Shown: positions 1 through 64,000 of the stretch, piece by piece | Layout of the letters: each line of letters starts with the position of its first letter | Numbering within the stretch: the stretch's first letter is position 1 | From: Membranipora membranacea | Lineage: Eukaryota; Bryozoa; Gymnolaemata; Cheilostomatida; Membraniporidae | DNA length: 64,000 nt | NCBI GenBank assembly: GCA_914767715.1 | Contig: OU612074.1 | Coordinates: 21,996,062 to 22,060,061, forward strand | Reading direction: 5' to 3' | Notes under the pieces: generated by a model | Seen by the model: the letters and a program-made list of their open reading frames with translations, nothing else | Told to the model about the DNA's origin: nothing | Database searches by the model: none | Program-made: the position numbers and the translations under genes

Positions 1-186
1 CTGTTTTGTCTCGATTCACTAGGTCGCAGGGCAGTGCTACTTAAGACCTCTTTCCGTGTCGAGGAGAAGGTGGAGAAATGTGAATTTGACGGCAAAGTAT
101 TCTGTGGTGACGAGCCTGAAAAATGGCTAGAGAGAGCAGAAACAGCAAAAACTAAAATTGATGCCGCCTATAAACTAAAAGCCTAA
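1..186 (+). CDS. 3'-terminal exon of an unidentified gene entering from the left
   Basis: Frame 1 is open from base 1 to a TAA at 184-186. A pyrimidine-rich tract ending in AG at 21-22 looks like a splice acceptor, so the exon probably starts at about 23. It encodes about 54 residues, rich in Lys and Glu, with two close Cys (KCEFDGKVFCGDE) and an amphipathic Lys/Ala-rich end (AETAKTKIDAAYKLKA). No family is recognised. The acidic/basic composition fits a cytoplasmic protein tail. The strand and the terminal stop are the firmest parts of the call; the upstream exons lie outside the window. Confidence 0.5.
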   Translation: MFCLDSLGRRAVLLKTSFRVEEKVEKCEFDGKVFCGDEPEKWLERAETAKTKIDAAYKLKA

Positions 187-1510
187 TTTATTAATTCCAT
201 TTCTGAATCTGATTCTATCGGAGAAAATACATACCACCATGAGATGAACTTAAAATCAGTTTATATCCATAATGTTTTCTTTGGAGCATTTTGTTTCCAT
301 AATTACCATTGGAGCACCGGCAGGTCATTTTTAATGTACAAATTTCAATATCGTGATCTCTTTGATTTAGGTAATTTGGCAATCATAAATCTTTTTGACA
401 TCAGTTAAATACTCTAACAAATTTAGGTTAGGATGACTCAACTACAGTGGACATACATATGAGGTCTGAGCTGCATGAAATGTTTGGTTCTATAGATGCA
501 CCAGTACCTTCTGTTGCGTAGAAATGGAGGGAGATAGAAACCTAAAATGCACTTTGGATTCTGATAAATTTTCGCATATTGCTTTTATACCCAACTCAGT
601 GTTGTCATCATTGAGAAAAAGAATCAGATTGGCTAGTTGAAAGCAATACCAAAGCGCCTAAAGAATTATTTGGTGTTATATGTGTAGGTTCTGGTTTGCC
701 TCAGAACAAAACCGCCACACTTTTACTAGGTACAAAGTTTGCAACTACCCTGCTACTGACCTTTTAAGGCAATGTCACTTAAACTGAATTGTTTATTATT
801 TCAACTTATCATTAATATTCAACAGCTCAAAGTTTAATTGAGAGTTTGTTAACATAATCAACATCCACATTAAAAACAAATTAACTTCTGTTTGCACTAC
901 TGACGATGTGCTGGTAAAGCTGGCGAATATTGTTAATTCATGACTGACATCGGTACCCCTATCGTAGACGAGTCTCCTGGCTAGTTATCAGCTTCGTTTG
1001 TGTTTTAGTTTTGACAATGCACTCGATGTGTGTGTGTGTGTTTGTCTGAAGGTTAAGGCTGGTCCGCATCGTCCCAGATGAAATACGGATATCAATCCAG
1101 TATCTGGAAAGTTACAACCTTGCCAGATACTGTACCAGACCAATTTCTATTGCTGGGATTTTGTAATTTTCATGTTCATATTGACTGGGATGGCTGTCTG
1201 GAACAATATGGACCAGCCTTTAACATTGCTATGTGATTCAAATACGCAGGCTCAAATACCTGAAGTACAGCTTGTCTATATTAACAAATATCATATCCAA
1301 AATAGCATTATGACTATAAACAAAATTCAGCATTGTTTTGCAGCAAACGATTTTTACCTATAATCCATGATATAAATGCGGATAAGTTTGGACCACCCAA
1401 ATAGTCTCAAGGAAATTATTGATTACAAATAAGTACGTAAAGGACATGAACAAAAGTACTGCTCGGGTAAACAACTTTTTTTTGACAGACAGGAAATGGA
1501 ATGCCAACTC
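187..1510. other. Intergenic, no gene recognised
   Basis: AT-rich sequence with short chance reading frames and a (TG)n run near 1026-1041. No exon with coding character or known family was found on either strand. Confidence 0.5.
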
Positions 1511-2437
1511 TACTCTGTTAAGAGTACATCTACTCTGATAAGAGTACATCTACTCTGATAAGAGTACATCTACTCTGATAAGAGTACATCTACTCTGATA
1601 AGAGTACATCTACTCTGATAAGAGTACATCTACTCTGATAAGAGTACATCTACTCTGATAAGAGTACATCTACTCTGATAAGAGTACATCTACTCTGATA
1701 AGAGTACATCTACTCTGATAAGAGTACATCTACTCTGATAAGAGTACATCTACTCTGATAAGAGTACATCTACTCTGATAAGAGTACATCTACTCTGTTA
1801 AGAGTACATCTACTCTGATAAGAGTACATCTACTCTGATAAGAGTACATCTACTCTGTTAAGAGTACATCTACTCTGATAAGAGTACATCTACTCTGATA
1901 AGAGTACATCTACTCTGATAAGAGTACATCTACTCTGATAAGAGTACATCTACTCTGATAAGAGTACATCTACTCTGATAAGAGTACATCTACTCTGATA
2001 AGAGTACATCTACTCTGTTAAGAGTACATCTACTCTGATAAGAGTACATCTACTCTGATAAGAGTACATCTACTCTGATAAGAGTACATCTACTCTGATA
2101 AGAGTACATCTACTCTGATAAGAGTACATCTACTCTGATAAGAGTACATCTACTCTGATAAGAGTACATCTACTCTGATAAGAGTACATCTACTCTGATA
2201 AGAGTACATCTACTCTGATAAGAGTACATCTACTCTGTTAAGAGTACATCTACTCTGATAAGAGTACATCTACTCTGATAAGAGTACATCTACTCTGTTA
2301 AGAGTACATCTACTCTGATAAGAGTACATCTACTCTGATAAGAGTACATCTACTCTGATAAGAGTACATCTACTCTGATAAGAGTACATCTACTCTGATA
2401 AGAGTACATCTACTCTGATAAGAGTACATCTACTCTG
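1511..2437. repeat. 20-bp satellite, about 46 copies, hairpin-forming
   Basis: About 46 perfect or near-perfect head-to-tail copies of AGAGTACATCTACTCTGATA. Each unit holds the inverted pair AGAGTA / TACTCT around a 4-base loop (CATC), and the junction between units (TACTCT-GATA-AGAGTA) is a second inverted pair. The only visible variation is GTTA for GATA, in units ending at 1520, 1800, 1860, 2020, 2240 and 2300. It has no coding role. The homogeneity implies recent amplification or ongoing homogenisation. Confidence 0.97.
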
Positions 2438-3606
2438 CACACTTCTGCTCTTTTTCAAAAAACATGGTCTCCTACTCTTTTTTTACATTTGACCTAATGC
2501 TTTTTATTTGTGATCCTGATCTCCGTTAAATACTTATACCTATTCATATTCATGCTTTATAGCTATTATTACAATCAACTATCACTACCTTATAAATTTT
2601 TGTTCATTGGTTTATGGTTTCAAAGCCAAAGCCAAAGCAATTTAGTCCTCTGGTTCTTTTAGAGTTGTTAGCAGATCATTGACATAGAATCACTGTAAAA
2701 TTCAACATGGTTAATGCATTTCATATATCACAACATAAAATTGTTTCTTTATAATCATACAACTAGGCCACACCCAGAGGAATTCCCCAACTTTGATGAA
2801 TATGAGGCAAAATCTGAGCTTTTAGCTAATTATCTGAAACCCCCTGAGTTGCCTGAGTTGAACCCAAAAACCTGAGTAACTCGGGCTAAATCTGAGTGGT
2901 TGAGAGCCCTGCCGTATGTTGTTTTCCTTTGCAAAAATTTTTAGTTGCAAATCATTATCAAACTGCTAGCGCCAAGTTTCTTGTTCTATCTCAATTTCTA
3001 AACTCAAAATCTGAACGAAATTGATTTAGTTATAAAAAGAAGACTGGTGTTGACTGCAAGGCAATGACGGGGTTGTGTTTTTCGGAGTAATCTCCCTTGA
3101 TTATTTACAGATGAGACCATACTTTTTCAAAGTTTTATATAAGCCATAAAGGAAGCAGATGAGACCTTTTGCTGTAAAAACTCCTCGGTTTCTGCTAACT
3201 ACAATTGATATTTTTATTCGGTAATCCAAAAATCTGACCTATATGCTGAAATAAAAAAGTATCGGAAAATCTTAATTTTTAATACAATTAAAATTAAATA
3301 ATAATACATTAAATTATACAAACCTGATCAATCACAATGAAATTCAGTGTCAGGAAGGAAGGTGTCATGTAATATACAGCTAAATTTGTTTTGCAAAAAG
3401 ATTCCATATATATATTAAGTTATTGTATTAAATATAGAATTGTTTTGTATTACAATAACATAAAATATATATATGTCATTCTGAATTTTTTTTCTGCAAT
3501 CAATATTTTCAGGTTGGCTTTATATAACATTCAAAATTCGAAGCTGGATGTAGTTTGTTAGATAAAAGTTGAGAAGTTTCTTCATCCTTCTTGTTTCAAC
3601 GGCAGG
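2438..3606. other. Intergenic, no gene recognised; start of a dispersed LINE-related repeat
   Basis: Nothing gene-like is seen. Bases about 3558-3656 are similar to about 12110-12235 (shared blocks such as GAAGATCTGAATTTT versus GTTAAGATCTGAATTTT), so this end belongs to a dispersed repeat family that runs into the next feature. Confidence 0.5.
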
Positions 3607-3915
3607 TTGTATAATGTTGGAAGTGAAGATCTGAATTTTGTTTTTATGCTTCTTATTTTTAGCTATAGATCAAACCTTGAACGCATTCAGCAATTATGTA
3701 CCAAGATAATTTTGCCGTTTAAAGAGAGTTACCCACAGTGCCTTATCATCCTGTTATTTCTTTTAGTGAGGATCAGGACAGACAACATTCTTTTCAAAAG
3801 TTTTAGTAACCGAAATCATGTATTATCCTCTTTGATACCTGAGAGACAATCTACCAAGCCCAGACAGACAGGGAGACGCCCTGATACATTTCTCACACCT
3901 GCCAAAACAATTTAA
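3607..3915 (+). mobile_element. Decayed 3' end of a non-LTR retrotransposon reverse-transcriptase ORF
   Basis: From about 3660 the + strand encodes residues like the C-terminal tail of CR1/Jockey-type LINE polymerases: an ERIQ...IILP block, then a region like the family's 'RR..L...F' helix and a 'H.L..L.P.R' block (here NHVLSSLIPERQ). The frame is open for about 100 codons, but no catalytic core lies upstream, so this is a 5'-truncated remnant. A diverged copy of the flanking sequence occurs at about 12110-12325. Family assignment is from motif memory only. Confidence 0.55.
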
Positions 3916-5941
3916 CGACAAAATTCTCTTCCAACTTTGCAGATAAAAAGTTTCTGCGAATCATCTGTATTATTTAATGAAAGGACTGCTTGACATGATC
4001 TTATCAAGGAGTATAAGAGGCTGAACTGAGCATTATGATAGACGACAGCCGTTATGTAAAATATTGACAATATGATAATCAAGTGGAAACCTTTCGCTTA
4101 ATAGCTCGGAACCAGCACTATTCTAATCATAAGATATTACAAATAAATATTCTGCTTTTTCACTGCATTCAATCACTTAGTTTGGCACTGCTGGTTTTGA
4201 AAAAAACTGCATATAAGTGCGCTATTACTCCCTGATTATACCTTCATAACAACTTATTTATCAGTTCTGAACGGACACCTTGACCAGTCGCAGTCAAAGG
4301 CTCATAAGACGTGTCTTGAGACGCTGTAAGTCAGTTTGAGAGGCGTGAAAACAGTTGAGAGACACTTCACGACTGACCAAGATAATTTCAGACAAAAAAT
4401 CGATGTATGAGTAAACCATCAACAGGCCTTATCTCAAAGGCATTAGAATTAGGCTAACCATGGAGGAATAGAAGTTACTCTTTGGGATAACCAGGGAGGG
4501 TGGGATATACCCACCCTCCCTGGGCTAACCAAGAGTCATAAAGTGTTTGTTATCGAGTTGTCTCCTCTTGTCCCGAGAGAGGACAACTATTCCCAACCCA
4601 CAACAAATGACATCATGTTGATAAGCTAAAATACAAAATGAAAGATGAGCTTTTATTGGACAAAAAGCTATTGGCCAATCAAAACACAGTAGTAGAACAA
4701 GATCATAACCTGGAAACCAATAATGACCCCAATTCCTTCTTGGGGGAGGGGGTTGATTCACCTGATCCTTAATGATCATCATTGACACCAGCTCGCACTA
4801 TTTTGCAATAGTTGCAATAATTCCAATTCTGAGTGAGAAATTCTTACAAGATCTTGCTGATTTTCACGTCCCATTGCTGGTTCTGGGTGATGATTCATTA
4901 GTACAAACCAATGCAAGCTCACATGATTACTTAGGAATGATGAAACTAGTGAGACAGATGCTGATTCCAAGCTAGAGCTGCAGAGAAAAGGTGAAATTAT
5001 GTACGTGTCTTAATAATTAATTAACTTAACGAGTGTGACTGTCTTTTTTTAGCCATCATCATCAGACCAAAGAGTAAATAAAGGGAGGGTTTGAGGATCA
5101 ACTCCTTTAATCATTCACCCAAATGAAGCGACAGCAAGACAGTGGTGGCCGCATGTTAAATGATACCAGAGGCATGGAATTGTTGGTTTTGCAGTGAGAC
5201 TTTATCATCAAGGTATGTGCTTGCAACGATTTATATGGACTAGCTAAAAAACCGTAATTCATTGCAAGGAGGTTTGCCTCATAGGAAGGTCCATCCACCG
5301 AGGGTTTTTTTCATGGCAAAAACAGTGTAGCTCATCACTTGATAGCCTGTATTCTGTGTTGAGACCTAAATAAAGAACCACATACCTTGGGACTTGCGAG
5401 CCTCCTATTTTTGACCCTTGTCAATTATCACCCCAGGGGGTTAAGAGAGTTTTTACCACCACCTGCATGACCTTTTTTCCTTTTTGGACAAGTTGTGTAG
5501 ATCTGAATGTGTAATGTCATACCGGATCTTACAACACCTAATTTAAACTGCCACATTATTCAATTCTTTTCCACTCCCTTGAGTCTATATGGCGTTTTAG
5601 TGCCTGTACAGAACAATAGTATTGTGGCGCTTCCTATAGTTAGGCTTACCTGATTACTGAACACAATACTCTGGGTATTTTTATACAACTATGTATGAGT
5701 TCAAGTCATTGCGGTGGTCAACCGTAGACCCGAGCACAAGATATATCTTTGTTACACAAAGTCCATAAGCCAATATGCTTTGGTACCACTCTCAGTGTCT
5801 CTGTCTCTTATACCCTAAATGACACTGAGAGAAACCAAATTTAGACAGTTTAATTTTTTTATATTTCAGAAGCTCGATGATGGTGTAGGGAGGGAATAAC
5901 CTTATAATTAGCTAAGTTATAATATTGTGTCACAAAGCAAT
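3916..5941. other. Intergenic / upstream region of the W-rich gene
   Basis: No exon recognised. A short inverted repeat built of TACCCACCCTCCCTGG / CCAGGGAGGGTGGG lies at about 4490-4525. The promoter of the gene starting at 5942 should lie at the right end, but no clear TATA box or initiator was identified. Confidence 0.4.
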
Positions 5942-8900
5942 ATGTATATCACAACTGCTACAGGCTTGTTACAAGCTCTTCTCACCGTCAGTTTAACCTC
6001 TGTCCACTGTCAAGGTCTGTACGATGAACATTGTCACATAAATCCATCCATCTATACCCTAATGAGACTCAATTGTTTTTTTTACTTTCCAAAACATGGC
6101 ATGTCCAAAATAATCCAATCATGCAACTCTATGCTGGCACTCAAAGGAAAGCCAAATCTGAATGGTATCATGAACCTGACCTCACCTTGGTAATCGCATA
6201 AAATGTTACACATAAAGTTGCCCTGTAAAGATTCAATAACTAGATATTACAGACAATATATCATACAGCCAAGTAGAGATAGGCCTAGGTAGTTTGTTTG
6301 TGGAACAATTTCTTGAGACAGTCTTTGATCAGGACTGTTTTTGTATTGACTGATGTATCATTGGAATTCCTTATAGCCTCTTTTGAACACTCTGGTTTTA
6401 AATTGAGGAAACCTTTTGGCTGTATCAAGTTGATAATGTAAAAAAACTTAGTTTTAGTATAGGCCTATGTCATTTTTGTTCTACGGCATTAGCTAGTTCC
6501 CTCAAGTGCAATATACCAGATTATCTTTCATTGACAGAAGTTATTCATGCCAATGAGAATCTACTGATTGGCCAGTGCTGCTTTACATGTAAAATAGAAG
6601 AGCGATTCATCGTGCCGCTCATCCTGATTAATATTGAGACTATGATAAATAAATTGATATTGAGGCAAAAAAACGTGATTTATAGATTGATGGATCATTT
6701 TTTGCTCTTGATGCGGCTTGTTTTGAATTTTACGTACATGTGCAGGAAAATTTAGCAGCTCAGTCCATGTTATTCTTTGGAAATATATAATTTTCACAGG
6801 TCAATCAATTGTTAAATTGCTGGTCAATGAGTAGCCTAGCCTGTCTTGACAAGCTTTTTCTGGTATCTTGTCATGACAGTCAATGAAATGAAAACAGTTG
6901 GGGAAAAGCTGTCAGGGAACCTGCTTGCTTGACTTCTCTCACCTTAGGAACAAGATAAAATAGAGAACTGTGTGACAAATTTAAATAAAATCTTAGCAAC
7001 CATTGCGTTCCTCTCTAGTCTTTCAATGTGGCACCCTACACAAAACACAAGAGGCAGTTAATTAAACTGGAACCGGGCCGTGTACTGTGAGAAGGAAGTT
7101 GAGAGTCTTCCTAGTAGCCCTAGTTACTACAGCATACCTACGCGTTCGTTCAGCGGTAATGATCTCTATTTGATAGTTTTATTAGGAGATGGAGGCCGCA
7201 TTAGAAAGAGGGAAGCTGAGCTGGCTGCCAATGATGTAGATGAGTTAGCATACCGTCGCAGTGTGAGTACAGCTTCATTACTTCATTCAGACACGACAAA
7301 TATTATTATTCAACAATGCTGCATTAGTTCTACCATGATCCTTTTCAAAATCGAATGAAGCAAGAAAATTAGCTACATGAAACTGCAATACCTTACCATC
7401 GCAACACTGTATTTATGTAGATAACTGACATAGATTTGAAGTGATATATTCTTAACCTGCCACAACCCCCTCTTCCATACCCGCCACAACCCCCGTCCTC
7501 CATACCCGCAGCTCAAATATCGAACCCCCTGTTTTGTTGTATCACTAATCATTGGAGTCATGCATAATTACAAATTTCTCATTTTTTTTAGATTCTCAAA
7601 AACGTAGTTAGTAACGGCGAACTTGGCAGATATAAACGCCAAACGTGAGTAACACATATCATCTTTCTTTACTGTCACACACACACACACATTGCAGATT
7701 TGAACTGAGAATTTTTTTTTCCCCAATTTAAGCTTAATTTCGATGTTACCAATTTATTGAACTATGTATAAATACTAGAGCAGGGGTGCCCAAGCTTTTC
7801 ATTGAGGGGGCCGCATCCACAAGTTGCAATGTCCCTGAGGGCCTGCAACCTCGCCATAAATCAAACATTCATATATGGGTGTGCAGTATTTTCATCTCTG
7901 CAGTGGGGAATCTTTTTATTGGAGCTCACTCAAATGCAATGGTTGGGGAATTCCAAATTACTGTGACTAGATGTAGAGCGTTCCTTATTATTGTACAAAT
8001 GAGGAATGTAAAAATATAGCGGTGGAAATTGTTTTCGCGACTATACTATTTTCTCAGACGGGTTGGGGGCCGCATAAAATTGTGTCGGGGGGGGGGGGGG
8101 GGGGGCGCATGCGGCCCCAGGGACACTTGATGGGCAGCCCTGTACTAGAGGATATATTTGTTGGTTGCGCTCCAATTTGAAAACTCGCTTCTACCCATCG
8201 ACTCTTTTAAGTCTGTGTTTTTGGGGTCTTGTTAGAACGTTTATTTGTACTGATAATTTTCATTTTTGAAATATATCTATGATAGTCATGTTAAAACAGT
8301 AAGTCACTGAGAGAGGAATCTCAGCTCAGAGTGTGCTTGCTGATGATGATGAATTACCCCTCCGGGGGGCCGTCGGACAGGGGACAAAGTCTGGGGGGCT
8401 CAGACTACCCCTTACATTATTTTACTAACCCCTAAACTTGATACGTACAAAAATTACACACATTGTTGCACAGCGATACTTGGTCAGACTGGTTTAGTAA
8501 TTGGAGTGACGGTTGGAGTTATTGGGATGAGTGGAATCAATGGAATAACTGGTATGAGTACAGCCTATGGGAGACATGGAATAGCTGGAGTTATTATGAT
8601 ACCACCACACAAAGACCAGGTGATAATATGGTAGTGTGTGAATAGTTGTTATAGAGCAATCGAGAATTCTGATATCTCCCGAATCAGTTATATTCTTGAG
8701 CGAATCAAACAAAAATAAGGATTGAGATTGAAGTCTGGTAAATTTATAATCGGAAATCAGTAGTTTATAGCAGAGTGCACTTATACCAGGTCTTTCACTC
8801 GCTCCAATCGTCTCAATAGTACTGACTGCTCTGACAACATCGTATCGCTGTGGAACAATTTTATCATTCGCGTAAAGAGGAATTCATTCATCGGCATAGG

Positions 8901-11891
8901 CAGACACATTCTACCAATGTCTACAAATATCACTTTTTGAGGACTGAGTCCTATAAGCAACATCTTGAATACAAGTCAAGGTACCATAAAAATAAAATGA
9001 TTTGTTACGTGCACAAGGAGGGAGAATCGCTGCAAAATACTATCAAAGATATGAATTAACTGATGAAGTTTTTATTTTTGAGCGCGTTATAGCGGACCCA
9101 CCAAATTTATAAAGAGTTTATATTCTCTAGTTTTATGAAAAATAATATTGAATCTTGTGGCATAAGTGTTTGGAAGTGCACATTTCTCTATTGGATTGAT
9201 TTATTGGTTCAAGTTAGAAAAATGTGTATTTTTATATTACAAGATTAATTTTCATGGTAAATTTAATTGTCACACCTTTCAAATTTAGTTGTTCAACTTT
9301 TCAAATTGGTGTAGATCGGAAAGATTGGGATAATTTGGAAGATTTTGAACGAAGAGTTTTAAAATGTATTCAAACAAATTAATCCACAGCGATTCCTCAG
9401 ACTGGTATGATGATTGGAGCAACTGGTATGACTGGGAAAGGTGGAGCGAGTGGAACACCTGGAAAGACTGGGTGACCTGGAATGACTGGTACAACTGGAA
9501 ATCTTGGCAGGACAGCTGGTCTGACTGGAACTCTTACTTGAGTTATACCACTGAGAGATATGAATCTGGTACTATATACCTAAGAGACTAAAGAGTTGTT
9601 TGAGCAAGCTAGAATTATGCAATTTTGCATCAAATAAATGATTTGGGAATAAAAACATTAAAATGGTGACACGTCAGATTTCTTTGCCTTAAATGTATTT
9701 GTGGTCAAACTGAACATAGCTGACTGTGAATGTGTAGCCCATCTACGGAGCTCACTAAAAGCTGATTGTTAGGCCTATTTTATTTTGTGTGTTGGATTCA
9801 TCCAGTCTCTACGGTTTGCCCAGTTGAAACAGGTAAAAGAGGTAATTTGGATCAGTGGCCAAATTCTGTGTTTTATGACATTAACTTTGTGGCTTGGAAG
9901 CCCCTCCCCCACCATCAATATGCAGTCGATCCCAGCCAATATATCATCAACAGATTATCTAGAATTAGCTGAATTGCCTATAATTGAAGTTACCTCCCCG
10001 CATGAATAGTAGATCTCTTGTCGAGTGTAAAAATTATACATGTGATCAAGTCTGGATATGTATGTTATTGTAATTTGTAACTTCATCATCTACTTTTCTT
10101 GTTTTGTTTCACCAGAGGGACTCTCTACAATGGGTATAGTTGGCATCGTGGCTGGCTGCTTTGCGTTATCCTGCTGTATCGGATGCTGTAAAGCATTCTG
10201 TTGTAGTAAAAAATCCAATCAGGAAAATAATGCTCAAGGTACAACTACTATCCCTGTAGGTAAGTTTTTTATTTATATTTTGCTAGTTTGATGCACCAAG
10301 TAGATATTCTCATTAGGGCTCACCAGACGTTTCCTTAGACAAGATAATCTGAAACTCTATTCCGTTAACGTGTCAGCAAAAAAGCTACAGAGATGCTTGT
10401 GTTCGGAGTAAAAAGCAATGTTGGCTTTGATTAGTAGTCCAGCCTGTATGAAGAAATGCCATCTCATCTTTTTTCTCAGAACATTTTTAGGAAACTTGTC
10501 TGTCTAATACGGATTGAAGAAAGCTAGTGGTTTTAGTCCATTCGACAAACCAGACTGAGTCACATTGTCCGAATGTAATGTATGCTGACGCCTGGGCCAT
10601 GCCAAGCAAATTGAATGACATTTTTATAACCAGTACATTATTGACTTACCCATCCTCCTTTACTTGAGCTAAATGCCCAACTGGAGCGTGGAACCAGTTT
10701 ACATTCACCTTATTGTTCTTATCCATGAAGTTCTCATTTGTTCAGGAGAGGGACAGCCTGCATCTTATTCCACCACAGTGACCACAGCTGACGGGCGGAC
10801 AATGAGGACACATCAGGTCTTCCTCGGCGGTCAGCCTCTTAATACCACCACTACATCAGGAGCTACAGCGTGGTCAGTATGCCTTGGTCTTTCCTTAGCA
10901 GCCTATTTATTTTAGGCTAAATCTCCTTTGTTACTAGTATAAGTAGATCTACTCAACAGCCATTGAGGCTCACTTAACGTTTAGATGATGTGATTGGTGT
11001 TTGCTACCATGGATCAGTGACGTCACTTCCAATAATTCTCATAATGTCCTAAAAATTAGCAGTTCACCACTGATCATCGATGTTGAGATGGGATGTTTTG
11101 CTTTCCATTTTACATGTTGTGGCATTTCTAAGGAGTTTCTCAAATTCTCAACTTCTGTCATATTTTAGGGCTCCTCCAGAGGCGGGATATCCAGCGTACC
11201 CTCCTGCACAAAATCCAACTATCACTGTGTACTCTGGGTCACCTACCGCTCCATCAGCACCAGGCCCAGCAACTTACAATGACAGTATGCCTCCACCACC
11301 TTCATACGATCAGGCTGTGGACAATTCTGAGGTATTTAACATATCAAACATTTTGAGTGTAACCTTTGAATTGAGATATCTTCTCTTTGAAAATGTCCAG
11401 TCACTTTCCAACTTGTTGCTTCATGATATGAGGTGTATCATCTCGCAATACTGTCAGGGCAGTGTTTATGTGCCCTTAGTAGTGATGTGAGTTTAAGGGA
11501 TGTGGTCCATCAATTGACTGTTTTGCGACGCCACTGAGTGCATCATCTATGATATTATTTTGGCTGGTGTCCCACTAGTACTGGTTGTCCACATCTATGT
11601 ACGTGTAGCTTATATGCTGGTGTCTAACGCCAGTCCAGAGATGCTTGCCCTAGAGGCTTATCCTCACGATCTCTTAATATATTGATTTTTCTGTTTCAGT
11701 ATGTACAGCCTCCCCCTGAGCTAACAGCCAATCAGTTACCCACTTATAATGATTATATCAGAAGTTCTCCCTTCGCTTCTCAAGAGAGAATTGACGCTAT
11801 CTCAACATCGCAAGTTAATATCAGCAACAATCAAGCAACGGAAAGGCATACTGAGGCTGGTCCTGATACGCCCCTCACACAATCTAGTTAA
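5942..11891 (+). CDS. Type I membrane protein with WxxW-repeat ectodomain and PPxY tail
   Basis: Eight coding exons, all phase-matched: 5942-6014, 7186-7262, 7592-7644, then either 8474-8619 or 9390-9568, then 10116-10259, 10746-10872, 11169-11331 and 11700-11891. Spliced length is 324 or 335 residues depending on the W exon. Order: signal peptide (MYITTATGLLQALLTVSL...), a charged propeptide-like stretch (RIRKREAELAAND), a furin-type RYKR site just before the W-rich domain (11 or 14 Trp, mostly as WxxWxxW), a single membrane span (MGIVGIVAGCFALSCC) followed by a Cys cluster, and a Pro-rich cytoplasmic tail with PPSY and LPTY motifs that should bind WW-domain proteins such as NEDD4-type ubiquitin ligases. 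The architecture resembles Shisa/WBP1-type adaptors, but the W-rich part is not one I know. The weakest splice site is the first donor (GTCTGT). Function is unknown; a surface adaptor or receptor is inferred. Confidence 0.75.
7781..8142. mobile_element. Non-autonomous hAT-type transposon (MITE) with 8-bp target duplication
   Basis: Terminal inverted repeats begin CAGGGGTGCCCA and end TGGGCAGCCCTG. The element is flanked on both sides by the same 8 bases, TACTAGAG (7773-7780 and 8143-8150), the target-site length of hAT transposons. The ends carry paired GGCCGCAT / ATGCGGCC blocks and there is an internal poly-G run. No transposase is encoded. It lies in the intron between 7644 and 8474 of the W-rich gene. 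The intact duplication suggests a fairly recent insertion. Confidence 0.85.
8474..8619 (+). CDS. Alternative W-rich exon A of the WxxW membrane protein
   Basis: Acceptor GCACAG|C, donor CCAG|GTGATA. It enters in phase 2 and leaves in phase 1. It encodes 48 full codons with 11 Trp, nearly all separated by two small polar or acidic residues (DTWSDWFSNW..., WDEWNQWNNW). It joins upstream to 7644 and downstream to 10116 in frame. Because it leaves in phase 1 and exon B needs phase 2, it cannot be joined to exon B without a frameshift. Confidence 0.75.
9390..9568 (+). CDS. Alternative W-rich exon B of the WxxW membrane protein
   Basis: Acceptor CCACAG|C, donor ATCTG|GTACTA. Same entry phase (2) and exit phase (1) as exon A, and the same start (S-D-x-S/W-D-W), so it is a tandem duplicate. 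It has 59 full codons with 14 Trp in a tighter three-residue period (for example WNTWKDWVTWNDWYNW), more Lys than exon A, and a longer Tyr/Thr end (SYTTERYES). It joins 7644 and 10116 in frame. Confidence 0.75.
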
Positions 11892-12104
11892 TGTGTTGGA
11901 ACCATGACTATTTTTTTATCATGAATGAAGCTACGACTGAAATGTGCTCATTTTATCCTGAGATCTGACGAGAGCTCAGGCTATTGTACAAATAGGTTGG
12001 ACACATTACTAGCTTCACCCTCACTATCACTATATGTGACAAGGGTTAGTCTAACATCTAGGAAAACACGTAATTATAAATTAGTCTAAATGTAGGAAAA
12101 TCTT

Positions 12105-12325
12105 TGTTAGATAAAAAGTTGAAACTATCTGTGACTTGGAGAAGCTTTTTTCTCATTCTTGTTTTTACGGAAGGTTGTATAGATATCGGAAGTTAAGATC
12201 TGAATTTTCTTTTTATACTCCTTATTATACATTATATCGTAGAGAAGTTATTAATTGTTGTTAATTCCTAATTTGATATCAGCTAATAATCATGACCGAT
12301 ATAAAGTATTGTTGTTGTTGTTAAT
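12105..12325 (+). mobile_element. LINE 3' remnant with TTG-repeat tail
   Basis: This segment is a diverged copy of 3558-3656 and continues to a (TTG)n stretch at about 12309-12321, a common ending of CR1/RTE-like LINE 3' ends. There is no open frame of useful length. Confidence 0.4.
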
Positions 12326-15273
12326 TTTGGTACCTTTTTTTAACATGGTCGACAGATATGATATTTTCTGATTTTAACAATGATCTGAAATAACATTAGT
12401 CAGTAAATTATTATTACTATGACTTTACTGTTGAGTTTACACATAGGTGTTCTGTGTACACTATCATGTCTTTTTTAACTCTAAAAGTTTTATTGTTCTG
12501 AGATCGGCGTAGAAAATTCACACACTGTCAGTGGGTCTGGGACTAAATGTGTATTTGTCCTTTTTGTATCCTCTTTCTTACTTCCTTACTTATGTTTGTT
12601 TTTCGACCGGTGGCCTTTTGATGCATTTGTGATGTATGTGATAGCTTTAGTATGTGATTGCTTTAGTACCTATATGTGGTGCTTATGGAACTCCTAACAC
12701 ATTCTGTCTTTTGTGTTTATTTGACCAGTTGGTTTATTTTACACATCCCAGCAAACCTGATATTTACCCTTCTTATTTGATGGCTTTTCTCTGACACATT
12801 GTTTTAGGGCAGATTGAAATAAATCTGAGATTATCCAAAGTTATACAGGCTTTTGAGTGGCTGCTGCTTCCTTAAAAAATAGGATATGATCAGTTCATAT
12901 TTTTGTTTTTCAAAACGAAATGGGATTATCCTTGATGCAGGTTTTGTATTAATGCATTACAGTTGACCTTGATAAAATAACAAGCTGCGGTCTAATAGTT
13001 AATACTTTTCACTATGCACACAGGAAGATAACTTACCTGGAAAATGTCACCTCAGTCCTGAATACTACATAACATCAATACACTGGAGATTGCTTCGATT
13101 GAATACGAGTTGAGAAAAGTAAGTGCTCTCTTGAATAAAATAAATAACTTGTGATCGAGGAGAGAAGACGAATTGGAAAGGATCCCATGCCGCCATATTT
13201 GGACCTACAGATGTTTATACTCTTTATTATTTATGTGCTAACCACATGAGGAGAAGGTTGTTGTTTTGAGTAAAATATCTGAAACTAACAACATGAAATT
13301 TGGAATGTTGTCTGATAACGAACACATGATCTGCAAACTAAGTGGCACCATACTCAACCTACTAGAACATGGATCAGCAGAGTATAGGCACTATTGAATG
13401 ACTTGTTGGACAAAATTTTTAAGAATACCACGCGGGCTGACCATATTAATTGAATATATAATATATCCCTCTTATTGTGACAATCTAACAAGTGTAAGGC
13501 AGTTTGTCAAACTTTAATTACATCAGAAGGTTGTGTTTTAGTCTTGTTGTGGTTTTATTGCAGGCAATCCCCTTGTCTTTTCAGTTTACAGTTATATACA
13601 ATCAAATGGTGTAGGTTTAAACCGTGAAGAATATGCAAATAGAATCTTCAATTACAAGAGAGCTAACAGTGTAATAGTGTTATCGCTTGTGTAAGTCGGT
13701 CGTTGCAGTAGTTGTCCTGTGTTCCAGCTCTCGTGTCACTATGGGTCTGGCCCGTTGACCATAGGGAATGCCGTTGCTACATGGAGGCCAGGTAAAATTG
13801 CCATCGAGAGTCTGTGTGTATACAGCGTTTTCCTAGATACTTAGATTACAGGTTCCGTCTGGCCGAGCGAGGAAACAAAGGGTGTACACATCCAACTCAA
13901 ACTAGGGGAAAGTACCTCAAACAATAAAAAAAAAACGAAAGTCAAGCATTAAATGTTTTTTTGGCTGAATTATCTTTGCCACCCTAGGAATGATATGTGC
14001 TGATTTGTCCTGCAACCATTGAGTCTATGTAGGTCAGATTAATTGTGGTTTGAAAGGTGTAACCTATCATTTCGCAGGTATCGGTGAGAAAATTATATCT
14101 CTCCCCATGGCCATAACTACCACTGGATGAAGACTAGTTAGTAAAGGTAAGGCTGGATTATTTAGATCGGCCTGGATCCCGGGATCTGTAGACTGATAGA
14201 CCAGCTTTATTGGTGGTTATACGGTTAAGTGTTTAAGGTTGGCACCTTCTGGGTACACCATCCTTTTTTTTTACAAGATTTTCCACCAATCATCGCCAGA
14301 ATCTCACAAAGAGAACTTAGAGGATGAAACTAGGGATTGACATAGAAATGAATTGTGAATTATCCTGATTAATAAAACTCACTGAGGATCTTAATTGTGC
14401 CCTAACATTTAATTCCGCAACTATCAAAGTTTGCAGTAAAGCCAGGGAGTAGGCTTAGAAAAGAAAACAAGACGTGAACTTGAAGGTGCACTTCCATGCA
14501 ATGCCAAACTGCACTACAGCAACATCAGTACTGTGACACATGTCCCATACAACAACTGCCACACATCTCACAACACCTGAGAGTTGGATTGGACTAATTA
14601 ACTAAAATGTGTCTCTGCACGCAAGACGGGCTGCACCAACGAACCCACTTTAATGATTTGTTCTTGAAGAAACATTTGCTTGCAACTCTTGCTCAGTTTA
14701 AATGCAAAACCCGTGATTGTGATTAATCACAAGCTAGAGTGTTACCTGGAACCTGGCAATAATATCCTTACTCCAAAGTGAAAGCTACACATGATCTTGT
14801 ATTATGCAGATGGTTGTGTATGATGATGATTAATGTGTCACAATAAATATGGCTATAGCCAAGGCAATAATTGAACCTTGTCTTTTGTATTTTTTTATGG
14901 AAACATTTGCTTGAAAAATGATCTTGAGATTGTGATTAATCTCAAGCCAAAGTGTTAGCTGGAATCTGGCAATTATATTTCAAAATAAAAGAGAAAACCA
15001 TTATATTAAGATGAGGCTGCAGTAAGTGCTAACACTAAAGCCTAGCTCAATTAAGGCGATTTAGCTTACATCAAAAAACGGGGTGTTTCACCAAGTATCA
15101 AGCGGACCACAAATAGGATAAAGCAAAAATATAACTGGCCATACATCGACTCGGACAAAAAGGAAAGCTGTAAGAAGTGTGTAGCTGTTAACCTGCGTAA
15201 AGGTAACACACCTGGTCATACACTAACCGGATTCCTTGTATTTGAGATAGAAATTGTAGATATCGCTGGTCCC
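12326..15273. other. Intergenic with a local tandem duplication; no gene recognised
   Basis: AT-rich. An AATAAA at about 12817 could end the W-rich transcript. Bases about 14670-14790 and about 14900-14985 are diverged tandem copies (AACATTTGCTTG ... GATTGTGATTAATC ... GCTAGAGTGTTACCTGGAA versus GCCAAAGTGTTAGCTGGAA). No coding exon was recognised. Confidence 0.5.
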
Positions 15274-15597
15274 ATGAGGATTACACATATGCTAGCTTAC
15301 ACCACCCTTATCATGCAGCTGTTTTTTTTTAAAATAGAAGCTGAGGCCTTTATGGATTACGTGGTTCGAAATTTTACCTGCCAAAATACATACTGTCAGA
15401 TTGTGGCATTGAATCTAAACTATTCTGAAGCATCTACAAATTTCAGTCTAGAGAATACTACTTCTTCATTCCGCAACTACACACTCCCTCCCCCGGAGAA
15501 CTTCAACACTATTACAGCAACAGCTGCTCTTCAAACTCACCTCATTACCTGCTGCTATAATCCTGCGGAACATTTGATATCTTTAAACCAAATTTAA
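15274..15597 (+). CDS. Hypothetical short secreted glycoprotein or first exon
   Basis: An ATG-started frame of 107 codons. The N-terminus is hydrophobic and signal-like (MLAYTTLIMQLFFFKIEAEA), and the body carries five N-glycosylation sequons within about 45 residues (NFT, NYS, NFS, NTT, NYT) and four Cys, including a CC pair. That density is unusual for a chance frame. No family is recognised, and no splice partner or promoter was confirmed, so it could be an exon of a larger gene or a spurious frame. Confidence 0.35.
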   Translation: MRITHMLAYTTLIMQLFFFKIEAEAFMDYVVRNFTCQNTYCQIVALNLNYSEASTNFSLENTTSSFRNYTLPPPENFNTITATAALQTHLITCCYNPAEHLISLNQI

Positions 15598-15860
15598 ACA
15601 AAACTCCCAAGAAGAAATGGGAGTGATGATGCTAGATTGTGGTAGTTCAACTTCTCACAAACTTAGGGGCATGTCTAAACGATTCTTATAGACCAACCAA
15701 AATCTATTTCCAGAAACAGAGAAAGCACGGTTGCACCTTTTTATCATATAACTTTCATTTGTAACCAACAACCCTAAAATCAAGATAAGTCCGATGTAGC
15801 GGTCTGCAAGAGTACGCAAGACTGGCCATAAACTATTTCACCTTGACTATGACATTTTGT

Positions 15861-15974
15861 TGCCCCGTCCCCGTATGCCCCGTCCCCGTATGCCCCGTCC
15901 CCGTATGCCCCGTCCTCGTATGCCCCGTCCCCGTATGCCCCGTCCCCGTATGCCCCGTCCCCGTATGCGCCGTA
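15861..15974. repeat. GC-rich 15-bp minisatellite, about 7.5 copies
   Basis: Tandem copies of TGCCCCGTCCCCGTA with single changes (CGTCCTCGTA in one unit, TGCGCCGTACC at the right end). It stands out in base composition from its AT-rich surroundings. The - strand would read as Gly-His-Thr-Gly-Thr repeats, but without a supporting gene this is treated as non-coding. Confidence 0.9.
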
Positions 15975-16560
15975 CCACCCACGGCTTTAGTATTGATGTA
16001 AATCTTATACGTTTTATGTATTAACCGTCTTGAATATAAATTGATGTACATATTTATTTTAAGAAATCCGGAGTCAGCTCTGGTCATTATTAACCACTTT
16101 AACTTGACAAAATAGGCTGTTTTTATTACAAGTTTAAATACTTTTTATCGGGTAAATTTTTATGTGTTACTCAGTTGCTCTTCTGTAACCTAGAAAGTGG
16201 GTGTGCAATTTGTAATATTGATCAGTTCGAAATTTATCTGTGAAAGGTATCTATGAAGGGGTATAAGTTCATACAATTATCAGCTTGTTGTTGTATTCAC
16301 ATTTCTTAAAGCTGTGATCTATATCGTCAAAAACAAATTTGTATGACTATACATGTTTATTCTATGTCTTTTTGAATATTGAACGTTAATAATTATTGAT
16401 ACGTAAGGTTTCTATTGTAAAATGACAGTATTTGAGGGTAAAAAAAAGTGACATAAAACTTTGTATAATCAATAAAATAAAATAGTCCAAGAATAGTTTC
16501 GAGATTAATTAACACATCGACACTTGTAGGTTATGCTTATGAGACAGAGTCTCAAGCAAT

Positions 16561-19333
16561 CTATCTGATATTACGCTCACAGATGAAGCCGTATGTATCG
16601 TGATAGTTAACATCATCCCATGTTCCATCTCTGTACATCTGTATGACATCACCAGTATCGTTAGGCTCACCGTCTGCAAACTTATCAAGGCCAAGTGCAG
16701 CGGTTTCATTATTATCCCACATCCAAACACCTGGACTTGTTTCTGTGGCTCCTACTCTCATCACATCCTCTGCCATCCAGCCTACAGTTCAATATCATTG
16801 ATATTGAAACCATGGACTGAAATGTTTTACCTGTATTGTGCTTTTCAAATTACTTACTTTTTAAATTCATTTTTCCATCATATTGGATAAAATGTAAAAA
16901 AAAACATTATGTCTGCTCTAGGAGATACACGGGACTCGGGGAAAGAAATCAATCGCTTGACCCTTGCTCTATTGTATTGCCATTTTTCAGTGAAACTTAT
17001 TCTTTGAGTAGATGAACCCATCCCTACCTACCTGCATTATTATTTCTGAGTGTTTTCATCCAAAGTACTGACTCATCACTGTCCAGTATGACCAGCCAGC
17101 CATTCAGCTCTCTACACGTGTCTTGAGCTGTCGTATAATCAACATTAGTGATGTCTGCCATTACACAAGTATTCCGGAAGGGATTCCATACCCAGTCATC
17201 ATCACAAGGGGTAACTTCAAAAGATAAAAATAGAAGGTCAATCCTTGAGTAATGCTGTTCATTCAGAATCACAGATTTCTAATCAATATTTTCCCAGTAA
17301 TCTGTGCTGATCATATCACATAGGTTATTTTAATTTTCAAAATCAATTTGTGTATATTGATCCACTGTTTTTACAAGCCTGAGTGGTTATGATAAATTTT
17401 CACTTCTAGCTGGAAACTGAAATCGATTTTACTGTTTCACCTAACATCCCAGTTACTTTGAACAAAACTCTATTTATATTTCTGGCTAGAATGAAAACTG
17501 CAGTTGAGGTTTGGTTGTCGTTATCATAGTGCTCTCGCTCTCAGCGGGAAGATTTTTTTGCAAATTTGAAGAAGTTATGATATCAAAATTAGATTAGATT
17601 TTAATGTTCTGGTATAAGTTTAAAATCGGCCTTGACTCCATCAATTTTAATTATTGATGATTTAATTTGACAATAATATACTCCTTTAGATTTTTATTTC
17701 CATCAGTAAAACTAGAGCTTACTTGTTAATTTCAGTCACAATAATCAATAATAACAAATATGTTTTATTGTTTAAATTTGATATCATTTGATATTATTGT
17801 TTTTAAATCGAGACACATAACAATCCTACCTTTGTCATAAATCTCTACATCAGCACCTGCTACGCCTGTTAGATTTGTAATCAGTTGTACTTCAAACCAT
17901 GAAAGTCCACATGTATTACTTTCCTAACCACAAAGAAAAACAGCAGGATATATTATTAAAAATTCAATATTGTTAATAAATGTAAAGTTGCATACTAATA
18001 GGCAATCTTATTTCTTTTGGCAGCCATGTCAATTTCTCCTGTTAGAATCAGCCAAGTTGTTTGGAATTTCGATCTGAATCAAAAAGGAACCTTAAGAAAG
18101 CCGCAGTTGAACGAAACGGTGAGATCAACCCAGCAATCGTACTATTAGATGTTTTCTCACTTATGTTTTCATTTGAGGAAAAGCTGCCACTTACCTGATC
18201 AAATGAGAAAGATGAGCATGGTTCACTCAGGCAGAGTACCGCACAGCTCATTGAGGACCTCACTTGGGTAACATTTTTATACATCGTACCTCCAAGGTGG
18301 ATGGTTTCTCGTTTGTTGAAAATCCCAGTGAAAGACATTGACTATGTAAAATAAAAGACAGAGGTACTTTCATGAACGTCATTATATAATAATATAGTAA
18401 TGTAGAAAATCGGAATTTAGAATGCTGTGACAGCAGTAATATTGTATTTATGAATGGCTCAAACCAGAGGATGATTTCAGCGCAAGTGAAGTTTTTGGCG
18501 ATGCTTGCAGGCTGTTTTACATCGATATTTATTGATTTATCAAGGCTTATATTTTAGAATTTTATATAAAATAGATAACGGGCCAGTACCAACCGATCAA
18601 TAACCTAGCACCTATACCGGGCAAGAATCGAAATCCCTGCACAAATATCTAGTTTACAGACAAAATTCCCTACTTTTGTATGGGAGAAGCTTATAATAAC
18701 GGTACCACACAGGAGATCGTTATGGTGATCTGACATGATGTGTCCAGACGCTCTCCCAAAATGAGTGCGGAAAGATTGTTGATACAGATGATGTGAAAAG
18801 AACTGAAGTTGAGGAAGTAGAAATTCTGTTTTAACTATTTTGTTGTAAGGCCACATTCAACTTGGTAAGTGTAAACGGAAACCAATTTCAACAATTTTTG
18901 TTTGCAGATTCATGTTTAATGTTTGTAATATTCAATATGTCTTACCCTTTGATGGCTTCCCTTTTAACGGCTGTACTCAAAGTGTTGTTGGTGACACAGT
19001 AATGCTTTTATATTAACAGATAAATGATAATATCTTTTCTAATATGAAGGCATATAACAATTACAGACCTTGTGACTGAAAATGTCAGATACTAAACACC
19101 CTTATAGTAAAAATACATACTTTGAACATGTCAAAGTGGTTAACTAAATAACTCTATTTGTAGCAACATATTTCAGTCTATCCCCAGGGTCCTATAACAA
19201 AGTTTGATTGTGTAACTTAACTACCTTGTAATGATGTCCCGGGCGACACCACTTAACTGAACAATTAACTTACCTTTACAGCAGTAAAAAATGAAGCTGA
19301 TAAAATAAAGATCACATAAGCTGAGTGCATCAT
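16561..19333 (-). CDS. Secreted PAN/apple plus C-type lectin protein
   Basis: Five exons on the - strand, phases matching throughout: 19274-19333 (signal peptide MMHSAYVIFILSASFFTAVK), 18195-18341, 17830-17923, 17032-17214 and 16561-16781 (TAG stop at 16561). The product is 234 residues. Exons 2-3 form a short PAN/apple-like domain (CAVLCLSEPCSSFSFD, then ESNTCGLSWFEVQL). Exons 4-5 form a C-type lectin domain: CDDDWVW...NTC, the TAQDTCRELNGWLVIL helix, WMAED, EPND, a TWDD block in place of WND, and FICE. EPN-type motifs in this family usually bind mannose-like sugars with calcium. The Cys pair C2-C3 normally found around the WND block is absent. Likely an extracellular recognition protein; the ligand is unknown. 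Confidence 0.8.
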
Positions 19334-19945
19334 TTTCTCTCTTTGCCAAGTTGAAGTCAAGAGCCTTTAACTTGGAATGAAATGAAAGCTCTTTTGCAGG
19401 CAATATTTATTTCACATTATGTATATATATTATGCTTGGAGACGGCTACCGGCTGATTCTTGATTGATTATTGGGCCACATGTATTAATACCTTGTAAGT
19501 ACATTTGATGTGTATACTAAACAAACATCAAGCAGCTGTATTTCTGCTAATCAATATCAGTTTCCTGTAAATCCCGCCGAAAAGGCAACATCAATATCAG
19601 CAGACCGGAAATCGAGCGCTATTGAGTATTGTTTCCCAGAAGGGAATGGTCATTGTAAAAGCGTACAAATCCCTGATGTTGTCCTAGATATTCTGTTTAT
19701 TTTTTCAATTAAGCTATTCGGTGAAATGCTTGTTGCCATAATAGGGCAATTTGTTGTCATCTGCTCGTATATCAATACAAAAAAAAATCAAGATCAACTC
19801 ATACGATCATATTTATCCATTTATTGTGATAATGTATGCTGCAATCAGAATGGTAATGCTGATATTCATTGATTTGTGCCAGCTTTTAAAAAGTAGTGGT
19901 GAATGCATAATCTGGTTTTCATGTATCGTAACGTGCATCAACTGT
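18900..19945. repeat. Segmental duplication, copy 1 (5' end of lectin gene)
   Basis: This stretch aligns by eye with about 20170-21190, offset about 1.27 kb, in the same orientation. Shared landmarks are GCAGATTCATG, the signal-peptide exon with its donor, and an ATTCATTGATTTGTGC block at the right end. The copies differ by many substitutions and indels, so the duplication is not recent. Confidence 0.7.
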
Positions 19946-20169
19946 CCCTATTAATAATAATAATTATGCATTATTATTCCATTGCCATTGCAGAAGATGT
20001 CTAATTGGTATTCGAATGTTGACACAAGGCCAGCTAGCTCTAGGGATGTTTTGAAAGCCAAGGACTAAATCCCAAGCCTCCAATAAAACAATGTAAGACT
20101 AAAGTGAGGCTACATTGATACTGATGAGTGTAGATGTACATTCAACTGGGTTTGTGTAGCTGTCAACCA

Positions 20170-21190
20170 ATTCTCACAATATTTTTTGCAGATTCATGAT
20201 CATTGTTAATTATGTTCCGGCTCTTCTGAAGGGGGGGGGGGGTTACTCAAACTTTTATTGGTGACATCTTAATAACAGACAATTGGTTATCTATTATATA
20301 TCATGAAGGCATATAAATATTCATTGACCAGGCGGCTGAAGTTGTCAGATACAAAACGCCCTTATACTTGACATACACATTATTTACATGTTAAAGTGGT
20401 TAGCTAAATAACTTTAATTTTTAACAAAACTATGGGGTTCATAAGAATCAGCAGGGTCCTTGAATAATTTGTGGCTGTTTTGTGTAACTGAGCCACTTTG
20501 TAATGATTTTCTCAACAACACCAGTTAACTGAACAATTAACTTACCCTTACAGCAGAAAAATATAAAGCTGATAGAGTAAAGATCGCATAAGTTGAGTGC
20601 ATCATTTTCTCTCTTTGCCAAGTTGTAGTCAAGAGTCTTTGACTTTGAATGAAATGAAAGCTCTTTTGCAAGCAATATTTGTTTCAATTTCATGCTCACT
20701 TGATTATTGGGCCAAATAGAATCATACCTTGAAAGTACATTTGATGTGTTAACTAAGCCAACATCAAACCACTATATTTCTTGTAAATCAATATAGATTT
20801 CCTGCAAATGCTGCCGAAAAGGCAACATCAATACAAGTAGACCGGAAATTGAGCGCTATTGAGTATCCTTTCTCAGAAGTGAATGGTCAATGTAGAAGGG
20901 TAAACAGCCCTGATATTGTCCTAAAATTGTTCTGTTTATTTTTCGAATTAAGCGATTCGGTGTTATGCTTGTTGCCATAATATTGCAAGCCGTTGTTATC
21001 TGTGTGTGTATTGATTTGAAAATAGAAAATCATGATCACCTCATATGATCAGATTTATCCAATAATCATCATATTATGTGCAGAATTCAGTATCATTCTA
21101 AGAGAACACTAATACTCATTGATTTGTGCAGTTTTTCACAAGGTTGTGGTGGATGCATTTTCTAATTTTTATGTGGCTTGCTTCAACTGA
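20170..21190. repeat. Segmental duplication, copy 2
   Basis: Second copy of the lectin gene's 5' region, carrying an intact duplicated signal-peptide exon at 20546-20605. It contains a poly-G run near 20231-20242 that copy 1 lacks. None of the PAN or lectin exons are duplicated with it. Confidence 0.7.
20546..20605 (-). CDS. Duplicated signal-peptide exon, possible alternative first exon of the lectin gene
   Basis: Twenty codons starting MMHSTYAIFTLSALYFSAVR, then a GTAAG donor in the same phase (0) as the copy at 19274-19333. The reading frame, ATG-ATG start and donor are all preserved despite sequence divergence, so it may serve as an alternative start that splices to 18341. It could equally be a relic whose downstream exons were lost. 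Confidence 0.5.
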
Positions 21191-24100
21191 CTTGATTGCA
21201 CATCTGCCTTTTACAGATAGGCAATGATAGCAGAGTTCAGAGGGCATCTGGTTGATATTCCATTTGATTTTCTTATGCACTGCTTAGACAGTTTTATGAG
21301 GAATATACCGCTTCCTATACCCAAAGGGGTCATTTGATAAGTTGTTGAAAGCATGAACATCGTCATCCAGGGTTTATTGTTTTTTTTTTAGAGTTGAGCT
21401 GATAGGATTTTTGGAGACTTTTCAAGACAATCCCTGTTGAATAAGCTTTACATAATCACAGATAAATAGACATAATCCATTATCAGTTATTGCCTGGATA
21501 TTTGTCTGATCATTTGAACAAAGAGACAGTATTAGCAAATATGCACATACAGTGATATCAATTTCACTGAATTGATGATCAATTGATCACTCTCACTACA
21601 ACCTTTGGTCTCCATAGCTTTGGTCAGGGATATATGTGACATTCCGGTACATATCTGCTGTAAACCCTGATAAAAGGTGTTAGAAACCCAAATTTATTTA
21701 GAAAATTTGCTGAATCAGGTTTGACAATGAATCTCGGTATTCCCAAGATTACTGCATTGGTTAAGATTTCAACAAGATAATCATGAAATTTAGCAGCTTC
21801 TAGTAAAAGACGCTGATTTCAAAGTACAAAAATTCTGAAATATCATTGACCCTGGATAAACAGAGAGATGTTTATACAAAGCTTAGGTTTAAATTCTACT
21901 TCTCAGACCAATGGTTTGACGTGAAAAAATGCTTTGAATTTGGGTTGGAAGCCATTTCAGATTTGCTGTCTATGAAAGCAGCTCGGTTGTTTTCCTATCT
22001 GAGCCTTTAAAAGTAACACCATTATAACTTAGTATTGATGTTGTACCAGGGCAATATTTTAAAAAAATTCGAAAATTTAACCGCAGCATGAATGCAGTCC
22101 TGGTGCAGGTAAGTCTAATATAAAGGATTGAATTTCTAAATTGTGATGATTATAACGAGATAGACCATAAAGAAATACTAGCTCTGCTATAGAATTTTCT
22201 GCAAAATTCTTGTGTGTCATTAGGATCAAGGATCATCATAGTCCGAGCTTCCAAGACTGTTGCCCGCCCTGGCTGAAACCCATTCCCTTTCCACCAGTTT
22301 GTCATAATTATATACGCATCCAACATGAAAAAGTACATCAGCGTTTTTCAATTATAATTGTTGGCTGATTAAATTCCATAATAGATCAACTCATCAACAC
22401 ACTCATCTCAATAGTATGACAAAGCCTACTGATTGGTCATGATGATGTTTTATATATTAACACATTGCATTATAGTTCTGATAAAAAGATGGGGCACGTT
22501 TGATATGTTCACTATTTTATATGGATAAAATTGCAGCAGTATCAGACAATAAAGAGAGTACCAATCTTAATTAGACTCTAGCAATTTCTGAATATTTATC
22601 AAGAATGGGTATATTAGTCATCTTGATAGAATTAGATGGAGTGCTTACTATCGATATAACAATTAAATAAATACGACAGTATCTCCAATCCACACTCAAC
22701 ACTCAGAAAGCCCCAGAACCATTATTTTGCTTAGATTATCATCTTCATTGTAGTTTTTCCATTGCTATAGTCCTCTTATGGTAGCCATTATAAATTTGTA
22801 TGAATCTGTACATAATGACACAGAAAGCAAAAATATATAGGCTCGTTGCACCACATTGGGTAACAATGCCACAGCACTGATGGGGGAAATAGACAGTTAT
22901 ACATCGCATTATAGATCGCATTTTAATGCGTTCTCAAGAGTGCACTTTTAGAAAATTTGATGTTCTAGTGCTCCACAAAACCCACATCTCTGTCACTTAC
23001 CATGTTGAAATGTCAACCATCATAAACAGAAAAAAAAGTGGTCTTGAGAATATTTTTTCTTAAATTTTAAGCTTTTTGCAGAACAAATTTGATGCTAGTT
23101 GACTGACTGACTGCAATGCTTGCACTGAGCAAAGTATCATTATTCTGAATTGAAGACTGTAGGTAGCAGATAGCTTTCAGAAAAGTAAGTAAAAGTAATT
23201 TTTAATTAAATAGCTAGAGCCAAAGAAAGCTGCAGTAAACACTTAAATGTACAACTATTTGGCTTATAATTTTCTGTGTCACACGAAACTGCCTTCAGAT
23301 AAAGCTTTGAATCACCAGGGTGAAATTGTAATAACTTTATCAACTGAGGCACATAATCATCAGATGGACTTTTTTCAAATGTATATAATGTGTGTGGTAT
23401 ACCCCATCAAGTAAGTTCGAGCTCATTGGGATGCTGAAATTTAACCTGTGTATTGGCAGGCAGGTCTGTGCGGGGATTGATAAGCGCCCAAATTTTGGAT
23501 CTTGACTGGGGGCAATCTAAATATGCATTTAATTATTTTCTTCATTTGTAACATTTCTGATGATACATGGAGCGGTGATTATAATAAAGTTTATATAAAA
23601 AAATAAATAAATAAAGCGTTTGTTTGCTGGTATTGACTTGAGGCATTTCTTGGCTGTGATAGCTGAGTGTGGTGCAGGGCCCGATGTGAATAGTTTTAAT
23701 TGCCTTTCAGTGCAGGACTGCTGGCCGATGAGCAAATATCTATATCATATTTTCTTTCAGCAATAATGTAACATTATCTTAATCTTCAACTTAAGATTGT
23801 AATACTAATCCATGGCGCACTGAGGTAAATATAATATATAACTTGTTTGACATTTATCTTTGGTGTATTTTTTGTGCTGTTTAAAGTTTATTTTTCTTCA
23901 AATTGAGGTTAGCAACAATTGTTTCCAAGACCGAAAACATCATTTGCACCATCTTTGTATTAAAGTTTTACGAAGTGAACGACAACAAATGAGTCTAGCA
24001 CTTATTCATCTGTCATACACGTCCCCAAAATGCAGTGAATTGAACCCGCACTCTTCTTATACACTGCATACTTACACTTGCAGTAATAAGGATTAATCAC

Positions 24101-24244
24101 TACTTATTTTTATGAACCATTTGGGTATGAGGCTGTATGCTGGTTAATGAGAAGAGTTTTTTTTTTTTATTTTCATGTCCGGTCAACTTTGTAACCTGAC
24201 GAGATAGTAACAGGTTCATAGCACATATCATAACAATTGTCATA
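21191..24244. other. Intergenic, no gene recognised
   Basis: AT-rich. A - strand frame at 22150-22338 has some protein-like composition but no recognisable domain or splice partner. Bases about 23600-23735 look like a degraded repeat end. Nothing else is supported. Confidence 0.4.
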
Positions 24245-25002
24245 TTAAGGAAATGTCAAAGACCGATCCGAATATTTCTTGAATTTAACGCAAAAGAATG
24301 TTAAAAAACAGCTATGTTTAGGGACTTTTGAGGTCTTTTTAAGGACTTTTGAGGTGTTTTTTGTTATTCTTTTGCGTTAAATTCAAGAAAAATAAAGATG
24401 CAATAAAAAATTATGTTGGCATTTCTTGTGTGCAACATAGTTAATGAAAGCGGCTTCGTATGTGAGAACTTTCAAAAAAACTGTGTTTGGCCACAATAAT
24501 GGTTATTTGGACAGCATGTTTGGCGTTATGCAAACGTGGCGAAAATATTAGCCGCGTTCGAGAGTCTACTTTTTTGAAAGTCAATGTGTATGACATTTGA
24601 AGAGTACTCTAAGAGAAAATCATAATTAATTTTGATTCGAGCCTATGATCTGTTGTGAATTTATGATTGAAATTTCACATATTTTCACGGCTTCACAAAA
24701 AATGCGTTGTATGGCGTGACGTAAAAAGTCAATTTAGACTAGTCATATATATCAGAGAAAATCAAAATTTATGATGAATGCAATCTCTAAGTATACATTC
24801 CACATGTCTTGAAATTTTTGCAATGAATTTGACTCCTCCATCTGCATTGACAAAAACAGCGGTTTTTGCCTCATGTCCTCCCTAAAATGACACAATGTCA
24901 TCGAATCAAGTTTTTGTTCAGATATTCATTTTCAGTAGCTCGGCAGCTTTCCAACGGTATATGATATGTTTATATTCGGATAGGTCTTTGACATTACCTT
25001 AA
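24245..25002. mobile_element. Non-autonomous TIR element flanked by TTAA
   Basis: The left end GGAAATGTCAAAGACC and the inverted right end (reverse complement GGTAATGTCAAAGACC) form imperfect terminal inverted repeats of about 25 bp, continuing as ATCCGAATAT. Both are bordered by TTAA (24245-24248 and 24999-25002), which would be a piggyBac-like target, although the terminal bases differ from typical piggyBac. Inside is a 24-bp inverted repeat (ATTCTTTTGCGTTAAATTCAAGAA and its complement at about 24276-24299 and 24365-24389). No transposase frame is present. Confidence 0.75.
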
Positions 25003-27475
25003 TCTTGCAAAGATTTTTTGGGTATCCTTCTCGGAGCATTTCTTATATAATTATATTTATTTACTTCTGTGAGGGAGCAGATTTCCAGTAAATATGTCAC
25101 AGTCAAATATTACAAGTTACTAGCACAGTTTAACAGCTCCGGCAGTGCAAGAGGCAATCAGATATCATTGACAAAGTATTTGTCCGAGATACTGACATTA
25201 GACCGAGTTAAGTATCATTGATTACATCATACATTTAATCTGCAGGCACCCCTCCATTGCAGAGATATTTTAATAATTATTGGAAATGAATAGCAATGTT
25301 TCCATTGGACAGGGTATATCCATGACATTTTTTGAAAGTCAATAGCGGAAAATATGAGACCTGATGCCAAATTTCATTGATGCATTACTCATCAACTACT
25401 CTAAAGTCTACAAAGGCTACAATCTGTTTTGATATCATCCACTGAAAATGGGAGTTGTCTTCTTAACATCAGGGACAGGATAACTCTTTACAAACACATT
25501 GATTGCCATTCTAATGATTTGAGAGTGGGCACAAAATTAAAAAATATACATACATCCTAAGTAAAAATTCTGCTACTATATCATATGAGCAAGTAAACAA
25601 TTGCATATATGTCAGATAATCATTTAATATTTTATTGATTGGACTGTGGATTTGGTGACGATGTTGTATATTTTTGATAAACCTTACTTTTACATATGAT
25701 AGATCAGTTTTAGGATGAATATTCTCAGGCTCAGATGAATATATTTCAGTTGGTTAAATGTCTCGATTCAGTTGCTTAAGAGTCCTATGCACTTCTCTAA
25801 AGAACAACTCGAACAGGGAAACTCGGACAAGTAATTGCATTGTTGCTAGGTCACTTCTTTCTCAATTCACATTATGTTCTTTGATAATATTTTGATTCAA
25901 AGTTCTTTAATCAAGACATTGTTTGTGTATACAATGTTTCGACAATTATCAAGCTCTTCGGAAAAGAAAAAACCTGGAATTGTCGTGCCAGGTGTATTTT
26001 TTTGCAAAGACAAAGTCAAGTAGTGCAGTGGCACCCCCTGCAAAGGCGGCTAGAAATGCAACTTGATTTACAAAAGTCACAGGCTCAGGCTCGACGGTTG
26101 TCTCTGATAGGGTTGTTAAGACTGATCACAATTCTTGTGAGAATGTATATTATGATAGCTCATAAAACATGACAAGCAACTGTTAAAAACTCTTTAAATT
26201 TATGAATGAATGCGGAAGTTGGGAAGAGGCTGCGACTGAATTACGCGTTGTAGATGACCTGTGGTTAACCAAAAACATACTTTAGGATACAGAAAGCCAC
26301 AAATTATATGTAGGGTTATACAAAAGTGAATCCAGACGACTAGTCTGAAAGTATTGTTCAAGTTGCTTATTAGTTATTTGGTAATTCTTTGTAGCCTGTA
26401 GTTCTCTGCTTAAAAAGGAGGGAACAACTCCTGTTATATTGAACTGGGCAACAAATAATTGCTTCAATTTTGTTCCTGTATCACATAGACTGGAAATAGG
26501 TAATCAATTCTCTCCTCTATATAAATATAATTTGTCATTTGACAAATTGAGTATTAGTATCCATTCTCTCTCACTGCTGACTGGTAACCAATAATAACAT
26601 GAACCAAATAGACTGGGTAGGCATCATTTTAGATTAAGCAGAAAAAAAGAATTGAGGGCCAAATCAAATCAATCATGTTTTTGGAATTTCCATGATCAAC
26701 CCAGCTAACTCTCAATAAGCACCCCTGTTGTCATTGCTAGACTGACTGGGTGCAGGAAGTAGCATTGAAAATATATCTATACTCGGATTTCAACAATAGT
26801 GGCTATCCGTTTATTAGTCCTCAATTACAACCTGTTAGTTTATGACATCACAAGCATGGAAGAAAACTTCTTTTGTAGAGCAGAAATATAATTCAGCCTG
26901 TGAGATTCCTCTCAACGAAACAGTGAACTTTAGGTTAAGGTCTGGGATGTTGTGTTTTTGACAAATACTTCCTTCAATCTGACTAAACAGTTCACATTTA
27001 GTTAATAAGCATGTGCCTAGTTGGGCAATGTCACTCGATCTTATCCTCAATGATTTCTTTCATCTATTACACTGCTCGTTTATCATCACACAGCATCTGA
27101 CAGAAATAGTAACTTCTAGAATCGTCTTCTTAGTTGTGCAAGGGGATGTAACCCGTACATTTGTTATAAGAAAAATTTGAAACTAGTAATAATAAATAAT
27201 ATCAATATAGTAAAAAAAAGAATCATAACTACTAGGAGTAAGTACAATTATAGCTCTTCCGACGCTTTGTGGGGATCACATTAATATATTTAGTAGCAAT
27301 TTCCTTCTATCATAGACCATCAAACTTTTTTCATTGATATCCCAATTTGCGACTCTCTGATTTGATTTGTCCAATACACAAGGTACCAACTTGATATACC
27401 TGCACACTTTGTTGATATTAGACAGCTAGTAAAACAGCTTTTGGACTCGGGTTGTAACAGCTATTATCTTATTAA
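25003..27475. other. Intergenic, no gene recognised
   Basis: AT-rich sequence with short frames only. No domain, tRNA or repeat structure was identified on either strand. Confidence 0.4.
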
Positions 27476-28130
27476 CAATCATGTGTTCTTGTATAACAAG
27501 ACATCTATTTTCACTGTGATAATAATGAAGACAAAATTGTCACGGGTCGAGAAATGAGGCCGCAGAGACTCGGACTATTTTTCACATTCTGCTGCTGGGA
27601 AAGGTGTCTTGACTCATGGAAAGACATGCTGACAAGCTGGAAAGACATGCTGACAAGCTAGAAAGACAGCCAAACCTACTACAAGGGGTCCCAGCATTGG
27701 GCCATGTAAGGCCAATAACCCTAACACGTACGCTGTGTTTCATAGGGTGGCAATGGTGGATTGGAATGTGCTGTGGGATGAGAGAACACAACTCCGAGTA
27801 GTGAATAGCAGGCTATCTAATTAGCGCCATCGACCCATTCTTTTTTGAGGATGGTGAGATGGCGCAATCGGTTAGCGCGCTTGCTATTCACTGCCAGGCG
27901 ATTAGTGCCGCAGGAGTTGTGGGTTCGAGTCCCACTGGGGGAGCTTCCATTGTTGATTGTTCCAGCCCCCAGAACCCTCGGGTGTATACCTCTCCTCTAC
28001 AATCATGTGTTCTTGTATAACAAGGCATCTATTTTCACTGTGATAATAATGAAGACAACATTGTCATGGGTCGAGAAATGAGGCCGCAGAGACTCGGACT
28101 ATTTTTCACATTCTGCTGCTGGGAAAGGTG
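27476..28130. repeat. 131-bp direct repeats flanking a tRNA-like segment
   Basis: Bases 27476-27606 and 28000-28130 are the same 131-bp sequence with three visible mismatches, both ending GCTGCTGGGAAAGGTG. The roughly 390 bp between them contain a 21-bp minisatellite (GGAAAGACATGCTGACAAGCT, about 2.5 copies at about 27618-27665) and a tRNA-like block. This could be a tandem duplication or a small element with long direct termini. The repeats do not start TG or end CA, so an LTR is not supported. Confidence 0.85.
27851..27945 (+). repeat. tRNA-derived SINE head (A and B boxes)
   Basis: An A-box-like block (TGGCGCAATCGGTTAGCGCG) and a perfect T-arm with B box (GTGGGTTCGAGTCCCAC) are spaced as in tRNA genes. 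I could not form a matching acceptor stem or a clean anticodon arm, so a SINE-type derivative is more likely than a working tRNA. An inverted fragment of the same sequence (TAGTGAATAGCAGGC) lies just upstream at about 27800-27815. Confidence 0.6.
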
Positions 28131-29164
28131 CTTTGTCTCAAAATGTCACAGCAAAACAGAGGTGTGTCAGTTTTACCATCATAAATAAAAGAATGATTGA
28201 CCGGCACATTGTCCTTTCAATCTCTTGTTGAGCTAAGCAGATCAGTAGCTGTCTTCCATCACATCATTCTGAAGCTACACGCATGATACTGTGAAACAGG
28301 CTAAAAGTGAGTTTGAAACCCTCAGCTAACATCAGCCAGAATATAATCTTCTCTCTGACCAAAGTAAAATGGGTCAAATGAAACCTTTGAGTTTGTTAAG
28401 TAGAATTCAACGGCCACAGTTTGATTAACTTGTTCGGAAATAAGTTATTAAAGTTGAACTATTGATTTTCTCTATGCTGGAGGTTTCTAGACTGGAATGC
28501 TGTGTAAAATATTTTCTTGATGTTATATGAATGACGTTTTGGATCACTCAGAGAACATACGACCTTTAGAACTATTCTCTTTAATCAATATTACTTACGT
28601 TATGCACTCATTACTCTATGCTCTTTAGACGTAGGCAGTTTGGGATCAATAAACACAAGAGAGCTTGATGGCCCAGCTAGATCTCATCTGCTCAGACGTC
28701 ATTTTCTCTGTAAGTCGGTGACCATGCCGCATATATTGTTGTCTTTAAATATACCAGGTGTTGTGATATAAGTGTATTGACTGGTTCTATAGCAAGGATG
28801 TGCCAGCGGTCACCAACCAGTCTCCAGGCTAATTGAGATGTAATTCTCAAGTTTAATAACTTCTTGTTGATAATTAGTTTTCTAGTATGCAACGGGAGAT
28901 CGAAAAGCAGCCCTGTATTTTTCTAAACACAGCTATCATCCCATTTTGGAGTTTTCCTGTTTTTTGCGAACAATGTGTATGTGTCAGGGTTCTCAACCTT
29001 AGAGGGAGTTTTGCCTACACAGTGGTGCGTAGGTGGCACATCAAAGACGCAAACCCCCTGGGGGTTAATAGCTAAGGGCTCTTGGGGCTATGCAAGCTTT
29101 CCAAACAATGTTTGCCATAGAAACCTAGAGACCAATAAGGACTCTACAGATTAATTCCATTTGT
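28131..29164. other. Intergenic, no gene recognised
   Basis: No coding exon, RNA gene or clear repeat was seen on either strand. Confidence 0.4.
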
Positions 29165-29864
29165 CTTAGTTATGTAAACTTTCATCTAGACGCCAATAAA
29201 TTATCACTGAATTTAGAAAAAAACAAATTATACTTTGATAAAGAATTTCAAAAACTCATCGCAGCTACTTTCTGATATATTGATGGACTCTAGAAAACTT
29301 ATTGTGATGAGCTCTTTAAAACTTTTAGTTGTCACAATAAATCAAACACTAAACTGGGAGCTCACATTTCTGATTTAAGAAAATCTTTGAACAACGTTTC
29401 TGGCCTTTTTTTAGGGCATCCAATAATCTACCACTGTCACCCATGATCTTGCGTTACAATACATTAGCATACAGTAGAATTGTGTATTGCATTGAAACTT
29501 GGGGCAACGCGCCACAAACTCATTTTGATAATATCGGTATCCGCCAAAACAGATTAGTGAAAAATGTTATCAAAAACCCTGCTATAAAGAGCATACTGTT
29601 CCACTTTTCAGAAAAGCAAAAATTATTGCTCTACCACATTTATATACCCATAGGATCTGCCTTGTTGCTCATTCCTCTATCACTATTTCCCTCAACCTTG
29701 CCATCCCTACAACACTGGAATTTCAAACTTAATCTTCCTTTTTCCAAATACACATCGCCTGTGGCCATCACCAGCCAAACTATCAAGCATGCTTGGAATA
29801 GTTTGCCTGCTCCTTTCCGGGAGAATAAACCCCCTTGTCTTTTAGGGCGGCGATGAAGCAGCAT
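29165..29864 (+). mobile_element. Decayed CR1/Jockey-like LINE, 3' part of reverse transcriptase
   Basis: Broken + strand frames show the usual order of the polymerase's C-terminal part: an 'ANKLSLNLEKN'-like block at about 29195, a region of in-frame stops, then an open stretch with YSRIVYCIETWGNAPQ, RQNRLVKNV and ILFHFSEKQKLL. The C-terminal Leu/Trp-rich end (TIKHAWNSLPAPFREN) is also family-like. The catalytic core is missing. A CAAAC-type short tandem repeat at about 30092-30108 may be its 3' tail. Confidence 0.8.
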
Positions 29865-30111
29865 CTACTTGCCGCTCTTATGTAGTCTTTGTTACGGATG
29901 GTAACCACAGGAAGTGAGCCTTGTTGGTAGGTGTTTTTTTTCCCTTCCCATATTTTGACTGCCTTCAACGTCAACTTTTTTTTTGGCTTCCGCCCCTCGA
30001 ACAGCATCCAAGATGCTACTGCGCACATAGAGCCTCATCGCCTCACTAGTTTATAACTGTCATTTGTTTTTACTTATGATGAAAATACACCAAACCAAAC
30101 CAAACCAGACA

Positions 30112-30200
30112 GGAGTAGGAGGTGGCTCAGATGGTTAAAGCGTCGTACCTTTGGCATGCGAATGCGGAAGGTCGTGGGTTCGAATCGTACTGCGGTCCAT
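30112..30200 (+). repeat. tRNA-derived SINE head
   Basis: The A-box-like TGGCTCAGATGGTTAAAGCG and B-box GTGGGTTCGAATC are spaced as in a tRNA gene. The T-arm stem is imperfect (GTGGG against GTACT) and the acceptor stem does not pair, so this is a degenerate SINE head. It directly follows the CAAAC-type tail of the LINE to its left. Confidence 0.55.
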
Positions 30201-31225
30201 AAATTCTGTTGTGTCCTCATGTGCAGTGACCACTAATTAAGTCACGTGCTCATTTAGCATGCTGTCGATAGTATACATTGGCATGGCATCACAATTATAA
30301 TATATACAACCAACAAAACACAAAATAAACACCATTGGCTACTGGGGCTTGGTTTGTGTGTTCCAACCTGCCTGCAAATAGAGAGCAACCCAAGTAACGA
30401 GTTTCGCCCCAATGCTTCGGAACGTGGCATGTGGCAAGACATCTGATATTTTGTTGATCAACTGATACTCACATCATACACCTTGATGCCATGAACAGCA
30501 ACACCACAGTGTCTAGCTCGCTCATAATGATTATTATCTTGGCAGTGCTTTTCTAATATGAGCTGAAATATGAGACAAAGTACGATTTTTCGTTTGATAT
30601 CGTTACTGCCTTACATTTTACATTTAATAACTCTCTGTCAATATCATTTTAAGTTCGGGCTTGATTAGTTCCAAGAAGAAAATGTTGCAGGATCTTCATG
30701 AATCCCAGGGTAATTATAGAGCTGCATTATTATTATCATGTTATCCATTTCTAATTTTACAGTAGATAGCGTCTTGTGGTATATCAGACAAAAGAAATCA
30801 TTAAAGTTCAACTTGAAAAAAAAATGTATAAAAGTGGGTGCAGCATCTTCTTATTACAGTCAGCTCTCGATTGTTTTACTCAGAAGTCTGCTCTTGATTC
30901 TCTTGCTAAGAAGCCTACCTTTTTAACCTCAGCTCCAACTGCTGTACTCATCACAAACCTGACCAGGCTCTTGTATTGAAGAGATATTAACAATATTGGT
31001 ACATAAATCTTATTGCTCAAAACATAATCAATGAATTTTCAATTGCTGCTCCATGACTTTTAAATTTTCTGGATTGCATTATCGGGTATCTCTGTGATAT
31101 GCACAAAATTTCTTTTTGTCTTCTTCATGAAAGGCAAATTGGTCTTAATCAACTTTAATCTGAATTGATCAAGTCAGCAAAAAAAAGTTGTGCTATAAGT
31201 ATATTCAATCCACTGTTTGTTGCAG

Positions 31226-31704
31226 ATGATGAATAACAAGATAATTCTTGCTTTCCTGCTCGTCTCATTTGTAGGTAAGTTCATGTCTGCACTTAGCATG
31301 GCTTTCAAAAATGATGACATACTCAATCAATGATATCCAGCCAGTTATTCCTTTGTCAGCAAGTGTTATGGTCTGAATTTGAAACAAGATCTTCAAAAAT
31401 ATTGCTACTCCTGTATTTGAGAGTCTCAATGTATGTTACAGCTTTGAGTTTTGCTGCGGCTGATAGCGATGGTAACAGGGCTCAACCATTCAGAACTAGG
31501 AATGAACCAGTAGGAGGCAGGGGTAGAGGCCAAGGAAGAGCTGGTCAAAAGGGAGGCGCAAGAGATAGTCCTGCAGGTCCGAGAGAAAGTCTAGGAGGCC
31601 CAGGAAGTGTTAGGGCTGGTCCCGGAGGTCCAGGAGGCCCAAGAGGTGGCCCAGGAGGTGATAGGCGTTTGCCCAGAAGAGGAGCTGGCGGCTTCAGAGG
31701 ATAA
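31226..31704 (+). CDS. Small secreted Gly/Pro/Arg-rich peptide
   Basis: Two exons: 31226-31274 (ATG-ATG start, MMNNKIILAFLLVSFV) and 31442-31704 (TAA stop), joined in phase 1 through GTAAGT and TTACAG. The product is 103 residues: a signal peptide ending near SFAAA, then about 80 residues dominated by Gly, Pro and Arg (GGRGRGQGRAGQKGG, then GPGGPGGPRGGPGG) with no Cys. The strong positive charge is compatible with a matrix, mucus or cationic host-defence peptide, but this is inference from composition alone. It uses GC-rich codons compared with its flanks. No orthologue is recognised. Confidence 0.65.
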
Positions 31705-33089
31705 AAAGAGCATGTATTCAGGTACCCTCTCCATATGATATACTTTTGATGGTTTGCTGTTCTCAGGTAGCAGTGTTACTCCATCACAGTATTTGCTTTT
31801 GATTTGATGGAGGGACTTTCTTACTTGGACGATGTTGCATCTTTAAAGCCGTGGCAATCACTGCCCTAACCTCATCCTCTGTTTACTAAATGATTTGTTT
31901 AAACAAATGTATATTGTTAAGATGCCAGTAAGTGAGTCAACTGGCTTTTTTCTAGCGAACACAATTTTGAAAAATAAATTAATGTAATTTGCACAAGAAG
32001 CCAGCTATATCAACTATTCTTTACCTATACCAATATCAATTTTCACAATGTTGTTCCCAACAAAAAGCTAAGTAATTTCAGGCAGCCTCAGCTTACATAG
32101 ATCATAGCCTCCTATGATAGGAATTTGCTGGAAGAAATTGTTTGGCCGTTAACAGGGTGGCCTGCATTGTCTTCATCAGACTATTCTTATTAGTCCTTTG
32201 CTGTCAGAAAAAGAAGAAAGATGTCAGTACTCAAAATTGTTGTCTTCACTCGCTAATTTCTTGGTTTCATCATCGTTCTTGGTTTGTGATGATTAGGTTA
32301 GCGATCTCAAACTGCAATAACTTCCTTCACAAATCTAACCAACAGTAAAGTTATTTCCTGACCTATTAATGAGGGGACAAGTGACATTAGACTGTTTCAT
32401 GTCTCATGTCAAATATGCTGACGACAGGTAATTTTATACAGCTGTATCAGAGAATAAACCGCTCTTTGTGGTGGGGTTTGTGATGATGATGGTGATGTTA
32501 GGCAGTGTGAATAATGGTTGTCCTAATTTGATCCTATGATAAGGCCTCAATAAATCAAAAGTTGTCTTCTCTTTGAACACGTTGAGACAATTCTAATAAA
32601 ATAACACATTATGTAGAACAAACTTGGTTCAACAAGTATTATCTCAGCAGCTTAATTTTTTGGAGGCACTGAGAGAAAATGTTCAATGTAGTGTAGAATG
32701 TAAATCATTAACTGGTAATCAATAACTTCCGGTGTGCAGGAGATGAAAAGTGGAATAGGAAATGAAAGGATTTATTAATAATTTTGCAGTATTCTAATCT
32801 TTATATCTATATCTATCTATCTGAGAATTAGCAAATTGTTTAGCGAAATTAATTTTTTGATTTCTAATGTTACAAACATCGTTGAAAGAATTAGAATACA
32901 ACATTGAGGGCTATGAAGTTTGTAGAGTCACTTCAAAGGAAACCGGGATGGAGCCGCAAGCAGACTAAACAGTTAAGAGAGTACCTAGTTTGATTTAACC
33001 CTGTTCTTAATGTGAAAGGTGACTGGATGTTGAGTCAGTCTCTGAAATTTACCTGCGGATTGCATTCCGGAAGAGTTTCCAGAATTATT
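31705..33089. other. Intergenic between convergent genes
   Basis: An AATAAA at about 31974 may serve the Gly/Pro/Arg-rich peptide gene. No exon was recognised. Bases about 32410-32720 resemble about 33500-33770 (for example TTGTCTTCTCTTTGAACA followed by GGAGACAATTC-like sequence), indicating a local duplication. Confidence 0.45.
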
Positions 33090-35203
33090 TTAAGAGCGAT
33101 CAAAATCTACAAAAGGCGTGTCGGGATATCCAAACAGAAAAATCTCAGTGGCATAAAACTGTCTCAACTCTTCTATATCTTGTGCTGACACGTTCTCGTA
33201 GTGGAATTGATAGCTGGCAGTGATGTGCCGCCACTCAGAGGGTCTCATCGCCTTCTCTCTAGATCCTGTGATTTGTTCTCTTATATTTGGCATTCCTGCA
33301 TTTTCATATTCAAACATCACAACAGCTTCCTCATTCATGTTTTCTGATGATACTGCAACAAATGAACATGTAATCAAAAGAAATTAGCATTAATTTTGAA
33401 AATTTCAAAATCAATTAAATAAACTTGCTGTGTTGACAATTTTTTTCAGGAAAATTAATGTTGTTTTAAGCTTGATTTACACCTGTATTTCTCACATTTG
33501 TTTCAGAGATTTGAAATGTAGACACTTGATTGGGTCAGCTTTGTGATGATAATGTTGATGTTTGATAATGGTACAAATGGTTGTCATAATACTATGATCC
33601 CATAATAAGACCTGGATAATTCAGAAGTTGTCTTCTCTTTGAACAGGTGGAGACAATTCGTACACAATATCAAACAGTATGTAAAACAATTATTTGGAAC
33701 AATAAGTCTTATCTCAATGACTTCATTTTTGGGGCATCTGAGATAAAACATGCAGTGACAATGCAGTGAAGAATTCACTTCAGTACCTTGAGTTGATCAA
33801 TTGAGACATATAATGAGAGCTCACTTATGTAGTCGAATCGTCTCGGTGCGTTTTTGTCACATATTTGGCAACGATCTATAACTGGAGCCCAGTGATTGTT
33901 CCAGCGGTGTCTTCTCCATAATTTTAGAACACATTCAGACACAAATACGCTGTGAAAAAAAACAACACTCAACATGATTATATGAGTAACTTTTACAGAT
34001 CTTGTCCTTTAATTAAGACAAAACCGATGAGTTAGCGATCAAGGTCTGTTCAAATTTGAAATTCTGTTACTCAGTGGCTTAGTTAGCTGCTCCGTTAAGG
34101 ATGGTTTGACCAAAGGTTTGCTGCCTTCATTGTTTGTAGAATTGAGGTTAAAAAGTGAAGTGCTGCATTTTTATCCTGACCACATTTTGGGCAGTCTATT
34201 TCATCTGTTAGAGTTTTTGTATGTAACTGGCGCTATCCTATCGGCCACAAAGAATGAACAGAAAAGCTAGATGGAGATTACTTTTTGACTGTCCCGGCTA
34301 CTTTCATAGACAAGTCAAAGGCGTTTGATAGAATGAACGGAACCAAAGTCATACAAATGTCGCCGTCCAGTAAGACAAACAAAATACTCATCAAAATCAT
34401 TTGTAGTTTTCTAAATGACAAGTTACCACAAGTCAGGGTAGGCAACTGTGACAGCCATTCACCCAACCACTCTCCTTTCTTCTGGCTGCTATAAATTGCC
34501 TTTAACCAACCAAAGTTTTATTGGTCACTGTGAAAAAGTTGGTTTTACATTTTAGGTATACTTTGAATCGCCCGTGATATGAGGTTTCCTGATATCTGAG
34601 CACCCTGGAGAGAAGCCCAGTTAAGACAGATTGAAATCGCTCCTAAATGAAATAATTAAGCCCAAAAATCCCAATCTTGTGTAACACTGACAATCCACTG
34701 TTTCTCACTCACTTGAATGGAGGGCATGACTCCCAAGTCTTTCCTGTACACATTGCCCTCATCCAAAACTTGTCTTGGCCATGTTCCATGTTGAACTTGT
34801 CACCCCAAGCACTAACTAGACGATGCCATGGGTTCCTAGACACCACAAACTTCTAATAAAAAACTGCATGACTATCTATATTATATCACCTACCATACTT
34901 GATCATTGCATGATATAATATTTTCAGCATTCCAAAGTTTGGTATATTTTCTGATCCATATGACAGTGATAATCTTTTTGTAAATATATAGCATGATGTA
35001 GGGTTGTGGAACTTACTACAGTTGTTTCGTTTCCAGCTGTTTTCTGCTTGTTCTCCAATCTACGCTGCTTTTGTAGGAAAACCTTTCAGAAGCTGCTTCC
35101 AGCCTTAGCGGTGGTGCACATCCTTATGAATCGTGAACCCACTATGAGGGGTGCAGCGCGCTGTCTCTTGAAAGGATATGAGTATGGTTCTAGGCTCTCA
35201 CAC
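33090..35203 (-). pseudogene. Carbohydrate sulfotransferase (HNK-1ST/CHST8-14 type), with in-frame stop
   Basis: Four - strand exons with matching phases: 35017-35203, 34713-34852, 33825-33949 and 33090-33352 (stop at 33090). They encode the Golgi type II sulfotransferase-2 fold: the 5'-phosphosulfate loop (MCTTAKAGSSF), the 3'-phosphate motif (KFVVSRNPWHRLVSAWGDKF), the WNNHWAPVIDRCQICDK block that matches the family's 'HW.P....C..C', and the C-terminal FLFGYPDTPF. Family enzymes move sulfate from PAPS to chondroitin, dermatan or HNK-1-type glycans. A TGA (35086-35088) falls right after GSSF, where the family has Trp, and would truncate the protein before most of the catalytic domain. Other exons are intact. 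This may be a young pseudogene, a null allele or a base error. The N-terminal membrane-anchor exons were not found. Confidence 0.75.
34285..34494 (+). mobile_element. LINE reverse-transcriptase fragment inside a sulfotransferase intron
   Basis: The + strand shows a block like the polymerase 'D.SKAFD..' motif (FIDKSKAFDRMN), followed by a 'I..FLN.R...V..G' type region (ICSFLNDKLPQVRVGN). It is a short remnant lying antisense in the intron between 33949 and 34713. Confidence 0.6.
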
Positions 35204-36959
35204 CTAAGATGAAGAAAAGCAATAATAAAATCATTAAAGTTATTGGCGTAAAAAGACTAACTATTTTGGGAGGGAAGTGAATCATACCTACCTTTCCGAA
35301 GTAAATGGAGCACCAAATTATTATAGAAAAATTACTGGTGAAGTTGCACAGGATTTGCGGGGGTTCCAACAGACTTAAATGTTTGGTTGAATGTTTAATA
35401 ACGTTTTTGAATCAAAAGTCATGTGATAATTTTGGTGCCTTTCATTCACAAATACAGTGTGTGTGTCCAGTTCGGAACAATTTTCTTGACTCTGATTACC
35501 CAGAAAATTAGTCTTTGCTTGCTTTAGCCTGTTTATAATTCTCTAAAATGTTACGTCTAAAAGTCGAAAAAAAAACCTGTATCAAGTGCTATAATTTTGT
35601 TTACAGTGGTTGGAAGAGTGTATTGTATGTTGCTTATTCCCCGAGAGATCTCAAAAGCAAGGTGTATCCATAGAGACAGTTGACGCTGATTTTGTTAAGA
35701 ACTACTGAGTGCTGCATATCTACTGAGTTTGTGATCCAATTAGATGATGATTTCATTTTATAAAAGAAATGATACAGAAAGAGCTGCTAGACCGCAAATG
35801 GTAGAGACAAGGTCACCAGATATTTCAGTTAACTGAGCCTGGGTCTATTTGTGCTTTGAGAAACTTTCTTGCACAATATTTTCATAGCAGGCTCAAGGAG
35901 TGAGAAGCTACAACTGCCTCTTAGCAGAAGAAAGAAGGAGGGGGGGGGGATGAAGTAAATGGGTAAGGTTAGGGAGTGCTAGGTGGGAAAAATTGAATTA
36001 TCATTCCTCAAACAGTCTCGACAAAATCTGTCCAGCAAATATTTATCGGTGAAAACTCGCAGCGGCAAAACCATATTACTGCACAACTCAAACGACTACA
36101 TAGGATGTGATTATTCGATATTGTTGCACCTCTACTCTCAGAAGGAAAAACCAAAATTTATTCCTTGTATTTACATTAATTTTGAAATTCATTTGCGATA
36201 ATAATTAAATATGCAGTATAAGTTCTATAAGCAGGAGAAAAGAATGATCTAAGCCGATGAATCTTTGAGCAATAAATCTAAATTAAAAGAGGGAAATGTT
36301 AGCTTAGGTTTATCATTACAATCCATGTGGTTCGACTTTGACTGATCACACAGTCACTTCGGATCAGGACCTAACATTATGGAGGCTCGATGTACAACAA
36401 AATTGTGCATGCTGATAAAAGAACACGACTGTATGGGATAGCTCTATACATGAGGATGCTGTCACCTATCACTGCAGCTCCGGCCATGTAGATCTATGCT
36501 TCACGCTCGGTTGAAGCTGTCAGTGGTTGAAAATGGCACTAACAACTTTGAACCTTAGATGTCGCTATAAAACCCTCTTCCTAGCAACGCCAGCTCCATT
36601 ACAAATAAAATTGTTCAATTTCATTATCTCTTATGTAGCAAAGTATGATCTATACCCATATAACTATATTGAAAACAAATTGGTAACATTTAAAACTATG
36701 TTATATCATGTAATTCTTTCTCGAAAAGTTTGACTCGGATTTGCACCTGAAAAGCGGCTGAAAAGCTGTTGAAACAACTTGTTTAAACTGAAGTGCAGAC
36801 ATTTAGCGTGGCTTCTATTGTCTCCAAAACTTTTTCAATGAAGCTTCAAGACTAAAGTTTTTTTGTACATTCCTTTTTAAGAATGTTTGTGGGTGTTTCT
36901 AAAGACAAGCTTAATTGGCGAAACAAGAAAGCACTTTTGGGAATAATATAAATGCAGAG
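35204..36959. other. No gene recognised; upstream of the sulfotransferase
   Basis: Missing 5' exons of the sulfotransferase would be expected on the - strand here, but I could not identify a membrane-anchor exon ending in phase 2. There is a poly-G run at about 35941-35949. Confidence 0.35.
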
Positions 36960-37217
36960 TAGTTGTGATTACTGATCCATGATCATAGCTTAGAATTACA
37001 ATAATAGATTATACTGCTCAAACTAAGCTTATTCAGGCATAGTTATTTGTTATATTTTTGCTGAGGACTAAATAAGATTGCTTCCTTTGATCAATTTTCT
37101 ATTTTTTATTTTGTCATTTAAATTCAGAAATATTCTATCAGTGATCAGACCAAATAGGTAGACAGCCAATTTTACTGGGAATTGTCACGGTTTAGTTTCA
37201 TGTCAGGACGCTGGAAT

Positions 37218-37279
<62 letters not shown>

Positions 37280-37400
37280 CAAGTGGCTTGATTAATTACA
37301 GTACTATAAAAAGTGACCAGCTTTCTCAAACAAGCCGTACTATCAAACAAGACTTCCCTCTTATTAAATAAATTGAGTCAAAAGAGTCAAGGGTTGGGAC
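36960..37400. repeat. Dispersed duplicated segment, copy A (with TATA-like box)
   Basis: Aligns with 41080-41560: shared ATAGCTTAGA, AATAATAGATT, then GGCTTGATxAxTTACAGTxCTATAAAAAG and CTTTCTCAAACAAGCCGT versus CTTCTCAAACAAGCCGT. A TATAAAAA lies at 37305-37312 and is conserved in copy B at 41441-41447. No downstream reading frame of interest was found. Confidence 0.65.
37219..37278. repeat. (CAG)20 microsatellite
   Basis: Twenty uninterrupted CAG units. The paralogous position in copy B of the duplication (about 41406-41413) reads only AGCAACAG. It is not inside a supported reading frame. Confidence 0.95.
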
Positions 37401-38309
37401 TAGATGAAAATATCCCTCGTGCTTATAAACCATGTGAAACACAACTGTCCACTATGGTCACAATAAGGATTATATAACTATTATGACTACATACTTCCAG
37501 CATAGAATTATCTATTTTGCTAAACATTTTGGAGACAGCCATCATAAAACTGTTATGAAAATAATTGTAACTTCTGAGGCATCCCAATGATTAACAAGCT
37601 ATTGTCCTGGCTAGCATCCACAGCAAGTTGCTAGAAAAGCTTGTAAAGCATTTTATGTCAAGACACGACCCTAGAACTACTGCAGTTATTTAAAAACCAA
37701 TCATAAACTTCATAAATCCAGATGGTCGTCACCCAATGCAACTATTTTATTGGTTACTATCAAAAATTGTGTTAATTTGTATTTTTGTGCTCAGTGCATT
37801 TTCAATCATGAGCAACAGACAAATCTTGCTATGTATTTTTATATATGTGGCCTTCAACTAAAACCAAACCAGATTAATCAGGATAAATGTTTTCTGAAAA
37901 GTGATGGTTACATAACATGTCACATACAAACCACACATGTATCAGTACTCAACCACAGGGTACAGAGGGCTGGACAAATCATTTTTGAAACTTCCCCACG
38001 CAGTATTTTGCCCATCGGTGTCTTGGGGGTAGCCCCTTTCCAGACTATCTCCGGCAATATAACAGTAGGCAGCTCTCCACCCCCTTAGCTAGTACAAGAC
38101 CAAGGCTATGAGTAGAAAACTTACCTATCATCTACTGTTTCCTTCGGTTCACAAGGACCTGATTTAGATTTGTTTTGTTTTCCCAGTCAGGTATCCAATG
38201 TATATATATATATAGTTGCTTTATATTTGCTTAGAGATTTTAAAAATTATTCAAAATCTATTATTGATCTTTGGATATTAAAACAAAAAAGTGGAATCGA
38301 GAATGACTT
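37401..38309. other. Intergenic, no gene recognised
   Basis: Contains a chance + strand frame of 112 codons at 37750-38088 with no recognised domain, and a short (TA)n at about 38201-38212. Nothing else is supported. Confidence 0.4.
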
Positions 38310-39771
38310 TTAAACATTATGATAGAAAATGAGCGGACACTCCGATCGGAGTTCGGTTCGAGTGGTTGGTGGTATGGGCAGGTCTAGGCGGGTGGATCTC
38401 CGAGGGGGTGCTGCAGGAGTATAGCTATGGGCTAGCTGGTGGAGACAATGTTCAGGGCTGCCCATGATGCGATTGATGTAACTCTTGCCGGTGTCTTCGA
38501 GTATAGTGAGAATGGGCACTATTTCGTCGGTTTGAACGCATTCGTCGTAGTCTCGGCTGCTTGGGTCCATGATCATCAGAGCTAAGTTTTCTAGTCTTAC
38601 TAGCCGCAGTCTCTGCTCACCGGATGTGAAGGAGTACCAGGACGGGCAGGCGTAAAGGATGATGGGTCGAATGCATGTTGTGTAGAATTTTGTCATGATG
38701 TGTGTCGGTACTCCTCATCTCTTCAGGTCTAGTAGTGAGTACACAAGACCATGGATTTTCTTTATAACATGATCCACGTGATCTTTGAATGTCAGATGTT
38801 CATCAATAATGACGCCAAGAAACTGGGTGCTAATCTCGTTCGAGATCTGCTCACCATTCATTGTGAAGGTGGGTGCTTCAGGTACAAAGTTGTTGTGGAT
38901 GTTAGAGATGGACATGGTGACAGACTACGGAGGTGTGGTTTGGTGTGAGAGTAATGTCGTCGGCATATTTGATGGTTTCAGTTGTAGTAGTGGCAAGAGT
39001 GTCTATATATAGCAGCCAGAACATTGGTCCCAGCAGTGTACCCTGCAGCGTTCCGTTGTTCGCAGGTAGGTCGGCACTTTTGGAGTTGCCCAACCTCACA
39101 TATTGACAGCGGCCGCTCAGAAAACTCTCAACTATAGCCACAATTTGTCTACTCACACCTCTTTCTGCCAGCATGGTGAGAAACTTGGACTTATCAAACG
39201 CCTAAGACATGTCTAGGAAGGCTATGGGGATACCGTGGATCTTCTCATCGAGCATTTCCGCCCATCCGTTGACTGCTGAGAGAATGGCATCGGTGGTGCT
39301 TTTGCCTTTCTGATACGCAAACTGGTCGGAGCCTATGGTTGGTAACACTACTTTGGAATAGAAAAACATGATTGCTCTCACTAAAACCTTTCCTAGATTC
39401 CACAGCAATAACATAGGTCTAAAATCAGATGGGTGGTTTACAGATTTAGTTTTCTTAAATGGTATCACTTCTGCTTGTTTCCAAACATCAAGGGAAAATC
39501 CCTTAAGCACACGATCATTTATGAGATCACACAATGGCACATAGATATCTTCTCTACATAGCTTAAAGACCCACGATGGAAAATCAGACGAGCAGGTCGA
39601 CTTGCTGGTGTCTATACTATTTAGCCAGTGTTTTACCTGTCGGACGCTGACGCGTATCTCGTGATCGGGAAGAGTAGCTAGCAGTGCGTCAGTGTCTAGG
39701 TCTGATGGAGTGCCGGAGATGCTGGTGAAGTATTTATTCAGCGTCTCTGCAGCAGTGGAGGTGGTCATCAA
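38310..39771 (-). mobile_element. Defective non-LTR retrotransposon with reverse-transcriptase domain
   Basis: On the - strand from 39771 down to 38310, broken frames carry the ordered motifs of a LINE polymerase: a 'WK.A.V.P..K' type block (DVWKQAEVIPFKKTKS), QFAYQKGKSTTDAIL, LDMS followed by a stop and AFDK, a 'LQGTLLGP' block (from 'PQGS.LGP'), the YADD catalytic motif (IKYADDITLTP), FLGVIIDEHLTFKDH, and a C-terminal ILYACPSWYSF region. At least one nonsense codon (at about 39210) and frame changes make it inactive. A - strand frame at 39926-40108 may be part of its upstream region. No target duplication or tail was identified. Confidence 0.85.
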
Positions 39772-41079
39772 TGTTTAGGATTAGAGATGCTGTAATGAGA
39801 ATTGTCGGAAGAGCCGCAGGCCTAAACCAATCAGTCTGTTCTTCTGTGGACAGTTGCAGTAATGTTGAGGTGGTCCCGGTATGAGATCCAGTGGCTAGCT
39901 CGTCTTGATCATTATCACTAATACCTCACTTCATTACTCGGAGTTGTGTAATGATGCGGGATAAATTGTCCTTAGAGGCTGAGAGAAATCTTCTCATTAC
40001 ATTATACCATGCCGGTGAGCTGTTGTCTGGAGATGCAAATACATTCTGATGCATGTTTATAGAAGAGTTTGGAAGAAAGAGTTGTACGAGATCTGATCTC
40101 ATGTCCATATCCGTGGGCTTGACTGATTTTCTTGTTGGATTTTTTTATATTGCTATTTGAATAAGAACCTCTAAACCAAGCACTGATAAAAGAATCATCA
40201 TAAGATTTTTATTCACGCATAAGAAAAAGTCAAGGGCAACAATTATAATTTCTTAAGTTTGCAAAACAACCCCCTTCATCAATTATGATTATTATAAGTT
40301 GCTGGATGATGATGTATATTTTATTGTTATTGTTGAAACTTGCTTTGGGAGGGTGGTAAATCCATTCGACTCCGGAAGCCCTCAATAACATCAAGTGTGA
40401 AGTAATTAGCGGCAGAATATCCTCTAGCCCCGGGGCTTCCGGTTCCTTTTAGGATCTTGTTGTCTTATTCGGCATGCATTCTAAAAGTGATTCACACGAT
40501 CCACATTAGCAATATCTTGTGTTTATTAACTGGCAGCTTGCCTGTTGTTGTGATTGCATTATTGGTAACTATTTGGTGAATCTCTGCAAGGGATTATTGC
40601 ATAAACATGAAATACTGGTAATCTGGAAGCAATCTTGTCAGTTAATTAATAATATGCATTGAACAATGAGCACAAAGGTTTCGTTAAACAGACTATGTCA
40701 TAAATGGAATCTATCAATGTTCACCCTCATTGATCGTCTGACTGGTTGTCGCAAGTGGAAATTAGATGTTGCATTATGGTCTATGATGTCATGATAAATT
40801 GTTAATCGAAAAAGGGCTCGAAATTTCCCAATGGTCTTCTGTTGGTTGTTTATGTTTTGCCTGCTAGGGTGGGGCATAACATATTTACTTTATAATTATA
40901 ATAATGAGTGTTACTGCCCTATTAGAGACAATTCGGTCCACAGGGAAGGCATAATAGGATATAGCATAACTTACCTTCAACCAAGATTTACCAATGTATA
41001 ATCCACAGCTACTATTTTCAGCAAAGTTTTGAAAAGGTAGCTCTATGACCTAAAGCAGATCTATTATCTACACAACTAC
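39772..41079. other. Intergenic, possibly including 5' LINE sequence
   Basis: Nothing firm. Bases about 40970-41055 (ACCTTCAACCAAGATTTACC ... AAAAGGTAGCTCTATG) resemble about 41765-41875 (ACCTTCTACCAAGATTTAAC ... CAAAGCTCTATG), another local duplication. Confidence 0.4.
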
Positions 41080-41560
41080 ACCACCAACAATGATCTCATA
41101 GCTTAGAGATAATAATAGATTGTACACAATGAGCTAATTCAGTGATGGATGTTTGTTTTGTGTTTGCTCTGTCACAAAATGAGATTGTGTCCCTTGTTTT
41201 TTTCTTTCATAATCCGAAACATTCTTTCAGTGAAAGGATCATTTGATATTGTTCAAAATTTGAATCAAGACTGCCAGTTTTCTTGGGAGTCAGAGTACAA
41301 GTCAGTAAAATAAAAATTGTCGATAATGAAATGCTACTCCCAGTTATCCAAGCACAGTTTAGGCTATTAAACTAGTCTTGACATTATTTACCTGGGTATG
41401 ACTTGTAGCAACAGTTAAATGGCTTGATCACTTACAGTGCTATAAAAAGACACAAACCTTCTCAAACAAGCCGTGCTATCGGACACAGATAATCACAGGT
41501 TTCTGACCTAACAAAGATATCCTCTATTCTACTATAGTTCAGGGTGTATTAACCTACACT
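41080..41560. repeat. Dispersed duplicated segment, copy B (with TATA-like box)
   Basis: Paralogue of 36960-37400. The TATAAAAAG at 41441-41449 and the flanking TTACAGTGC / CTCAAACAAGCCGTGCTATC are conserved, but the CAG expansion is absent. Confidence 0.65.
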
Positions 41561-42589
41561 TTTGGCGGACAATCAACAAAACTTTCAGGTACACAATAAA
41601 AGCTGCTGCGTTAAGTGATGCTAACGAGAATTTAACATACAGACTGGACTGAGAGTTATTTATCTATATACCCAGTATACCCAGCTAACTTGCTGAATGG
41701 TCTGTCCTTGTTGTAGGATTAAATCTTATCCCTATTATTATAAGGAAAATAGAAATATATATAACCTACCTTCTACCAAGATTTAACGGTGTGTCTGATG
41801 ATAGTAAGTGAATAATCGAGTGCTACTAATTTTGAGAAAGTTTCGAAAATTTTACCAAAGCTCTATGTTTTGATATAAACCCTAAAACACCAAACTTTGT
41901 ATTTATATAGACTGTGTGACTACATACAGTTAATTCAGGGTTTTCAATAGATTAGATTAGACTATATTTTCTTTTAATTTAATTGATATGAATATGAATT
42001 TATGAACCGTGCCTGCCGTCTTTTTCTTATTATTTATTACTAAAGTATGAGCCATACATGAATTCAACAAAGAATACATCGGGGAATAGAGCTCAGTGAA
42101 GAGCACTTTGCGAATTTATTTAACTTATAAGTAATTTTTGTTTGCTGATCAATTGGTAGATTTTCATCTGAAAATGCATACGATAATAAAAACTACATCA
42201 TAAGATTAAATTCTAAAAAATCAATTATTCAAAGTTCAAAAAGTCTTTCTTTGGAAGATTGGAAAAAGTGATAGAAAAAAAGGACACAAAAGTGTTAACA
42301 TTGGTTTAACCACAAAACTATTTTGGGTTAGCTAAATTTGAGTCATTTTGATTTACAGTTCTGGTCTTTGCATAATATAAGTCAGACAGTGCGCTGCTAA
42401 ATATACTCAGGGTCCGTGGAAGACTTTGAAGCTGTCTCTCGGCATATGAAACTTGCCATCCAGCCGTCCTTTCAGGTACAGAACCACTTACAAAAGTCTT
42501 TATCAGATTCAAACATGCAGAAGCTGCACACCAGGGTAGAAATACCTCAGTAAATGCCATAAGGTCAGCAGGTATCCACCTTGTTGGTT
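41561..42589. other. Intergenic, no gene recognised
   Basis: AT-rich, with only the second copy of the small duplication described for 40970-41055. The ORF-like stretch on the - strand at 42318-42560 shows no recognised domain. Confidence 0.4.
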
Positions 42590-43600
42590 ATGGCATCAAG
42601 ACGATACCCTCTGTTATCTATAACTGCATCAAATGTAAGAAAATCCGAGGTGCTCCAGTTAGCCAAAAAATGGCAGATCTCCCCTCGTCTAGAGTGTAGC
42701 CTTCTCCCCCATTCACTCACACTGCAATGGATATCTTTGGCCCTTTCATGGTCCAGGACTACAGGAATCAGCTGAAGAGGTATGGCCTGATATTTATGGT
42801 AAGTGGGCTTTTATGGTAAGTGGATATTTATGGTAAGTAGGGCTGTCCATCACAAAGTCTTGGACGATCTCACCACTGACTGCTTCATCAATGGAATGAG
42901 GAACTTCTTGGCTATCCGGGGACCAGTACAAGGTTTCTATTCGGACAGGGGTACCAACTTTGTCTGAGCCGATAATGAGCTCCATAAAGGATTTGATGTA
43001 CTCTCCGCACAAGAGCTGAACAAATTTCTGCAACCTCGTCAAAGCACCCTCAGCTTCACTGTCCCGTATGCCACTCACAAGGGAGGCGCATGGGAACGCC
43101 TCATTCGTACATTTATGTATGAATGCATGTACATAATCAACTCGAGGCCTGTTACTACTCAACAACTCAGCAAAACTCATCCTGTTAGCCTCTCCCTCTG
43201 ACACCAAATAATCTACTGGCATGGAAACACCAAGGTCCGCCACCAGGAAGGTTCGAGGAACCAGACATCTACAGCAGAAAGCGATGTAGAAGAATACAGT
43301 ATTTAGCGGACCAGTTCTGGAATAGATAGAAGCTGGAGTACTTACAAACACTCCAAAAAAGATCGAAGTGGAATGACAAACAACAAAATCTACAAGAAGG
43401 TTACATTGTACTTCTGAAGGAGAAAGATACTCCAAGATGCAAATGGAGACTTGCCCGAATCCTCAAGGGGATAGAGAGCCCTGATGGCCTGGTCAGGAAG
43501 GTAGAGCTGAAGACTTCGTCAGAGCAAGTGTACCAACGCCCTATACACAATCTGATACTGCTCGTGCCAAACCAAACTAAAGGTCAAATGGAAAACCAGA
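42590..43600 (+). mobile_element. Decayed BEL/Pao LTR-retrotransposon integrase fragment
   Basis: In broken + strand frames the order of motifs is that of Pao/BEL integrases: a 'FT..G.D.FGPF' type block (FTHTAMDIFGPF), VLDDLTTDCFINGMRNFLA, IRGPVQGFYSDRGTNFV, THKGGAWERLIRTFM, and INSRPVTT. Several stops and frameshifts interrupt it. No LTR pair, protease or polymerase was found nearby, so it is an isolated relic. Confidence 0.85.
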
Positions 43601-44410
43601 GAGTTTGCGGTGGGGTTGTAGCTGCGGGGAGTTGTTCGCTTGTTTCTGCGCTGCGTTGCATGCGTTTTCCACCCCTGGCAAACTTATCATCATTCACCCT
43701 CATTTGCATATCTATTCACCTAGTTTGTGTGTGTGCTGTATCCTAATAAGGGTTAATACCGTGACCATATTTGGGGAACAGCGCATACTGGCACATCATC
43801 GCCACGTCATAATTTTGGGGCACAGTCATACAAGCAGTGCTTGGGGCCAGATGGTCTAGCTTTAAATGTGAGAGTAAAAATTCTTAAACAATATTGACTT
43901 AGAAGGATTATGTTTTTTGTACTTAAATCAGAGTGACTTAGATGGAAAGGTATGTTTATAATGATTAATCATCTGTTTTATTTGATATGCTATTACGCGT
44001 TCGGGAATTATTTGATGCACCTTTTTCCGTATTATCTATTTACCAATTGTTATGCTTCTGTAATCAAAGCAATCGAACTTCGAATTGATTTCTCAAAGCA
44101 ATTGAACCGTTATTTTTTATTTCAGTTTTACGAGCAAAATATAACACCAACTCCGTAAATCCTGTCACAAGTCACTCGAGTGCAGAAACATCATAATATG
44201 TGGCCTTCATTCACCATAAAGATTATAGGTATATAGAAAAGTCGAAAGAATTCAGGGGTGAACAAAAGAAGAGCAACCAAATAAATATCTGCCCTCAAAG
44301 ACATCCTTCTCAATTTTCAAACTCTAGTACGAGACTCAGATAAGTATCAAATTATTGTGAGAAAAAACTTTTATTTGTCACCAAGGATAACAGATCAAAA
44401 TATTAAAGTA
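43601..44410. other. Intergenic, no gene recognised
   Basis: Short frames only. No supported features. Confidence 0.4.
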
Positions 44411-44490
44411 GGAGGTAGCTCAGTTGGTTAGAGCGCCGGCCCTTTTAAGCGCAAGCGTTGGAGGTCCTGGGTTCGAATCCCACTGCCGTA
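44411..44490 (+). repeat. tRNA-derived SINE head
   Basis: The A box TAGCTCAGTTGGTTAGAGCG and T-arm CTGGGTTCGAATCCCA are canonical, and the T stem pairs (TGGG/CCCA). The central part (GCGCAAGCG) could form a variable-loop-like hairpin. The 5' GGAGGTA and 3' TGCCGTA ends do not pair as an acceptor stem, so I call it a SINE-type derivative, though a diverged tRNA gene is not fully excluded. Confidence 0.6.
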
Positions 44491-44812
44491 TACTGACTAC
44501 TGGGCTCATATGACGCCCCAGGTGTGCTCCGACCTCGATTTATCAGTCCTATTATGGAGACAACACTTGCGATTTCAACCCATTAACCCACAAAGACAAT
44601 ATTGCAAAAACTTGATAAAAAATTGCTGGAAAAATTCTTATGCACATTCAAGATTCTAAACAACTCTCATGGAGCAAGATGTAGCTGTTGGATAAGGCAC
44701 AGGCATATTTCCAGAACAAAACAATTTGTTGTTTATGATTTGCAGCTATCTATTATTTTAAACTGGAAGAAATTCATCAAAGGATTAGCTAAAGAGATTT
44801 GAGATGTAATAG
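44491..44812. other. Probable SINE body and flank
   Basis: Follows the tRNA-like head directly. No gene features were recognised. Confidence 0.3.
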
Positions 44813-45520
44813 TTAGAAAACAAAATGCAAGACTTTGGATCGGAGCTGTACTATGAAGCTTATGGAATGACTGTCACATACATAATGAAAATTGTTGTAC
44901 CTTTGAAAAGAACTCATGTGTTTTAATTTTTGAAAATCTCTTGTGACATGAGTATCTGGTTCATGTTTGAGTATGACTCTTAGGATGGCTTTTTGAATGA
45001 GTAAAACACTTTCCAATTCTGCTTTGTTTTTATGCCCTCAAAGCTCTTAACCATACAAAAAATGGGATAACAGAATGTGTAATATATGTCAATGAGAAGT
45101 TTTTGGTCTAAGTATGGAGCCATGGCATGCATCATGAGAAAACATGAATTCTATTTTCTATTTAGTTCAGCTTTGTGCTTTGATAATGATCTACTGCCTT
45201 CAAAATTTAATCCGAGAAATCCTTTTTTCCCAATTTTATTTGAAGAAGAATGTTGTTTATATTGAGAGAAGAATCATCAAAATCAAGTTCTATTGTTCGA
45301 TAGTCTGAAAGTCGCCCAAAAAGTTTTGTCATAACTTATAATCAGCTTATTTGCAAGACACCAGTGTTGTATGTTAGAAAGTTCAATTTTCATTTTGATG
45401 GCTCAGAGGAAAATATATTTGTCTCATCGGCAAGAAAAGATGTATTTCTAGCTTGGTGATGCCTTCGACAGATGGTTGATAAACAACTTTGCATCATTTA
45501 TTTGAACAAATTGTCATCCG
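44813..45520 (-). mobile_element. Decayed CR1/Jockey-like LINE, reverse-transcriptase 3' half
   Basis: The - strand shows, in order and in broken frames, a catalytic-motif relic FADETNIF (from the usual YADDTNIF), a 'LSLNI.KT..I.F' type region, an 'L..IYYTFCYPIF' block at about 45095, then LIQKAILRVILK and FQKLKHMSSFQRYNNFHYV, matching the C-terminal tail of these polymerases. The second catalytic Asp is replaced and stops are frequent, so it is dead. Confidence 0.7.
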
Positions 45521-47193
45521 TTTAAAGGTAGTATTTTCTGAAGTCTTTTGAATAGTCTGTAAAGCTGAAAAAAAGTAAGATTTTGTAATAAAATATCATG
45601 GTCATTGGTGTCAAAACCTTAAAAAAAGTCTGCAAAAGTCTGAGTGATCTTGCTAGAATTGTCCAATCAAATCACAACTCGGAAGTAAGGTATTCAGCCC
45701 AGTAGCAATATCAGCAAGTTAAGATCTATCAATCAATTTCGGCAAAACACAAAAAACACATAAATCAAATCTATGCAGCAAAACCGCTACAAATTATAAA
45801 AAGCCTACTGAATCACATGCTAGCCATCTCGATTGATCTCTTGAGGTCCATATTGATGATCGTGCATATACCTCTTTGTCGTTTCAAGTAAAACAATGAT
45901 AATGCTTAGTAATTAAGCTTCCCCTTTGATTGTGCCAAAAACTCTCATAAATGTAAACGTTAAAAATTTCCCTCTTAGAATAAGGAGCTTAATTCACAAT
46001 TGGTCTTCTTACCTCCGCCTAGACCAAACTTGGTTTACTTGCCTGCATTTAGAATTGCTCCCATTCACTGGTCAGTCCACCTCAGGCTGCGTAGTGACCA
46101 GTTGAATGGGAGCAACTAGTATGCATGCAAGCTGAATCAATCTTGTTCTACCCGCCACCAAACAATATACACTTTGGCCTACCAAGCTGGAAAACTCTAC
46201 TACAGGCACTGAAAAACCACCATCTCAATTTTATACCATTATCTATATTACATTGGCAGGTGGTCCAGTACATATTTCCAGCTCACCCAATTCTTCTCTC
46301 GCAATTTATTTTACCTGTGCAATGGTAACCCTTAGAATTTTTTACTTACCAGACTTGTTCGTGGTAATAAGACCTCCATGAGTAAAAACAATACTTACAG
46401 CCCAGTACATGACTACGCTTCTACTGACACTTACAAACTAAACAGTATAACACAGGAAACCCAGCTTCAATAAATTATACATATATAATGTATAAAATAA
46501 TCTCTCCAGAAAAAAATGTCTCATTGTTCTCCTTAGATGCTGCCTCAGGATTCCCTTCCATTGTTGCCTCAGTTGCTGCAAAAGACCCTAAGTTGTATTT
46601 CGTATTTGAGGAAGTTCACTGGCAGAGAGCATGAGCCGATAATAATGGTAGGTATAAATATTTTATTGGCAAGCGTTTGAAATTATATAGAAGTATATTA
46701 GAAGTATTGTACAGCTAAAACTCAAACTAAATAAGACTCAACTAAAAACGACTGTCATGATAAAATGATTCGATAGTTTGTATAAATAGAAAGGTATTAA
46801 ATTTATGAAATTAAAATAAAGTCTTTGTTGAGGTAAACACTGTGAAGGTTCACCAAAATATAATATATTCATATGTATTTATGTATATATATAATACTAT
46901 AATTGAATATAACAATCCAAATCCAGTCAATTTTGATTCCAGATACAGTTAGATTTTGAAAGGTTAAATGGATACGTTGCTTGTGAGTGAATACAAGGTA
47001 CAACAAAGAAGCCTAATGAATCACAGCTAAAAAATAAGAGTGGTAAATATGGCAGTGATTGCTTTATTCGGTCCTCTAAGAATTCCAAAACTTCTAGTGA
47101 GAACTGTTGCGAGCCTTTTGTCTGAATATAAAGATCTTCATTCTCTGTCACTTTATAGGCTGTAGATGTTGAAGCATGAGGATGATAAAACCT
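45521..47193. other. Intergenic, 3' of the LRR-Roc-COR-caspase gene
   Basis: No gene recognised. Several AATAAA-like or TTTATT-type signals occur on the - strand between about 46800 and 47190 and could provide the 3' end of the caspase gene, but none can be chosen from sequence alone. Confidence 0.4.
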
Positions 47194-49376
47194 TCACTGA
47201 TTGAATCTTATCGACCACTTGTAGAAGGTGGTATGTCTAAGACTTTGTCCATTCCTTGTTACAGTCAGTATCTCATCTATAGCAACAAAACTGAATGATT
47301 ACAGTTTTGATTTACGTGATATATTGACTTAAAAGTTTCTCAGGTACGACTTGTCCTGTTCAAAAAAATGCCTCCACTGACGCATCTGTAGTAGACTGAT
47401 TAAATTTCCATTTATCACAAGACCGCATTTTACTATTTAGAATAATCTTATTGTTTGTATGTACCTTACAGATTGGTCAGTGAACATTAAACTAAACAAA
47501 ACTCTTAATATTGGATCTTTAGTACTCACCTTGTTGTTGTTCAATGTTAGTGACTGTTGGATTTGGTAACACAGGATATCTCAGTGAGTCTGGATGGTTC
47601 CTTGTTCGCATACTTATTCCAGGCTGTAGATAAAATTTCTCTGTGAGAAATGTACATCTAATCTGTGGCATAGATGCAACATGGGCTCGTGCTGGATCTC
47701 TCTGGTATCTATTTGTATTCAGTAGGTAGTCTGTTCTCTGTACTCCATTCCTCGCTACAATCTGTCTGATCTAAAAGATATGTAAAGAACAACTGCATTC
47801 TCCTGGAAATTCATGTGGGCTAGTCACAAATAATTCTATAAATCTATCAAATAATGAAGCAGCATATGAACTTTAAAAAAAATGTAACCAAAAGTTATAA
47901 GAACATTGATGTACTTACACTTGCTGCCAGCTCCTCCATATGAAGTCTGTGAGAGTATTTGTAGAACACAGTGACAAGTACTCTTATAAATGGTGAGCCT
48001 ACACTGGTTCTCCTTGGTGATGCAAAAGCTAAAAATAACAAAAAACCGTCCGAAGTAAAGTATGAAGGAGAGAGCCAGGGGGTATCTGTATAACATGTGC
48101 ACATTTTGTCAGACAATAGAAAGTAGGTCTATCACTGGTATTGGTAATGGCGTTGACGGAATATTGACAAAAAGTAAATTTAGGTGATGATATTTTGTTA
48201 AGTGATACTTTGGGTTGGATTCAAGCTTTGAGAAAGAATGCTATATGGAGTAGATGAGGTGAATGACATAAAATCCAATAGTATCTATCAGCTTACAGTC
48301 GAAGCTTGATTGCATGATTATGAAATCAGCAGTAGAGATATCCTCTGGAGTAGAGTCTTGTAAATCTTCACCAGAATCTGATACTAGAGCTCTCTGGATA
48401 AGATCTACGCCAGCTTGATTCTGAGTAGGTGCAGCCTGGGGTGTTCCATCAAGCATCATTTCTCTCTTGCCTGAAATCATCAGTTACAGATTCACAAACA
48501 TCTTAATAACAGAAAATATATCGCCAATTGATATATTTTGTCAAGACCAGGAATCTCAGATGGGATCTGCTGGTATGATCACTGGTTATCTTTATTTTTT
48601 GTTTTTCATATTAAAGATACAGTCAGTATAGAAATCAATGGTTTCTAGAACTAAAAGTTGCACTTTTAGGACCCAAATATACGGTAAAGAGGTTGCAGCG
48701 ATGAAACCTCTTCTGATCCTAATCATGTCTGAAGAATACCAATATGAGGATTGCATTAATTTGTCTGTTCGGATCATACCATCAGGAATTCTTCTCTGAT
48801 ATTGATTATCTATAATTATACTTACGTCCCGCACATGCCTGGATGATCACAATCTTTGGTTTCCCCTTCATGGAGGGGAAGTTCTTTGGAGAGACCAGGT
48901 CCATGATATCAGTGATCTTTATATGCTTCCTATCTGATCCACCTATTGATCCTTCATCACCATGACTTGTTAGAACTAAGACGAATGATCCAAGATGAGT
49001 GTGTACAGATTCTCCTGTATGTCTGTCTACTAGCTGTGTCTCTTTGTGGATCTCTGTGACTATATCCTAAACAACAATGCCATACTCTAATAAATTTCAT
49101 CATTGGTGTGAAAAAGAAATAAGTTAACCTGATCATGTATGGGGGTAATAGATCATGAATTGTAATATAGTAATTTATCATAATATCAATATTGTTTTAA
49201 AGGAACGGTCTTACTTGTGCTGTGTAGCTCTTATGTTCTCCTACAGTGATATATCCGAGCCTGTCCCACAGTCTCTTCATATTAGTATAATCATGTTCTG
49301 ATCCTGGTCTTGTGTTGTTGAACGAGTTAGATATGATGAGAGCTCTGCCTCGTGTCTCAGTCATTGGATATATCGT
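47194..49376 (-). CDS. Caspase domain exons (p20 and p10)
   Basis: Six exons. The first (49215-49376) gives YPMTETRGRALIISN and GSEHDYTNMKRLWDRLGY, the start of a caspase p20 with its S1-pocket Arg. The second (48826-49066) holds both catalytic residues: His in LVLTSHGDEGSIGG and Cys in VIIQACAGR (family QACxG). The third has an Asp-rich intersubunit linker (VSDSGEDLQD) and ADFIIMQSSFDS. The fourth and fifth carry the p10 core (VGSPFIRVLVTVFYKY, then PQIRCTFLTEKFYL). The last adds a short tail. With catalytic dyad and both subunits present, it should be an active Asp-specific protease. No CARD or DED prodomain precedes it; upstream is the Roc-COR linker. Confidence 0.9.
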
Positions 49377-52300
49377 CTACAAACACGTAAACAACTATAT
49401 AAAGTGAGACAATATGCTGTGTCGTCATTCATTGCTATGTTGCCTATGAAAGGTGTCCACTAGGGGGCGAGCATGTCAAGTTTTCCAATTACATTTCATA
49501 ATCCTAATGATTGAGAGGTAAAAGCTTTGAATATTTGTGAGCTACTATGCTACAGACCATATTCTCAGTGACCGTGGTACCAGGAGTGGCTAGTACAGGC
49601 TCTATATCTATATCTGCTGTCTCAGAGTTTACTATAGCAATAATCTCATCCAGTTGATCTGTGTGTAAGTCAGAGGTAGCAGCTGATGACTCTGCGATTT
49701 CAGCAGCCTGAGGAGACATACCTACAGAAATCAGAACAAAATCCATATTTACACTGCAATGCTATGAAACTTCTCATAAATGTTCGATGCTGGATCATGT
49801 TCTCAATTTTTTTTCAAATCATGGTTGTACTTACGTCTTCACAGACTTCTGCTTGGCTTATTTGGATTTTGTCTACCAGGAACAATTATGAATGAATAAC
49901 AAATGTGAATAGTTACCTTGCTGGGGCAGATGATCATTGATCTGCAGTAAGTATGTGCCCAAAGCATGTACTCCACTTTCTGTGACTTGGCCACCTGGTA
50001 AAATGAATAACTTATTGAAGTAAAACTGCTATTGACACAAAACTCAAGGCTTTTCTTAATATTGAGCGTTGAAACTGAATGCCTTTTTTGTGCAAAGAGA
50101 GGCAATTAGCCGCATACATTTAGGGGGGCTCAGGAGTCTGTAATACTGGCTAGGGTAATTGCTTGTTATGCGTCCTAAAAACAGTAAGCAATGTATGCAA
50201 AAACACATCAAATACCTGTCACAGCTAACCATTTACTCACAAGGGAAAAGGAGTGGATGTGGGACTGATGGCCGGCCTTTGGCACCTTCATCTCTGTTAC
50301 ATACTCCCATCTCATCACCAGTGTAGAGGAAGTTTGATCTTTGGGTCCATGTTGGATCCACCTTCACGGTTGGTTTCTCTTGTTTGGTGAGCAGACAATG
50401 TGAGCAGTAAAACACTTTATCAAAATGGGCTCCCTTCCACACGGATTGTAATTCTGCTTCCAAGAGCTGCACTGCAGTCAGTTGACCCTCCCAACACTCT
50501 GCGATGTGTTTTGGTTTTGCCAATGTTATAATCGACACAGTCCTCTGTTGTTGATCGTGGATAAAATATTTGATCGCCCCGTTACTTTCTTTTACACACG
50601 CGCCATTCATTAGAGCTTCAATATGGTTGAACTGAGTGATGTTAAGGTTGATAAATATTGCAGTGAGCAGATAGTACACATAGCTGGGCAATGGCAGCCC
50701 ATTGAAGTGAATCTCGACTTTCAGCGGAATGAAATCCCCCGACTCCAGAACAGTGATCCCTTTTTGACTGAAGTATGGGACTATGTAGTGTTCCTCACCA
50801 GATACCTTGATTGGACCACACACCAGATGAAAGACTTTCAGCACTTCGACAGCAATGTCAGGGGTAATCTCAGACTCATTGGCTATCAGGTTCAAAAGTA
50901 GAACAGAGTCCATCATTCCAGTTTCCTCAAATCTTTCAACCATTTCCACGTACTTCCTTTTGTTGATTTTCTTCCCGCTGCTGGATCGGAACGGCTCAAA
51001 ACTTGAAACCCGTATTTTCCACGCTTCTTCGCTGGAGTGATCGAAAATTAACTCAACAAGTTTCAGGAGCAAGTCAATACGATGAAACACTATCTTGGAC
51101 AGTTTTACCCTATTCTTGTACCACATAACTCTTGTTATCTCATGGAGATATTGTAGAATGTACCGCTCTCCATCATCTGGAAACATCTCATCTAGCTTTT
51201 CCAGGGTAAGAAACGGCCAATCCGTTTTCCCTGCACATAGATCCATCAAGTTGTACCAGCTTTCTGGTATTTCTGAGAGCAATGGAATACCAATAGACCT
51301 GAGAACAGACTTCAAGTTTGCGATGACTTCTTCTCCAGATTCCTCATAAATGAGAATGGGTTGATGGCTTGTGAGCAGAGGCTCTGAAGTATCACAGAAA
51401 CTTTTCATAGAGAAGAATCGACTGGCTTTTGGAGCCATTACTTTTTCCTCATTTATTATTGTTCTCCTCAAGGTCTCAGTTGCCTCTATCACTTCCCTCT
51501 TCCTCTTATCCAATATTTCTGGGTCCTTGATGAGATCACAATGAGTAAGAACTAGTAGAGGTCGGCCAGCTCCAGGACAGGCGAGGAACAAATGGGACAG
51601 CCATCCGAAGCAAAGCTGTTCACAGGCACCTTCTATGCCGACCTCAGATACAAGCGAATCAAACTCAGCTATATCTATGACAAGAAGAGGTACAAACTGT
51701 GACCGGGTGGAGAGCTGATACGAGAACTGATAAATCATCTGACCACCGAAGTCATGAAATACCAGCTTGGTTTGAGGGTCAGCAGCAGCCTCACAGACTT
51801 TGAATATTTTGGTAGCCTCATCTAGTACGCTTCGATCTAGTACGGTCGATCGGAATGTTAGATATCGTTTCCCATCCTGTATTGATTTCACAAGGCTAGT
51901 CTTCCCAGCCCTAGTCTTCCCAATCACTGTGACTGGAATGTACTTCACCCCAATTCCCTTTTCAAGATCAGTCAGAAACTTTTGTACTGCTCCCAGTCCT
52001 TGTTTATACACAGCAGGTGGCGGGAATGATAGAGATATACAACGATCAAGCTGAAGAACTTTCAGATTTTTGAGTCTATGTAGGTGAGCTGGAAGCCTGA
52101 TGATCTTCTTATTGTAGTCGAGGTGTAGTTCCTTTAAGTTCATTAATCTAGAAAAACTAAAGAGAAATTTATGATATATACATTTTTTTTGTAAATACCA
52201 TCACCCATTATGTGAGATGGATCTGTACTAGCTTACTCCAGGAGAAGCCAGGAGGTTGAATGCAGCAGGACGAGGAGAAGCTCGGAGAAATCCAGATTTC

Positions 52301-55300
52301 CCAGCTCACAGCCAGGTGACATCATGCATCAATGAAGAGGGGGAATATGATGATGAGATAAGATGGACGCCTAACAGGAGGCATCATGCACCCTACACAT
52401 GCTCTTGATAGATCTCTATCTTTAAATTTGATCTATGAAATTTTCGAACTATATATTGCCACTTGTTCTACATTAGTGTAACAATTAAAGCACAAGTCAA
52501 TAAGCTTGAGTGGGTACTCATTATAGTTCACAATAAAATAGCAACCTAAACTCCCTAACCTGCCCTAACTCCCTAATAATTAAGTATAAATCACTCATTA
52601 CTTTTTGATACGATATTGTCTGTGAGAGTCCTAGTTGTTACGTCGAATTCAGTTTAATCTATGAAGACAAAAAAGGATCCCATTTTTGCCATCGGTTGAT
52701 TTATCAACCAGTTTGGGGGTGGGAGAAAGTGAATCTGATGAAAATACCACTGTCTGATATAAGGTATGTGCGTATTACCTGGTAGGTTGACTAGAAACAG
52801 CATGAAACAGCCATTGGAATATTTATTGATTTTCTTAAGTTTGGCTTAACTGTGCCTGTGTTTAAAATGCAGAGCTTATTATAAAGGACTCCCAATCATA
52901 GGCTTATGCTTGAATGTGTTTAGTATGAATCAGAATGATCTGGTTTAATGGCAGTCTAAATGTGACAGGTGTGTGTGTTTGCTAATGTAGGCATGAAGGC
53001 AAGTAGTAAAAAAAGTATCATCAAAAGTCAATCACTGGATAGACATAGGTTGATAAATAGAATTTAGATTCTATATGTTTAGCTTCAAGGTACCACTAAC
53101 ACAACTATAGTTTGACAACTTAGGAAGTACAATAGATGGTCGGGTGTTTTATACTACACAACGAGTTTTCACAGGCCATGTATGCTGCAATAGGAGTCGC
53201 AGGGAACCCGCGGTAGCAAGTGTTAAACATGAATGATTGTGCCAAGTAGAAACTTTGTAAAGAATAGACTGTTAGGAATCTGAAGACTTTTCTGACGGCC
53301 ATTTGTTTGCTCCAATTGGTATTAGAATGTTCCCTCTCTGATTCCTAATGATGTGTGTGGAAGCAGAAAGGATTTGTTAGGTCTCTCCCAAAACTATCGC
53401 TACCCTAGCTTAGATTCTTATGATAAATTTATCCTGTGCTTGTCGTTTGGACCTGTTTTAAAGGTAATTAAACTGAGATTCGCCCTTTCTTGAGGAATTT
53501 TTTATAGGGAATGAAATTATCTGCAGCTGACTCCCATACTGGTACAAGGTGATACCCTAAGATTAGATAACGAGGCATACAAGAAGATAACCAGAAGCAA
53601 AGTAAAGTTGACAATCTGATAATCTTTAGATTCTTTGATATAATAATTGGTTAATTTGCGCCACCGATAGGCTCAATTGGTTAGTTTTCTTAGCATCGCA
53701 GCAACTGAACTAATTCAAAAGTTTTGACCTATGAGTTAACAAATTACAGGCAAAGAAATTAATTGTTAGCATCAATTTTATATCCTATCTTATCATTTTT
53801 ATTCTCTATCTATTCTATCAAGTAAGCCAGTTTCAGCATTAGAATCCTAGTTTTGAGGAATTTAAGGAATCGTAATCTTTTATGGAACCAGGGTCACATT
53901 AACAACAATTAATACTGGCAGATCCCAAAAACTACAAACAACAACTACTCCACTAAGTTATTTGGAGAAATATAAGCCACAACATACTATGCCGATTTAG
54001 CCTTGTTACGAGGCTATTTTATAGCTTGACAAGGCTAATGCTGACTTACCTGTCAGGCAGCTCAGTAAGATTACACCCTGACACATCAAGCTTCTTGAGG
54101 CTCTTGAATTCTCCGATCTCATCAGGTAATGTACACAGGCTCTTATTCCATGATACATTCAGCTCTTCCAGACAAGTTAGAGATCTTATGCTATAAATAC
54201 CCATTTAGATTAAATTTACAAATGATGACACTATTTGAGTAAAGTTACAGTGAATACCTCAAAATTTACTTAAATGATGTAGTATGTAGAAATATTAATT
54301 CCACTATTATCATGCTGACTTACCTGTCAGGTAGCGCAGTAAGATCACAGCGTGGCACATCAAGCTTCCTGAGGCTCTTTAATTCTCCGATCCAATCAGG
54401 TAAATTACGCAGAGTCTTATTCCCTGATAAAATCAGCTCCTCCAGACAAGCTAGAAATCTTATGCTATAAATACCAATATATTATATTAAATTGACAAAT
54501 GATGACACTTTTGGGTAAAATTACAGCGAATACCTAAAAATTTACTTAAATGATGGAGTATGTAGAAATATGAATTCAACTATTATTTTATTCGACTCAC
54601 CTGGCAGGAAGCTTTGTAATACCACAATATGACATATCAAGCTTCGTGAGGCTCTTTAGTTCTCCGATCCCATCAGGTAATGTACACAGGCTCTTATTAC
54701 TGGATACATTCAGCTCTCCCAGACAAGTTAGAGATGTTATGCTATAATTATCCATGTAGATTAAATTGACAAATGATGACGCTATTTGGGTAAAATTAAA
54801 GTGAATACCTCAAAATTTACTTAAATGATGTAGTATGTAGAAATACTAAATCCACTATTATTATGCTGACTTACCTGTCAGGTAGCGCAGTAAGATCACA
54901 GCGTGACACATCAAGCTTCCTGAGGCTCTTTAGTTCTCCGATTCCATCAGGTAATGTACACAGGCTCTTATTACTGGATACATTCAGCTCTTCCAGACAA
55001 GTTAGAGATGTTATGCTATAATTATCCATGTAGATTAAACTTACGAATGATAACACTATTTGGGTTAATTTACTGCGAAAACCTCATAATTTACTTATAT
55101 TATGTAGTATGTATAAAATATTAATTCCACAATTATTTTATTAGACTTACCTGGCAGGCAGCTTAGTAAGTTTACAGCATGACACATCAAGCTTCGTGAG
55201 GCTCTTTAGTCCTCTGGTCCCATCAGGTAATTTACGCATACAATTATTCCCTGATACAATCAGTCCATCCAGACAAGCTAGATATCTTATGCTATAAATA

Positions 55301-58300
55301 CCCATATAGATTAAATTGACCAATGATGACACTATTTGTGTTAAATTACAGTGCAGACCTCCAAATATACTTAAATGATGTAGAATGTAGAAATATTAAT
55401 TCCACTATTATTATATTTGACTTACCTGGCAGGCAGCTCACTAAGTTTACACTGTGACACATCAAGCTTTGTGAGGCTCTTTAGTCCTCTGATCCCGTCA
55501 GGTAGTTTACGCAGACTCTTATTCTCTGATACGATCAGTTCCTCCAGACGAGCTAGAGATCTTATGCTATAAATACCGATGTAGATTAAATTTACAAATG
55601 ATGACACTATTCGGGTGAAATTACAGTGAATACCTCAAAATTTACTTAAATGATGTAGTATGTAGAACTATTAATCCCACTATTATGATGCTGACTTACC
55701 TGTCAGGTAGCGTAGTAAGATCACAGCGTGACACATCAAGCTTCCTGAGGCTCTTTAATTCTCCGATCCCATCAGGTAAATTACGCAGAGTCTTATTCCC
55801 TGATACAATCAGCTCCTCCAGACGAGCTAGAGATCTTATGCTATAAATACCCATATATTATATTAAATTGACAAATGATGACACTTTTGGGTAAAATTAC
55901 AGCGAATACCTCAAAATTTACTTAAATGATGGAGTATGTAGAAATATGAATTCAACTATTATTTTATTCGACTCGCCTGGCAGGAAGCTTTGTAATACCA
56001 CAATATGACATATCAAGCTTCGTGAGGCTCTTTAGTTCTCCGATCCCATCAGGTAATGTACACAGGCTCCTATTACTGGATACATTCAGCTCTTCCAGAC
56101 AAGTTAGAGATGTTATGCTATAATTATCCATGTAGATTAAATTTACAAATGATAACACTATTTGGGTAAATTTACTACGAAAACCTCATAATTTACTTAT
56201 ATGATGTAGTATGTAGAAATATTAATTCCACAATTATTTTATTTGACTTACCTGGCAGGCAGCTTAGTAAGTTTACACCGTGACACATCAAGCTTCCTGA
56301 GGTTCTTTAGTTCTCCGATCGAATCAGGTAATCTCTGCAGACTCTCATTGACTGATACTCTTAGTTGCTCCAGACAAGTAAGATATCTGATGCTATAAAT
56401 ACCCATATGGATTAAATTTTAACATGTAGACACTATATGAGAATAAAAAGAGCTGATATCTCAAAACTGCAAAACCGAGATAATTTGTAGAAATGTTAGC
56501 TCCATTGTTATTATACTCGACTTACCTGCCAGGAAGCTCAGTAATACCACAATATGACATATGAAGCTGCGTGAGGCTCTTTAGATCTCCGATCCAATCA
56601 GGTAATCTCTGCAGACTCTCATTGACTGATACTGTTAGTTGCTCCAGACAAGTAAGATATCTGATGCTATAAATACCCATATGGATTAAATTTTCATCAT
56701 TTAGACACTATATGAGAATAATAAGAGCTGGTATCTCCAAACTGCAAAACCGAAATAATTTGTAGAAATATTAGCTCAATTGTTATTATACTTGACTTAC
56801 CTGTTAGGAAGCTCAGTAATACCACAATTTGTCATATCAAGCTTCGTGAGGCTCTTTAGTTCTCCGATCCCATCAGGTAATGTACACAGGCTCCTATTAC
56901 TGGATACATTCAGCTCTTCCAGACAAGTTAGAGATGTTATGCTATAATTATCCATGTAGATTAAACTTACGAATGATAACACTATTTGGGTTAATTTACT
57001 GCGAAAACCTCATAATTTACTTATATTATGTAGTATGTATAAAATATTAATTCCACAATTATTTTATTAGACTTACCTGGCAGGCAGCTGAGTAAGTTTA
57101 CACCGTGACACATCAAGCTTCCTGAGGTTCTTTAGATCTCCGATCCAATCAGGTAATCTCTGCAGACTCTCATTGACTGATACTCTCAGTTGCTCCAGAC
57201 AGGTAAGATATCTGATGCTATAAATACCCATATGGATTAAATTTTCATCATTTAGCCACTACATGAGAATAATAAGAGCTAGTATCTCCAAACTGCAAAA
57301 CCGAAATAATTTGTAGAAATATTAGCTCAATTGTTATTATACTTGACTTACCTGTTAGGAAGCTCAGTAATACCACAATTTGTCATATCAAGCTTCGTGA
57401 GGCTCTTTAGTTCTCCGATCCCATCAGGTAATGTACACAGGCTCCTATTACTGGATACATTCAGCTCTTCCAGACAAGTTAGAGATGTTATGCTATAATT
57501 ATCCATGTAGATTAAATTTACAAATGATAACACTATTTGGGTAAATTTACTGCGAAAACCTCATAATTTACTTATATTTTGTAGAATGTAGAAATATTAA
57601 AACCACAATTATTTTATTTGACTTACCTGGCAGGCAGCTTAGTAAGTTTACACCGTGACACATCAAGCTTCGTGAGGCTCTTTAGTCCTCTGATCCCATC
57701 AGGTAATTTACGCAGACTCTTATTCCCTGATACAATCAGTTCCTCCAGACAAGCTAGAAATCTTATGCTATAAATACCCAAATAGATTAAATTGACAAAT
57801 GATGACACTTTTTGGGTAAAATTACAGTGAATACCTCAAAATTTACTTAAATGATGTAGTATGTAGAAATATTAATTCCACTATTATGATGCTGACTTAC
57901 CTGTCAGGTAGCGTAGTAAGATCACAGCGTGACACATCAAGCTTCCTGAGGCTCTTTAATTCTCCGATCCCATCAGGTAAATTACGCAGAGTGTTATTCC
58001 CTGATACAATCAGCTCCTCCAGACGAGCTAGAGATCTTATGCTATACATACCAATATATTATATTAAATTGACAAATGATGACACTTTTGGGTAAAATTA
58101 CAGTGAATACCTCAAAATTTACTTAAATGATGGAGTATGTAGATATATTAATTCCACTATTATTTTATTTTACTCACCTGGCAGGAAGCTTAGTAAGATC
58201 ACACCTTGCCACATCAAGCTTCCTGAGGTTCTTTAGTTCTCCGATCGAATCAGGTAATCTCTGCAGACTCTCATTGACTGATACTCTTAGTTGCTCCAGA

Positions 58301-59416
58301 CAAGTAAGATATCTGATGCTATAAATACCCATATGGATTAAATTTTAACATGTAGACACTATATGAGAATAATAAGAGCTGATATCTCAAAACTGCAAAA
58401 CCGAGATAATTTGTAGAAATATAAGCTCCATTGTTATTATACTCGACTTACCTGTCAGGAAGCTCAGTAATACCACAATATGACATATCAAGCTTCGTGA
58501 GGCTCTTTAGATCTCCGATCTCATCAGGTAATCTTTGCAGACTCTCATTGACTGATACTCTCAGTTGCTCCAGACAAGTAAGATGTATGATGCTATAAAT
58601 ACTTATATGGATTAAACTTTCATCATTTAGACACTATATGAGAATAATAAGAGCTGGTATCTCCAAACTGCAAAACCGAAATAATTTGTAGAAATATTAG
58701 CTCAATTGTTATTATACTTGAATTACCTGTCAGGAAGCTCAGTAATACCACAATATGACATATCAAGCTTCGTGAGGCTCTTTAGTTCTCCGATCCCATC
58801 AGGTAATGTACACAGGCTCCTATTACTGGATACATTCAGTTCTTCCAGACAAGTTAGAGATGTTATGCTATAATTATCCATGTAGATTAAATTTACAAAT
58901 GATAACACTATTTTGGTAAATTTACTGCGAAAACCTCATAATTTAGTTATATGATGTAGTATGTAGAAATATTAATTCCACAATTATTTTATTTGACTTA
59001 CCTGGCAGGCAGCTTAGTAAGTTTACACCGTGACACATCAAGCTTCGTGAGGCTATTTAGTCCTCTGATCCCATCAGGTAATTTACGCAGACTCTTATTC
59101 CCTGATACAATCAGTTCCTCCAGACAAGCTAGAGATCTTATGCTATAAATACCCAAATAGATTAAATTGACAAATGATGACACTTTTGGGCAAAATTTCA
59201 GTGAATACCTCAAAATTTACTTAAATGATGGAGTATGTAGATATATTAATTCCACTATTATTTTATTTGACTTACCTGTCAGGTAGCGTAGTAAGATCAC
59301 AGCGTGACACATCAAGCTTCGTGAGGCTCTTTAGTCCTCTGATCACATCAGGTAGATTACGCAGGCTCTTATTCCCTGATACGATCAGTTCCTCCAGACG
59401 AGCTAGAGATCTTATG
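47194..59416 (-). CDS. LRR-Roc-COR-caspase protein (5' end not found)
   Basis: Twenty LRR exons of 141 bp (59416 down to 54050), one 1,907-bp Roc-COR exon (50241-52147), then exons 49917-49994, 49546-49721, 49215-49376, 48826-49066, 48297-48470, 47919-48028, 47530-47770 and 47194-47276, with stop TGA at 47194-47196. All phases agree: 2-2 for every LRR exon, 2 into Roc-COR, then 1,1,0,0,1,1,0,1. The total is about 1,997 codons without the missing start. The product would sense a ligand through LRRs, switch through a Roc GTPase with COR dimerisation domain, and act through a caspase. Roco proteins known to me in animals (LRRK, MFHAS1, DAPK1) end in kinase, death or short domains, not a caspase. 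The least certain junction is the donor at 49546 (GTAGCT). Two separate genes (a Roco gene and a caspase gene) remain possible until a transcript is seen. Confidence 0.7.
50241..52147 (-). CDS. Roc-COR GTPase exon
   Basis: A single open exon of 635 full codons, entered in phase 2 and left in phase 1. It starts with the end of the LRR solenoid (MNLKELHLDYNKKIIRLP). The Roc domain follows, counted from that Met: P-loop GKTRAGKTSL at about 75-84, DFGGQ at about 131-135 (the switch II DxxG), and THCD at about 200-203 in place of N/TKxD. COR follows, with the typical 'IP.SW' (SEIPESWYNL) and the KLSKIVFHRIDLLLKLVE region. Near the end, VFYCSHCLL is a CxxC motif also seen after COR in MFHAS1-like Roco proteins. 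All GTPase motifs are intact, so GTP binding is expected. The exon ends CCT T|GTGAGT. Confidence 0.92.
52148..54049 (-). other. Large intron between Roc-COR exon and LRR array
   Basis: About 1.9 kb, compared with about 135 bp between the LRR exons. No LRR unit or other exon was recognised on the - strand. A short block at about 53655-53690 (GGCTCAATTGGTTAG) looks like a worn tRNA A-box from a SINE. Confidence 0.6.
54050..59416 (-). repeat. Tandem array of 20 exon-intron units of about 275 bp, each exon encoding two LRRs
   Basis: Exons (low to high): 54050-54190, 54324-54464, 54601-54741, 54875-55015, 55151-55291, 55426-55566, 55700-55840, 55977-56117, 56252-56392, 56526-56666, 56801-56941, 57077-57217, 57352-57492, 57627-57767, 57901-58041, 58178-58318, 58452-58592, 58727-58867, 59002-59142 and 59276-59416. 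Each is exactly 141 bp, starts in phase 2 after ...ATAG and ends in phase 2 before GTAAG or GTGAG. Each gives 47 residues with the LRR pattern L..L.....LP..I..L..L..LD. None has a stop. Three classes alternate: A (SLTCLEELNVSSN), B (LACLEELIVSGN) and C (YLTCLEQLRVSVN). Introns are nearly as similar as exons, showing recent duplication and homogenisation. The unit at 55977 uses a GC donor. Confidence 0.93.
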
Positions 59417-61150
59417 CTATAAATACCCATGTAGATTAAATTGACAAGTGATGACACTATTTCGGTAAAATTACAGTGAAAACCTACTCCAGGGCAATAA
59501 GGTAACTGGTTCGGAATTGCCCTCTCACGTTAAAACCTTCAAAATGAAGAGTTGCCCTCTCTCTTCGAATTTTCACAGGCTTTGATATGATTGGCCCATT
59601 ACATCTTACTTGTTCCTTATTGGCCTGTTCAATAACTTCATACTGATTACAATATCTGTGTTGGGGAACACTGAGCTAGTTATCGATATTGCTAGTAGTC
59701 AACTTTCTGAACAGCAGTCAGACTCAGTGGCACCAATCAGTAACTTCACAGACACATAAGACCACGATGAAGAGATGATGAGCCAACTCAGCTTCACAAG
59801 AAGAAGAAGAATGAAATTAGAACAGCTGTGAATGGACTTGATTGAATCAATTTGTTGTAGCTCTCACTCTCAGGTAAATCAATGCTATTTAGTATTTATT
59901 TGGTACACTACTATTCTACTACTCAGTTGTGAGTGAAAGATGAGTAGACTAACTAAGAAGTCTAGCTAGTAATTGTTAGTTACTATCACTAATAGTAGCT
60001 TTCTGTAGTTTGCCAATGGTACCAATGTACATGTGCAGTGTAATATCAAGCAAGGAGAATGACTCTAAGCGTTGTAAGAGGGGGGGGGGGAGGCTCATAC
60101 AACTCCAAGGAGTTTACTCCTTACTCCTCGCTTTGTTGTTTGTGGTGGTGGCAAGTTTAGGTGGGCAACTCTCGTGCAACTAATTGTCTAGAACTGTTAT
60201 TGCTAATCTACTATGGCTACATGTAGGCCTACATACTTTACATTGTAAGGAAATGCCCCCTCTCTTTACTACAACTACAGCCTATGTAGGCTGGGTCTTG
60301 TATTTGTATAAAGTGTGTGCATAGACTTTGCCTCGGCGCAACTGAGGGATCATTTGCTTTATGTCAACCATTCCCAACTGTCTGAGACTGGTGGGGTCAC
60401 CCTAAAATACAAACAGCAAAACTATAACATATTAGTATACACTTTATTTACTGATAAAGCATGCGCATATAAGACCAAGTGGTACATCGTCATCTAGCTT
60501 AGTAGGCGAGACCTGCTTTTAGCTTCGTTCGAGAATTGGCCACTAATCAATTGAACTATGCTCACTCTTGTGTGAACTATTTGTGAACAAAATTATCTAA
60601 GGAGCAAGGATATTGAGCATTTAAGTTGTAATGATCTTTTGGTTTACAAAGCACAGCTCATGCTAATTGAAATATCCCCTGGTCTATAATGTAATAAAGA
60701 ATATACCAAACCCGATCACCAGAGGAAGGAAACCAGTGCAGACCTTGCCTTTTGACAATGGTATTGAATTTAAATGATTTGTTGGCTGTACAGATTCTCA
60801 ACTGTGTCACAGTGGTCATTTCATTATAATAAGCAGTGATCGGGGAGGGGGACGGATTGCATATAATATTACATGTGTGGGCTCTTTGAGTTGCAAGCAT
60901 GTACTTCGCCTTAATTCAGGGTCAACCACTGCCAACCATTGGTTATTGTGGTCTGTAGTTGGAGAGTAGAGAAATTGGTTACTGAGAGAAACTAGACCAT
61001 TGCCAGCTTGCACACAATTGCAAAAGTTTCCCAAATGTAAATCTTCATCAATAGAATGGTGTATTCAAGTGTTGTAGAGGCACTAGCTCTCTAGCGTATA
61101 ACGCTGGTTTAATTATTCGTCTTGTTAATTTGGGAAAAAAGTAGATAGGC
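59417..61150. other. Upstream flank of the LRR array; no exon identified
   Basis: The repeat unit similarity stops at about 59480, inside the intron, marking the array border. The first exon(s) of the gene (start codon, any signal peptide) should lie to the right on the - strand but were not found. Bases about 59925-60014 recur at about 63119-63209. Confidence 0.5.
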
Positions 61151-61187
61151 CTAGATACAAGAAATGACTCCTTTTGATTGCAGATTT

Positions 61188-61337
61188 TTTTGTATTTTAG
61201 TCTACATTGTAAAGCAACACATACCGCAGAATAGTACTGAGAACAGTACAATGAAGAAGAGAGTGTTTGGGTGGTTTATAGCAGATGTGATACAACTCGT
61301 AGTATTAATAGTCATTCAGGTTACTCAATTCAAACAG
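61188..61337 (+). CDS. Possible exon encoding a membrane segment
   Basis: A + strand frame ends at a good donor (AAACAG|GTAAGC) and encodes basic residues followed by a hydrophobic stretch (MKKRVFGWFIADVIQLVVLI) with two upstream sequons (NST, NST). An acceptor (TTTTAG or TTGCAG) lies just before it. A further exon-like stretch begins after TTGTTGCAG at about 62130, but its reading frame is ambiguous. No family is recognised. Confidence 0.25.
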
Positions 61338-64000
61338 GTAAGCAGACAATCAAATTTTCAATTTTGGTTATAAAATTTGATTAAGTTGCAGCAGGGAACT
61401 GACCCAGAAAGGCTTGAGATGGCTGGGGTCATAAGCATCGATATCTCCACTGTTACGCTTGCATCGAGCATCGTTAGTAATAATATAATGATATAAATGT
61501 CAGGTGATATGTGTAGGTTAACTGATGATAATTGCGTCGGTGTAATCGTTGAAGTCTCATGGCATAAATTTGGTAAAACTGCTTGAACACTGGCAGGCCT
61601 CAGCAAGAATTTTTCATTGAAGCCGGCCAGTTGGTGTAATTAGGAGTTCAGTGACTATTGGAGTTGTGCTCTTTTTTTCATGGAGGGAACAACTCATTCC
61701 ATCTCGCAACATCAAGTCACCTATTCCCTATATTCCACCCTCCTTGCCACATCTCATTATCTTGACTGATCATTTTAGTTACAAACTTGCTGGCGTTATG
61801 TGCTGATCAAACCTATAGATCGAGTGTTTCCATTCCAAGAAACCAGATATAAAACTTCACAAACTTCTTCACCAACGGCTGGCAAATCTGTTTCCATCAT
61901 AGGGATTGTAGATTTAACCAGGTCTTTAAGTGGTGTGTTATTTGTAATTTGGCAACATGCTAGAATCAGGCTCTCAATGCAGAGAAAATTGAAGGGTCCA
62001 GGGATGAACCTTGTAGCAGCAAAGCCTTGTTATAAGACTGCAAATAATTTGAATGCAAATAATGTACTTAGGACATTGGAATGTATTATATTCATACTTT
62101 ATCACATCATCAACTAAATATTTGTTGCAGAGTATACAGGAGAAAGACTGATTCAGTATGGCATGATAATGGCAGAGATACGCATCAGAACCTTTGGTGG
62201 TTTGAATTCTGTCCTGAGAAATGTTGATGTACCGAGTGAGTGTCTGAGTGTCAAATAGTTACATTATTATGATTCATGATGGGTCATGATATACTCTTCG
62301 CTACCCTGATGCAGTGATAATTTGTATTTGATTGTCCAAATCAAGGATATCATCGGTAGCCTAATTGCTAACCATATCTCATACTCTCATATCTCATATC
62401 TCTCCCTTCACCTCCTATCTACCTTATCGACCTAATTAGTGATTAACTAATTATGTTGATAAGGTAGATTGCAGGTGAAGGAAGGGGGGGGGGGGTGAAT
62501 GAAATGATAATGAAATCTGTCTCTTAAAGCATTGTCAATTGTTCGATTGTGGTTATCATGGGGCATTTAACTTCCCAACATATGTTGGTGTGTGGGTAAT
62601 TCTAGGTAACAGGCCCTACAAAAATTAAACAGCATAAAACTTGTTTCTAATTTATAGTCAACTAAACCTATAGCCTTGGGAGTAAGTATTAGCTAAAGTT
62701 TAGTTTAGCTAGTCTTGAGATGACTTAATGTGAGCTAGCATTAAATTTTGGCTAGTGAAGGTTGAAGTCCATAAAAAGAATAAAAAAAGGGCGGGCGTAT
62801 GTTTGCTACTCTTGAAGTTAGCTTTTTCAAGCCTGCGCAAAATGAAGAAAATTTCCTCCTATGAATACTTTACTCCTCTATGGAACTTTGTATGGACATT
62901 ATATCTGCTTGATTTTTATTACTGTACCTTACATTTTAGAACGTAACTGAGGCATTGGATTAGCAGGATGTTGGCATCTATTGACATTTGACTACCGCGT
63001 CAAACAACTTGAAGGCAGTTAGTGTAGGAAGAACAAGTATTCATCAGATAAAGTGGTAAGCTACTCTGTAAGTCTACTCATTCTTCACTCACGACTGAGT
63101 AGTAGAGTAGTACTCTACTACTCAGTCGTGAAGAATGAGTAGACTAACTAAGAAGTCTAGCTAGTAACTGTTAGTTATTATCACTACTAGTAGCCTTCTG
63201 TAGTTTGCCAATCAGGGGTGTCTTTCAATTAGAAAGAGCGATACTTTACTTAAGCAAATTATCACTATCGCATCACTCGAAATTATTGCCCACTTGGTCT
63301 TTCAATTAGACAACATCACTCCCAGAATGTATATAGTTCAATCATTGACTGAACGATTTAAAAGTGAGACCCCTAACAGGTATTGCTCACTCACCTGGTG
63401 AGCGATCAGATTGTGATTTTGGTTTTTAAGTGATGTGTTATTTGTAATTTGTTAAAATGTTAGAATCCGGCTCCAAATGCAATGATCTCAGTGCCCTAAC
63501 TTCATATCTAGATAGGGTGAAAGAAAGAGGGCTTACACGGTTTTCATCAGTAATAATGCATCTGGAAAAAGATCCAAAACTAAGAATTGCGAAAAAAATT
63601 CATCCTCAGCCATTCATATTCGTTGTGCCGAAATGTGAGTTGCTGGCAGTCAATGTAACATTGTGTATACCCTAAGAGAGTTAAGTATTTGCAGCAGGGA
63701 AAATTCACAAATAGCTACATTTAAAGCAAGCTAACATTTGCTCTCATTTCTTCATATAGACTCCCACCTCCGCTAGAGGAGTAATTTACTGCAAATCATC
63801 TTTAGACAACTGTCCTGAATATTATGTAATATCAAGTTTATCGTCCTATTGTATTTAGAGTGATATATGAATATCTCAAAAAAACTCAATATTCACAACC
63901 GTGTATATATATATAATATGTGGTTTTGGATCAGAAGATGATTTGATGGTATTCAGTAGCTAATAAACCATGGCTTCCCGCCAGAAATTGCCAGCAGATT
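61338..64000. other. Mostly unassigned; internal duplications and a large palindrome
   Basis: Bases about 61924-61981 and 63424-63481 are similar (TTTAAGTGxTGTGTTATTTGTAATTTG... then GAATCxGGCTC), and a near-perfect palindrome occupies 63071-63145. A + strand frame at 63457-63675 could be an exon ending at GAAAT|GTGAGT, but I found no partner exon or domain. Confidence 0.4.
63071..63145. repeat. Near-perfect inverted repeat (palindrome), arms of about 35 bp
   Basis: The left arm starts AGTCTACTCATTCTTCAC and the right arm ends GTGAAGAATGAGTAGACT, meeting at AGAGTA-G-TACTCT. The left arm has one extra TCAC. The right arm continues into the segment that is also present at about 59925-60014, so the palindrome probably arose when that segment was partly copied in inverted orientation. 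Confidence 0.9.

Follow-up and report, generated by a model that had tools for sequence, protein, structure and literature searches.

A probable single-chain LRR-Roc-COR-caspase protein and its gene family in the bryozoan Membranipora membranacea

The gene described here lies on the minus strand of a 64,000-nt stretch of DNA (the window, whose positions serve as coordinates) from Membranipora membranacea, a colonial marine bryozoan (moss animal). Its known part comprises 29 exons and 1992 residues. The frame is open throughout, and the only stop is the terminal one. An exon that encodes the last LRRs, the Roc GTPase and COR (52147-50241) is followed by eight more exons which lead in frame to a complete caspase ending at 47194. 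The initial annotation had already read this succession of a Roc-COR exon, eight same-strand in-frame exons and a caspase with the motifs SHGDEG and QACAG. The splice model supports it, as does the match of the spliced caspase to Pfam PF00656, which covers positions 1-233 of 233 (E=2e-34) and indicates a complete p20-p10 fold. By contrast, the gene start at 52147 given in that annotation has to be abandoned: twenty LRR exons (59416-54050), which it lacked, are located upstream and joined in frame to the Roc-COR exon. The known coding part begins at 59416; a start codon was not found.

The Roc-COR exon ends in ...PLLFP with a phase-1 donor (T/GTGAGT), and the acceptor phase of exon 2 (49994-49917), a 78-nt linker exon (CGQVTESGVHALGTYLLQINDHLPQQ), matches this donor. 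Exon 3 (49721-49558) is a second linker exon and carries the conserved motif QLDEIIAIVNS-x-IDIEP. From the window sequence alone, five phase-0 GTs could serve as its donor. The weak phase-0 site ATG/GTCTGT at 49558/49557 was chosen because the paralogs place the donor there. The N-terminal part of caspase p20, with TRGRALIISN and the S1-pocket Arg in NTRPGSEHD, is encoded by exon 4 (49376-49215), the catalytic His and Cys by exon 5 (49066-48826). Exon 6 (48470-48297) comprises the p20-p10 linker with the Asp sites LVSD/S and DLQD/S as well as the start of p10, which continues in exon 7 (48028-47919), where SPRR replaces SWR and the S1-pocket Arg is kept. Exon 8 (47770-47530) contains the p10 end (MPQIRCTFLTEKFYL) and a C-terminal tail, and exon 9 (47276-47194) a terminal peptide with the stop TGA; a similar peptide is found in two paralogs (L039, L040). 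All eight introns between the Roc-COR exon and the stop are GT-AG, and the codons at the joining boundaries (CCT T/GT GGC; CAA G/GT ATG) are rebuilt as originally proposed. An AATAAA is located 125 nt beyond the stop.

The twenty LRR exons on the minus strand are symmetric (phase 2-2) and 141 nt long, corresponding to 47 aa with, by eye, two repeats each. They start at 59416, 59142, 58867, 58592, 58318, 58041, 57767, 57492, 57217, 56941, 56666, 56392, 56117, 55840, 55566, 55291, 55015, 54741, 54464 and 54190, a spacing of 274-277 nt. Over the array, a tandem repeat with a period of 275 and 19.8 copies extends from 54042 to 59485. All acceptors are AG; the donors are GT in 19 exons and GC in one (56117-55977). 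Mean pairwise identity amounts to 83% for the exons and to 66% and 57% for the 60 nt of intron on their flanks. LRR regions differ between family members. DNA similarity to a 92%-identical paralog stops at about 52453 (9.9 kb of the paralog locus compared); only two LRR exons were seen within these 9.9 kb, and a similar array may be present farther upstream. The comparison gave no help in locating the N-terminal exon. The LRR array is the probable sensor of the protein.

The GTPase motifs of the Roc-COR exon, P-loop, DFGGQ and THxD, are intact, as the initial annotation had it, and invariant or nearly so across 21 aligned sequences. In the window copy, Roc matches PF08477 with E=1.5e-5 and 25.6 bits, below the cut-off of 27; all 21 aligned family members yield a Pfam Roc match. 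COR-A is matched at E<=0.01 in 17 of the 21, the window copy being outside these 17, and a divergent member (L056 on C4) scores above both the Roc and the COR-A cut-offs. Profile comparison leads to the C. tepidum Roco protein (E=2e-13). The predicted structure, of moderate confidence (pLDDT 68), is closest to LRRK1 and Roco, with Foldseek E-values of 6e-15 for LRRK1 and 5e-8 for the C. tepidum COR. Pfam matches of the members together with Foldseek results for the model place COR directly after Roc in the window protein. Neither a NACHT nor an NB-ARC family is among the Pfam matches of this exon at E<=1. Judged by sequence, the switch domain is Roc-COR and not NACHT/NB-ARC.

The best solved relatives of the window caspase are caspase-4, caspase-1 and CED-3. 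Its His, its Cys and both S1 arginines align with solved caspases, the arginines with RRTG and SWR of caspase-1. We take these residues to be the catalytic dyad and the S1-pocket arginines for Asp at P1. Usual caspase motifs are QACRG and SWR, and the window caspase has the variants QACAG and SPRR. Both catalytic motifs occur in every one of the 19 loci run through the motif script (18 distinct genes). The domain is predicted to be an Asp-specific protease.

The gene belongs to a family. Roc-COR loci with same-strand caspase exons just downstream number at least 71, window included, a count that co-duplication inflates as independent evidence. Out of 253 candidates, 69 Roc-COR exons including that of the window gene were scored, and all 69 have downstream same-strand caspase exons. 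Pfam alone detects the caspase at 38 of them, the addition of type-B caspase exons raises this to 64, four more were recognized by exon-4 homology and the last one by reading the sequence. The idea that the 31 loci without a Pfam caspase are truly caspase-less was rejected; their caspases are too divergent or were absent from the first match list. Among the matches listed for the 5-8 kb tested per locus, none was an antisense or upstream caspase match. COR-A searches revealed two further divergent Roc-COR loci, both with caspase exons: L055, a match on the tenth chromosome and outside the 69, and L056 with L057, one locus on C4. At two COR loci on C11 (L058, L059), no QACxG or SHG/THG motif was present in the approximately 4 kb read. 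Caspase parts have been exchanged between paralogs. NACHT matches are nearly absent from the M. membranacea genome, the one genome searched, and PADLOC returned 0 families. The genome also yields 55 innexin matches, which speak against a sponge origin. Elsewhere in the genome, ankyrin repeats (Pfam) and a type-B caspase-exon match (E=4.6e-12) lie in one uninterrupted frame of 1127 aa.

Do Roc-COR and caspase form one protein, or are they two neighbouring genes that stay paired by tandem duplication? In the latter case, the LRR-Roc-COR gene would end in intron 1, and the caspase gene would have its start in exon 3 or 4. Co-duplication by itself would hold such a pair adjacent and on the same strand. 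Moreover, two in-frame ATGs are available in the window, one where exon 3 begins (GMSPQ) and one within exon 4 (YPMTE), and some in-frame ATG is found in exon 3 at 14 of 25 loci. The earlier statement that the caspase has no ATG-led prodomain goes too far for the window itself. In L026, L027, L028 and L036, the in-frame splice models lack any Met from the Roc-COR junction up to TRGRAL, ahead of the caspase fold. The closest paralog has GTA (GVSAR) in place of the exon-3 ATG of the window. Several further observations speak against two genes. The donor after Roc-COR is present in 29 of 30 loci (in the 30th, L022, the match ends early, which places it outside the assessment), and the phase from Roc-COR to exon 2 fits in 28/28. 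From exon 3 to exon 4 it fits in 23/28 loci. Two points are less favourable to a single gene: the exon-3 donor of the window is weak, and between exons 2 and 3 the top-scoring splice pair is in frame in only 12/25, although some in-frame pair exists in 25/25. In L034, L035 and L038, exons 2 and 3 are joined as a single exon. The linker yields dN/dS values of 0.29-0.59 in six of eight paralog pairs, the other two being saturated; by this measure, it is under constraint. Introns 1-4 of the window gene were searched for AATAAA, and none was found. Finally, L027 is a chimera with 95.8% identity to L026 up to base 4295 and 96.9% to L019 thereafter; its breakpoint is located in the intron between linker and caspase (exons 3-4), and the frame is kept. 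Two separate genes are therefore very unlikely, a single fused protein is far likelier, and the paralogous loci strongly support this one-gene reading.

The window gene might also be a decaying or non-expressed duplicate within a repeat-rich cluster, as its weak exon-3 donor and the GC donor of a single LRR exon could suggest. This is most improbable, given 29 exons without a stop before the terminal one and dN/dS values below 1 against the 92%-identical paralog (Roc-COR 0.47, linker 0.43, exon 4 0.27). A fusion that is real, with a caspase acting mainly as scaffold or regulator or in a non-death role such as immune signalling or partner processing, is unlikely, albeit less so. The presence of catalytic residues is not in itself proof of a role in cell death, and QACAG and SPRR depart from the usual motifs. 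On the other hand, the His and Cys motifs are retained in divergent subfamilies, and the window copy retains the S1 arginines.

Overall, the sequence data make it likely that LRRs, Roc-COR and caspase are fused in the product of one gene. This gene belongs to the large family described above, with at least 71 loci, whose products are probably intracellular receptors; ligand-triggered caspase activation is the proposed mode of action. The LRR array would bind a microbial, danger or allorecognition ligand. Roc-COR would act as a nucleotide-dependent dimerisation or oligomerisation switch and bring two caspase domains together, which might be activated by proximity and cleave themselves after Asp in the p20-p10 linker. 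This could result in cell death or inflammatory-type cleavage without a CARD/DED adaptor. By analogy with what is known of these families, GTPase-driven dimerisation as caspase activator is plausible. More tentatively, and with chances somewhat short of even, bryozoans, whose one searched genome seems to be almost without NACHT receptors, may have evolved a substitute for the inflammasome, made up of dozens of LRR-Roc-COR-caspase receptors, each a single chain. With sensor arrays and caspase parts exchanged between paralogs at introns, these would constitute a combinatorial cell-death system, perhaps with alternative splicing, that serves defence against pathogens or allorecognition in the colony.

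If the fusion holds true, this is an animal Roco GTPase with a classical caspase as its output in cis, on the scale of a multigene family. Sensor, GTPase switch and cell-death protease in one chain would parallel, in compact form, the human inflammasomes with their several components. The effect of Roc-COR on an output domain, relevant to LRRK2 in Parkinson's disease, could be tested by a simple protease readout. Such a fusion would also suggest a route by which an NLR-poor animal can arrive at sensor-switch-executioner immunity, in parallel to bacterial conflict systems.

NLR inflammasomes and the apoptosome combine an LRR or other sensor, an NTPase oligomerisation switch and a caspase output. 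The bryozoan protein has a like layout, but its switch is Roc-COR instead of NACHT/NB-ARC and its caspase is present in cis. The initial annotation had interpreted the fusion similarly; its one-gene reading is strongly supported. The LRR array and the family had been missed, and the architecture has precedent in bacteria. Published bacterial examples of LRR-Roc-COR proteins carry a caspase in effector position (PMC8195603, section 15). In these LRR-AP-GTPase(Roc)-COR conflict systems, the caspase counts among at least 24 C-terminal effectors, and AP-GTPase systems have several paralogs with different effectors per genome (PMC8195603). The order of fast-evolving LRRs, Roc, COR and effector is shared (PMC8195603), whereas the bryozoan gene is an intron-bearing animal gene with a caspase that, among solved structures, is closest to caspase-4/-1/CED-3, and belongs to one family of at least 71 loci. 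One genome scan for bacterial or archaeal relatives of the Roc-COR exon yielded 83 pattern matches, none of them confirmed. A search of open-access papers brought up no animal Roc-COR-caspase protein, which is weak evidence of absence, as subscription papers and preprints were outside its scope. Novel Gene 1 of a sea anemone (LRR-Roc-COR-TIR_2) is likewise an animal LRR-Roc-COR protein whose C-terminus is an immune effector, in this case TIR instead of a caspase (PMC5094078). Amphioxus LRRs-caspase and TNFR-caspase hybrids also join a recognition domain directly to a caspase without an adaptor, but the main text of that paper reports no Roc-COR and does not contain the words Roc, GTPase or COR domain (PMC2575513). 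According to a summary in PMC4104024, LRR-ROCO genes of the brown alga Ectocarpus are likewise clustered, carry their LRRs on repeated in-frame exons, for which exon shuffling in immunity has been proposed, and have C-termini homologous to other ROCO or transmembrane proteins; their LRR exons measure 72 nt, the bryozoan ones 141 nt. Notable features of the bryozoan genes, next to these published relatives, are the size of the family, the swapping of modules and the near-absence of NACHT matches.

The window, positions 21,996,062-22,060,061 of chromosome 10, carries on its minus strand what is probably a single LRR-Roc-COR-caspase gene. The initial annotation had claimed that a Roc-COR exon (52147-50241) continues through eight in-frame exons into a caspase. 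Splice and frame reading bore this out, with GT-AG introns throughout and a TGA stop codon at 47194. Once spliced, the C-terminal region aligns with the Pfam caspase profile over the profile's whole length (E=2e-34). 5' of the Roc-COR exon, 20 exons of 141 nt, each in phase 2-2, are in frame with it, and the joined known part (59416-47194) comprises 1992 residues with the terminal stop as its sole stop. These LRR exons belong to a tandem array with a repeat length of 275 nt and 19.8 copies. Among the 20 exon copies there is little or no variation at the Leu, Pro and Asn scaffold positions, and other positions vary; exon likeness is 83% vs 66% and 57% in 60 nt of flanking intron. No start codon was found. 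At one LRR exon (56117-55977), a GC donor replaces GT; the frame is kept if this exon is skipped. Elsewhere on the minus strand, open frames at 38902-39774 resemble a LINE-type reverse transcriptase by eye, and one at 15833-16144 is built of a short tandem repeat with GTGHT units.

The window copy scores 25.6 bits against Pfam Roc, slightly below the cut-off of 27. At E<=0.01, Roc was matched in all 21 aligned members, window included, and COR-A in 17 of them, to which the window copy does not belong. L056, a divergent member on chromosome 4, exceeds the Roc and the COR-A cut-off alike. The P-loop, DFGGQ and THxD are conserved across the aligned members. A PDB search with a profile built from the aligned members hits C. 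tepidum Roco (E=2e-13), and the closest structures to a model of the Roc-COR exon (pLDDT 68, pTM 0.52) are LRRK1, C. tepidum Roco and LRRK2. Among solved structures, the caspase part comes closest to caspase-4, caspase-1 and CED-3 (57-60 bits). Alignment with them shows that the catalytic His and Cys and both Asp-pocket arginines are retained, with QACAG and SPRR in place of the usual QACRG and SWR. A short YKW-centred motif at the extreme C-terminus is kept in the three paralogs read (window 47276-47194, L039 and L040).

In the genome (339,339,785 bases, 18 contigs), 69 Roc-COR exon loci, the best 69 of 253 candidates, were scored: the window plus 68 more with 43-92% identity. No internal stop interrupts any of them. 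Pfam detects a same-strand downstream caspase exon in 38 of them. With exons of the more divergent type-B caspase, taken from the best 51 of 150 matches, the count rises to 64; three spliced type-B caspases tested all exceed the Pfam cut-off. Among the remaining five, L013, L017, L023 and L024 have caspase exon 4 and L049 has exons 4 and 5. Caspase exons accompany all 69 scored loci, and no antisense or upstream caspase was found among the listed matches within the 5-8 kb tested. Searching separately for COR-A yielded nine matches, five of them inside the 69 loci, and added two further Roc-COR loci, L055 (chromosome 10) and L056 with L057 (chromosome 4). Both have same-strand caspase exons with HG and QACxG motifs (L055: Pfam E=5e-11), and the Roc-COR loci with caspase exons total at least 71. 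The COR-A matches L058 and L059 (chromosome 11, 7.341 and 16.352 Mb) have no HG/QACxG motif in about 4 kb downstream and are possibly ordinary Roco genes; the caspase is thus not general to COR genes here.

The caspase complement of this genome is very large, with at least 145 Pfam caspase-exon matches and at least 150 divergent-exon matches, counted as exons. For 24 of the best 51 divergent matches, no Roc-COR is listed upstream; these may be joined to other partners. The divergent Roc-COR caspases L041-L044 share a conserved stretch, approximately KHPLDTNDI-x-LL-x-x-SDQYIIP, ahead of the caspase fold; in three loci of this type, Pfam placed only the caspase over cut-off and gave no family for the stretch.

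Adjacency could be explained by co-duplication of two genes alone, so the junction carries the weight. Counting the Roc-COR exon as exon 1, exons 2 and 3 form a linker, exons 4-8 the caspase and exon 9 a terminal peptide. A donor after Roc-COR was seen in 29 of 30 loci, the 30th not being assessed, and the best exon 2 acceptor is phase-compatible with it in 28/28. Exons 3 and 4 fit in phase in 23/28; between exons 2 and 3, the top-scoring pair is in frame in only 12/25, with some in-frame pair in all 25. Exons 2 and 3 are merged into one in L034, L035 and L038. The linker is under constraint, judging by dN/dS values of 0.29-0.59 in six pairs (two more were saturated). In-frame splice models of L026, L027, L028 and L036 contain no Met from the Roc-COR junction to the caspase fold; an in-frame ATG in exon 3 is absent in 11 of 25 loci and present in 14. 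One AATAAA lies 125 nt past the stop of the window gene, none in its introns 1-4. Sensor-caspase fusions also seem to occur where no splicing question arises: bases 303-3683 of L054 (chromosome 11, about 3.007-3.0105 Mb) form an uninterrupted 1127-aa frame with Pfam ankyrin repeats and a stretch matching the type-B caspase exon (E=4.6e-12) with an SHG motif. Pfam lists no caspase for this stretch; L054 is probably another direct fusion.

Sensor, switch and executioner parts appear, from paralog comparisons, to be exchanged at introns with the frame kept. L027 is 95.8% identical to L026 from the upstream flank across Roc-COR and linker to base 4295, and beyond it 96.9% identical to L019 across caspase exons 4 and 5; the switch point falls in the exon 3-4 intron. 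Accordingly, its Roc-COR identity is 0.97 with L026 and 0.68 with L019, its exon 4 identity 0.70 and 0.98. L030 and L036 are 0.96 alike in Roc-COR and only 0.77 in exon 4, and L049 joins a distant-type Roc-COR (45%) to a window-type caspase. In the 9.9 kb that precede the 92%-identical paralog, similarity to the window ends some 300 nt ahead of the Roc-COR exon; two LRR exons were seen in this stretch, and they differ from those of the window. Over 378 pairs, Roc-COR and exon 4 identities are still correlated (0.82).

Initiator caspases are activated by proximity. In the simplest mechanism, ligand binding by the LRRs would alter Roc-COR oligomerisation, which would bring two caspase domains together; these could then cut their own p20-p10 linker, in which LVSD|S and DLQD|S each have a small residue after Asp. 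For the window protein, the ligand, the dependence on nucleotide and the substrate are inferred. Known members of the Roco family have been proposed to be G proteins that become active through nucleotide-dependent dimerisation (PMC4104024). A six-frame search of the genome, which scored a limited list of candidates, found one incomplete match to NACHT (positions 3-62 of 167) and no other, so the LRR-Roc-COR-caspase family may fill the NLR role. Drosophila and C. elegans are also without NACHT (PMC2575513).

No animal Roc-COR-caspase protein was found in literature searches of an open-access library. The layout of the window protein resembles that of bacterial LRR-Roc-COR proteins, whose variable C-terminal effectors include a caspase (PMC8195603, section 15). 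A sea anemone LRR-Roc-COR protein carries a TIR domain at the C-terminus (PMC5094078) where the window protein has a caspase, and the amphioxus LRRs-caspase hybrids combine LRR and caspase as it does (PMC2575513). In Ectocarpus, LRR-ROCO genes are clustered, with their LRRs on single-repeat exons (PMC4104024).
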